Assembly: GCF_964355755.1 (NCBI RefSeq)
Contig: NC_092679.1
Coordinates: 13,568,932 to 13,632,931, forward strand
DNA from: Antedon mediterranea
Lineage: Eukaryota > Echinodermata > Crinoidea > Comatulida > Antedonidae
Direction: 5' to 3'
DNA: 64,000 nt
Position 1 is the first letter of the stretch; every line of letters begins with the position of its first letter. The position numbers and the translations under genes were made by a program. Of the stretch, positions 1-64,000 are shown one piece after another. The notes beneath the pieces are model-generated. The model did not search any database. It saw only the letters and a list, made by a program, of their open reading frames with translations, and was not told where the DNA came from.

Positions 1-712
1 ATCCACGATGTTGTTAATAGAGCCAGTAAGAGATTACATATGTTGACATGTTTAAAAAGATTTGGAATGCCTTGTAACCATCTGCGTCAAATGTATATTA
101 GCCACATAAGACCTGTAACTGAATATGCGTGTCCGGTATTGCACTCTGCCTTAACCATAGCACAATCCATGGAGCTTGAATCTATACAGAAACGCGCATG
201 TAGAATAATTCTCGGACAAAAATATGCATCTTATGATCAAGCAATTAAACTACTTAATCTTAAATTTTTAGATCAAAGAAGAGAAGATATTCTTCTTGAT
301 TTTGCTAAAAATCTTAACAAAATCGTCCCTAACGCACTTCCTAAATTGAGAGGCGAAACGTGTGGCAGGATACTTAGGAATGCTAAGAAGCAAAGTGAAA
401 TATATGGCAATACTAAAAGATTCAACAACTCATGTTTCCCAGCACTGTGTAGACTAATTAATAAACCAAAATAAACACATTTCGTGCTTAAGAACAACAA
501 TAATAATAATAAGTACTTTCATCAGTTTTTTCCATGTGTAATATCTCCTTTTTAAAAATATTTTTTTTTTTAACTTTTTAACTTTTTAATGTTGTAAATT
601 TTGATGTTTGAAAGCTTGTACCAATTTTATATGTAAATCTCTCGCAATTAAGTTTTATTTTATATATACTGCAAAGAGAAATATTGAATAAAAGCAGAAT
701 GAATGAATGCAA
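1..712 (+). mobile_element. LINE (non-LTR retrotransposon) 3' end, 5'-truncated by window edge
   Basis: The reading frame open from the window start to the TAA at 472-474 (a Met codon lies at 40) is the region after the reverse transcriptase of a non-LTR retrotransposon. It carries the usual IRPVTEYACPV, LESIQKRACRIILG and FAKNL blocks, ending in [15 protein letters not shown]. About 240 bases of A/T-rich 3' UTR follow, with an AATAAA at 687 and a short (GAAT)n tail at 699-712. Such microsatellite tails are typical of jockey/L2/CR1-like LINEs. The same C-terminal block, inverted, recurs near 43190-43400. The clade cannot be fixed without the polymerase domain. Confidence 0.85.
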
Positions 713-1158
713 TTGTGCCATGTTCAGTTGGAGTTCCTTTGTTAATATTCTTTTCTAAACATCTGCTGTGTTTCAAATCTAAAACATATTTTTACAAATA
801 AGTAACGTACATACAATAATTCTGTATTGTATGTACTTTAAATGCCAATGAATGTTATTTAGCCTAGGCCCCTTTACCATTTTAAAACTTGGGCATTGTT
901 TAGAAGATAGCAGTTTATATTTAGGCATCATTCCTAGGCTAGCTAGGCCCCTATATCACACACATGGATAGGTAGGACTGCAGTTTATAACTGTTACTAA
1001 GCCTAGCCCTATACTTACTAGCCTAGCTAGGCTTTCTTAGAGAGGACAGTTTTAATATCATTGATGGAGGAAAATGGTTTTATAAATTATTTATTTAATA
1101 TAAAATTATATTAATTATTACTCAGAAAAGAAAATCAATCTCTTTTGGTTCAAATGGT
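713..1158. other. Intergenic, no gene seen
   Basis: A/T-rich spacer between the LINE tail and the histone locus. It holds a short inverted pair around 806-838 (GTACATACAATA / TATTGTATGTAC) and a cluster of AGGCC/CTAGGC words (861-1030). No coding sequence is seen. Confidence 0.6.
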
Positions 1159-1174
1159 GGCTCTGAAAAGAGCC
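1159..1174 (-). terminator. Histone 3' stem-loop (second copy, behind the PRPF18 fragment)
   Basis: The minus strand reads GGCTCTTTTCAGAGCC followed by ACCA. This is the canonical metazoan replication-dependent histone hairpin (6-bp stem, TTTC loop), bound by SLBP. A purine-rich AACCAAAAGA follows, as expected for the histone downstream element. It lies 36 bases past the stop codon of a reading frame that is not a histone. Confidence 0.9.
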
Positions 1175-1209
1175 TTTTGGTGTGAGAAGTCTTTGACTGT
1201 GTGTACTGC

Positions 1210-1605
1210 CTATCCACGGATATATTCAACACACCGCGACGGGTCCATTGGATATTGTCTCTGGCAAAGAGTCATTAACCTTTTCAATCCCTGGATGTAT
1301 TTTCTTTGTGTTTTATCATTTAGCACATGAGCAACGTGTTGTGCGTAGATCTTTTCTCTTCCAGTACGGGCATGAATACCCACCATAGTGACTCCTATTG
1401 GCCAAGGGGCATTGCCTACTGCCATTTGGAGATAAGCATCATTTGCCTTCACATAGTTTCTGTCCAATAAAAATCCAACAATCAACTTTAAATGTTCCAA
1501 GATATCTGTTGCAACATTCCTTTTCTTAAGTTTCCTTAAAAGTGGCTTAAGATAAGTTTTGGTTTGCGAATGAGTGGCGCTCAGTAACTTTCCTTTTGTA
1601 CTTCT
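1210..1605 (-). pseudogene. PRPF18: PRPF18 C-terminal fragment fused in frame to an H4 gene tail
   Basis: The minus strand is open for about 130 codons and matches the conserved C-terminal domain of pre-mRNA-splicing factor 18, a second-step spliceosome factor. Blocks in order: [88 protein letters not shown]. The expected C-terminal NAL is replaced by IRG and a stop. From CGTGGATAG onward the DNA matches the end of H4 (GGTGGATAA), the histone 3' UTR and its stem-loop. Upstream the frame meets a TGA in H4-type 3' UTR, so no start codon or N-terminal half is present. The absence of introns suggests an RNA-derived copy. Whether it is transcribed is unknown; the open frame argues for recent origin or constraint. 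Confidence 0.85.
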
Positions 1606-1620
1606 TTTGGTTCAAATGGT

Positions 1621-1636
1621 GGCTCTGAAGAGAGCC
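1621..1636 (-). terminator. Histone 3' stem-loop of the H4 gene
   Basis: The minus strand reads GGCTCTCTTCAGAGCC then ACCA, 36 bases after the H4 stop codon. A purine-rich AACCAAAAGAAG at 1601-1612 is the likely U7 snRNA target (histone downstream element). This signals the non-polyadenylated 3' end of replication-dependent histone mRNA. Confidence 0.95.
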
Positions 1637-1672
1637 TTTTTGGTTTGAGAAGTCTTTGGCTGTGTGTACTGC

Positions 1673-2085
<413 letters not shown>

Positions 2086-2220
2086 ATCTAGCCCTACAGT
2101 AATAACGTTGACATAACTCAATGTGACCTCTTACGGGTTAGGAAATTCCTTATTGTGATTCGGGCGGTAAATTAAAACTAAAAATTAGAATTGCGCTTAA
2201 AAATTGAATATTAAGAAAAT

Positions 2221-2264
2221 CATAGCAACATTCTTAACTTGTATAAGATAAGAATGTTGCTATG
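2221..2264. repeat. Perfect 16-bp inverted repeat (hairpin)
   Basis: CATAGCAACATTCTTA (2221-2236) is exactly inverted as TAAGAATGTTGCTATG (2249-2264) around a 12-base loop. It sits between the H4 promoter and the BEL/Pao fragment. It may be the end of a small element or a transcribed hairpin. Confidence 0.8.
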
Positions 2265-2389
2265 TGTATCCTGCTCCTTTGTTTGGTCACCTAGGTAGGG
2301 GTCCGGGACCGCGACAGAACGAGAACGGATGGGGGCCCTCCAAAGAAATTGCATTTTATTTGTCAGGCATTTGTATGATTTGTTTTTAT

Positions 2390-3304
<915 letters not shown>

Positions 3305-3342
3305 TTACTTTCGAATTTCGAAATTAGATTTACGGTTTGGGT

Positions 3343-3438
3343 TCGTTTATAAGCAACCTGATAAGCAACCTGATTGCTGAAGGCAATTAGGAAACGTAAT
3401 GTGATTGGAAAAAATGTAGCTTATTACACGTCCGCATA
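3343..3438 (-). promoter_or_regulatory. Remnant H3 promoter
   Basis: Minus-strand TTATAAACG lies about 45 bases upstream of the H3 ATG, with CCAATCAC (3401-3408) further upstream. The TGCGGACGTG word shared with the H4 promoter is at about 3427-3436. Confidence 0.5.
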
Positions 3439-4224
3439 CAAATCTATCAAATCATCAATAGATACTCAGATCGCGCTGGTTTTCGTGAAACAAAAATAGG
3501 CCTAGATACAAAACAAAAGGATAAATACACCTAGGCCTATATATACTGTATTATCCATCTTCCTCCTATTCGATTTTAATTAAACAATAATACTGTAAGT
3601 AATTATAGTAGTAGTAAATTATAGTTTATACACAGCACAAGTACTTTCTTTAAATATGAAGGATGTGGTGTATGTATGTGGGCAGATTTCTCCACAGGGT
3701 AAGGTTTTAACCACAGTAAATGATTGTCATTTCATTAATTTTACCGATAATTAATATTAAGATGGCTCCAACTTTTTATTTCTTCTAATAATTTTTCATC
3801 TTTAAAATATTATATTATATATATATGCCATAGACACCATCCTTAATACGCGGCACCCCCGAGTCCTGGGACTTGGGGAACATGTTTCTTTTATTATTGA
3901 CCTTCCGTCATTAATTGGAAGGTGGTACATATTATGACAACCGATTCTATTATCTCTATTTCGAATTAGAAAACAATATTGCTTTATTTCACAGTGGACA
4001 TTCGGCATTTTGTTACTAATGGACACTTAAGAACAGTCAGGAAAATTCAAAAGAATTGCCATGTTACTCTATACGAGGTACCTGCTATGTGCTGTACACT
4101 TGTTTAAAAGTCAACATTAGACTGAAACAAGGTTCATACAGTATATAGTAAGCCTCCTATCTACAATCCGCAATTGACATTCAGATTCTGTATGAATTTT
4201 GTCCAGACAGCAATGCAAAAAGAA
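3439..4224. repeat. A/T-rich spacer and start of a large dispersed repeat
   Basis: No gene is seen. From about 3608 to 3785 the sequence is repeated at 12659-12945, with identical runs such as TTATACACAGCACAAGTACT and AAGATGGCTCCAACTTTTTA. This marks the edge of a repeat family that fills much of 3.6-6.8 kb and 11.2-12.9 kb. Confidence 0.7.
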
Positions 4225-4345
4225 CATTAATAAAGTGGGCATACCACATTCATGTGGTGTCTCCTGTGTGTATTCTCAAATGATTAATTGAATTATATAT
4301 TTAAATTATTAAAGACAGCACTCTTCCAATCGTTACGAAGGCCTT
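4225..4345 (-). pseudogene. C2H2 zinc-finger relic
   Basis: The minus strand encodes KAFVTIGRVLS and, after stops, HLRIHTGETPHECG. This is the finger helix/linker pattern (H-TGE-K/T-P) of C2H2 Krueppel-type arrays. Only parts of two fingers survive; stops interrupt the frame. Confidence 0.7.
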
Positions 4346-4523
4346 AGACACCATCCGTACATCTAATAAATAAAAAGCAGCTATAAATATTTATCGGAAT
4401 GAGAGTGACAATAAGGATTAACTTTAAAAGAATAAACACTAGAACAAAGAGAATTTCAAGTAGAATTTATTTTAAAAAATATCAATCACAAGATTAAATA
4501 CATCTTGAGACAAGATAAATAAT

Positions 4524-5429
4524 TTGCAGAAGCAAAAAGAAAGATGTAATTGGGTATACCGCATTCATGTGGTGTCTCCTGTTTGTATTCTCAAATTATG
4601 CATGAATTCTATATTTATAAGACCACTTTCCCAATCATACACAGGACAATATTGCTTTCAAAATTTACCAACATATAATAGTCCAATGCTGATTGTGTTT
4701 CTTTCCACAATGTTCACATTCATAGGTCACGTGCACCACGACGATAGAATTATTGCCGAAACCGATTTGTTCGTTTACGGTGTTCTATCTCTGGTAGCGT
4801 TGGTGTACGAACCGACCATCAACAACGGTTCGTTGATGATACGCGTAAATGGATTGTTTTGTGGAATAGTTGCTTCGAACATTAACACTAAACTGTGCGT
4901 CGAGTTCGAAAAAGAAACTCGACGTTCTTGTAAATATTTGAAGATTATGCACGGCGTAAATCGAAAACGACACAAAACGTGCACGAATACGAATACAAAA
5001 GACGACATTGAGGTGCATCATCGCGAATACGAATTTTTTCCTTTGGTGTCGGCCAGAAACGAAGATCCCGACCTAGTTTATTCGTGCTATAATCCATTGT
5101 CGATGCACACCGAACTCGAATTGGAAATTACGCTGATTTCTTCATGGCGACAAAGTGTATCTGTTGAAGATGAAGAAATATGTAGGCGATTGAACGACGA
5201 ACACGGTATATTTGACGCGAAGAATTGTGTACAAAAAATCGATTTCGATGTAATGTATTTGAATTGGATGGAAATCGAAATAGTGAAAAGAATGCTTTGG
5301 TTTTTAATGTCTCAACAGCCATCTGCCCGCGACTGTTTTTCGTCGATGGTTGGTGATAGACGGTGGTTATATAAATTTACGAGTTATATTTCAGGTACTT
5401 GGCACCCTAGATCCAGGGACTATTATTGA
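4524..5429 (+). CDS. Unidentified open reading frame; insert-derived part 4726-5396
   Basis: A 301-codon open frame. The first ~67 codons are repeat-derived. About 220 codons (4726-5396) come from a segment absent in the sister repeat at 11780-11870, where ~90 bases of zinc-finger relic stand instead. The insert differs in composition: richer in CpG, with many ACG, TCG, CGA and GAC codons. It has no internal stop. Visible features: a hydrophobic N-terminal stretch (FVYGVLSLVALVYEP), a basic stretch (NRKRHKTC), an acidic segment (VEDEEICRRLNDEHG) and a Trp/Met-rich C-terminal part (LNWMEIEIVKRMLWFLM). I recognise no domain. The gain of AG|G at both borders hints at an exon-like or captured fragment. 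It may be host, viral or transposon coding sequence; function unknown. Confidence 0.45.
   Translation: MQKQKERCNWVYRIHVVSPVCILKLCMNSIFIRPLSQSYTGQYCFQNLPTYNSPMLIVFLSTMFTFIGHVHHDDRIIAETDLFVYGVLSLVALVYEPTINNGSLMIRVNGLFCGIVASNINTKLCVEFEKETRRSCKYLKIMHGVNRKRHKTCTNTNTKDDIEVHHREYEFFPLVSARNEDPDLVYSCYNPLSMHTELELEITLISSWRQSVSVEDEEICRRLNDEHGIFDAKNCVQKIDFDVMYLNWMEIEIVKRMLWFLMSQQPSARDCFSSMVGDRRWLYKFTSYISGTWHPRSRDYY
4535..4660 (-). pseudogene. C2H2 zinc-finger relic
   Basis: A second degenerate copy of the same finger-linker block (minus strand HTG-type linker next to PHECG), 300 bases from the first. It matches the relic at 11585-11690 closely. It is cut on its right side by the unrelated cassette beginning at about 4726. 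Confidence 0.6.
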
Positions 5430-5599
5430 TCCACCACGCTAGGGTCCAATCGGAATCCAGTTGCTGGTTCCTCTAATGGTGGAAGAGGTGGAAGATGTGC
5501 AGGAATGTGGGAAATTTTAACAATGTCAATGATTCCAAATAAGGATCAAATTGATGCTGTTGACATTTGTGAACATTTAATCCAATGTGATACTCAAGA

Positions 5600-6180
5600 C
5601 ATCCAGGAAAACGTAAACAATAAATTATTATCAAAGGAATAAATACTTTAGATTTAAAATATACTCAAGAAAGTCCTGGAGAAATGCAATTTCATGACTG
5701 ACAACAATGCTAAAATATCCAAGACAAGATAAATATCAATTAATATTTATTATATTTAATAAGGAACGATGAATACTTTAGATTTAAAATATACTAAAGA
5801 AAGTCCTTGAGAAATATGCAATTTCATGACTGACAACAATGCTAAAATATCCAAGACAAGATAAATATCAATTAATATTTATTATATTTAATAAGGAACG
5901 ATGAATACTTTAGATTTAAAATATGCTAAAGAAAGTCCTTGAGAAATATGCAATCTCATGACTGACAACAATGCTAAAAATATCCAAGACAAGGTAAATA
6001 TCAATTAATATTTATTATATTTAATAAGGAACGATGAATAATTTAGAATCAAAATATACTAAGGTCCTGGAGAAATATGCAATTTCATGACTGACAACAA
6101 TGCTAAAAATATTCAAGACAAGGTAAATATCAATTAATATTTATTATATTTAATAAGGAACGATGAATACTTTAGCGTTA
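5600..6180 (+). repeat. Tandem ~130-bp repeat, about 4-5 units
   Basis: Units beginning at an AAGGAACGATGAATA word recur near 5761, 5892, 6026 and 6157. Each contains TTTAGATTTAAAATATACTA, ATGACTGACAACAATGCTAA and ATCAATTAATATTTATTATA. Two more units occur at 12120-12375 in the sister copy. No coding function is seen. Confidence 0.85.
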
Positions 6181-6515
6181 AGCGTCAAGGCCCAGTTTGA
6201 AACCGATTTAGATTATTTCAATGGACAAAGTGGAAGCCTATGTGATGTGATTTTCTGTACATGGTTTCAAGATTTAACAACCCTCGGATACCTGGCAGGA
6301 TCGGATTTTAACATCAGGCAGCCAAGATTATCTTAGGTACAGGTACTTATCTGCCATATTTTATTTATCTGTAATTGAAGCATCGCCTATAGAGATGAGC
6401 ACTGTAAAAGCAATTATTGAATGTAGCTTATAAATGGCTGACAAATTCCAGCTGAAGCAGATAAGTGCTCATATTTGATCCAAGCAATTTATGCTAGTCA
6501 AAGAGATGCGATGAA
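6168..6515 (+). pseudogene. Degenerate copy of a dispersed coding repeat
   Basis: It starts MNTLALSVKA in frame with the last tandem unit and contains QSGSLCDVIFCTWFQ, then stops. Better copies lie at 13761-14095 and 16067-16401. The LCDVIF word recalls the first strands of a BTB/POZ domain, but the rest does not fit, so this is only a suggestion. Confidence 0.5.
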
Positions 6516-6804
6516 CAAATAAAAATTTTAAATATTTTAGATTCAAAATATTGCTGAAAATCTTTCAGAAATATGTAATTATCTGTTACAGCGGAATGCT
6601 CAAAATATCCAGGACAAAGTAAACATCAATTCTTATTTCTTATATTGAATAAGAAAAAATGAATACTTTCAAAATATACTAAAAAAAGTCATGAAGAAAT
6701 ATACAATTTGTTACCGAGAAGAATGCTAAAAATATAAAGGTAAACATCAATTGATATTTCATATAGAAAATGGAAAGATTTTAGATTCTAAACACATTGT
6801 GTTA

Positions 6805-6860
6805 AATTTTTTTCCACAATGTTCACATTCATAAGGTTTCTCTCCATATGTATTCCTAGA
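6805..6860 (-). pseudogene. C2H2 zinc-finger linker relic
   Basis: The minus strand reads NTHGEKPYECEHCGK, a standard HGEKPY linker followed by the C-X2-C of the next finger. It is isolated. Similar relics are at 11760-11860 and 18447-18490. Confidence 0.7.
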
Positions 6861-6995
6861 TCAACAAACCGAAAATAACAAACAATAATGCCAAATTTCC
6901 TCAATTTTCACTAGGCCTAAGTGACAACTCACTAAGTAAAGAGCCGCGATTTACATAAACCACAGCTTGTGGTCTGACAGTGCAACATAAACAGA

Positions 6996-9900
6996 TAGTA
7001 GAGCAGTTAATGACATGAGCTGTGCATTTTATTACCAAAGCATGAAACTTGGCACAAAGTTTCTTTGATGTATATAGATTCAAAATATCAGGGGGTGCCA
7101 AGTGTCCAACGTCCGGTATGGCGGCCATCTTGATTTCAAAATGGCCACCATAAAAACAAAAAATTTTCATATCTTGGCAACTATACACATTAGAGACTTA
7201 ATTCTGGTCTCAAATTGTTCACAAACCATATATTTCTATTTGCTCTAATGAAAAGTTTCGTCCAAAAATGACCGGAAATGACGTTTCTTACAGTTTGACC
7301 TTTGACCTCGTATTTGTATATCTCTGATTTTGGTGTCATTTTGTTCAGAATAAATACATTTATATTTGTAGTAATGAAACATTTTCACATAAAATGACCG
7401 GAAATACAATTTATGACCTTTGACATTAATTTATTGATTTTTAATGTGAATATACTGTAGGTGGTTTTTGTTGGTCTAAAGTGCACCTAATTTTGAACTT
7501 TAACCTGATAGGCGTAATTATATTAAATGATTAATGGACTTAAATTGTATATAGTACATAAAATTGGTAAACATTGTGCTTGGTGGTACCATTAGTTCAA
7601 TGATGTTGGCACCTTCTGATTCGCTAAAAGTTTTAATAGTTTGACAGAGGAAATAACATACATGTTATTGAATACCGTAAAACCTCGAAAAGGTGATAGT
7701 ATGAGCTTCTTTTCGAGACAGACTGTATTTGATTGTCAAATGAATACTAGTATGATGATCGTGTTTATATCAATATATTATTAATGACCTTACAAAGAAC
7801 CCTTTCTATTTCAACAATTAAGCCACAGTTATTCTACAATTTATTGTTTTCCAAGTGGTAGGCTTATTTTGATTGCATCTTATTTTTGTATGCTTCCTCG
7901 GTTAATATGGTCCTAACCCTCCTTCTTTGTCTGTAGATGATCTTATACCCCATTCTTTGTCTGTGGATGGTCTTTACCCGCTTCTGTGTCTGTTGATGGT
8001 ATTATTACACCCCTTTCTTTATGTGTGGATGGTCTTACACCCATTTCTTTGTCTGTGGATGGTCCTACACTCCCTTCTTTGTCTGTGGATGGTCCTACAC
8101 CCCTTCTTTTTCTGTGGATGGTCCTACACCCCCTTCTTTGTCTGTGGATAGTCTTATGCATCCTTCTTTGTCTGTGGATGGTCTTACACCCCTTTCTTTG
8201 TCTGTGGACGGTCTTATACCCTTTTCTTTGTCTGTGGATGGTCTTATACCCCTTCTGTGTCTGTTGATGGTATTACACCCCTTTCTTTGTCTGTTGATGG
8301 TATTAAACCTCTTTCTTTGTGTGTGGATGGTCTTACACCCCTGTCTTTGTCTGTAGATGGTCTTATAATCCCTTCTTTGTCTGTGGGTGGTCTTACATCC
8401 CCTTCTTTGTATGTGGATGGTCCGATGGTCCTACACCTCCTTTTTTGTCTGTGGATGGTCTTATACCCCTTCTTTGTCTGTAAGTGGTCATATACCCCTT
8501 TCTTTGTCAGTGGACGGTTCTACACCCCCTTCTTTGTCTGTGGATGGTCTTACACCCCTTTCTTTTTCTGTGGACGGTCTTATACCCCCTTCTGTGCCTG
8601 TGGGTGATCTTATACCTCTTCTTTGTCTGTTGATGGTATTACACCCCTTTCTATTTGTCCGTTGATGGTATTACACCACTTTTTTTGTATGGCTGGTCTT
8701 GCACTCCTTTAATTTGTCTGTGGATGGTCTTATACCCCTTCTTTATCTGTAAGTGGTCCTATACCCCTTTCTTTGTCAGTGGTGGATGGTCTTACACCCC
8801 TTCTTTGTCTGTGGACGGTTCTACACCCCCTTCTTTGTCTGTGGATGGTCTTACACCCCTTTCTTTTTCTGTGGACGGTTTTATACCCCTTCTGTGCCTG
8901 TGGGTGATCTTATACCCCCTTCTTTGTCTGTTGATGGTATTAACACCCCTTTCTTTGTCCGTTGATGGTATTACACCCCTTTTTGTATGTGGATGGTCTT
9001 ATTTCTTTGTCTGTGGATGGTCTTATTTCTTTGTATGTGGATGGTCTTATACCCCCTTCTTTGTCTGTGGATGGTCTTATATCCCCTTCTTTGTCTGTGG
9101 ATGGTCTTCTCCCCTTCTTTGTCTGTGGATGGTCCTACACCCCCTTCTTTGTCTGTGGATGGTCCTACACCCCTTATTTGTCTGGGGATGGTCTTATACC
9201 CTCTTCTTTGTCTGTAAGTGGTCCTACGCCCCCTTCTTTGTCTGTGGATGGTCCTATACCCCTTTTTTTGTCAGTGGATGGTCTTATATCCCCTTCTTTG
9301 TCTGTGGACGATCCTACATCCCCTTCTTTGTCTGTAGATGGCCTTACACCCCTTTCTTTGTCTGTGGATGGTCCTATACCCCTTTTTTTTGTCAGTGGAT
9401 GGTCTTATATCCCCTTCTTTGTCTGTGGACGGTCCTACATCCCCTTCTTTGTCTGTAGATGGCCTTACACCCCTTTCTTTGTCTGTGGATGGTCTTATAC
9501 CTCCTTCTTTGTGTGTGGATGATCTTACACCCCCTTCTTTGTCTGTGGATGGTCTTACACCCCCTTTTTTGTCTGTGGATGGTCTTATACCCTCTTCTTT
9601 GTATGTGGATGGTCTTACAACCCCTTCTTTGTCTGTGGATGGTCTTACACCCCCTTCTTTGTCTGTGGATGGTCTTACACCCCCTTCTTTGTCTGGACCC
9701 ACTACTTTGATTGATTAAATTAGACATTGTTTCTCGTATGATTAGGAAACCAAGACCTTTAAAGTGAAAGTCCACAGGTGGATGCCTAAACAGGTCTTGT
9801 ACAGAACAGTATATTGTAGGTCCATGTCACTAATTTGAGGATTACTTGAATAATTATATTGAGATGTCTTTTACGAATTGATTTAGTTCGGATTTTGCTA

Positions 9901-10663
9901 AAAAATCAATGACTAGAGAAAATCGAGGAAAAGGATTCAGATGAAAAGTTTACAGCAAAGGCCCATTACCATAAGAATGGAGTACATTTTTTTAGATGCA
10001 ACGAAAAAACGATTGACACATCACAGTTTAGCAAACATGTCGGCATAGATGAGCTCAGTGATCTGTCATACTTTATGCCTATCCTATCACATCAAAAGTT
10101 AAAAATTCAGAATAATAATTCTGTGTCATTTATTTCGGTAAAAAAATTAGGTGCATTTATACCAATTTAACCACATACAGTATGTTCACATAATTATATA
10201 TGTCAAAGGTTATAAATTGTATTTCCAGTCATTTTATGTGAAAATATTTCATTACTACAAATATAAATGTCTTTATTCTGAACAAAATGATACCAAAATC
10301 GATTGAAAATGATCAGTAGTTACTGAGATATACAGATAAGAGGTCAAAGGTCAAACTGGAAGAAACATCATTTCCTGTCATTTTTGGACGAAACTTTTCA
10401 TTAGAGCAAATAGAAATATGTGGTTTGTGAACAATTTGAGACCAGAATCAAGTCTCTACTGTTTATAGTTGCCAAGATATGAACACTTTTTGTTTTTATG
10501 GTGGCCATTTTGAAATCAAGATGGCCGCCATACCGGACGTTGGACACTTGGCACCCCCCGATATTTTGAATCTATATACATCAAAGAAACTTTGTGGAAA
10601 GTTTCATGCTTTGGTAATAAAGTGCACAACTTGGCTATTTTTATGGCGTTAACTGCTCTACTA
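6996..10663. mobile_element. Foldback-type element: ~0.5-kb inverted repeats around a minisatellite
   Basis: The outer arms are inverted copies of each other: 6996-7497 and about 10146-10663. Both start TAGTAGAGCAGTTAA and share long blocks (for example ATTACCAAAGCATGAAAC and AAGATGGCCGCCATACCGG on opposite strands). The inner ends share GTGCACCTAATTT / GTGCATTTATACC-like sequence. Between them lie 2.6 kb dominated by a 30-bp minisatellite. There is no transposase. Long terminal inverted repeats with internal tandem repeats are the hallmark of Foldback-like elements. No clear target-site duplication is visible. Confidence 0.8.
7912..9708. repeat. Minisatellite, ~30-bp unit, about 60 copies
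   Basis: The unit is CCTTCTTTGTCTGTGGATGG plus TCTTACACCC with variants. Because 30 is divisible by 3 and the unit lacks stops in most frames, several frames on both strands stay open for hundreds of codons (SVDGL-PSL, VCGWSYTPFF, RPSTDKEGGV). These are by-products of the repeat, with no start context or other sign of a gene. Confidence 0.95.
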
Positions 10664-11264
10664 GAGAGAGTATATTGATCCAGTTCGTTTGGTCAAAGTT
10701 CTGCTTTTTAAATATTCCTTTTTACAAGACAACATAAGTATAAAGATTCAAGGAGATGGTGCTCAAATGGGTAGTTGTAAAATTACTTGTGGGAATTTCA
10801 TTTCTTAACCACGAAATAAAGCTGTTTGGCATATCCTATCAAAATCTAAAAGAAAATTTACCCAGTTACACTTTTCTATGATTGTGATAACCTAGAAGAA
10901 AACTTAAAAATTCCTTTTCTGGAAAGATTAGTTAAACATTTTCAATCAAATTTTACCTTTTATTTAAGTGGAGATGAAATGTTCATCCAAGGTATACTGG
11001 ATGGGTCATCTGTTTTAGGACCACTATAAACAGAGAAAGGTTGGAATATCTATAATGAATGTAGCAAAAAGTTAAAAAAAAAATGTTTTAGAAAACGGTA
11101 TCCGAACAGACTTACCATGCCTAATATTGATAGTATCCATCCAGTTTCATACTGCCATCAATTCCACTTATCTATATACTGGCATGCATTCTTCTCTGGA
11201 TTTCAATGTGTACCAAAAAACTTTTGTCATTAGAAGTTGAACATTACAAGAACCTAGTCTGACA
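10664..11264 (+). pseudogene. Degenerate coding repeat (GDGAQ block)
   Basis: Around 10735-11230 a plus-strand frame with frameshifts reads IQGDGAQMGSCKITCG, later FYLSGDEMFIQGILDGSS and MPNIDSIHPVSYCHQFH. A shorter copy is at 16410-16770. The pattern recalls transposon-encoded proteins common in invertebrate genomes, but I cannot name the family with confidence. Confidence 0.5.
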
Positions 11265-12945
11265 TAAGTGGGCATACCGCATTCATGTGGTGTCTCTCCT
11301 GTGTGTATTCTCAAATGATTCATGAATTATACATTTAAATTATTAAGACAGCACTCTCCCAATCGTCTCGTAGGCCTTAGACACCATCCGTACATCCAAT
11401 AAATCCTACTTTAAAAAGCCGCTATAAATATTTATCGGAATGAGAGTGAAAATGAGGATTAACTTTAAAAGAATAAACACTAGGACAAAGAGAATTTCAA
11501 GTAGAATTTATAAAAAAATATTAAGCAGAAGCTTAAATACATCTTAAGACAAGATAAAGAATTTGCAGAAGCAAAAAGACAGATGTAATTGGGTATACCG
11601 CATTCATGTGGTGTCTCCTGTTTGTATTCTCAAATGATGCATGAATTCTATATTTATAAGACAGCACTCTCCCAATCATACACAGGACACAAAGTTCAAA
11701 ATATTGCTTTCAAAATTTACCAACATATAATAGTCAAATGCTGATTGTGTTTAATTTCTTTCCACAATGTTCACATTCATAGGTTTTTCTCTTGCGTGTA
11801 TTCCTATCTATTCTCTTTAAAGTTCTTGCAACAATGTTGGCACTCTCCTAATTGCCATGACACCATTGGTACTTGGCACCCTAAATCCAGGGACTATTAT
11901 TGATCCACAACGCTAGGGTCCAATCAGAATCCAGTTGCTGGTTCCTTTAATGGTGGAAGAGGTGGAAGATGTGCAGGAATGTGGGAAATTTTAACAATGC
12001 ATGTCAATGATTCCAAATAAGGATCAAATTGATGCTGTTGACATTTGTGAACATTTAATCCAATGTGATACTCAAGACATCCAGGAAAACGTAAACAATC
12101 AATTATTATCAAAGGAATGATAAATACTTTAGATTTAAAATATACTAAAGAAGGTCCTGGAGAAATGCAATTTCATGACTGACAACAATGCTAAAATATC
12201 CAAGACAAGGTAAATATCAATTAATATTTATTATATTTAATAAGGAACGATAAATAATTTAGAATCAAAATATACTAAAGTCCTGGAGAAATATGCAATT
12301 TCATGACTGACAACAATGCTAAAAATATCCAAGACAAGGTAAATATCAATTAATATTTATTATATTTAATAAGGAACAGAAAAATACTAATGCTTATTGG
12401 TACATACTAAACACTAACTCAATCTTCGATTGGTCTAGTATTTTGAAGAAATCATTATCTCTTTTGGCAGTACCATCTAGTCACAGATTGTTTGCTGTTT
12501 TCGATATCACTAAGGTCCACACATTGAATTAGATTTACAATGATGGGGTTTGAATATCTTTAGAGAAGAGTTCAGTATAAGATCATCCAAAATTAACAAT
12601 TTCTAACAAGAAATACAGTAGCCACCCTTTTTTCTGCTTACTTTAAAAGGAAATTTAAAGTAGTAAATTATAGTTTATACACAGCACAAGTACTTTCTTA
12701 AAATGAAAGATGTGGTGTATGTATGTGGGTAGATTTCTAAACAGGGTAAACTTTAAACCACAGTAAATTACAACTTATTTCTATAGACCAATAATATCTA
12801 CAGATAATATCCACAAAAATGTGCTAATTTCTAATACACTTCATGATTAATTTCATTTATTATTTTTCAACTGTAGTTTTCATTTTTACCGATAATTAAT
12901 ATTAAGATGGCTCCAACTTTTTATTTTTTGTAATATTATATTTTA
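11265..12945 (-). repeat. Second copy of the zinc-finger-relic repeat
   Basis: This region is collinear with 4225-4723, 5394-5760 and 3608-3785 (in part rearranged). It keeps C2H2 relics at 11265-11365, 11585-11690 and 11760-11860. The last reads ECQHCCKNFKENR then TQEKPYECEHCGK with frameshifts on the minus strand. It carries the GGTACTTGGCACCCTA block without the unknown cassette, and two ~130-bp tandem units (12120-12375). 12376-12655 shows nothing recognisable. Confidence 0.75.
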
Positions 12946-13169
12946 TATCTATTTTGATTATTATATTATTAGATTAGATTGTTTGATTGCAGGTATCCTG
13001 TAGACATGTATATGGAAAATGATGTTGTATTACACATTCCAGAAGATCTAGACTTTGATCTAAATGTAAATTTGCCATGTCATGCAATTTATTCTGCCAA
13101 TAGTTTGGACACACATTAACTTGAGAGTTATACCAACAAGAAGCAAACATTTGAAACTAAAAGGAGAAC

Positions 13170-14182
13170 TTAAGAAACATGTAATTGTACACCCATCTAA
13201 AGCCAATATTCCTAGGCCAGAAACCGAACCCCAAGCTGCAGAGAGTAGACACCAGCTTGGGGAAGCTCTTCCTACAAACAGGGAAACAAGAAGCAAATTG
13301 GTCTGTAGCAAAACTAAAAGGAGAACTTAAGAAACATGTAATTGTACACCCAGCTAATGCCAAAAAAAACACAGTTGTTACGCTTATTTAATGAAGTCAA
13401 TATTCCTAGGCCAGAAACCAAACCTCAAGCTGCAGATAGTAGACACCAGCTTCTGGAAGCTCTTCCTACAAAGAGACTACTGATCCACTTAGTTTCTATG
13501 TTGTCAACAACATTACAAAATCTTCAACAATATGTGGCATCATTGACACGAAAAGTGAGTTCTTTGAGCTCTCAACTACAGCCGCAGTTGGTAGTCCTTC
13601 AACCATCAATAATACTGCCACTAGTTCCCAAGCAACGATAAGCGAGGACGTCACACTGGAGCCATACACAATTAATTCAGCAGTCGAGGCAATAAATCAG
13701 CCTAGTACGTCGACAAATAGACGGTAATAAACAGTATGTGTTGTTTTACAGTAAGGAACGATGAATAATTTAGCGTTAAGCGTCAAGGCCCACAGTTTGG
13801 ATTATTTAGATTATTTCAATAGACAAAGTGGAAGCCTACTGCTGAAAGAGCATTACAGAGTGATTTTCTGTACATGGTTTCAAGATTTAACAACCCTCGG
13901 ATACCTGGCTGGATCGGATTTAGGTACTTATCTGCCATATATTATTTACCTGTAATTGAAGCATCGCCTATAGAGATGAGCACTGCAAAAGCTTTTATTG
14001 AATGTAGCTCAGAAATGGCTTACAAATTCCAGCTGAAGCAGATAGTGCACATATTTGGTCAAGCAATTTATGCTAAAGTCCAAGAGATGCGATGAACAAA
14101 TAAAAACATAAGTATAAAGATTTAAGGAGATGGTGCTCAAATGGGTAGTTGTAAAATTACTTGTGGGAAATTCATTTCTTAA
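13170..14182 (+). repeat. Dispersed coding repeat, copy A
   Basis: Contains two or three tandem versions of a CCTAGGCCAGAAACC block (13211, 13407), then LQNLQQYVASLTRKVSSLSS, a short coiled-coil-like stretch. A 64-codon frame follows from the ATG at 13761 (MNNLALSVKAHSLDYLDYFN...), and then a segment reading PVIEASPIEMSTAKAF to FGQAIYAKVQEMR (13950-14095). It is nearly identical to copy B at 15706-16460. Stops and frame changes between the blocks indicate a decayed gene. Confidence 0.75.
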
Positions 14183-14320
14183 AGAATATCACAGATACAC
14201 GACCTATATGAGTTGTTGATTTTTGAAGTACTTTTTGTGCTGAACACATATTTGATATAATTTTTTGTTTTTAACAATCGGAAATTGCCGAAAATACATA
14301 ATTTTAATATTTTTCTAAGC

Positions 14321-14430
14321 CCCGCCCCCGGCGATGTTCAGCGAAGCGCGTCCAAGCCCTGTGACGTCAAAGCAGTAACATAGCTTTCTTGGGATATCGC
14401 TTGCCTCCTCCTGCATCGTGCGCTATATAC
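14321..14430 (+). promoter_or_regulatory. Putative promoter of the P2RX7_C-domain gene
   Basis: A GC box (CCCCGCCCCCGG, 14320-14331), a CRE-like GTGACGTCAA (14361-14370) and a TATA-like GCTATATAC (14422-14430) lie in order within 165 bases upstream of the ATG at 14484. The segment is locally G/C-rich compared with its surroundings. Confidence 0.5.
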
Positions 14431-14483
14431 ACACAACACAGTACTTTTTTATCAGCTATTCGCTATTTATCGTGTTGAAAGAG

Positions 14484-15619
14484 ATGGATTATATACAGCC
14501 GTATCAATTTGAGCCACTAGCAAATGAAGATGAGAGTATTGCAGAAGATGCATTAGTAATCGAAAAACAGAAGAGACTGGAAAATACGGAATGGTAAGTT
14601 TCGATTTTAAATTAAAAAGCCCAGCCTCCCCATCCCATTTAATTATTATAGGCCTAGCTAGGCTATGCTAAGCATGGATGTATTATCCGTATTAAACCTC
14701 CATGGGCTTAGGCTGCCTTACCTTTGATTAGAGCCGGGCCTAGCTAAATAGGCCCTAGTTTAGGAATAATTTGTGACTTTTTAACCCCACTTCAACAGTA
14801 CAACGAATCCAATCGGTTTTTAAATGTGTTGGAATGGTTTCCGAAATGACGACTACTACTACAGTACTACTACTAGGCCTAGCCTAGCCTTAATAAATAA
14901 TACTAGGCCTCTAGGCTAGTTAATCAAGCAACACTTTCTAGCCTATCTCTTAATTATATTATAATGGATAAAGCCATTGTACAATAAAGGGTAGTAGTAC
15001 TGTAGTAGCTGTTATCGGTCACACCTACGTAAGACAATAGAGCCAATTTATTGTTATGTTACATGGTCTCCCTTTTTAAAAAAAAAACAATACTACCATT
15101 TTTGTTAAGGTGCACATGTGGGAATTGTAAAATAATGCAGTCCTTTGAAGAGTGCCTATGTTGCACCGAGGTAGCAGATGTCATCAGCACCAGAGACCGT
15201 GATGCGGAGATTACAGGAGAATTTCAGTGCATCACCGACCACCCAGGATTTCATGCAAATTGTCTAGATGTGTGGGCTTTACAGATGGCAAGAAAAAATA
15301 CACCCAAAAAATTCTTGACTAAAGAAGCTAAATCAATGCATGAGTAAGTATTTATGACAACTGTTTTAATAATCAACAATTTTCAGCCAATTCTACAAAA
15401 TAAATGTATATAACATTATATGGTTTCTGAAATTGACTACAAATCTATATTTTTTGTTATAGAAAGTACAGGCACACAAGTTACAGGAACTTCGTGAAAT
15501 GGACACATGGATACATGGGTCGAAGCAATCGTGTAATTATCCCAGCATGTGTTGTTTCGAGAATCCGAAACACATTTTCATCCGAGCAATACACCGGTTT
15601 CAAATATCCATCTCTTTAG
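14484..15619 (+). CDS. P2X7 receptor C-terminal (P2RX7_C) domain protein, stand-alone
   Basis: Three exons join to 166 codons: 14484-14593, 15110-15343 and 15463-15619, with GT/AG borders and continuous phase. The protein starts MDYIQPYQFEPLANEDE. Exon 2 gives WCTCGNC (37-43), ECLCC (51-55) and QCITDHPGFHANCLD (76-90). Exon 3 gives YRNFVKWTHGYMGR and RVIIPACVVSRIRNTFSSEQ, ending YTGFKYPSL. This Cys/His pattern is the cytosolic ballast domain of P2X7 receptors, which binds zinc and a guanine nucleotide in the vertebrate channel. Here there is no channel part. Stand-alone copies of this domain are common in invertebrates. The gene sits between two nearly identical copies of a decayed repeat, so it is an inserted or transposed unit. 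Function unknown. Confidence 0.85.
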
Positions 15620-15705
15620 GTTGAAAGCGTGTACGGTGAGCAGCTATTGCTTCAGTTTTGTTGGGACGGGCAAACTCGCTGCATAGTGGCGGTGGCACAT
15701 CTTCA

Positions 15706-16460
15706 ATTTGTCTAGGCCAGAAACCAAACCTCAAGCTGCAGATAGTAGACACCAGCTTCTGGAAGCTCTCCTACAAAGAGACTACTGATCGACTTAGTTT
15801 CTATGTTGTCAACAACAGTACAAAATCTTCAACAAAATGTGGCATCATTGACACGAAAAGTGAGTTCTTTGAGCTCTCAACTACAGCCAGCAGTTGGTAG
15901 TCCTTCAACCAACAATAATACTGCCACTAGTTCCCGAGCAACGATAAGCGAGGACGTCACACTGGAGCCATACACCATTAATTCAGCAGTCGAGGCAATA
16001 AATCAGCCTAGTACGTTGACAAATAGACGGTAATAAACAGTATGTGTTGTTTTACAGTAAGGAACGATGAATAATTTAGCGTTAAGCGTCAAGGCCCACA
16101 GTTTGGATTATTTAGATTATTTCAATAGACAAAGTGGAAGCCTACTGCTGAAAGAGCATTACAGAGTGATTTTCTGTACATGGTTTCAAGATTTAACAAC
16201 CCTCGGATACCTGGCTGGATCGGATTTAGGTACTTATCTGCCATATATTATTTACCTGTAATTGAAGCATCGCCTATAGAGATGAGCACTGCAAAAGCTT
16301 TTATTGAATGTAGCTCAGAAATGGCTGACAAATTCCAGCTGAAGCAGATAGTGCACATATTTGGTCAAGCAATTTATGCTAAAGTCCAAGAGATGCGATG
16401 AACAAATAAAAACATAAGTATAAAGATTCAAGGAGATGGTGCTCAAATGGGTAATTTCAT
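15706..16460 (+). repeat. Dispersed coding repeat, copy B
   Basis: It matches copy A (13407-14182) at nearly every base. Open pieces: 15803-16033 (MLSTTVQNLQQNVASLTRKV, coiled-coil-like heptads, then a Ser/Thr-rich tail) and 16067-16261 plus 16180-16401 (MNNLALSVKAHSLDYLDYFN; VIEASPIEMSTAKAF). A diverged relative of the last block is at 61660-61800, where it is followed by a GEFHTAMSFISVIGK segment, showing what the complete protein looked like. Confidence 0.75.
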
Positions 16461-17010
16461 TTCTTAACCACGAAATAAAGCTGTTTGGCATATCCTATCA
16501 AAATCTAAAAGAAATTTACCCAGTTACACTTTTCTATGATTGTGATAACCTAAAAGAAAACTAAGAAATTCCTTTTCTGGAAAGAAGATTCTGTTCATCC
16601 AAGGTATACTGGATGGGTCATCTGTTTTAGGACCACTATAAACAGAGAAAACTTGACCATGCCTAATATTGATAGTATCCATCCAGTTTCATACTGCCAT
16701 CAATTCCACTATCCATATACTGGCATGCATTCTTCTCTGGATTTCAATGTGTAGCGAAAAACTTTTGTCATTAGAAGTTGAGAAAATATTTTCACTTGGA
16801 AATAAATTAGCTCAAGTTGATGGCTCTTCAAATGTTGAAGACCTAATAAAAAATTTAGAGGCAAATATTAATTTGAGAGGCATAAACAATGGTAATTTTA
16901 GAATACCATTAGATAAAAATGGAAAACCAGAGCAGAAAGACGCTGCAATCACAATAATTTGCCCAAATCCCCTCACGAGAGTAGACCTATCAAGTTTATA
17001 TGTCTAGAGT
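16461..17010 (+). pseudogene. Degenerate coding repeat with a 75-codon open tail
   Basis: After the GDGAQ-type block and the SIHPVSYCHQFH-like words, a frame at 16770-17007 reads EVEKIFSLGNKLAQVDGSS to LTRVDLSSLYV. I do not recognise it. It is probably the 3' end of the same decayed mobile gene family. Confidence 0.4.
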
Positions 17011-17065
17011 TTATTAAGTTGAATAAAATTTGTAGATTTAATATTTATTATACATATTTTGCATA

Positions 17066-17212
17066 ATGGATTCACAATTCTCAACAGTAGTGAATGGTAT
17101 AATGTTCTTAATGATCTCCTTATTGATATGTTGTTTATGTAAGGATTTGAATAGAAAAGATACAAGTATAAAGCACAGCAGTGTCAATACGTCTGGTAAT
17201 TGTAGTAGTTGA
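17066..17212 (+). CDS. Small putative membrane peptide (48 aa)
   Basis: The frame begins MDSQFSTVVNG, then has one strongly hydrophobic stretch (IMFLMISLLICCLC), then a basic, polar tail (KDLNRKD). This fits a single transmembrane anchor. A diverged copy at 18593-18661 reads MDTQFITVANG plus ILFLMILLMLFM and then stops. The conserved start and hydrophobic core suggest it was once coding; it may now be only part of a repeat. Confidence 0.35.
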   Translation: MDSQFSTVVNGIMFLMISLLICCLCKDLNRKDTSIKHSSVNTSGNCSS

Positions 17213-17429
17213 ATTATGGATAGAAAATCTGAATTTAAAACAGTCATGTATGACATCTTTGACCTACATGTGCTGTCCATCTAAGAATGTAAACGACATA
17301 GGCACTATAAATTAGGAAAATGGTAATAGTAATACCAATTGTGAAATTATCAAAGATACAACTTAATTTAAAGGAATAGTTGATGATATCCTAGCATATT
17401 ATCTTATGGAACAGCGCTCGCTTCAGAGT

Positions 17430-18180
17430 TTGACAAATGTGGTCTTTGTAGTATTGAAGTGAAAGAAAACAATATTTACGTATCATGTGACTGTTGCAGT
17501 AAATGTTTCCATGTGACCAGACAAACAGTTTCCAGAGTAATTTGGATTTGTTCAATGTGTGGGAATAGTAATTTTGCTGATCATATGTTAGGTGAGATAG
17601 GAATACCTTGTCATTTCAATAGGTATATGATTTTAGAACATGATGACTGTTGTTACGGACTTCCAAAAAATAACGAAAAATGAAGATAAATGTTGTTCAA
17701 GACTAAGAAACCGAATTTAACAAAGAATAATGCCAATGTCAACTTTTTAGTAGTGGAATTATGGATAGAAAATCTGAATTTAAAACAGTCATGTATGACA
17801 TCTTGGACCTACATGTGCTGTCCATCTAAAAATGTCAACGACATAGGCACTATATATTATGAAAATGAAGGAATGGAAATGAATTTTACACTAAAGATCT
17901 CGACAAGATATTGACTCTTAGAAATGAATTGTACTATTATATTCAAAAAGATTCAACTTTGGATGATGACCCTTTGATGATTTCTGAACTGCCAAAAGAA
18001 TTGGATATTTTGGATAATACATTTGTAATATCTCCCAAAGAATCAGTGTTTGGCATAATAGATAGGAATCTCAAATTGATTGCTGAATACGGAGGTTTTC
18101 CATTAAACCAAAGACATCAATTATTATTTCTTACATTTAAAGGAAAGATGAATATTTTAAATTCAAAATATTGCTGAAAG
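17430..18180 (+). pseudogene. PHD-like finger and downstream frames, copy 1
   Basis: At 17430-17580 the plus strand reads FDKCGLCSIEV, IYVSCDCCSKCFHVT, then VIWICSMCGNSNFADH, a PHD-type pattern (Cys pairs, CFH, W-x-C-x2-C). PHD fingers occur in ORF1 proteins of some LINEs. The frames that follow (ELWIENLNLKQSCMTSWTYM; LRNELYYYIQKDSTLDDDPL; ELPKELDILDNTFVISPKES) are unidentified and separated by stops. The block is duplicated at 18580-19815. Confidence 0.5.
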
Positions 18181-18446
18181 TTTTTCAGAAATATGTAATC
18201 ATCTGTAGCAGAGGAATGCAGAGGAATATTGAAATAAGGAAAAAATGAATACTTTAGATTCAAAATATACTTTAAAATATGTCCTGAAGAAATATGCAAA
18301 TTCCTATTTCAAAAGAATGCTGAAAATATCCAGGGAAACAATTAATATTTCTTATATTAAATAAGGAAATATAAATATTTCAGATTCAAAATATTGTTTC
18401 TGAAATTTGTAAACATATATTATAAACACAATTGCCCATTGTGTTA

Positions 18447-18490
18447 ATTTTTTTCCACAATGTTCACATTCATAAGGTTTCTCTCCATGT
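18447..18490 (-). pseudogene. C2H2 zinc-finger linker relic
   Basis: A minus-strand HGEKPYECEHCGK-type block, like the one at 6805-6860. Confidence 0.55.
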
Positions 18491-18559
18491 TTATTTTTCA
18501 TTGCAGATTACATCAATTGTTATAGGATTTGAAAACAGAGTTCACTAATTTGAATAAAT

Positions 18560-19815
18560 TTGTAGATTTATTTATTATACACATTTTGCATAATGGATAC
18601 ACAATTCATAACAGTAGCGAATGGTATATTGTTCTTAATGATCTTACTAATGTTATTTATGTAAGGATTTGAATAGAAAAGATACAAGTAAAAAGCACAA
18701 TAAAAAATCGTAATGCCAATTGTGAATTTATCAAAGATAAACCTGCATTTAAAGGAATAGTTGATGATATCAAGCATATTATCTTTATTACAGTGCTGGC
18801 TTTAGACAATATTTACGTAAAATCTGACTGTTGCAGTAAATATTTCCATGTGCCCTATGTAAAGACACATTTTCTAAGACAAACTCTGATTCCAGAGTAA
18901 TTTGGATTTGTTCAATGTGTGGGAATAGTAATTTTGCTGATCATATGTTAGGTGACCCTTTGATGATTTCTGAACTGCCAAAAGAATTGGATATTTTGGA
19001 TAATACATTTGTAATATCTCCCAAAGAATCAGTGCCCTATGTAAAGACACATTTTCTAAGACAAACTCTGATTCCAGAGTAATTTGGATTTGTTCAATGT
19101 GTGGGAATAGTAATTTTGCTGATCATATGTTAGGTGAGATAGGTATACCTTGTCATTTCAATAGGTATATGATTTTAGAACATGATGACTGTGTTACTGA
19201 CTTCCAAAAAAATAACGAAAAATGAAGATAAATGTTGTAAGACCAACAAACCGAATTTAACAAAGAATAATGCCTAATGTCAACTTTTTAGTAGTGGAAT
19301 TATGGATAGAAAATCTGAATTTAAAACAGTCATGTATGACATCTTGGACCTACATGTGCTGTCCATCTAAGAATGTCAACAACATAGGCACTATAAAGTA
19401 GGAAAATGGTAATACCAATTGTGAATTTATCAAAGATACAACTTAATTTAAATGAAAAAATGATGAAAAAGAAGGAATGGAAATGAATTTTACACTAAAA
19501 AGATCTCGACAAGATATTGACTCTTAGAAATGAATTGTACTATTATATTCAAAAAGATTCAACTTTCGATGAGGACCTTTTGATGATTTCTGAACTGCCA
19601 AAAGAATTGGATATTTTGGATAATACATTTGTAATATCTCCCAAAGAATCAGTGTTTGGCATAATAAATGGGAATTTCAAATTGATTGCTGAATACGGAG
19701 GTTTGTCATTAAACCAAGCTCTTGAACAAGAATGCCATTATCATGATGCTTGGTTTATGAATTTCAACAGAAGCACATTTTTATTATTAAACGTTAAAAT
19801 GGTTTTCTTATTTTG
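18560..19815 (+). repeat. Tandem duplicate of the 17040-18480 segment, copy 2
   Basis: It repeats the small membrane frame, the PHD-like block (rearranged, with an extra internal duplication of a CCCTATGTAAAGACACATTT segment at 18857 and 19034) and the LRNELYYYIQKDSTFDEDLL frame. That last frame is open here for 99 codons (19517-19816), ending DAWFMNFNRSTFLLLNVKMV. The order of pieces differs from copy 1. Confidence 0.75.
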
Positions 19816-22133
19816 ATCGACATGCTAGAGATCGTGTCGGTAGTGTTATTTGGAGTAGGTAGATATTTACTACAGACTCTCAAATTTTTCCTCCCACCAC
19901 TTCTATAATTTCTTCCTATGTTCAAATTGTGGAAACTTGGGACAAGATAAATAATCAGTCTTTAAATTTGAATATTTGCTGAACCATCCTTTTGACATTT
20001 GTCAAACACTTCAGTCAAATACCCAAGACATCAATTATTATTTTTTACATTTAAAAGATGAATATTTTAGATTCAAAATATTGCTGAAAGTCATTCTTTG
20101 GATTTAAGCACTCTCCTGATCACTACAGTGGCCATAGACACCTTCCTTACATGGCACTTCAGGTTTAGGAATTTAGGGAACATGTCTGAAAGTTCTTCAG
20201 AAATCTTTGAATATATGTTGCGGAAGAATACCAAAAATATCCAGGACATGTTACACATCAATTATCATTTCTTATATTGAATAAGGAAAGATGAATATTT
20301 TAGACTGAAAATATTATTAGGAGTCCTTCAAAAATCTGTAATCATCTCTAAATTTATTTTTAAAAAGTCCTGAAGAAATATGCAATTATGCGTTAAAATA
20401 TCCAGGACAATTAGGTACATATCAATTATTATTACCTTGGCCAAGGATGTTTTCACCCCTATATGTGTGCGTGTATATGAACAGCCTATAGGTGACAGTT
20501 CAATACCAACGCTTCACCTAGATAAAATGGATCTAGTATTGTAGAATTCATCAATAGTGGTGCGATACATGAGAATCTTTTATGAATGTTGACCTGTCAA
20601 TGCATGGCTCATTTAAAGCACAATAATATAACTGGTCATGACTTGTGTTTTAAAGCCTTGGTAGCTAGACTCCTAATTGTGGGACCTTAGAAGGTAGGTC
20701 CGCGTTTATAAATTATTAATAAATAAACATAACACTAATATGTGGTTGTCATACAAGATAGATTGTTTGTGGTTAAAGAAATCAAATACAAAGATGTTGC
20801 TGTAGTTACAAACTCAGACCCTCTCTATGATATACTTTTTAAACTAGCAGAATATGCGACAAATGTAGTTAGACTTTAAAACAAGTCTTGGATAAGGACT
20901 ATAAAACCATCAAAAAATGCTTGTGTGCAAAAAAAAAACTTTGAGATGAGTAGGGAGTTACCCAAATATAAAGCCACGATCACACACAGAGAGTTATCAT
21001 AACTCATCAAGAGGGCCCCTTGATTGTCGCTGTTTAGGGCCACCCTCTATAAATAAGGCGAAATAAAATTGGTTTATGGCTAACAAGATTTACATCTTGT
21101 ACACATATTATTATACAATAATGAATGCTTATGAATGAGATTGTTCAAGAGGTGAAAGATGAAAGGTTATTATTTTCACAAGGCGACAACCGAGTGAGAA
21201 TATGACCTTTCATCTATTGCCGAATGATATTTTTACCATAGCATGAATATACAAACATTCATTATTTGTTTTATATAACATTTAAGTAGATTCTTGTCAT
21301 TTCATTCAGATTGAATGAAAGGTTGGCCTACATTTGATTAAAATTAAAAGATACCAATTTAATTTTTTTATACATCTATCTAAAAAAGGTTTTTACCTCT
21401 ATAGCTTATTGGTTTTTTTGAGTCAGCATCATCATGTAATTTAGTCATTTTATCGTCGCTCAACAGAGCAAAATTGCAACAGGAGATTGTTGTTAAGGGA
21501 GTTTGTGTAGTTCTAAACTCCTGTGGGAGCATGCGCAAAGCATTGTTGTTGTCGGTATAGGAATACATAGACGAGCATAAAAAAAGTTCCTTATTTTTTT
21601 ATCACATGACCCACAATCTTCCAATCAAATGACAGGAATCTATTTAGGCGTTGTATAAAGATACCTAGTTCATATACGCTATATCGGGGGGTTATCAACA
21701 GTAGGTTAGATAGTAATATAAAATCAATCTCATGGTTATATAGCACGTGAGGACATTGTAAGGTGGCGTCTGGCTTTTTATTCTCTATTAACAGTGGTTC
21801 TTCATAGGCTATGAATACACTAGATGGATGAATCTGACCTGTGGACTGTCGGTTGATAACCCCTGTGCTATACAAATCAACCTATTTTTGTTAATAATAA
21901 TAATAGATCCTTCCATCATCTGCACTGATATCAATGGTATAGCAGTATACTACTTGACATGTGTTGCATTTTGTAACTACACTAGGTAGATACATTCAAT
22001 ACCACCCGCTGCACAGATATAATTTTGAAACTAGCATTCTTACGCATCTTGCTATTACACTAGGTAGATCCATCTAATGCCTCACCACCCTCTGCACCGA
22101 TTATCATATCTCACCACCTCTGAGCCGATACTC
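19816..22133. other. No gene seen; degenerate repeats
   Basis: 19990-20420 repeats AGATTCAAAATATTGCTGAAAGT-type units also found at 6540-6780 and 18160-18400. 21560-21640 belongs to a short family (ATCACATGACCCACAATC) that recurs near 24285 and, inverted, near 51250. The remainder is A/T-rich without long frames. Confidence 0.6.
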
Positions 22134-25100
22134 CTATACAATATCATCTAACAGTGTACTTGACAATCGGTCAATGTGCTTTCTTGAAATATCAGCATCA
22201 ACACTTGGTAGATCAACCTGTCTTCTCACTGCCCTCTGCAAATAATAATAAAAACACAATTCAGCATCATTGATTCGATATTCAAATTAATCAGAGTCTA
22301 TTGGCTGGTAGCCCTAAACTAAACCTAAAGGCATAAATGTAGTTAAAACAATATATAGCAGAACTTAAAGAAGAAACCACAGAATCTCTAACAAAGTGTT
22401 CCCTTAAAAAAGAGGTTGGCCAATAAAACATAAATTTCCACTCTTTCGTTTAACCAGAAAGTATGGGACTTACAATGACTAGGAGTATAGAAAAATTAAA
22501 AAATACCTCAATTTTGTGAACAAGTTCAACATCCCATTTATGTACGATAAAATTAGTAACATGACCATTGCTGTGGCTACCAACTCTGCCGACTCGACCA
22601 ACTCGGTGGATATAGTCTGACATATGGTTGGGAAAGTCAAAATTGACAACATGGTGCACCTACAAAACAAGATCATGTAGAAATAAAATATTATCAATGA
22701 AATAAAACAATAGCAACATCGGAATGTATCAGAAATTGATAGTGAAATACTTTGTGTATCTGTGTAATTCTCCTGTGGACCTTACACTTGGGATATTGCC
22801 CAATACAAATTACTCTGTACTAAACTAAAACTTATTGATTACTTGTGATTTGTGTTAGCTTCTTGCGTCTGACCTTGCTCAGATAGCAACGCTATAGACA
22901 TTCCTAGGTTTATAGTATGCACAAAAAGCAGTATTCTAAAAAGCAGCCAGGCAATGCTTAAGCACAAATTAAATCCTATGAATGCATTAACTTACATTTG
23001 TTGTGTCTATGCCACGAGAAGCGATGTCTGTAGCAACAAGAATGTTACAGTAACCATTGTGAAAGGCTTGTAGCATCCCAACTCGATACTGCAAGAAAAA
23101 TGAAGGTGATATGAACAAAAAATGTACAACTCATCAAATAGGAAAGACTGTCCAGTGGGGAAATGCAATAGACAACAGTCCACCCAAGTCCATTGTTAAA
23201 ATAGAACCTAAGCCTAGGCCTACACTGGTTTTATTTTACACACAAGATAGGGCCGGAGAGAGGGAGGCGAGGCCAGCGACCGCTCCGGCGTTTACAACAA
23301 CAATGAACCACGCCCAGCTCTATCGTCGTGCGATGATGTGAGTTTAGTGAGGCATGACAAATCACATGACCGGTTTTTCTGCTGTGATCATTTTATTTCT
23401 TAAGAAGTCATACTACAATTGTTGATTACTTTTATCAATTTTTATATGAACATGTAGCGTTTAAAGTTGTAATATGAATTAACAGTCAATAAATATTTAA
23501 AACATTATAGTTGTATTTTCAGTTTATTTCTTATTGTTATGGTGTCCTGCTGAGAGAATGGAAGAGTCCAACTTGTATTGGGGATTGAAAACCGCCAGCA
23601 GATATCAAGTGACTTTAGCAAGCGGTGGGTGTACACAATTAATAAAAACCCAAACAGTGTACCTTGTTTTCATTTGACAATGATTAAAAATATAAAAAGA
23701 AGTAAATATCAACGTTGTTCGTCTCTTTTTACACTCCGTTTCACCGTCATGTGAAATACATGGTTGTCATGGTTTTTAGTTCTATTATTATTACAGCAGC
23801 CGCGTAATCGTCATTGGATGATCAGCAGATCCTTTTGTGATTGGCCACAAGGGTTTTTTTGTTTGCGTGGTTATTATGAGAGCAAGAGCCGCGCCGCAAA
23901 TGCGCTTTACATTATCAACACAGCTATTTTTAGGTACAGTACAGTTAATGTGTGTGTGACTGAATACTAAAAATAGCTTTGGGGGCTGAAAAAAAAAAAT
24001 GCTGACGTGTTCTTCGTTTACGTCGGAATTTTTTTGCCGAGGTCATTTCGTCCCAATTTTGAGGGCTGCACACATGGGCTCATTGCAATAAGAATGAATG
24101 CACATCTAACAAAATTGCACTCTTGAAGTCCAACTCAGATGTACAACAAGGCTCGATGAGTCGTCTCGTCGGGAGAAAATTAAACATGTTTAAAGTGCTT
24201 GCAACGAGTCAAGATGTTTAGTCGGGTCTCTTCGTACGACGCTGTCCGAGTTTGCCTTTAAGGGTCCATTGGAGTAGTCTATTGAATATCATGTGACCCA
24301 CAATTCTCCAATCTATTGACAAGAACTCATGCATGTTATTAACTGACCTGTGGTAATAAATTTCCATTCAGTCTGATGACTTTAATTTTATGATCTTGTA
24401 AGAATGCTGACATCCAGTTACAGCTGTCTATTTCATTACAAAATATAATAGTACGAATTCCTCTTTTGTCATTCTTTGCAGCCAACTCCAAAATGTGAAC
24501 TATGAAATATAAAAAAATATATTTTAATCAATACAATGTAAATTTATTTTATTAATAAAAAAATAGTCCAACCACTAATAGCGAGTTTTAGATGTGCGAC
24601 GCTATTATTCCAGAACGTAAAACATACCATTTTGCAATAGACAGTGAAGTCTTCTGATTGAACATAATGCAGACACGTCTGCTAATTTACTCAAAGAAGC
24701 AGACATTATGAATGTGATTGTGTACGCATATGTGTTAATGACGTCATATCCTTCCATAGAACTAATTTTCGTAGATCCAATACTCACTATTAAGGGGAAA
24801 CCTTCGAGAAGCAACAAAGTATCCCCTTCATAATTGTCAGACTAATCCTACCGATTTGAACTAAGGGCCTAAGGATTGTTGAGAAAGTATTTCAACAGCA
24901 ACTCCACCAGGTCACTACATTTTCTATATTTACTTTACAAAATAAAAACACACCTGATTTTTCTGAACTTGACATTCGGATGAACTTTTGGTTGACATGG
25001 GGCATAACACGGTGAAGGTGAGATGTGGATATTACTGTTAGTGATTTCTCCTGAGAAAGAAATACTTAATTACATAACAAATTGATTTTCGTAAATCTTC

Positions 25101-28100
25101 TAATTGTAACCCTGGGTTCTTTGATTGTTTTTTTACAGTGGGTTAATATTAGAAGGGGGGGGGGGGGGGGGTTACTATTAGAGTAGTGGGTTACTTTTAC
25201 TTATCTTAAATTAGGCACTTGAAAATAGTAACCAACTCCAACTATTCCGGTCAGCAAATCATAAGCAAAAAATAATAAAACAGTACGAATAAACAAAAGT
25301 GGTTGAACTCTAACTTTATTTAATAAACTCAAAAGCACTCAATTCACCCCACACTCCTGAGATCAACTTGCCTTATCTCTTTATTTCATCATATTGCATC
25401 ATAAACGACCAGTCTTCATAATGTCATTTTGTCAATAGTTTTGTGACTCTAATATTAACCCCATGGGTTACTATTAGAGTAGTGGCCCGGGTTATTATTA
25501 TAGATTGACTTATAAGGTGGGTGACTATTAGAAGGGGGTTATTATTAGAATGTGGGTTACTATTAGAAGATTTACGGTATAATGAAAATTAGACTAAATA
25601 CAGATGTTAATTTCGTTTTACTCTAACATTGTATTAATTTAATAAGAAAATTCAAAATTAAATTTACAGGTACAAAATTATTTTCTTCTGTTAAAAATAT
25701 GTCTTGTAAGTTGTAGGAAAAGATTTGTTTCCGAGGTCAACATTTTTTATTTATTTAAAACAATTTTATATCTATTTTTGTTTTACTATTTACTACTATG
25801 TTTTAACAACTCTACAATCCTTGATATAACAGTTTGCATAGTTTATCTGTGTTGGTGTTTTATAACAACACCTTGTCACTGTTTGTCAATATGTATATAG
25901 TTTTCTGTAATATGGTTCAAAATACAGATGCAAAATTACGTCTCTAGTGGGAACCTTAAAAGTTGAATGAAAGATTCACCTACTGAAGTTTAATAAAAAC
26001 CCCGTTTAAAAACCAATCTTTTAAAGTTTTTTTGTAATTCAATTTATTTTAAGCACTTTGGGACAATTTTCTGATTGTTAAAAGCACTATATAAATTTGA
26101 CAACATTATTACACCAGTAATTTGATTTAAAACAAATTAAGATCACTTACGGTAATAATTTCACTAAGAATTTCTGAATAGTGTTTTGGTAAGGTAGCTC
26201 CAACCAATATCAACTGAGCCTCAATTGGTGGATAGTTATGCGACCAGTTACCAAGGCAAATCTACAAAACATAGAATGAAAAACAACTTTTTTTTCCCTC
26301 AGTAATTACAACTTTTTTTATCTGTTATCTATAAAAAAGGTACCCTCTATATAAAAAAAAAGATGTTTTGGAAAATGGCAACTATGGAATACAGCAAGTG
26401 CTTTTATGAGAAGAAAAAAACAGCATGTTTTCCCAGAAATAACTTGAAAAATGGCATCTATGGAAGTGTGCCTTTAGTGAAAGCTTATAAAGCACAGTGA
26501 TGTGCAAGTGATTTATAACTAAGTCATAAAAAAATTTCAAAATTTATATTGATTATTTTAAACATGGCTCTTACATTTTAAAATGCAATATTAGAATAAA
26601 GTATTATCAAAACCTACATTCACATTTTGAAGAATCCTAATTATGTTATTGGAGAAGCTGCCATCTAACATTGTATCTACCTCATCAATAACAACATGGT
26701 GAATGTGCTTCATAGACACAAATTCTGAAATGGAAAATGTTATGGTAGATGATTTTACAAAATGTAAAAAAACCAATGACACCAACAAAAGCAACTATTA
26801 TAAATAGATTTCAGTGTTAAAAATATTAAATATATTTGACTCTATATATTACGGTAACCACCTCTATAAAGGTTCTTTGATAAATCTAATGATCTCTCAT
26901 CTCCAAACATGGAGGTGCAACTTTCCGCCAATTGTTTTTGACAAAAAAAAAATATCCTGGTAAATGGTAGTGTATAAATATAAACTTACTATTTAGAGGT
27001 TATACAAAATGGCCCCTGTTGGTTAACTAAAGGAAAAGAATGTCACGGATAGAAAAGTACCTGACCTGCCCTCCAAGAACTTTGTTAGGACATTTGTTTC
27101 TCACTTTTTTTTAATACAAACATTTTGTTTTGCCTACTCAGTGTGCGTTTCCAATATTTGCATAAGAAAATCATGTTATACTTTAATTAGAATAAAACTT
27201 AGTAGTAATATTTACTCTCTCTTAAACAGCCTATCAATGGACCAGGTGTTGATATGATGATGTCCACTGGAGTCTTGAAAGTATGTAGCATGGTTTTCTG
27301 CATTAAAAAAAAAAAAAAAATTAGATTTAAAATAATGGATTATTGTTTACCATGGCAAAGGTGAATCTTTCAACTCTAATGCTCCCACTAGAGAAGTAAT
27401 GTTGCGTCTGTATTGGCAACCAGAGTTTATTGCCAATAAACAGAATTTTATGACATTATTTATTCTATTCTTGTGTAATCATACCGAAGTATGTACTCGC
27501 CAATTGCAGGACAGGAAACCCGCCAGATCTAACTCTAATAGGATTTGAACCAAGGATTGGTAAGGAAATGGATCCATCTGGTGAATAAATTGCTTATTAC
27601 CTTTGATTTTGATCCTTCCAGATGGCGTATGGTGACACTGTTCTCAGATGTTAATAACCGTCCTACTTTCTGTAAAGCAACAAAAACTTTGTAAATTCAA
27701 TGTAAATTATCAACATCACACATAGAGAATACATAGAAAGCATACCACCTCAATTCACACTCAAGGCTAATTTACAGACAAGCAGTAATATGAAGCAATA
27801 AACGGTAAGCAGAAAACAAAATATGTAAAATTTGTTAGTTCTTATGACCATTTCCACAAAACGTGGAGTAGACGGGCGGTTGAGTGGAAACCAGATGGAT
27901 ACCCGAGGATAGATACCCGATTCTATGTGGGACAAGCTCACGGTTTTCCGCTTACCATTACATTAAAAGATGTCTAAAAAAGTCATCACACATGGACTGT
28001 TGTAGTGCTATGAAGCCGAACTTCAGTATGAAAGTCAGTCAATTGGTCAGTCATTTCAGCATTTCAAGATGGCTGTTGTTAGTGTTGAAAATAACTTGTC

Positions 28101-31100
28101 CTATCTAGTTTTTTTAGAAAAATGATTTACATTTTACCTCAACTTGTATGGCAAGTTCTCTAGTTGGTACTAATATCAAAGCACTGGGATGTTTTGGTTC
28201 AGCTTTCATACCAAATGTATCTCTTTCATTGTACAACATATTGAGGAGTGGAAGCAGATAAGCCAAGGTCTTTCCACTGCCTGTTTCAGCTGCAAATAGT
28301 ACATTCTTCCCCTCTAATAAGGATGGTATTGCATTGTACTGTAAAGGAAATTAAAAACGAGTTAATATCAGGTCAAGTGAGCAACATAAGAGTTTGATTA
28401 TTTTTATTAATTTCCAACAGTCTAACTAGAATCACACAGAGTACAGTTTTTCCTTTACATGTGCAAAAATGAGTAACTTCCATAAAGTTTATTAAGTTAG
28501 AGATACTAGTTCCAAGTTCCAGATTCAAATGTATAGGTGATTACAAGAGACATTCATTATTTAAAAAAATCTAATTCACAAATCTAGGCTCATGTTAGTA
28601 TGAAATTTTCTTTCATTTGACATCCAAAAACAGACTGCTCCAGCGGTTTTCGAATTTTAAAGTGGAGCTACACTCAGACTTTCTCAGCTTATATCATGTT
28701 TAAGTATGTTTAATTGAAAGTGATTACATAAAAAAAACCAGGAAAATACGGAAATATTTTCCAAAAACTAATTTGTAAAAAATCGGTCAGGAAATAGTGT
28801 TTTTTAACACATTACAGTTTTTCAGTAACTTAGGGGTTATTAGTTTACAATACGTCGCAAAACGCGTTACACTTAGCGACTGACGCGTTTTAGTCGCCGG
28901 TCAACGCATTGATGAAATGTCTCCCCTTTGGTAAATTATGTGTCGAAAAATGGGGAATAAATTTTATACACACAATTAATACGATTTGTTTAGGCCTAAG
29001 TAATATTTCCGATAAGAATGTCAGTATAATTTACATGTAACCTCATGATTTTCACTGTACAACAACAGCATAATAATCTTATCAGATTGCTTTTAACTTT
29101 AAGCTAGGGCTAGCCCTAGCTCAGCCGTCTGCTCAGCCTAGCTAGCCTTGAATTTTTTTTTAGAGGCCTATGTATTCATAGGCATGGTCGTTTCGCCCCA
29201 TTTATCGTTCCTGGGTTTTCTCGCACATTAAGAATTGTGAAACACAAAATCCTATAGTATACAGAACAAGAGTAGTAAAGAGTAGTAAAGCGATGTGCAA
29301 GCTTAGACCTGACTGACTGAAAAGCAACTTTTCAGGCACCCTATCATGGCCCATGGGTAGGCCAAGGTCGGGTGCCAGCAAAACAAACTTCACTGCTGTC
29401 AGCCTAGCCTAGCTAGAGGCCAAGCAGCATCGGTACATACCTACACTCTAGTAGGCCTAGGCCTAGCTTTATTGAATATATAGCCACGTCTTTCTCAAAT
29501 CTCGTTAAATTTGACGTTTTAGTAATAGTCTCATAATCACATTATTACACTGTGAAACATAATAGGGTCACATTCAGAATGTTTTAATACTTTTCGCCCG
29601 TCAAAAATAACATCGCGACAAAATAACAGATTGCCAGCAGCTGCAGTAGTGTGATTGTGAAAAATGTCACGTGATCGTACTCCCTAGCAAAATAAAAAAC
29701 CCAATTGGACCCGAACGGGGGAAAGTGTCTATTTACGCAAAATTGCGCAATGTATACGTGATAAAAATACCAGAAATAGAAAGATCTGGGAAAAATAAAA
29801 AAAATATACATTTTACTTTTTTTTTTTGGTGAAGAAATGAATTTTTTAGGATTATTCAAATATACCCCCCTTTTGCATGTAAAAGAATAGGAAATTACAA
29901 GGTATCCCCCCAAAACGCAAAAAGGCGTGATTTTCAAGAAAATCGTACCCATTGAAAAAAAATTCAAAAAAATATGAAGTATAAGGGATGATATTTTTAA
30001 ATAATAGTTGAAATGTATGAAAAATAGTAATTTTCTGGGTGGAGCTCCACTTTAAAAAGCATTCACTATTTTGGAGGAACGGAACAGCGCAATAAATAAC
30101 CATCAGCATATAAACAAATTTTACTAACAAAGGTTTTACATTTTTTTTAATAGCTGGTATTGAACACAATGAAAATATACTAGAATACTATATTTTAAAC
30201 TTACTTGAATTTTTGTTGGATAATCAACACTCATTGTGCATAGTGCATCCTTAAGTGACTTGTGCAATGGAAGATCATCAAAGCTTATCTTCCTTTCAAT
30301 ACCATTGCTATCTGGTTTCTTACCAAGGTAGGAAGGGTTCTAAACAATATTAAAAAATTAAAAGACATTTTAAATTACTGCTAAATAAATACTTACCAAT
30401 TTAATTATGTTTTTAGGGGCAGGTCAAAAAGATATAAAAGGTTTGCATTTTAAACAACACTTTTAGATGGATATGATAAGACAATTCCTTCTAGAAAGCT
30501 TACAGAATGACCACTGACAGAGAATGGAGGCAATTGTTCATAAAGCCAATGACAATAGGATAACGCTGAAAAAAAAATGGTATCTAGTTTGAGTGTGACG
30601 TGGTAGGTAGAAATTGTGAGGCGACAGTGGCTTATAAAATAAACTATGGAAGACATTAGGAAAGGGCAATGCATATAACACAGTGCTCTGTAGCTAGGTG
30701 CTTGACACACTGCTTTACCAATTCCAGAGTTGTTGGTTCAAATCTTCTTCCAGCATAGGTTATGTCAAGACAATCTAACAACAAGACACTGAGCTTGCCT
30801 TGCCAAGATAGGAACTTGTAACAGTCCTTTGATCTTAAATTAAATGTAATCAAATAGGACAATTCTGTTCTGAGTTGAGATATTTCATGCATAATTATTA
30901 GCAAATCAGAGATAATGTCACTGGTTAATTTGTCATGGAATGCTCAATAAATAAAAACTTACACTTTTGTATGCAAGAATGGTGAAGTAGTCTCCCTTAG
31001 ATTTCTTATGTTTCCAGCCATGTGAAGCTAGCTTTGGTTGAGCAAATTTATCATACTTTTGATTCATATAATGGTTGAACTCTTTTCTCTTCGCAGAGAT

Positions 31101-33472
31101 GATTTCCTTTCCTGGTTTTGCCGTAAACACTCGTCCTTTCCATTTCACTGGCCCTTTGCCGGTTTTCAGTTTATCAATGCCCTTGGCAAGATTCCGTGGT
31201 ATGCGGATTACTTCCAAGCCATCGGACTCCTATAATTTTAGAAGAAAAACTAATTTATAAATATTTCGTGAAGATCTTACAAGATTGATTAACGACCAAT
31301 TAGCATATTCTTAATGATTTGTTTTCTCTGTTTTTGTGAACACTTCTTACCTGTTTGCTGTCTGCTCTCAACTTTTTAAATTCATATGTTATTTTATTGT
31401 AAAAAAAATCAACTATTTTGATTGCCAGTTTTATCATACTGGGCTCGCACTGGCCGATCGCCAAGTCGCCATGGGCGAAAACGTTTCCAGATTGGCGAAA
31501 AATAAAACGGCTACTTTAGCCACTTTGGCGATGACATATGATAAAATAGATAATCAAATAAGGTTAATTTACCAAGTACACATGTTTGTTAGTTCTAGAC
31601 CTCTGCTTTATGAATTGCATTGGCTACCTGTTGAAAGTAGAATCACTTTTAAAGTGTTACTTTATGTCTACAATTGTATAAATAATAATGCGCCCTGTTA
31701 TCTGAGCAATCTCTTACGGGTGTATAGATGTGCTAAGAGAGGCCTGAGTTCCGAGATAGATCACACTAGATTGGATCACTGTCTCGAAAAGCGGACCTCT
31801 GAAAATAATACTTTCTCAAAATTTGGACCGGTGATGTGGAACGACCTCCCGTCTGTATACCGGGAACAAACCACGGTTTTAAAATTTAAAAAAGCCCTCA
31901 AAACACATCTATTTCCTAAGAAGTAACTCATTGTTGGGTGTGCTGATGTAAAGCGCTTTGATCATTTTATACTAATTTGGAAAAGCGCTTTATAAATAAA
32001 ATAATAATAATAATAATAATAATCATTTTGGCGAAAGCATAAAGTCCAACTAAAAGGTCCATTTGTCGATCTTCAAGCATTTATTTTGTTCGTTATAATG
32101 TTGTTTACTTCAAGCTCCATTTTCGTCAACTCGTTGTACCAGGCGTCTCTTTGTTATTTCAATATGATGGAGGTACAGTATACTGCACAGAGAGACAGAC
32201 ATTACACGACACATGGATGATGGAGTCTACCCAAACTATCACGTGTTGCACTGCACGAACGATCGACGACTCGACAGCCGACGGTCGGCTATTTACCGGG
32301 ATTGTCTATTTTTCGATAGGGGTGTACTTTTCAGATTCAAAACAAACATAGTATCTTCAATGAATGATCTTATCGAAATCATTATTTATGCGTTATGCAT
32401 TTTAGGCTCCAATAATGTAGTTTCATATTTTACCCTTAATAAAGTTTCCTCGTGCGTGCAGTGCGTCAGTAGAGTAAACAAAATAACATTCGGGAAATGG
32501 TAGAGTCTAACGGGGATTTAGCTAAACAAACATAGTGCATTTATTGCGGACTATATAAACAGCAAGGCCGGCCTCCGGCTTCTGTGTTGTTGGGTAATAA
32601 ATAATCGAGCCGGGATGGTATACATTTCTCCCCGACAGAAATGCTTTTTCCCTGTGCTTTGGCCTATATTATCTGCACGTTCAACAACGATACGAGTGTT
32701 CGTTTGCTAGAAATATTTTAAGCATATACGACGTACCGTCGTACATAATTTTGTAGGCCTGCGCTAACTGCATTTTTGCACCTCTTGAGCATATCCAATT
32801 TAAAAACATTCACCCGCTGCGCAGCGGTGACGGTGGGTGATTGTGAAAGTCTTAGGACACGATTTTCGCATGGGGTACGGAAGCCACCAGCCAAGCGTAA
32901 AAATAACATAGCGTTCAGGGGATTTCAGAAAACTGTAAAACTTATTAACTTGATAACTGTATGAATGCTGTACGATTAAAAACAATTTGAACAATTGTTT
33001 TGATCATATAAAATACAACAACAATTATTTTTTTTAATCATACAGTGATTTAGGCATGGCTCTCTCTCCCCAAATGCCTTACAAAAACGTTCAGGGAACA
33101 GTGTATAGACCTATTGACATAGATAAATTAACTAAAATGTTTTTACCATTATATATCAACAATTTTTCATTTTGGCTAATGACCGATTCATTTGGCTAAA
33201 TAAAAAAAATTGGACTTTAGCCATTTTGGCTATAGGTAAACTGATTTGACTAAAAAAAATATTTTGACTTTCGTCAAATGGCTAAACAAAATGAAATGTT
33301 AGTGCTACCCCAGTCATATATTGTATGATGGGGTTTTTACCAAGAATAATAAAACATGATTGATTTAATATTGAATTGTTGATTATTTAATCACATTTAC
33401 CTGGTTATTAAAAGCATCTTTAACTGCAACACTGCCATACAATCTATTAATATTTAGACATCTTCTACAAAC
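22134..33472 (-). CDS. DDX28: DDX28, mitochondrial DEAD-box RNA helicase (first exon not found)
   Basis: Thirteen exons, all with GT/AG borders and continuous phase: 33472-33401, 31229-30963, 30339-30205, 28338-28138, 27669-27601, 27297-27216, 26724-26618, 26261-26151, 25050-24954, 24499-24348, 23088-22996, 22659-22507, 22235-22134. They encode 546 residues plus stop, against 540 for the human protein. Motifs: Q motif ending PTKIQ; Walker [20 protein letters not shown]; motif II as DEVD; motif III as GAT (as in human DDX28, not SAT); [21 protein letters not shown]. The tail [11 protein letters not shown] is specific to DDX28, as is the N-terminal [19 protein letters not shown]28 assembles the mitochondrial large ribosomal subunit. 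Mammalian DDX28 is intronless, so this gene keeps or gained introns. The start codon must lie in a short upstream exon that I could not place. Confidence 0.95.
25140..25575. repeat. GGGTTACTATTAGA-type degenerate repeat with poly-G tract (DDX28 intron)
   Basis: The word GGTTA(C/T)TATTAGA recurs at about 25172, 25465, 25490, 25535 and 25552, and an uninterrupted run of about 18 G lies at 25155-25172. It is intronic and has no coding capacity. Confidence 0.7.
25835..26115 (+). repeat. LINE/SINE 3'-tail-like repeat (DDX28 intron)
   Basis: It ends AAGCACTTTGGGACAATTTT and AAAGCACTATATAAATTTGA, the form typical of 3' ends of CR1/L2-like elements and their SINEs. Part of it (about 25913-25980) is present inverted at 27358-27422 in a neighbouring intron. 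Confidence 0.55.
28655..30057. mobile_element. Non-autonomous DNA transposon with short inverted termini (DDX28 intron)
   Basis: The ends TTTTAAAGTGGAGCTACAC (28655) and, on the other strand, TTTTAAAGTGGAGCTCCAC (30057) are inverted over about 25 bases. The 1.4 kb between them has AGGCCTA words and short frames but no transposase. The shared TTAA at both tips may be the target-site duplication. The superfamily is not determined. Confidence 0.65.
31545..32022 (+). mobile_element. CR1/L2-like LINE, C-terminal fragment with (AAT)n tail (DDX28 intron)
   Basis: The plus strand reads [39 protein letters not shown] and [17 protein letters not shown], closing with KTHLFPKK and a stop (31924-31926). 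This is the C-terminal end of CR1/L2-group ORF2. The 3' UTR has AAAGCGCTTTGATC, GAAAAGCGCTTTATAAATAA and an (ATA)n tail. It is inserted into an older TTTGGCGA-rich repeat that continues at 32023. Confidence 0.85.
32023..33400. other. DDX28 intron, no gene seen
   Basis: Degenerate repeats around 33150-33310 (TTGGCTAAA, TTTAGCCATTTTGGC) resemble the sequence before the LINE at 31430-31545. No RNA gene or coding exon is seen. Confidence 0.5.
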
Positions 33473-34189
33473 CTGAAAAAAAATATAATTTAATATCAAT
33501 GTACCAAAAAGTAGAGTTTGAAACTTAAATGTAACCAGGGCATCATTTATAAGGAGCGCCTGCGCGACCGCGCTCCTTTACGCTCCTCAACAGGCTTCGA
33601 GGAGAGCAATTTATCGCGCTCCTTAATTTTCAAAATAGAGCCTAGCTTTTGACAGTGTTGATTTTTCTGTCAAGAGGCCTAAAAACACATGGATTTTTAA
33701 AAGTTAAAACCAATCTAGGCCTAGGCTAATAATATATAAGCTAAGTTATAAAGCTACAAGCCTAATGGCAGTCCCTCGTTTTTAAGGATCGCGAGTGCGA
33801 TCGCAATCAACAACCTTTCGAAAAGGAGAGCAATTCATCGCGCTCCATCTCACAGCAGTGCGAGGTACCAACAAAGGGGATTCCCCTGCCTGCGCGCATT
33901 CAAGGGCGAGTTTACTTCATCGCCTCATAGTGCAACCAGTACGGTGTCATAGAAACACCTCCTTTACAGGAAGATCATGTCCCAACCAATAATTTTTCCC
34001 TTTATGTTTTTATGGAACGAGTTAATAAAATATATTTAATTTTAAAAGGCAACATTAATATAGGAGGCCTAAATATAATGTTTATTATTTAAAAAAGCTT
34101 AGCTGCTGGTTGCTTTAATTATGTCATTTTGAAGATGGATTATTTCTTCGAAAGTTCTAACCAATTTTGGTCACTCAAATCCTCCTCAA

Positions 34190-34232
34190 AACACGTGCTG
34201 TGACGTCAGCATCTTCTAGAAGCTCTCTCAGC
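34190..34232 (-). promoter_or_regulatory. Candidate DDX28 promoter: E-box plus CRE
   Basis: CACGTG (34192-34197) and a perfect TGACGTCA (34201-34208) lie side by side in a G/C-richer stretch 0.7 kb upstream of the first DDX28 exon found. The orientation is not proven. Confidence 0.35.
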
Positions 34233-34615
34233 CCTCCCCTATTGTGCGTGCGCCCATGTGTGACACATGTAAACACAATCAAATATCTTTCTTAATTATT
34301 TTAAAATGACACTTTGTAACTTATTATCAATATTTTAATGGCTGTTGTATGTTAGAATTGTATAATTTAGGAATTGCAGGTAAATACTTTTCAGGTTTTC
34401 TGTCTGATTTCTAGGCCAACAAGCTAGGCTAGAAAAGCTAGGCTAAAAAGGCATAGTTGGCCAGGACAGGATTCTCCAGGCTACTGAAACCCAATCTACC
34501 CAGGCCATAAAAAAAAAATTGGCTTGAGTTTTTTTACTATAGAATAATACAATCCCCACGGAAAATATTGTGTGTGCAGGTGGGTGGGGGGGATTTTAGG
34601 GGAGAGGTACAGTAT

Positions 34616-34680
34616 ACATTTGTTGTGCCCGGCAGGGGGGGGGGTATCCCCACCCCTGTCGGGCAAAAAAAATGTGTACA
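34616..34680. repeat. G/C-rich hairpin
   Basis: GCCCGGCAGGGG (34627-34638) pairs with CCCCTGTCGGGC (34653-34664), with nearly complementary flanks (TACATTTGTTG / AAAATGTGTA). It includes a run of about ten G. Confidence 0.75.
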
Positions 34681-35203
34681 AAAAATTAATAAGGGCCAAG
34701 CCATTTTTAATAAGGGCGACCATCCTTCAACTTCAACTGGCCCTGCTGGCCACTATGGTTTAAAGGTTAATTTTCAGCCCTGGGCATGCCAAGATACCTG
34801 TTGTTGTTACTTTTATAATCCATGACATATAAATATAATTAGAGGTTAGCTGCCAACACTTGTTTTTGTTTTTAATTACTGGCCGCAGGCGCCACCACTG
34901 CCTAATGATGATCGCGACATCATAAATTATAAAAGCTCGAGAAGGCGGCGGAGTGATACTAGACGACGACGAAGCAAAGTAAACAACAACAGAGTCTAGC
35001 TAGCTAGCTATCTAGTCTACTAATAAAACACGAGGCCGACCGGACGTACAACTTTTGTATACACGTGACGTGTGTAATCTCCCGATATGATGGAAGAGCG
35101 ATACGAAAATCAACTAGAAATTACGCTAAAGACACGTTTGTAAATATTAATAAACATTAGAAAAAATTGCCTCAGTTGTTTTATTATTCATAAATTTGTA
35201 ATA

Positions 35204-37758
35204 CTAGATGGCACGCTCGCTTCGCTCGCGTACCATCTAGGGGTGCTCACAGATGGTTCTCGAATACAGTAGAATCCACGGACGGGGACTTTTTTGGGAC
35301 ACTAAACAAAAACGGAAGTGTCCCCCTAATTGGGGTATTCAGAAATAGAGACAACAAAACCAATACTGGATTCCATAAAGGACAATTAATGTATGTGGAT
35401 TAAAGAAATTAGGGAGAAATGGAAATGTATGTACGGGAATTGGGCGGCACGTGGTGGTGGTGATGGAACCGCAGTAATAAAGTTGATTGTATCTATATAT
35501 TATAAGAACCAAACTAAATAAATAGACCTAGACATTCTGCGAAATGGAAATCGGAAATTCAAGCTCCTATTCAGTGAAAAATTAAACTGTAGTCTACCTA
35601 AATATTTAGGGCAAATCATCGGTTGTGGTGTTGAAATTCCTGTAAACATTTGTGTGAACCAAACTGGGTCGAATTTCTGTCATGAGTACTGATTTGTTGG
35701 CCTGTGATTTATGACGCCTAAGGGATCTATCTAGACTTATTTTTTAGAATAATGTACGTACCTGTCAGATACAATTGTCTTGTGTCGTATAATAAATAAG
35801 TACTGTAATAGTTACTGAAGTTACTATTACAATCTCGTCAATGAAAACACGAAAATGTATATGCACTTACTTATGAAAACGTATACAGTATTATACTCAG
35901 TTATTGAAACAGTAGGTTTAAAAAAGTTTCGTTTGTCTGTAAAATGATGTAATCAAGCTGTTTACATGAGTCTTAATTTATAAGCACATCAATAATAAAA
36001 TAGTTTATCTATCCTGTAATTGGCGAGATTATGGTCGCTGTTGAATGAAATAAAGCCAATCGGTATCATATTTGTACAGAAACGTTTTCGCGACCGAAGG
36101 GTGTAACCTAAATTCGTTGTATTATCGTCAAGAACTAACTGTAACTAAACTTACATAGAAAGTAGGGTATCATAAATTTGGCCTTAGCACTCGGGGGAGT
36201 GGCTAAGATGAAGTCCGTGGGACTACTAAATATAAATTGTAATGAACCTCGAGGGACATAAATAGGAATATTTCATGTTTCATTATCAATGTATAATAAA
36301 TGGAAACTGTTTACCGATTCAAATAATAAAAATTGGTTTTTAACATTTTCCGAACCTATTGCAAGTTTATTCTCAAAGGGCCCATATATTTACCTACCGT
36401 ATGTGTTAAACCAAGGGCTCATAAATTTACCTACAGTACTTGTGTTAAACCAAACTCTGGCAGACTGAGAGATTGGGATGTTCCATTCATCGCAAATCAA
36501 TACATTTGTATAATCGTATATTAAATCTATCAAAATAGTTTTTTTTAAAGAAAATCGGCCTGTCTTCAACATTATGATGGTGTACTCTAGCAATCTATCA
36601 AAATAGTATTTTTTAAAGAAAATCGGCCTGTCTTCAACATTATGATGGTGTACTCTAGCTGTTCAACCGGTTTTCAGCTATTAAAAACAATTATCGTAGG
36701 AGGAGATAGGAAAATGCGAAGCCTCCTCGCTATGTAACATTAGGGTTGAGGGATGGGAAAGCGGATAGGTACAAAGAGGAACAATTTTTAAATATATTCT
36801 TTATCCACTGAGTAACGAAATATTTTGTTCATGTTTTATAGGCCTATAAATAATATACCTCTAAATACAGTAGGCCTAAAACATTTGCGATTTAATACTT
36901 TGTTAAAACTGTCACTGTCATAATCGATTGAAATATTAAAGTACATGTCACGATACACCACTACGACGTTTATATTTTTGGTAATTATTAATTAATACAA
37001 ACGTTGAGAAGGAACTGTCAGTATAAAGTTTATTTGTATATCTAACAGTAGAGCCTATCCACAGTCTCAGTAATAAAGTTTATATTTTTATATTACATCT
37101 AACAGTACGAACATTCATAGTAAGAAATGTTCGATTCAAATGAAAAATAGTTAATAGGTATTTACAGTATTGTCAAAGTATTGCAAGTTTATTCTCAAAG
37201 GGCCCATATATTTACCTACCGTATGTGTTAAACCAAGGGCTCATAAATTTACCTACAGTACTTGTGTTAAACCAAACTCTGGCAGACTGAGAGATTGGGA
37301 TGTTCCATTCATCGCAAATCAATACATTTGTATAATCGTATATTAAATCTATCAAAATAGTATTTTTTAAAGAAAATCGGCCTGTCTTCAACATTATGAT
37401 GGTGTACTCTAGCTGTTCAACCGGTTTTCAGCTATTAAAAACAATTATCGTAGGAGGAGATAGAAAAATGCGAAGCCTCCTCGCATTTTTTTGGCGGGTA
37501 TTTTTCAAGATGGACATCCATTAGACAGTGTATACCACGATCGGAAAACACCCCTATTTGGGGCAAATCGTTGAACCTAAATTCGTTTTAATCGTCAATA
37601 ACTAATTATCTAACTCAATTTAATTAGTAAACAGGGTTACATCAGGCGGTTAAAATCAGTACCGAAAGTACGAACCAACTTTACATACCATCGAGTGAAA
37701 ATTCTAGAAGTAAGGCGCGATTTACCGAATTTTGCCCTTACGTAAATTTATATATAGA
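35204..37758 (-). mobile_element. Non-autonomous Helitron, copy 1 (2555 bp)
   Basis: On the minus strand the element begins TCTATATATAAATTTAC after a host A. It ends with a hairpin (35204-35240, stems CTAGATGG..CGC / GCG..CCATCTAG) whose last bases are CTAG before a host T. A 5' TC, 3' CTRR, a hairpin at the 3' tip and insertion between A and T without duplication are the diagnostic features of Helitrons. A second copy with the same ends lies at 52339-53928. Inside, 36355-36720 and 37175-37485 are near-identical direct copies. No Rep/helicase is present. Confidence 0.85.
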
Positions 37759-38296
37759 TAAATCTCATACAATATTATTTATTAATAAAAGATTTATAGA
37801 TTATAATATAATAGATTATAGCGGCAGCGTGCCCTAATAATTTGTTTTTTGTAGCAAAACCAATAGAATTTAACTTTTGTGGTCCAATTAAAACATTGTA
37901 ATTTTTTTACATATTTACATAAACATTTGAGGAGAGCGATTTAAAATTTTTGCAGGGAGAGCGAATTGCTCTCCTCGGTGATTTGAGGAGAGCGATTTGT
38001 TGCTCTCCTGGGTTTTACATACGTGATGCCCTGATGTAACCGAATAATTTAGTACTTCAACACAGGTTTATGATATCAATCACATTTAAAATCGGCTTCG
38101 CTATAAAAATCTGACATACTATTGCGTTTGATATACGCTGAAAAGATAGGGCTGCCAACTACGTCAACCAGCCTCACCCCTAAATCAATTAGTGTTTGAA
38201 TGTTAGTTTGTAAAAATGTGCATGAACGATTTTTGATTGACTAAGCCTAATAAATTGTGTTCCGCTGACTACGTACATGGCGTTTTATTTGGTTAT
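37759..38296. repeat. Spacer with GAGGAGAGCGATT repeats
   Basis: 37925-38010 contains three to four alternating copies of GAGGAGAGCGATT and AATTGCTCTCCTC, forming imperfect hairpins, and ends at GATGCCCTGATGTAACC. No gene is seen. Confidence 0.6.
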
Positions 38297-38305
38297 TATT
38301 TTGTA

Positions 38306-39275
38306 CGCCGTGGTTAGGATTCCGGCACCGGAATTCAACTGCCCACCGTTAGGGAATCCGACACGCTATTGCGCATGCCCAGAGCGAAGTAATTATTGCT
38401 TGCATGCACAGCTGCAGACCGCGCACACCCACACACCACCGAGAGTCGAACGTTGTTATAGGTATTTACTGTAGCCTTTAGTCGTTGCGCGGGGGAGAGA
38501 GCGATGGATGAAACTTGGCCTAGGCCATACATAAATTAAATAATTAAAATTTGCGTCCAACTTAATGATATATTGTACTAGGCCCAACCACTCACTTTTT
38601 CAGTTAATACGGATTGGACTCCATTGGATATAAGTTTACTTTTTATTTGTCGACTTAATGGGTTATCCTGGTATTCTTTTTGTACATTGTATGAATATCG
38701 AATAAAATCAATCAATCAAAATACGACTACGCCACGCGTTAAAAATAATTATTATGATATTGATAAGAATCAGTATCTATCTAAGAATCGTAATGCTGTA
38801 ATTTTATTAGACAGAGGAAGTATGAAGTTCGGCATAACGCTTGCGTATTTCAAGAAATGTACGAAATTGAAAATGCGACCTTCGACTTCCCGAACAGTTC
38901 TGCTTTTTTTACATCATATCCGCGCGGCGGCTGCCGTCAACAAATCAACTTGTATACGAGTGCATGTTATTACAGTATAATGCGTTATATGAAATCTTTT
39001 ATTTTGTACTTGAAAATCATAAAACTAGTCATGTAATTATAATTCATATTTATATGAAGTTTATATATGAATGGGCTAGGCTAGTTTGCCGTGGCGCAGC
39101 TATTAATAGATCCATCGCTGTTAGCAAAGATAGTGTAGTATCTTTGCTGTAGTCTGTAGATGATGATAGTTTAGAGTAGTCGTCGATTACCTCGCTCTGG
39201 GCATGCGCAATAGCGTGTCAGATTCCCTAACGCTGGGGGCAGTTGAGTTCCGGTGCCGGAATCCTAACCACGGCG
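38306..39275. mobile_element. Mutator-like MITE A (970 bp) with 9-bp target-site duplication
   Basis: Terminal inverted repeats of about 85-90 bp start CGCCGTGGTTAGGATTCCGG and include GCTATTGCGCATGCCCAGAG at both ends. The flanks 38297-38305 and 39276-39284 are both TATTTTGTA, a perfect 9-bp duplication. Long TIRs and a 9-bp duplication indicate the Mutator (MULE) superfamily. The inside has no transposase; a 118-codon frame (38624-38980) has no recognisable domain. Confidence 0.9.
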
Positions 39276-39405
39276 TATTTTGTATGGCAAGTAAGTAATG
39301 AAATAATAATAAAAAAATACCAACCAAGCCAAATATAAAAGTAGATTTTTATAATGCACTAACACAGTAACACTAAAGAAAGGGCTCTGGCCTAAGAAAG
39401 GCCTA

Positions 39406-40811
39406 CAGTACAGAAAGAAAATACTGCAACTTTACCTACGAAGTAGCTTCGTAGATAGAACGTAGGCTACGTTGTTGGCTTCGTAGGTTCCATTGTTTGG
39501 CTTCGTAACCTCAATAAACAACTTTCAATGAGCTACGTTCTGAACTTCGTAGGGAGTTCGTAACCTAAATAAACAACCCTACGATGTTCTTAGTGAAGTA
39601 AGGTATGAAATTAATGTGTTAAATTTAATTGGCGGAGGACAATGTTGTAAATTAATAAAAAATAAATAATATTTTTTAATCGTAATATTTTCCTTCGTGC
39701 GTGTTTACCTACTCAACGGCGAATATAAATATAAATTTCCCACGATGTATAACGTAGAGAGAGACACGATCCAACACAGGTGAACCGCAACGAACAGGCC
39801 AACTAATAAACATAATATAGCGAACGTCCCATCCAGAAACGATGCCGAGAAAAAATGATCGTAAACAATTCATTCTAAATATAGCATCAGGACGTTCAAT
39901 CGGCCCCCGGTCGCTCAAAAAGACTGCCGACAGAAGACCGTAATACAGACCTAGTTTTTTTTTGGTCACATGGCATGAAACGCGATACTCTCTCTGCTTA
40001 CCGCAATCTCTCACATGTTTTTTTTACTCAGTACGAGCACGAGAGGGTGGCTACCGTCTGACGACGATAAAACAGTAATTATAAGATCGTGGTACCTGGA
40101 TTTTGTGTCACATGACATGAAACATAATACTCTCTCTCTAAACTGCTCAGCTCACATGTTTTTTCCCCTCCAAATTCTGGTCGGGCCTTTTTCTTTATAC
40201 ATGTCGTAATCATTTTAAAAGGCCTATTTATGTATGTTAAATCTTAATATGGAATATATATTTATTTTGCATATATTTTGTTGGTGTCCTAGCCTAGGTG
40301 TCGTTGTTTTTATAATTCGCTAACCCAACAAGGTAGGAATAAATAATTTATAGTGTAGGCCGCCGAAACAGGCTAGGCCTAGCCTCAACTCTCTCTACGT
40401 GAGCTGAGGTCCACCGGCCCGATATCGTTTCGTCGGCGGATTTCCGTCCAAATTAGGATAACCGATGCGTAGGGCGGCTACAAAAATTGACCTATCTTTA
40501 GGTAGGATTTTAATTAGCAAACAATACATTTTTTGTTTGCATTGTCCATGCTTCTACGAACCACCCTACGATCGAGGCGTAGCCTAGATTTCATAACAAT
40601 ACATCGTAGGCTACGAACAATACATCGTAGGTAGGAGAGAACACTACATCGTAGGCTACGAACAATACATCGTAGGAGAGAACAATACATCGTAGGCTAC
40701 AAACAATACATCGTAGGCTACAAACAATACATCGTAGGAGAGAACAATGACCTACGATCTACCTACGAAAGCCTACGCGTAGATACAAAGCAGTAATTTC
40801 TTTCTGTACTG
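39406..40811. mobile_element. MITE with CAGT termini and TA target site (1406 bp)
   Basis: Both ends read CAGTACAGAAAGAAA..TACTGC inward and are bordered by TA (39404-39405; 40812-40813). This fits Tc1/mariner-type elements. The subterminal regions carry many CTACGAAG / TACATCGTAGG words in opposite orientation. The interior contains a ~130-bp direct repeat (39968 and 40105, TCACATG(G/A)CATGAAAC). No transposase is present. Confidence 0.7.
40590..40750. repeat. Short tandem repeat ACAATACATCGTAGG
   Basis: About seven copies of ACAATACATCGTAGG separated by CTACGA or AGAGA spacers lie inside the right arm of the CAGT-ended MITE. Confidence 0.85.
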
Positions 40812-40932
40812 TAGGCTAGGCCCTAGTCTACACTAATAACTAGCCTACTACTACTAGCCTAGGCCTTCTAGGTAGGGCATACTACTACTAGAAGCTAGTA
40901 GTAGGCCTAGCCCTACACACGCTTTTATTAAT

Positions 40933-41727
40933 CGCCGTGGTTAGGATTCCGGCACCGGAACTCAACTGCCCACCGTTAGGGAATCCGACACGCTATTGCG
41001 CATGCCCAGAGCGCCGGTAATCGGCGACTCTATACTTTATCAACAGCGATGGATCATTTCATAGCTCCGCCACGGCGAACTAGCGTAGATGCCTACTAAT
41101 AACAGGATCCACTAATAGTAAATACTAGGCTAGGCCTACCAGCTAGACGTGACCAGTGGGCCTATTTATTTTGTAATTAAAAAGTGGTTGCTTCATTCAT
41201 ATATAAACTTCATATAGGGCCTAATTATGAATTATATAATTACATGAGTTGACTAGTTTTATGATTTTTCAAGTACAAAATAAAAGATTTCATATAACGC
41301 ATTATAACTGTACATAACATGCAATCACAAGTTAATTTATTGACGGCAGCCACCGCGTGGATGTGAAAAAACTGTTCGGGAAGTTGGGGTCGCAACGCTA
41401 AATACAGCATTACGATTCTTACGGTAGATAGATACTGATTCTTATTAATATCATAATAATTATTTTAACGCGTGGCGCCTGGCATAGTCGTATTTTAATT
41501 ATTAATTCATGTATGGCCTAGGCCAAGTTTAATCTATCGCTCGCGCAACAACTAACTAGGCTACAGTAAATCCTAACACTCCGACTCTCAGCAGTGGTAG
41601 TGTGGTGTGCAGAGTAGTGTGGCACAAGCTATAATTCACTTCCCAGAGCTCTGGGCATGCGCAATAGCGTGTCGGATTCCCTAACGGTGGGCAGTTGAGT
41701 TCCGGTGCCGGAATCCTAACCACGGCA
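40933..41727. mobile_element. Mutator-like MITE B (795 bp) with 9-bp target-site duplication
   Basis: Same terminal repeats as MITE A (CGCCGTGGTTAGGATTCCGG). The flanks 40924-40932 and 41728-41736 are both TTTATTAAT. Its internal sequence matches MITE A in inverted orientation with deletions (for example ATTCTTATTAATATCATAAT at 41439-41458). It is an independent insertion of the same family. Confidence 0.9.
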
Positions 41728-41736
41728 TTTATTAAT

Positions 41737-42641
41737 ATAATTGCACATTTTGAGGAAAAAAAATGCGCCAGGAAAATAATAATATGAATGATGAATAATT
41801 TTTGTTTTGGCATAACCTTTTTTATGAACGAATTTGTATAAAATACATTAGGTCTAGCCTAGGCCTATATCTTTTTTCTTTCCAGTCCCACCAGTCACCC
41901 GGCCCACGAGTTCCACATAATAACTGGCCATTACACACGTGACCTAGTAATATTACTAGGTAGTATAGTATAAGCCCAGTGGCGCCCGGTGGTGGTGTAG
42001 AGTCCTGGCCCACCATAACATGCGGCATGCATTGCATATAAATGAACTAATTAGTGCCTAGTCTAAATTAAACTAACACCTCGTAATTCTAAAAACACAA
42101 TCCCTATATTTTAGTTATGTGATCATACCTGAGAATACAAAAAATACATAGATTTTCCCGAAAAATAATAAGATAACATCTCAACACATTTTCAGCTACA
42201 TATTAATCTTTGCACACTCTATAAAGATAACGAGGACACAAAAAGAAACCGTTTCGGTGCTGTTTTGGTATGGTACGCCTTTATTGCATTTCATGCCATT
42301 TTGCATAAATAGTGGCATATCTAAGGAATGGTAATAATTATTTACTAATATAAATTATTAAATACACACATTAGTCATATTATCTTTCTTTTGTTTATCG
42401 AATTCGACTTATTCTTTCGCGTGGTTACTGTAAATCGGTTATTTTGTAACTAAACTCTGATCACGGTACCAAAAACGTCCTTCATCCATAGTCTACTATT
42501 TGTACTAGTATGACGGGAGGATCGAGGGAGAGTAGGAAGAAGGTGTTTTGCCCTTCTGCCGCGGTTATTAGAGTACTCAACCACTTGTAACAGTCCGCCG
42601 AACCTACTAGCTACATGTCTGTAGGCCTAGCATAAATTAAG
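41737..42641. other. Upstream region of BABAM2
   Basis: No other gene is seen. There is no clear TATA box before the BABAM2 ATG; AGGCCTAG words occur near 41853 and 42623. Confidence 0.45.
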
Positions 42642-45121
42642 ATGTCGACAGATGTCTCAGCACGACTACATCCCAATTTTCTCCGATACATAGAGGCTAT
42701 TTTAACAAATGGACACCACCTTGGTGTGATAGGAGGTCCCGTCCGATTTGGAGAACCTTCATCTGGGTAACTTGTAAGATAAGATTAGGCCTAGCCTAGG
42801 CCTAGGCCTAGCTAGTAGGAGGCTAGGCAGCCTACCAGGCATAGCCTCTAGTAGGCCTATAGTAGGCTAGGCCCTACCTATGCCTATAGTAGGCTAGGCC
42901 TATAGGCCTATTTTTTAGGGCCTCCTCTAGGCCTAGTACTGCCTAGCTCTAGGCCTAATGATAAGAAGTATAAAAAGACGGTCATCCAGACCATGTGCTT
43001 ACTCAATATAATTACCGTTTATGTCATTTACGAACATAAAAATGCATTGAAGAAAAAATATTGTTGTTTTTCCATTCTAATAGCATCATTCTGATATAAT
43101 TTTACTGATTGGGGGATCGAATTAACAGCAAAAAAAGTAAAACATAAAATAAATTGAATTGTTTTATTTTACAAACCAAGTCTGCTACTGAATCCAAACT
43201 ACTGATATTCTTTATTCACTCATTTTTATTAATTAGGCGGCAAAGTGCAGGGAAACAAGAATTTCTGTATCTTTTCGTTCTGCAGAAAAACTCGCTGAGA
43301 TTTTCACTGTTTCTAAAAACCCTTCCACATGTGGCCGCTCTACTTTTGGTTAATGCATTGGGCAAACAAAATGTTGCATGTAGATGGTGCAGACATGATT
43401 TAAAGGGTCCTTTTATAATGTGAAATATTATTGGGTTCTTTCAGATTATAAATAATTGATACATTGTTGTTATTTGATCATTTTACAATCGTTAACCTTT
43501 TGATTTTCAGTGTATGAGACTACATTAAATAAATGTAAATTCGAATTTTTTAGACTGACGAAAACAGAATAAACGGTTATTTTTAGATATTATTCTTTAG
43601 AACAAAGCCATCATTCGATGATTGACGTCTGTATATAATAGTAATTTGGCTATTGTATTCCCAATAAAGACTTTTAAGTCTTAAAAGTTGGTCAATAGAA
43701 CAATACGGGGTGGGGTGTTGAAAATGAAAACAAAAAGACGAACAAACCAAACAAGAAAGCATGACATGCAGTATGTTGGTTAGAACGGGAGAAAAGTTTA
43801 TTTTTTCATTTTTATATTCTTGAAGTAATTAAAATACCCCCATTTTCTCATGAAGAATGAATCGTAATCTTATTTATATTGCATAAATATTAGCAAATAA
43901 TAATGTATTATCTGTTCTTGTTTTCTGTTTATAAATAGCCTATAAACTCTTAAAATACCTTGGTATGGTCTCAATAAAATTTGAATGATAACCCTATGTA
44001 TGTATGGAAAGCAGAAACATCTTAACGCATGAGGCAAATACGATCAATCCGTTATACATTTTTATTTCAAATATACATATCTTTTTATTGTCAAACACTT
44101 GTAAAAAGTCTAAATACATTTAATGACCAGAATAATATAGACCTGTTGAATAATATACAGCTATTAATTAATTAACCAAATAAGAAAACAACCCCTGAAA
44201 AAAGACAAGTTAGCTAGGATTTCATTTAGTGCATATCAAAACGTCGAAAATAAAACAAACATAATTATGTTATAAATAAAACAAACATAACTAGAAAGCC
44301 ACTCCGAGAGTGCATACCTCCGCCTACTGTAAAATTCTATTTCTCCGGTGAAAAAAAAAATATATATATATTTGTGTGTGTCTTAATGCTGTTTGTGATT
44401 TAGGCTAATTTCACTACAAGCATGTGTATGCAAGTTTGGTGTAATGGTTATGTAACAAGCCTTTCAATTAACAATAGCTTCAGTTGACTAACAATAGAAC
44501 AGCAACGCGAGTGAATTTGAAAAGAAAATAGGTTTTTTAAACTACTGGCATCAAAATACGTGCACATTAAATCAAATTATGTTTTAAAATTACAAATCAC
44601 AAATTATAACTCTTGCCTCTTGTACAAAAATGAAGTTTTTTGGACAAGTAGTTCTCGAGAAAATGCAATTTCAGTATACTTGTTACTTTAAGACTGCTCG
44701 CCGGCTTTTGAAAAATTCTGTCCTATCTTTTAACACTAGCCGGTCTGAAAATAATATCATTTTTGTTATTTGTAAAGTTATTAATAAACCAATTTAGTTG
44801 ATTTTCAATAGGCATGGTCTGAAGGTATATACCTATCTACACCCAAAAATTCAGAACGATAACTTGAAAACTGTAGGCGCTATCGTGCTAACAAACAAAC
44901 AAACATACAAACATACAAATGAAAGCACTCAGAAACTGAGTGAAGTACTTGGCAAAATATATCCACTGACTCGGAGCATGTCATTTTTTGTTACAAACAA
45001 TTCCGGCATTGCAACAATGACCTTTCATTCATTCATTCATCTTTTATTTCGGAAAAAAAAAATTCTCCATAGTTCAGTAACAAATGAGTGTACATTATTG
45101 CAAATATACGGTAACAAATAC

Positions 45122-45152
<31 letters not shown>

Positions 45153-48100
45153 ACTCCAAAGGCAAATTACTGAAAAAAATGACAATGCTGTGGGTAACAG
45201 TGGCTGGATCTCAATGGAGATACAAAAATAAAAAGCGAAAAGCTAAATCAAAACGATAAAGTAAACAGCCAGAAAAGTTAGCAGAGCTTTCGGGCAACAC
45301 TAGCCCTTCATCAGTGCAAGCAATTAGTGTAATACCTATATATATGTAGATATATTAAAAAAAAACAAACCTACGCTACATAGTCACGTGGTTAGAACAA
45401 TAGCTTCATCCATCTACTATGTAGATTGGATGAAGGAAAAGCAAATTCATGAATACATTTTATGACAATATTGTCTGACCTCCCTAACCTGCACAACATG
45501 CCAAACACTACCTTACGTTGTAGTTCGTAGAACGAGCAGATGTGGTTTTCTACAAACATGGTGCTGGCACTGCATGACCTAGGTTTATTAAGGAGCAGGC
45601 GTAAGGCATTGTTTAAGCACACCTTTAGTGCTTCCATTGATTTTACATTAAAATTTGCCCACAAAGAAGCACAGTATAAATAAGTTACTACAATATGTTT
45701 TAAACAAAAACACTTTATGTTTTTAGAGCATTTTGAGAAAGTTCTACATAGTGTATTAGCTCTAATGCAGCTAAGCTTTGACAATTTCCTGACTGTAGGA
45801 CAGAATAACATACATACAGATTTTTTCTTGTTATACAATATATCATGCGTTAATGAGTATTTTTCACACTATGAATTAGATGTTGTAAGGCGGAGGCAGA
45901 TGGTGCAATAAGTACCATATCATCCGCGTAACTAAGGTTGTTTAGTTTTATACCGTGTAATTCGCATCCATTGCGAGACATACTGAGATTGACAATTAAA
46001 TCATCCATATAAATATTAAAAAGTAAAGGAGACATAACTCCACCTTGTCTAACACCATTGGTAACTGGGAAGTCTCTAGACAATGACTTTCCCCACCGAA
46101 CATGAAACCTGTGATTGGTATACCAAGACACAAGAACTCTAACTACACATAAGGGGTTCCCCTATTAATCAGTTTCTTGTACGGTGTCCAATGATTAATA
46201 CGATCAAATGCTTTGGAGGCATCTAAAATACAGGCATAAATCGGGCTACCATTTCCATTATAAAATTCGATTGTCTGTTTGAGAATAAAAATACATGTTT
46301 CAGTTGAATGACCATTTTTAAACGCATACTGTCGGTCATTTGATTCGAGTGTATCACCACACATAAATCAAAATAGACTCAAACACTTTAGACATCACGC
46401 ATGCAAGCGCAATAGGACGGTAGTTGATCTTTACTTGTAATATCCTTTCTAAAATCAAGATTGACCAGAATAATGATGGAGAAGTGTCTTGAAGCTATGC
46501 CGATTTGCGGCGCCTTAACCCATGTAGTAAGCTTAACCGCTTGACCAGTCGACTAATGTTTTGGTCCATATCAAAGAATATGTCCATGTTGAAAGAAGAC
46601 AGAATGCGTGCTATTTGATATATCGTACGGAAGATAGCTTTTGTAACAACCAATATATCAATTTACCTGAGGCTAGCTAGTTGTTGTTGTTCAGAGAGCT
46701 AGGTAGGCCTAGTAGTAGAGGGGAACAGACGATCGGGACCACGGATGATCGGGCCCAAGACGATTTGCTGTCCCGATCGTCTGTCTTATGTGTTGTGCCC
46801 GATCGTCTTACCAGTTGGTCCTGATCGTCCAGTATTTTCAGAACCACGTTGGGCCCGATCGTCTCACCAGTTGGTCCGGGTGTCCCGATCGTCTTAATAG
46901 CGTTGGGCCCGATAGTCTTTTGTGTTATATAAAATAATGTGCCACATTTCATTCCTATTGCTTTAGTGATTTTAATTAAAAAGGTTAGTTAGATTTTTCT
47001 GATTTTATCATAATTTTCCCCTAATTAACACTACTGGTTTTAAGAATTTCTTACCAAATACTCTCGATTTATGAATAAATGTGATTGATTTTAATTTTTA
47101 TTATCAGGGAGGGATTGTTATTATCAGGGTTATTATTGTGTTGTATGTATTCCCGTATTTAATGTATTACTCTATACAGTGTGATATAACTTGACTTCTC
47201 TCTCGCAACAAAATTAATAGCACATGCGTGAAACCTGATTCGGTAATATTTTCATATTTTTCTGACTTTAAATCGAATAATTATTTTTAAAAATTTTCCG
47301 AGAATGTTTTGGGCCTGATCGTCTTATTCATTGGGCCCGATCGTCTCTTGTCCCGATCGTCTTTCACCATTGATGAGCCCAATCGTCTCACGATTTGGGC
47401 CTGATCGTTTTGAAGTGGGCCCGGATCTGGTCTAGTCTTCTTAAACTTATTATGCCCAGTTTTAATTTAGATACGAAACTGCAGTAGTTGAGGTCTCTAG
47501 GCCTAGCCAGCCTATCAAGCAGGTTGCTTAGATAGAGGTACAGTAAGACAAGGCTAGAACTATAATAAGTATATGTTATTAACGGTCATGCTAATCTTTG
47601 CCAGGTAGGGCCCTGTATCTCTAGGTAGGGGCCGGTATCGCTATGTAGGGTCCCGGTATCGCCTGGTAGGATTTTGATTATGATATAAAATTATGTCAAG
47701 TACATTACTGTACGTTATTAGATGCTTTAGTCGTAAATTTAACATATCAATTGTTTTCTACAGACAAAAAGTTAAAATCAGTTAAAATGTTATTAATTCA
47801 GTATCACAATAACATTAAATATTATGTTACAGTAGCATGTACTTGACAACATTTTGTATCATAAAAACACACCGGGTGACACCGGGCCCAGCTGGGTGAA
47901 GATTAGCATGACCTGAATGTTATATAATTATAAATGTTTATATTTATTTATGCAGACTCTCCTACTTAACTAGGAGGCTAGGCCTAGTTATTGTTAATAA
48001 TATTTACAAACTTTTTTAATTAATATTAAAATAAATATATCTTTTTTTAGGTGTATATCGAGCAGTCAGAGAAAAAATAATTGTGATCGATTCAAAATTT

Positions 48101-51100
48101 ACATTCCATATGCTGGAACAAATATTTCATGTAAGGCAAATTAATCGTTTAATATTAATGTTTATCTAGGGAATTAAAAAGTTCTGGGTTAAAAACAATG
48201 CTCATTTACCAAGAACATTTTTCAAAAGCTGTAAACTATCTAATTATTGCTATTCAAAATGTCCGTCCAAGTCTTTGTAATTTTATTCTAAAAACTCCAT
48301 TTTTTACAGGGCAAATTATCTTCAATAGTCAAGATGTTTGTGAACCACCCGATTTTATTTTTGGACAAGAGGATGAGGGATTTGAACCAGAGCTAGAAGA
48401 TATTAAGGTACCGTACAGTTCTGTCGGATGCAAGTTCCTTGATTGATTTTTTCATGTTCATTTGTATGTTCGGAAATGTGAAATTCAGTATCTGAAGTTA
48501 AAAAAAATGGAAGGTGGTGGTGGTGGTTTTACAGTAATTATGTACGTGAGGGTGTGTGGCGCAGCGTGTTGGACATTCAACTACTGATCGTGAGATCGAG
48601 GTTCGAATCCAACTCTCGCCGCATTGCTTGTATCATTAGGCAAGATACTTTACCTACGTTTGCCTCTCTCCACCCAGGTGTATAAAATGGGTACCCGGTT
48701 AGATCAAGACACAACTTTGCGCTGATTACTAGCTGCATTCTGGTAGTATGTTTCCTAGTGTGTTTGATCCAAAAAAATGACTGGGGTAATAATGTTCAGC
48801 ACATTGAGAGCTTGCTTTGCGCTATATAAGAATGAACTATTATTATTATTATTATTAATTATACCAGGTGAGGTAAATAAATGCAGGGTGTGATGAGATG
48901 AGCAGTATTGTGTGGTGGTTATGTAATCCTCTTTCCGTTTCAAAGATGGTTGTATAATTGATATAATATTATAAATTCATTTTTGTGTGAGCTTTTTTGT
49001 TAAATTTTAATACAGAAAAAAACAACACATATACATCAAATGTCAGTTTTCCAAATGTGGAAAAACGGGATCATGATTTTAGGCCAGAAGACGAGTCTAT
49101 CATACAGAAATCTCCCAGCCAAAACGGGAGTGTTGGCATATATGTTATTATTCTTATAGGAATGTGTTCATGTCGGGTCTATCTAGCTTTTTAGCATAGA
49201 AAAAAAGTTGTCACGGTTAAACATGCTAATACTAGTTACATTTTTCTGAACAGGTTACCCACCTAAACTTCTATTTCGAAGGTGTTTATTAATATTTTGT
49301 TGCAACATTGCAATTTTAAAATTGTTCTCCCCAGAGTCTTGTGAACTGGAATGCAGCCGATGAAAATTCTCTGTTGTATGTTCTGCGAGAAATGATATGT
49401 TTGTATCGAGAGCATCAAGAAACATTAATAGTGGAAGTGAATGAGAGATTTATGTTTGAATACACCTCATTAGTGGATACCAAAATATACGCTGACTTTG
49501 AGGTACATCGTGGTAGGAAATTACCAGGGGTGAGTAATGCTATCTGTATATAATTCGTTTATAAATACGTTTTTCTTTACAAATACGTACGTCGCAGGAT
49601 AGATACCGATTCTAAGTGGGACAAGCTATGCGGTCTGTGTAAATTGGCCTTAAAGGCCAATTTTCACTAAGGCGATAACGATCGACAATAAATAGATAAA
49701 TATGCATTTTTCATACCTGAAACAAAGGAAATTTTAAAAGTTTTCATCCTAGAACTATAGGATAACTATCTATGCTGTCTTTGATAAAAATGATATTTTC
49801 ACACGTCCAATCAAATGATGTCATGATTAGTAAGAGTAATAATATCGTGACAATACGATTTATTGTTTTTATTGATCATGACGTCATTTGGTTGAATTTA
49901 AAAAAACATCATTTTTATCAAAGACAGCATAAATGGTTATACAAAAACTTTTCTAATTTCTTGGTTTTATGCAAGAGAAATGTATGTTTATCTGTTTATC
50001 GTCGATTGTTATCGTTCTAGTGTAAATGGGCCTTTAGACTGCAATTAAAATGTAGCTTTAGCTTGGAACAACATTGATAATAATACAAATTAAATGGCCA
50101 ATATTCATGTGTGAGTCCACTTTTGGTTTAAGCCAAAATTTGTAATGCCTTCTTTCCATTTTAGGCTAGAGATGTACCTGTAAATTTTTTGATACGACTA
50201 CCAATAAATTTTCAAGATTTACCCGAGTTTATTATCAAGGTAAGTATTATCAGACGATTGGATCACAGACAGTTAGGCCCACCGAATAAGGCAATCAAAT
50301 TCGTAAGCTTCGATCACTTGTTTCTTAAAAGGATTAACACTTTTTATATGGCGCCCTACAAAGAACTAACTAACAATACTTAGTAAATAATTAAAAAGAA
50401 AGTTTTAGGTTGATGTTTAAATAGAGGTGCCGAATTCGCTCCTCTCAAATCGACAGGTAGCGTGTTCCAGATCCGCGGAGCGGTAATAAAAAAAGCATTG
50501 TCACCAGCTTTCCGATTAGATCGTGGAACGAAAAGTCGGGTGGGGGATCTTTAGAGGATCGAAGTCGGCACCTGTAATTAAATGTAAGCTGGTCACGGTT
50601 AAACTTAATTAAATCAAAAATGTACAAAAGGAACAACATGTTGAATGTGTTTATTCTTTTTTTACAGGAAAATCCTGGTGAGGATACTGCTATACTGCTA
50701 GTCAGTTACCAAAACAAAGAAGCAACCAAGATATTTCCACAACTTTACCTATCACCAAGAATTGAAGAGTGAGTACTCCTCCAATAAAAAAAAATATGTG
50801 ACAATGATATAAACTGTTCTAGTTGGAACATGATGCCATAATATCATTTATGATGTCATAATATCATTTATGATGTCTTAATATCACTTATGATGCCATA
50901 TTATCATTTATGAGGTCATAGCTCATCAATCAAAGGGCCATTTTTTATTATTAATGATGGAATGACTTCTTAAAATAATTATTGTTAAACATTCAACTTT
51001 GAATTCTTTTATAGTGCTCTCGGTGGATCATCCTCACTACGGATTCCTTCATTCCCAGCAGGTTCCTGTTTGCTAGACTACATCCCACATGTTTGTGAAT

Positions 51101-54100
51101 TACTACAGAATATGGTAATTTTTTTCTCAATATGCTATGCCATATCTTTGTATTTGTGTGTTGAGTATTGTTCAGGATAAATACATTGTTCGGTTGTGAT
51201 ATTAACTTTATAATCTTATTATATATATAAAAAGATTTGTGTCATTTCATTGGAGGATTGTGGGTCACATGATATTCAATAACTACTCCATTGGTATATG
51301 CGCATAAGACTATATAGGCTATCGACTGATCACATTCGAAAATCAACCATTAGTAGTGTCCGCCATCTATAATTATCCTACTCCGCATCCAAAATTTAGT
51401 ATTACAGTTTGTCTGGTTTGGTATATAAAACACTCCTATCAAATTTGTTTAATGTGTTGCGAAAAGTTCATACTGTACATAATTTTCCACATCATACAAA
51501 TAACTATTAGTCTTAGCCAGTTTTTGTTAATAATGTTTGTATAAAAAGTATTTTAAACAATTTATTTTTGTTTGTTCTTCATAGGTGGATCAAATAAGTA
51601 AAGGATATCAACGACGAAAAGAATATATTGCGGCCTTCTTAAGTCATTTTGGAAAGTAAGTTTTGCCATCTAATAAAGAATATATTTCAACAAGACAACA
51701 ATCAATCAATATTTAACCACATGCACATGGTCTGTTTCTATCGAGTATTGTCTTAAAGAATTTGTTTTTTTGCCAGCAGAACCTCATTACGGTTTCAAAA
51801 ACCCAAATCGATGGCAAGAACTTAAAACGGTTTTAATTTCTAATTTTATTTTTCAGAGCTGTTCTTGAATATGACATGATCACATTCCACAGAATATCAT
51901 TTTTATTTGAACATTTTGACTTCTTCTGTACAGTACACAGTAAGTTATAAAATGATGGTTTGCATGTTAAATATGTATGTAAATAAAATGTTTGCAGTTA
52001 AAAAATCAGTAATTAATTAGCAATATAAGGTGTATTTCAGGAATGAAAATTAGAAAAACACCACATATTTCTATATAATCTCTATATAAATTATGCTTAA
52101 TACTGAGATAGGCGGACCCAATGCAAAAACTGCGGATCTTTCACAATACCAAGATTTGATAACATTACAGCAGAACACTGGTTCCATGTTTGTCTCTTAG
52201 CACAACAAAATAAAGACAATCTTTCAATACGAATTCACTTTGTAGTCACTTCCAAATTAACATTTAAATATTAAATAAATAACACTACTTGTTTCAATAG
52301 TAATAACCTATATAGCTGTTAGGATAATTTTAAAACAACTAGATGGCACGCTCGCTTCGCTCGCGTACCATCTAGGTCGTGCCCACAGATGGTTCTCGAA
52401 TACACAGTATTTCCAGCGAGAAAAAAATGGAGATTTCAAATGTACGTACCGCAGGACTATAATACATTGTCGTTTACAGAAACGAATAAATATACACAAT
52501 GATTTATGTAGTCAACCAAAATTAGCACCCTGGGAATTACTTCCGAGAGAGAAACAAAATGAGTCAAATTTTTTTATTTGGACTCATTTAAACAAACCCA
52601 ATTTGTGTTTTGTATGTAACATTAAGGGTTGAGGGATGGGGGAAGAAGATAGGTACAAAGAGGAAACATTTTAAAATATATTCTTATCCACTCAGTAACA
52701 AAATATTGTTTTTAATGTTTTATAGGCCTATAAATAATATACCACTAAATACAGTAAAACATTTACGATTTAATACGGTACTTTGTTAAAACTCTCACTG
52801 TCATAGTCGATTGAAATAGTAAAGTACATGTAACGATACACCACTACGACGTTTATATATTTTTAAATTGTTAATTAATACAAACGTTGAGAAGCAACTG
52901 TCAGTAATAACGTTTATTTATTTGTATATTATATGTTTATAATCTAACAGTAGGGCCTACCCACACTCACAGTAATAAAGTTTATTTGTATATATTTTTA
53001 TATTACATCTAACAGTACCAACACTCACAGTAAGAAATTTGCGATTCAAATTGCGATCAAAAGTGGTTAATACCTTAACAGTATTGTACAGCATTGCAAT
53101 ACTATTTATGTTTATTCTCCAAGGGGGCCCATAAATCTAAATCTATACCTCTATGGTTAAACCAAATAATTTGGAATGTTTATTTGTATATTATATGTTT
53201 ATAATCTAACAGTAGGGCCTACCCACACTCACAGTAATAAAGTTTATTTGTATATATTTTTATATTACATCTAACAGTACCAACACTCACAGTAAGAAAT
53301 TTGCGATTCAAATTGCGATCAAAAGTGGTTTTAACCATTAAAATACCTTAACAGTATTGTACAGCCAGGGAACTCCCTGGTACAGCATTGCAATACTATT
53401 TATGTTTATTCTCCAAGGGGGCCCATAAATCTAAATCTATACCTGTATGGTTAAACCAAATAATTTGGAATGTTCCATTCATCACAAATCAATACATTTG
53501 TAAAAACGTATATTAAATGTATCAAAATAGTATTTTTTAAAGAAAATCGGCCTGTCTTCAACATTATGATGCTGTACTCGAACTGTTCAACCGGTTTTCA
53601 GCTATTAAAAACAATTATCGTAGGAGGAGATAGGAAAATGCGAAGCCTCCTCGCATTTTTGTGGCGGGTATTTTTCAAGATGGACATCCATTAGACAGTG
53701 TATACCACGATCGGAAAACACCCCTATTTGGGGCAAATCGTTGAACCTAAATTCGTTTTAATCGTCAATAACTAATTATCTAACTTAATTTAATTAGTAA
53801 ACAGGGTTACATCAGGTGGTTAAAATCAGTACCGAAAGTACGAACCAACTTTATATACCATCGAGTAAAAATTCTAGAAGTAAGGCGCGATTTACCGAAT
53901 TTTGCCCTTAGGTAAATTTATATATAGATGCATGACTGTATCTGAATACCGGTGAAAGTTTGTATATAATAAATGCGCCATGTAGAAAAGCTATTTTAAA
54001 TGATCGTACTTCAAATAAAACACGAGATTATTGCTATTTAAACTAGAAAGCCACTTCGAGAGTGCATACCTTTGCCTACTGTAAAATTCTCTCACATGAA

Positions 54101-54642
54101 AATTCTGTCCTATCTTTTAACACTAGCAGGTCTGAAAATAATTTTTTGTATATATTCGTTTTCATTAGTTCATTTGCCGACATATTTTCCCAAGGATCAG
54201 CCAATATTTAACTTTCAATCAATCTATCATTTTGATGCATACAACAAGCCATACACATCCATAGTCAACAATTATCCATACAGCCCTCGATGGACTGGCA
54301 ACGAAATGGCGCAAAGAGCCGAGTAAGTTATACTATGTTTATCGTGCTAATTTATTATTTATATATGGGATTTGTATTTGTACCTGATCTCCTGGGAGCT
54401 TATACAAGTGACCACCTTATATGCACGTTAAAGCTTGGTTCCCACTATGACGCAATGCCAAGCTGCAACTCATGCGAATTGACAAAGCAATGGATTCTTC
54501 AAACTGTTTATTTCATTTCTGATAAGGTACAAGCGTTTTTACATGTATTTATATTTTCAGGATGTTTCTGACGGGTCACATACAAGAGTTTAAAACAGCA
54601 TCAGTACGAAATGGTAAAAGGAATATTGACCCACTAGGGTGA
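42642..54642 (+). CDS. BABAM2: BABAM2 (BRE/BRCC45), BRCA1-A and BRISC complex scaffold
   Basis: Eleven exons join to 387 codons plus stop: 42642-42766, 48051-48130, 48310-48407, 49335-49529, 50165-50239, 50668-50768, 51015-51114, 51585-51655, 51857-51939, 54169-54322, 54561-54642. All borders are GT/AG and phases agree; human BABAM2 is 383 aa. Diagnostic blocks: [106 protein letters not shown]. The protein has two UEV-like (ubiquitin E2 variant) domains. It links the K63-specific deubiquitinase BRCC36 to the BRCA1-A (DNA repair) and BRISC (cytoplasmic signalling) complexes. The start is the only ATG in phase with exon 2. Introns 1 (5.3 kb) and 9 (2.2 kb) are full of mobile elements. The gene looks intact. 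Confidence 0.97.
42780..42960. repeat. TAGGCCTA-rich cluster (BABAM2 intron 1)
   Basis: Nearly the whole stretch is built of overlapping CCTAGGCCTAGG, GCCTATAGTAGG and similar palindromic words. This is the densest of several such clusters in the window. Confidence 0.85.
43190..43420 (-). mobile_element. LINE C-terminal fragment (BABAM2 intron 1)
   Basis: The minus strand reads [17 protein letters not shown] and [17 protein letters not shown] then a stop, closely related to the end of the LINE at 1-474. It is a short 5'-truncated insertion. Confidence 0.75.
43421..44290. other. BABAM2 intron 1, no feature seen
   Basis: A/T-rich intronic sequence without long frames or recognisable repeats. 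Confidence 0.4.
44292..44985 (-). mobile_element. RTE-type LINE 3' UTR (BABAM2 intron 1)
   Basis: The minus strand ends GGCGGAGGTATGCACTCTCG then GAGTGGCTTTCTAGT and contains TTTGTTTGTTTGTTAGCACG and AAAATTCTGTCCTATC-complement blocks. These are the characteristic 3' untranslated words of RTE/BovB-like LINEs in aquatic animals. No coding part remains. Confidence 0.7.
45006..46440 (-). mobile_element. LINE with reverse transcriptase domain, frameshifted (BABAM2 intron 1)
   Basis: The minus strand encodes the RT fingers/palm and the following region in three frames. They are [14 protein letters not shown] (46143-46364); [20 protein letters not shown] and the catalytic YADDM (45850-46131); and, after the palm, [15 protein letters not shown] and [19 protein letters not shown] (45392-45838). 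Single-base frameshifts near 46145 and 45860 separate them. The element ends in a (TGAA)n tail read at 45026-45041. A (TA)n microsatellite (45120-45152) lies in its 3' part. The clade is probably in the jockey/CR1/L2 group. It is inactive. Confidence 0.85.
46723..47425. repeat. Interspersed CCCGATCGTCT repeat array (BABAM2 intron 1)
   Basis: About fourteen copies of GGGCCCGATCGTCT and variants lie at irregular spacing of 15-35 bases, in two clusters (46723-46925 and 47305-47420) separated by ~380 A/T-rich bases. The left-most copies are inverted (AGACGATCGGG). Spacer words such as CCAGTTGGTCC also recur. It does not match any family I know. Confidence 0.8.
47584..47913. mobile_element. MITE (330 bp) with ~30-bp inverted termini (BABAM2 intron 1)
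   Basis: GGTCATGCTAATCTT opens the element and its complement closes it; the similarity extends to CCAG..GGGCCC. Inside the left end are three ~24-bp tandem units of (T)AGGGNCCNGTATC(G/T)C. A target-site duplication is not clear. Confidence 0.6.
48550..48858 (+). mobile_element. tRNA-derived SINE (BABAM2 intron 3)
   Basis: The head is tRNA-like, with an A box TGGCGCAGCGTG (48557-48568) and a perfect B box GGTTCGAATCC (48600-48610) at RNA polymerase III promoter spacing. A ~200-base body follows, ending GCGCTATATAAGAATGAAC and an (ATT)n tail. The GCGCTATATAA tail resembles the LINE 3' ends in this window, suggesting the partner LINE that mobilised it. Confidence 0.85.
49653..50034. mobile_element. 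Hairpin MITE (382 bp) with TA target site (BABAM2 intron 4)
   Basis: Nearly the whole element is one inverted repeat: AAGGCC..TTTTCACTAAGGCGATAACG on the left pairs with CGTTCTAGTGTAAAT..GGCCTT on the right. Inner arms (GATAAAAATGATATTTT / CATCATTTTTATC) also pair. TA borders both ends. Confidence 0.75.
50826..50922 (+). repeat. Tandem ~21-bp repeat (BABAM2 intron 6)
   Basis: Four to five copies of CATAATATCATTTATGATGT with variants. Confidence 0.85.
51230..51370 (-). repeat. Short dispersed repeat (CACATGACCCACAATC family, BABAM2 intron 7)
   Basis: The minus strand carries the same TATTGAATATCATGTGACCC core as 24275-24325 and 21595-21640. The element boundaries are unknown. Confidence 0.55.
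52339..53928 (-). mobile_element. Non-autonomous Helitron, copy 2 (1590 bp, BABAM2 intron 9)
   Basis: Same ends as copy 1 on the minus strand: 5' TCTATATATAAATTTAC after a host A, 3' hairpin ending CTAG before a host T. The internal sequence is shared with copy 1 over the 3' ~70 bases, around 52618-53100 and 53455-53928. A 250-bp internal tandem duplication (52912-53150 and 53165-53430) is private to this copy. Confidence 0.85.
54044..54145 (-). mobile_element. RTE LINE 3' end fragment next to a BABAM2 splice acceptor
   Basis: It matches the RTE tail of 44292 (ACTAGAAAGCCACTTCGAGA and CTATCTTTTAACACTAGC). It ends about 25 bases before the acceptor of BABAM2 exon 10 (54167-54168), so the branch-point region, including TTTTAAC, is transposon-derived. 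Confidence 0.75.
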
Positions 54643-55499
54643 AACAAACGATCAATCTACCGTTCATCAAATTAATTAAATATTCTAGTTGTATATATCT
54701 TATGCTATATATATCTTTCGTTATTTTGTACAACAGTATCTGTAAAAACAATTTAGTTTATCCTACTGGTCATGCATTCCTGGCATGTCAACATGATGTC
54801 CACTTCAATCGAAAAGTTCATATACGGTACCTGTGGACGAGTATCGATCAACAGCTTGGATAGCACATGTGAAATGAATGTATTCTAAATTCCATTTTTA
54901 TTATTTATTTGTTTATTACAATATAAAGAACATCATAAGAGACTATTGTATATACTATAAATAAAAATTGAAATAAAACAAAAGGATTGGAAGCATTTTT
55001 ATTTTTGAAAAATATATTTTAATTCATCCTCTATACATAATATTCTGAATATTTACATTAGGTCAAATATATACAGTTATGCAATTATAATTTAAAAAAA
55101 AACCCTAAATAAATACAAATTTTAAATCAATGAAATATGTCTTAAGCTATAAATTAAAAATCTAGGAATAAAAAGGCAAATTTATATTTTAAGACTCCTG
55201 ATAAAATGATTAAAATCTATAACTAATTCGTCACAAACATCAACAGGTAAACAAATAAGTTGCGGCATATCTCATAATTATACTATTGCTTACGCAAGCT
55301 GGTGTTAAGCTTTGATTAGTTTCTTTTAACTAAATCTTATCACCTTTTGTCAATGATGATGATATTGCATAGGCATAACATCAGATAGAGGGCAGTAATT
55401 ATATTCAAGACTGAAAAGAAAAGTCTGATGATAAAGATAGTGCAAATGATGAGGAGTCTGTGTGGACAATGGATCTTCGGTTATGTCCTTGGCAAAATG
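54643..55499. other. 3' flank of BABAM2
   Basis: Likely 3' UTR with AATAAA signals near 54960 and 54973. It is A/T-rich and no other gene is seen. Confidence 0.45.
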
Positions 55500-56130
55500 C
55501 CAGTATCACCATGTACTATATAAAACAAAATTACAAGTTTACAATTTCACCCTCTACGACCTAAACAAGAAAGAGGGATATTGATATTGTGGGAAGAACA
55601 TGAAGAGGATTTAAGTAGTGATGTGTTTGTATCAATGCAATATACTCACTTTAACAAACTATCATTCAGCACTGAAATGGGAAGTCCTATCCACAAAGAA
55701 TTAAAATCCCAAATCAGCTCTTTGGATGGATGGGTACAACTGTATAGTGGTCCTAAACCCATAACTCTGCACAAGTACAATGACTTACAGCCCATGAAAC
55801 ATGTACGACCTAAACAAGAAAGAGGGATTGCTATGTGTGGGAAGACATGAAGGGGATTTAAGTAGTGATGTGTTTGCATCAATGAAATATACTCACTTTA
55901 ACAAAGTAACCAAGGGGAAAACCCACTGATTAAAGAGATAATTATCTGAAGCGACGGTTGTGGATACCAAAAACTGTTGCTAATGCATATCTGCTGTTGG
56001 CAATGCCAAAAAGGATAAAAATTACACAAAAATATCTTGTTGCAGGACATACTCAAATGGAAGTTGACAGCATGCATGCAACTATTGAGAGGAAAATTGT
56101 AAGACAAGTTTTGCTTCTAATTTTGATCCC
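55500..56130 (+). pseudogene. Decayed transposon-associated gene (GHTQMEVDSMHATIER block)
   Basis: In several frames the plus strand reads KTKLQVYNFTLYDL then WEEHEEDLSSDVF, and later KYLVAGHTQMEVDSMHATIE. These words belong to a protein family widespread in invertebrate genomes and usually linked with mobile DNA; its exact domain name is uncertain to me. Stops, and an internal repeat of CGACCTAAACAAGAAAGAGG (55557, 55805), show that it is dead. Confidence 0.6.
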
Positions 56131-56974
56131 TAAGATGGTCTTATATTAATTGTTGATTATTGTTTATTGAAATATTGTTTGTTATATATTGTTTGTAAAT
56201 AAATGTTTATTGAAACTGAAACAGTTTTACCCCGCAGGATTAAATTGTAATGGAGAATTCTCGAAAAAGACCAACACCATAACAGGTTATTCAAGTAAAC
56301 CATTCACAGTTTAGAAAACTGACTGGAGTACAACACCAATGGCCAGATCAGATTCAAATTATCTTTCAACACCGAAACACAATGGGAAGTCCTACCACAA
56401 AGAATTAAAATCCCAAATCAATGTATTGTCACACTATACATACAACTATGTTCATAGTTTACCCCATGTGGAAGTGTGAATATTTCACTATTATTTGGGG
56501 GTGTGGCAGGGGTGTGGGGGAAGGGTTTGGGGAGGGGTGTTGTATAATTTGTAGTTTTTGATTATATTGTGTACCAATGCTGTTTAATGTAAAACAACCT
56601 ATTATGCACACTACATTCACAATATTTTTGCCTAAGTCAGTTTAATAATAGTGTTGCATAATAGTTATGTTGGGTCACTTCCATTGATATTTTGTAGGAA
56701 ACATAATGAAAAAAATATTTGTTTTTAAAGAATTTGTGATGTTTTTTGTCTTTTTCTCAAAACTACAAAAAAATGACTTGGGCATTTTTGTTATTGAGGG
56801 TTAATGCAATAAAACCACAAAGATCAAACGCCTGCGCTCTTTCATTTATGGTACAAATAATGCCATGAGTTGAATGTAGTCAAATGACATTATTTGTACC
56901 ATTCTTTGAATATAAATATTCATTATTTGTTTTATAACACCTAAAATAAAATCCTGTCATTTAGGACAACGGGC
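56131..56974. repeat. Spacer with G-rich tract and hairpin
   Basis: 56495-56545 is G-rich (GGGGTGTGGGGGAAGGG-like, quadruplex-capable). 56848-56866 and 56884-56902 form an 18/19-bp hairpin (ATGGTACAAATAATGCCAT). 56360-56420 repeats a piece of the preceding pseudogene. Confidence 0.65.
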
Positions 56975-57335
56975 TTGCTGTATTCTGGCGCAACCCGGTT
57001 GCTTGGGGAGATTGGCTTAGTCCCACTTTCAGACGGGTTTAGGCAAGAGGAAATGCTGTCTCCTGATGAAAGATTTTTCCACCCAGGACCACCTGGCGAT
57101 CTGTCTGCATCTGAGGGGCAGCCGGGAAGAGGCTGTGCAGATCTGCTACCAGAACTGCCTGATCATTCTGCACAAATTTTCGTCAATAGTGCTGATGGCT
57201 GTGTTTTTTCCTTTACCTATTTCGGCTTCACACTTGCGGCAGAAAACTTCAACACAGAGCAGAAGGAAGGAGGCATGTCGGCACATATACCACACAGATT
57301 ATTGCTACCTGCTAATAAAATCTGACAGGCCTTAA
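56975..57335 (+). pseudogene. Unidentified frame(s), possibly mobile-element coding
   Basis: Two overlapping frames stay open for 116 and 89 codons. The second (57066-57335) includes HLAICLHLRGSREEAVQIC and SRRKEACRHIYHTDYCYLL, with more coding-like composition. No family is recognised. Confidence 0.3.
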
Positions 57336-57530
57336 TTCACTCCAGCAGGTCAAAGAGTGGGCATGTCACATTTTGTGTACTCGACCACAGAGATAGTCGG
57401 AAGGATCCTAGGCCAGAATTAGAATTGACCCGGAAAAACAGCTGGGATTTCTTTCTAATGTCCTTAGCATCTATTCCAAATCATGAGGTCCAACACGTAG
57501 CTCAAGAGAAGTCTTTTATTTTGGATTTTT

Positions 57531-57615
57531 AGGTGATCATTTAGAATAAAATGATCACCTATTGTTATTGTACAAAATCTTTATTAGGTGATCATTTAGA
57601 ATAAAATGATCACCT
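57531..57615. repeat. Tandem pair of palindromes AGGTGATCATTT..AAATGATCACCT
   Basis: Two units 55 bases apart (57531-57560 and 57586-57615), each a 12-bp perfect inverted repeat around AGAAT, followed by the same ATTGTTATTGTA. Confidence 0.85.
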
Positions 57616-58464
57616 ATTGTTATTGTATTAAATTAAAATATTATTCTTCTTTCTATACACTTTTTGTGTAACAATTATCTCAAAAAGTTGAATGGTATTG
57701 ATCACAAGAATTTCACAATGTCTTTCAAATACTTTAACTATAGTTCTAATAAGCTTTTCAGCGTGATCACTCATCTGTGACGTCATTTATACGCCATTTT
57801 GTGAAATCACATTATCAATCATATCTCCATAATTCATTATCACATATTAATGAAATTCACTACACGTAAACTTCAGGTCAAGGGTAAAAATATTAGCAAA
57901 TAAAAATGCACGCGCACGTAGGGTCATGCGCATGAAATCATGCGTTAAAAATTTTAAAAAGCTCAAAATTACGTTTTGATCAATTTAGAGCATGAATTAG
58001 GCCATTTGCATTTAAAAAAAAATTAAACACGTTTTTGCGTGTGTATACATAGAATAGAAAGCGTAAAAAATTGCATTCTACTCATCTTCCTTGGTACATT
58101 CACCAAATTTGAGTCAATTTCGACTTAAAATAGTGCTATACGAGCATGTTAAAAATGACAAAATGCGCACATTAATTGTACAAAAGTGCTAAAAATAAGG
58201 CCTTTTTAAAATGTATATAACTCTTCAGAATGGAAGGTGACCCCCAATTTTTTTTAAACTTATTATGGAAGCCAATGAGTTGTAGATATAAATGTATATA
58301 CACATTTAGACATACAAAATGGTATGATGTCATCATTTGGCCACATAAATTTTTAAAATAGAGTTTTTTCCCCTTTTGTCATAGACCACCATATTCCACA
58401 GTGCGCAACTCGCTTATCTGTGTAATTTTTAATATATACCAATTATGTTATTTATGAGTTTCCT
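57616..58464. other. Spacer, no gene seen
   Basis: A/T-rich, without long frames or recognisable elements, up to the break point of the Ty3/gypsy fragment. Confidence 0.4.
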
Positions 58465-58469
58465 TAAAG

Positions 58470-58870
58470 AATAGTGCTCGAAGACAGAAACCGGGGTATG
58501 ATAAACTTGTTAAAAAGCCTGGTTTGGATGTTGGACAATTTGTTTGGATGTTCGACCAGACAAAACAAAGGGGCTTGGCCCCCAAGTTAGAATGCAAATG
58601 GAAGGGACCATACTTAATTGTCAACGGATTAAGGCTGAGCCCCAGAGGGCGTGAACATGTGGTTCATTGTGATATGCTGAAGCCATATGAGGGACAATTT
58701 GAACCAACAATTGAACCCGAATTTGAACCAGCAATTAGACCAGAAATTGAACCAGAGACCAATCCTACATTTGAATCAGAGACGGACGTATTCTGCAGAA
58801 ACCCCAGACGGGCCAGGCATAGGCCTAAATCATTTTGTACTATTATGATAGTCATGTGTATTTTTGTTCA
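58470..58870 (+). CDS. Ty3/gypsy Pol, integrase C-terminal region (partial)
   Basis: The frame reads KKPGLDVGQFVWMFD, RGLAPKLECKWKGPYLIVNG and HVVHCDMLKPYEG, the SH3-like C-terminal part of gypsy integrase that contacts DNA. It ends in an acidic repeat (EFEPAIRPEIEPE). It continues open to 58991 but probably leaves coding use near 58870, where a polypyrimidine tract and AG precede the zinc-finger frame. Confidence 0.8.
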
Positions 58871-58873
58871 ACA

Positions 58874-59104
58874 GATCCTGACCGTAGATCCGATGGTAAA
58901 CCGGCTGCAGCACCGGCGGAAAAGAAAGGGCATCCGTGTGAAGTCTGTAAGGGGGTATTTAAGACGGCTGAGAAGCTGCACAGCCACTTGAAACGAACCC
59001 ATAGGTTCAAAAGACGAGAGCCTGAACCCCAGGCCCTGCCGGGTGATGTGGATGTATTGACGCTCTCCGGGGTCACAGTCTCTAGTAGACTCGGTCCTGA
59101 GTGA
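58874..59104 (+). CDS. Accessory C2H2 zinc-finger frame in the Ty3/gypsy element
   Basis: A different frame from Pol reads DPDRRSDGKPAAAPAEKKG, then one C2H2 finger CEVCKGVFKTAEKLHSHLK-RTH with correct spacing (C-x2-C-x12-H-x4-H), then a basic KRREP stretch and a stop (59102-59104). It may be reached by splicing, since TTTTTGTTCAACAG precedes it. Gypsy elements sometimes carry such extra domains; its role is unknown. Confidence 0.5.
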   Translation, partial: DPDRRSDGKPAAAPAEKKGHPCEVCKGVFKTAEKLHSHLKRTHRFKRREPEPQALPGDVDVLTLSGVTVSSRLGPE

Positions 59105-59119
59105 CCCCCGCAGCCTAAA

Positions 59120-59347
59120 GTGAAGGTGAGGAGGCTTAGTGGTGGAAAGCCGTCATACCTTAGCTTAGAGCAGAGGAAGCAGTTGACAGAGCCAATTGAC
59201 ACGGAGTCTTCTGATCAAGGGTCAGCCTTGAATCCAGGGTTGATGAGCAGAGTGAGAGAAGTAGTCGAGGACGTGACGATTAAACACTTCATGGAAGATG
59301 GTCGGGTAACAAAGTTGGAGACAATCAAGAGGACTTATCGGTTTTAG
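59120..59347 (+). CDS. Second accessory frame in the Ty3/gypsy element
   Basis: 75 codons, MKVRRLSGGKPSYLSLEQRK to LETIKRTYRF. No domain is recognised. The charged composition, the position right after the zinc-finger frame (16 bases) and the end just before the hAT insert suggest it belongs to the element's last reading frame. Confidence 0.4.
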   Translation: MKVRRLSGGKPSYLSLEQRKQLTEPIDTESSDQGSALNPGLMSRVREVVEDVTIKHFMEDGRVTKLETIKRTYRF

Positions 59348-59371
59348 TTCCTTAAAGACATTACATCTAGC

Positions 59372-60968
59372 GGTGTCTGATCATTTCGGCCGCCAGTCAT
59401 TTCGGCCGCCGGTTATGGAACGGCCAAAATCATAAAACGGCAAAAAAGACAAAATATGTATTGTTCATTTCGGCCGCCAGAATCGTCAATATTGTTAATA
59501 ACGTATGGCACGCCTTAATTGCCAAAAAGGGTGTATACATGTGCCTAGACTTGCCCCAAGTCTGTATTATCTTTTTTTAAAATTTATTTGTTTTTATTTC
59601 GACCGCGATTTTTGTCTGAAAATACAGACTTGTGAAACACGTATAGAAATCGATTTGCAGACCGCAAACATACGATAAGAATGACGTAGGTTATCATACC
59701 GTATTTGGCTATATGGGGCGGGCGGTATGTAAATATGGATTTCGAATCAACCAATGATCATTTTGTTTCAAAATGAAAGAGATCGAGTACGTAGTAGGCC
59801 TACCAGTGCTTAATGTACGATTGAGACTGTTGAAATATAAAATAGTAATGCCAAGTTGTTTTGTTTATTAATTGTTTAGTCCTTGGTCTAGGCCTCTTTC
59901 GTAGGTCCTACTCAACTCGCACGTATGACCTGCCAAATAAAACGCCAATGAAGTAGGCCTACATACCACCGGCACACAACAGGGCTACACCACTACACAG
60001 AACAGGACAGGGTCTGGGTGGGAATTAAATCAAAATTATCTCCGCGTAATAAATGATCCATTCAATGTTTGATTTGCGGAGAAGCTAGCCTATCATATAT
60101 CAAGACGAGTTTTCATGTTTCAAAGATCCCATCAAATGTTTACCAGACTACAAGGCATATAAAATAATTTCTAGCCTTCAGAACTTTCATAAAATGTACC
60201 CAAGTACACATTGTCTAAACGTAACATAGCGCATGCGCATCATCTTAGTTGTTGAGTCTTTGAAATTCTGAAATATGAATATTTAAACCGTGTACGAGAG
60301 AGTAGCCAATCGCATGCAGCTGAAACTAGTCAACCGGATAATCGTATGCACCAAGAATTCTTGGTGTCAACCCACGTGACTTGTGCGTGTTTCCCCAGAC
60401 ATAGTATCCAAAATCAAGTAGTATACGTATGAAACGCCATATGTGCCAAAATATTTATCTTTTAACTAATATTAAGACAAAACTCCGTCTGGAACCCAGA
60501 CTAACATGTGCCTATCGCCTGAATAGACGTGTGTAAATCACACAGCCAATTCATGACTTATGGAGGGATTATTTTAGTAGTTTTAACTAAAGTATTTCGG
60601 ATTCCAGTATTTCTACATGACTTACTTTATTTCATAGTGGTTGTTGTGGGGGGGGGGGGGGGAGGGTTGTATGGCCCAGGAAGAAGCCGGCGAATGATAG
60701 TAAAATATTGATAGCGCAGCTCCATGTAAATCAAAATGTGTGAACTATGATCGTTTTTGTTGATTGCTTGCTGTTTGAATACGCACGTCTATACAGGCAA
60801 TAGGCACATGTATACGTACACCCTTTTTGACAATTAAGGCGTTCCATACATTAACAATTTTGGCGGCCGAAATAAACAATACATATTTTGTCCTTTTTGG
60901 CGTTTCATGATTTTGGGCGTTCCATAACCGGCGGCCAAAATGACTGGCGGCCGATATGCACTGTGACC
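59372..60968. mobile_element. hAT-like non-autonomous element (1597 bp), 8-bp target-site duplication
   Basis: The flanks CATCTAGC at 59364-59371 and 60969-60976 are identical. The termini (GGTGTCTGATCATTTCGGCC; GGTCACAGTGCATATCGGCC on the other strand) begin an inverted repeat of about 190 bp with three TTTCGGCCGCC words per arm. An 8-bp duplication and repeated subterminal motifs fit the hAT superfamily. A poly-G run (~17-18) lies at 60646-60663. No transposase is present. Confidence 0.85.
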
Positions 60969-61079
60969 CATCTAGCTACATTTCGTTACATTTGTATTTT
61001 GTTTTAGTTTGTTTAACTTTGTTCCTTTGGATTTGACTTCACAAGATTCAAGGGACGAATCTCTCTAAGGTGGGGGTAA

Positions 61080-61443
61080 TGTGATGAAAATGCACCCTCT
61101 ATCCATGTATAAAGTGTAGTAAGTTCAACAGTTAGAACAGCGGTTTTTTGCTAAAATGTGATTGGCTGGCTCCTTTCTTGGGGGATGGGTTGACATGATT
61201 TAAGAAGTGTACCTCTGTGGAAGCAGGGAGGGAACCGAGGGTAGTAATACGGGTTGGACGTGCTATTATTCGGTTGGTGGTACTGGATTATTCCTTCTTA
61301 CTTGATGAAGGGTGAGTGTTAAATAATAAAAACTATTGGAAATGAATTTATTGTGTTAGTTTTTTATTTATTAGTTTTGACGTGTAGACCACCTGCTGCC
61401 GAACCCGGAGGTTATTAACGTGACCTTATATAAAAACATTACA
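61080..61443 (+). repeat. 3' LTR of the Ty3/gypsy element
   Basis: It starts TGTGATG right after the polypurine tract and ends CATTACA, giving inverted TG..CA tips over 364 bases. A polyadenylation-like AATAATAAAA is near 61323. Confidence 0.7.
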
Positions 61444-61654
61444 ATACATAGGCCTAATATGCCTTTGTGTTTTTTTTCCTCTTCGAAATTGTTTTACTTT
61501 TTAATATTTTTGTAATGGAACTTTACAACTACAGAAATTGCCTTTTTCCTATGTAATTGTAAGGTCCAAGCTGATTGTGGCTAAATAACCTCATCAACCA
61601 GGCTGAACGAGTTATAATATCAATCAATCAACCACAGAGCCTTAAAAGAAATCT

Positions 61655-62130
61655 GCACTATTGCAGGTTATTGATTCATTACCTACAGAGATGGGTACTG
61701 TAAAAGAAGTCATACTCCAGGGTCCACAGATGGCAGATTAGTTCCATTTACAAATTGTCCTTGTATTTAATCAAGCAATTTATGCCAAAATACAAGAGAT
61801 TGGATGGGAAAATAAGTTTTCAGGAGAGATTGGTCGTAAGATTTGGGGAATTTCACACAGCAATGTCATTTATATCTGTAATTGGAAAGTGCTTTGGAGA
61901 AGCAGGCTTAAGAGATGTAGCAATCAAATCTGGAGTTGTTACCCAAGGATGAATCAACGATGTTGTGGTCATCATTACAACCACAGTATGCATACTTAAA
62001 AAGTTATGTTCAAAGCTTTTCAAAGACTGAGGTTTGGTTGCTTTTTAGACATGTTAAAGAAATGCTACTGAAGACTAGTCTTCTTGTGTTTCCTTGTGGT
62101 TGGACAGAAAAGACATATTATTAGCTACCA
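61655..62130 (+). pseudogene. Decayed gene of the EMxT..QAIYAK..GEFHTAMSF family
   Basis: The plus strand reads VIDSLPTEMGTVKEVILQG, FNQAIYAKIQEI and, after a frame change, VVRFGEFHTAMSFISVIGK and GEAGLRDVAIKSGVV. The first half is homologous to the repeat copies A and B (13950-14095, 16255-16401). The family is abundant in marine invertebrate genomes and linked with mobile DNA, but its biochemical function is not known to me. Confidence 0.6.
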
Positions 62131-63350
62131 GAAGTGTTTAAAATACTTCCTTGGTGATGTATCATTTCCATTGTCTAATGCCAAAGAAACCTTAACAAAA
62201 ACAGAGTTGGCATTTACTGAAAGCATTGGTATACAAATGCAAAGATGTTCAGATCATTATTAGGATTCGCCTGAAGAATCAGCTTTATATTATTAGATTG
62301 GCTTAAAAACCAGATCAAAGCTCAAGAAGAAAATTAAGAAAAAGAATAGGCAAATAATGTGTTTGCGAGTATTGAAGGGATGGAACGGTGACTATGTGAA
62401 TACAGTGACGCAACACAGTTAAGCCCCTTCTTTATAAGTTTAATCCAACGCATGTAATAACAAATGCAATGGTAAAAACAACAGTATGCACACCAGGTGT
62501 TGCCAATAAAGAATTATTAACAGAAGCATCGTAAGATATTTGTAAGTATATACTTTATTCAAACAAATACGTGCTGTTAAACATAAAATACAGATGCGGA
62601 TCCATTACATATTTGGATTCACAAAGGTCTTATCAAGACAGCATCAGGGAACAACAATGGATTAATTACAGCATATGATAAGGTTGGCCTCATCAAGTGA
62701 AAGCTGTTTGTAACAACCCGGAGGATGGATTTCCATGCCTTTATGGTGCAAGCTTCACCATGGCTGAAGTTTCAGGGGGAGTACTTTCTAAACAATGCAT
62801 CATTGGGAGAAAACCACTTCGATCAAAGGTTGCTGATAGCATCGAGGAATACTCTTGACATTCGATAGTTTTACATTTTCTTGACAACCTCATATAGAAA
62901 TGTTGTTGCAGAAGGAAAAAGATGGGCCACTTCTGAACGCAAGTTCGCACTCTGACTTGTTGGATGCGAGCATGTAATGTACGGAAAAAACGTGGCCAGC
63001 AGCAAGTCGACCCCGGACGAATACAGTGGATAAAGGATAAAGTGATAGTCATATTCAATTCCACTCAACAAACAAATCCAAACATAGAAGCTTTGTGTTC
63101 TGGCAATCGATGGGATGCAGGCGCGTGCAAAATCCTAGACCACAAGCACCACTTTAACGAATTCAGGAACCCCAGTCATCTACTAATCATCTCAAAACAG
63201 TACGGCTTCTATGATGGACCTAAGTGGTGGGAAAATTGTTTAAGTAAAGTACTAACTATTATTTCACTAGGACATTTTTACAAATATTTGTCTTAATAGT
63301 CAAATGAAGTATCATCAAGTAGTGCCATGGAAAAAAAGGGCTTATCAGAA
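62131..63350. other. Degenerate repeat, no intact gene
   Basis: Short frames around 62570-62650 (a possible continuation of the preceding family) and 62964-63296 show no recognisable domains. Confidence 0.4.
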
Positions 63351-63498
63351 GTGTAGACAGTTTTAAGTAAGAAAATGTAAAGATTGTGCGTGCGTGTAGT
63401 GTCGTGTTTGGCATAGTTAGTTGTTAGTAATAAAGCAAAGAAGTAGTAACTCTCGCAAAATCGTGTCTTATATTTCATTCATATTACACAAAATTACA
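63351..63498 (+). repeat. Probable 5' LTR and primer-binding site of a second Ty3/gypsy element
   Basis: A TG-starting stretch (TGTAGACAG, or alternatively TGTAAAG at 63376) runs to ATTACA at 63498. TTGGCGACGACG (63499-63510), a gypsy-type primer-binding-site position, follows directly, and then the gag ATG. GTAATAAAG (63429) is the likely poly(A) signal. The left border is uncertain. Confidence 0.5.
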
Positions 63499-63510
63499 TT
63501 GGCGACGACG

Positions 63511-64000
63511 ATGGCGACGTTCACGATACCTGCACCAATGCCTCTAGACATGGATTCAGGCAACATGGCTGAAAGCTGGCGTCGATTTGCGCAAAGATTT
63601 GACAATTTCGAAACAGCGACAGGAGTCAACGCGAAGCCCGAGGCAACACGAGTCGCCACACTCCTGTTGGTAATCGGACAGCGAGCCCTGGAAACATACA
63701 ACACGTTTACGTGGGACGCCGAAACTGACAAAACAAAGATCGGCCCAGTCTTAGCACAGTTAAAGAAATTCTGTGATGGGAAGCGCAATATCACGTATGA
63801 ACGACATATTTTTAACTGCAGGATTCAAAAAGAAGGTGAGAAATTTGATTCCTTTGTTACCTCGCTGAAAAGCCTAGCAGAGACATGCGAGTTTGGTACC
63901 TTGAAAGATAGCCTCATTCTTGATAGGATCGTAATAGGAATCAATAAGCCAAGCCTTAAACAATGCCTACTGCGTACAGAAAATCTAACATTAGACACAG
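63511..64000 (+). CDS. Ty3/gypsy Gag (partial, runs off the window)
   Basis: The frame is open for 163 codons from ATG 63511 to the window end. It begins MATFTIPAPMPLDM; then SWRRFAQRFDNFETATG, ATLLLVIGQRALETYNTF, YERHIFNCRIQKEGEKFDSF, ILDRIVIGINKPSLKQCLL and LRTENLTLDT. This is the capsid-like retrotransposon gag domain found in metazoan gypsy elements. It is uninterrupted and rich in CpG, unlike the decayed repeats nearby, so the element may be young. The zinc knuckle and Pol would lie beyond the window. Confidence 0.9.
   Translation, partial: MATFTIPAPMPLDMDSGNMAESWRRFAQRFDNFETATGVNAKPEATRVATLLLVIGQRALETYNTFTWDAETDKTKIGPVLAQLKKFCDGKRNITYERHIFNCRIQKEGEKFDSFVTSLKSLAETCEFGTLKDSLILDRIVIGINKPSLKQCLLRTENLTLDT

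Follow-up and report, generated by a model that had tools for sequence, protein, structure and literature searches.

How did coding sequence of the splicing factor PRPF18 come to be joined in frame to a histone H4 3' end in the genome of Antedon mediterranea, and is the resulting structure a fused gene? The locus is situated on contig C10, within a stretch of 64,000 nucleotides that was analysed here (the window), and was compared with the genome assembly of 354 Mb in 18 contigs. According to an initial annotation, the locus looks like a histone gene in which spliced PRPF18 sequence has taken the place of the body; its observations on the sequence were confirmed but its interpretation was mostly wrong, and taken as a whole it was partly supported.

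Table 1. Features of the PRPF18/H4 locus (positions are those of the window)
Feature	Position	Strand	Evidence
H4 promoter / 5' flank	1985..2253	-	95% identity to the C5 H4 counterpart
Histone H4 ORF, complete, 103 aa; target gene of the putative insertion	1673..1984	-	96.6% contiguous match, promoter included, to C5 H4
Upper H4 tail: stop codon, 3' UTR, stem-loop, downstream element; putative first copy of the target-site duplication	1603..1683	-	direct repeat and Rfam RF00032
Insert: piece of the spliced PRPF18 coding sequence, with parts of five successive exons	1221..1608	-	alignment to the parent, Pfam
3' junction, TCC: either brief filler or H4 TCG carrying one substitution	1218..1220	-	alignment
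Lower H4 tail with consensus stem-loop; putative second copy of the target-site duplication	1141..1220	-	direct repeat and Rfam RF00032
Original H4 3' flank	814..1140	-	1140-992 contiguous with the H4 tail in C5; 1140-814 all common to the C2 copy

A spliced PRPF18 fragment

The 130-amino-acid minus-strand reading of the insert matches the Prp18 domain (Pfam PF02840, E=3.6e-53), in agreement with the intronless, stop-free PRPF18 fragment described initially; chance is excluded as a source of either the PRPF18 or the H4 matches. A genome search for the full PRPF18 gene with comparison of exon borders, as suggested in the initial annotation, identified the parent as a normal multi-exon gene on C9, five exons of which are matched in order by the insert (C9:437854-439320) with ~98% identity (six substitutions in 381 bp). 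The four GT...AG introns, whose borders are visible in the parent, are precisely absent from the window. As the five parental exons are exactly joined and the introns are missing, the insert is derived from a spliced mRNA. It covers only an internal piece of this mRNA: it starts within an exon and ends two codons short of the PRPF18 stop, breaking off at GAATATA while still coding, and there is no poly(A) tract at its 3' end, nor are the PRPF18 3' UTR and the 5' part of the gene present.

The claim of an in-frame fusion behind CVEY was correct insofar as the frame runs CVEY-IRG-stop, with about three codons added ahead of the stop, but the portion derived from H4 comprises only GGA-stop plus at most one or two codons; the original H4 stop TAA is TAG in the fused frame. 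The probability of an in-frame junction by chance is 1/3. In the C9 parent the last exon ends VEYNA-stop and is followed by its own 3' UTR; the H4 tail is thus not the usual end of PRPF18, and a PRPF18 locus normally carrying such a tail is ruled out.

The putative H4 target gene and its empty counterpart

Read on the minus strand, the locus consists of an H4 promoter, the H4 ORF, the upper H4 tail, the PRPF18 piece, the lower H4 tail and the flank. A complete H4 ORF thus lies directly upstream of the insert, which speaks against a histone gene body having been replaced; compared with the C5 H4 copies it shows one change, A to V, in the near-invariant TKPAIRR. The same arrangement is found uninterrupted in the histone cluster on C5, where promoter, H4, a single tail and the flank follow each other unbroken and without PRPF18 (locus L051:5795-6587). 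Window positions 2253..1603 correspond to L051:5795-6443 (~96% identity) and positions 1220..992 to L051:6366-6587 (~93%), and these two matches overlap on C5 by exactly the 78-bp tail, L051:6366-6443. Such a geometry is what an insertion that duplicates its target site would produce. The empty site on C5 is a paralogue of the window locus and not an allele at the C10 position.

The H4 genes of the C5 cluster are arranged in tandem, with copies 2.53 kb apart. The cluster (C5:11075000-11117000) has the appearance of a large inverted duplication, with 2.53-kb tandem repeats and arms that are 99.8-99.96% identical, a pattern which could result from gene conversion, recent duplication or an assembly effect. 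One of its tandem-repeat junctions (L051:5642, C5:11098642) is located within the last H4 codons (CTTTACG), within ~10 bp of the site equivalent to the PRPF18 3' junction.

Two H4 tails and their junctions

The presence of H4 3' ends with stem-loops on both sides of the fragment was borne out: the two tails are direct repeats which adjoin the insert at both edges and are 92.6% identical. Both contain a predicted histone stem-loop (Histone3, RF00032) on the minus strand with a score above the gathering score (40.7 bits at 1134-1179 and 36.5 bits at 1597-1641), which by sequence would qualify them as replication-dependent histone 3' ends; the lower stem-loop corresponds to the consensus, and the loop of the upper one is CUUC, not UUUC. 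The tails differ from each other at five sites and by one indel (~7%), a divergence similar to that between the lower tail and the C5 tails. They share a 2-bp ACACACAG variant that is absent from the C5 empty site.

At the upper junction the H4 tail and PRPF18 share a microhomology of six nucleotides, AAAAGA (1603-1608), and at the lower junction there are 0-3 nt of filler at 1218-1220. The mature mRNA of replication-dependent histone genes ends a few bases beyond the stem-loop. The H4 homology of the lower tail extends beyond this point via the downstream element into ~140 bp of genomic flank common to C5, and that of the upper tail likewise continues past the stem-loop through the downstream element. 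Given the downstream element, the flank and the promoter, the H4 parts represent genomic DNA, and no template switch between mRNAs is needed to explain them.

A second copy and the surrounding sequence

A diverged copy of the locus on C2 (C2:25271984-25272662) shows the identical junction between PRPF18 and the H4 tail as well as the same flank, which makes it unlikely that the junction is an assembly join artefact; no further copies of the chimera beyond these two were found in the genome. The PRPF18 part on C2 has suffered deletions of 7 bp and 10 bp which break the frame, and five additional bases are found at its 3' junction. Two substitutions relative to the parent are common to the window and C2 copies, which indicates that a segmental duplication took place after the insertion. 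At its PRPF18 5' side the C2 copy is cut and adjoins an antisense fragment that we take, from its translation and with no database match, to resemble a Ty3/gypsy-type retroelement. The start of the PRPF18 part on C2 is only ~2 bases away from a parental exon border, on its inner side (L038:4662, C2:25272662), which is probably a coincidence.

Upstream of the H4 gene in the window there is an H3 pseudogene on the minus strand (2870-3302, with H3 itself at ~3302..2890). Its identity to a C5 H3 is 96%, yet it contains a premature stop codon (CGA to TGA) and a frameshift near its end; its 3' UTR is broken at AAAAG before the stem-loop, which has been lost. The window locus, in which H4 too has an amino-acid change and an altered stem-loop, looks like a decaying outlier of a C5-type histone cluster. 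A retroelement-like fragment on the plus strand (2400-2870; possibly a BEL/Pao integrase, with no Pfam match for the part of its ORF tested) abuts the broken H3 3' end. The first part of the window (1-712, plus strand) is 3'-terminal sequence from a non-LTR retrotransposon of high copy number with a (GAAT)n-type tail, for which ~40 more near-identical copies scored in the genome; at the 3' ends of nine copies of the local LINE family no target-site duplication could be called reliably, as 5' ends were not reached or flanks were repetitive. Further repetitive sequence comprises a long tandem-repeat stretch at 7986-9775, in which several frames are open with repeats like LSVDGLTPLS, and blocks within 3600-7000 that recur with 87-96% identity in the 9 kb directly upstream (C10:13562100-13568100), representing a local direct duplication.

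Probable insertion with a long target-site duplication

We consider it likely that a piece of spliced PRPF18 cDNA integrated at the H4 3' end and gave rise to a target-site duplication of ~78 bp. According to this scenario, a fragment of reverse-transcribed, spliced PRPF18 mRNA would have entered a C5-type H4 gene at a break staggered by ~78 bp, with subsequent fill-in. As a result, an H4 end comprising the last codon, stop, stem-loop and downstream element would now be present on either side of the insert, and H4 would have retained a complete 3' end. The missing mRNA ends and poly(A), the microhomology of 6 nt and the filler of at most 3 nt suggest that, during repair of a double-strand break, a cDNA was captured or reverse transcription of the LINE type was primed internally, in contrast to canonical retrotransposition with priming at poly(A). 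Afterwards the segment would have been duplicated between C10 and C2, and its decay appears to be ongoing.

Several observations do not fit easily. A duplication of 78 bp is long for a LINE-type event: in an assay in DT40 cells, target-site changes were at most 20 bp in 24 of 25 wild-type LINE insertions, the remaining one showing a duplication of 1228 bp (PMC2666801). RNA-derived patches without poly(A), known as class 2 templated insertions of the double-strand-break type, usually have no target-site duplication (PMC5110952). In addition, the divergence between the two tails is about the same as that of the lower tail from the C5 tails, and the tandem arrangement of H4 in the C5 cluster, together with the paralogous nature of the empty site, leaves room for a deletion model.

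This model is the main rival and comes closer to the original idea of a replaced gene body. It posits two tandem H4 genes, a deletion that started just behind the stem-loop of the first and reached the last codon of the other, and sealing by a PRPF18 cDNA patch, so that the lower tail would be a remnant of the second H4. H4 copies spaced 2.53 kb apart do exist on C5, the ~7% difference between the tails is what separate H4 genes show here, and one C5 repeat junction also falls within the last H4 codons. However, the deletion model needs two independent breakpoints and offers no reason why an overlap of exactly the tail should be left; moreover, the tails share the 2-bp variant lacking in the empty-site copies, and the lower tail is followed by the flank that the adjacent upstream H4 gene should have. 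We therefore regard a tandem deletion as unlikely.

Far less probable is the mechanism proposed initially, in which reverse transcriptase switched between H4 and PRPF18 mRNAs and generated a chimeric retrocopy. Such chimeric retrocopies by template jumps are known from fungi and mammals (PMC2104539), and the PRPF18 piece is indeed spliced. Yet the H4 homology passes the mature mRNA end on both sides of the insert, the upper H4 has a promoter, and the junctions contain neither LINE sequence nor poly(A), all of which argues against this mechanism; the genomic flank on both H4 pieces already contradicts it.

Coding state and possible expression

Least probable of all is that the chimera is a working gene with a PRPF18-derived product and 3' end processing of the histone S-phase type. 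In its favour, the lower stem-loop matches Rfam with a full score and the 381-bp insert is free of stop codons, but with only six changes the absence of a stop would be unsurprising (P=0.70). Moreover, the insert lacks both a promoter and a start codon of its own, the fused frame does not open with an ATG and ends upstream at a TGA in the H4 UTR, the Prp18 domain is incomplete (N-terminally truncated), the substitutions (three silent and three amino-acid-changing) are compatible with drift (P=0.12) with selection undetectable, and both the C2 sister copy and the neighbouring H3 gene are disrupted. Histone-type processing of a PRPF18 message, as envisaged in the initial annotation, is thus very unlikely.

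There is also a slim chance that H4 transcripts reading through the first stem-loop are cleaved at the second, which might yield non-polyadenylated H4 mRNAs with PRPF18 sense sequence in their 3' UTR. This idea is prompted by the presumed gain of a second, consensus stem-loop by an H4 gene whose own stem-loop has lost the first U of its loop. Despite its resemblance to a gene fusion, the locus almost certainly represents an ordinary pseudogene fragment without function, and there is no sign of a new type of gene regulation.

Comparison with known systems

In the literature searched, nothing relevant was found on chimeras between histone tails and retrocopies. The locus is of interest as a clear case of a piece of spliced mRNA integrated without a poly(A) end, and as an example of how a gene fusion to a histone 3' end can be mimicked when one insertion brings about a long target-site duplication; thanks to the paralogous empty site, the event can be read unusually well.

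It resembles processed pseudogenes generated in trans by the LINE machinery in being spliced, 5' truncated, located away from its parent, flanked by direct repeats (with the paralogous empty site) and decaying, its coding capacity being disabled; unlike these, it has no poly(A), 3' UTR or mRNA 3' end, and its repeat measures ~78 bp instead of the usual length of at most 20 bp. Chimeric retrogenes formed by template switching (PMC2104539) also fuse sequences of two transcripts. Both parts would then be expected to stop at the limits of the mature mRNA, whereas the H4 parts of the window locus are genomic and include a promoter (2253-1985) and a 3' flank (1140-992) common to C5. With class 2 templated insertions (TSIP class 2; PMC5110952) the locus shares a short internal piece of spliced mRNA, the lack of poly(A), microhomology at one edge and a junction with little or no filler; these insertions are described without target-site duplications, in contrast to the long one that we infer, unless the tandem deletion should hold after all. 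The rare LINE insertions with duplications far longer than 20 bp (L-TSD LINE retrotransposition; PMC2666801) are similar in this very respect but differ in that the window insert is a piece of a host mRNA and contains no LINE. Judged by its sequence features, the window case would thus combine properties of class 2 templated insertions and of LINE insertions with long duplications, and is an ordinary event with one unusual feature, its long duplication.
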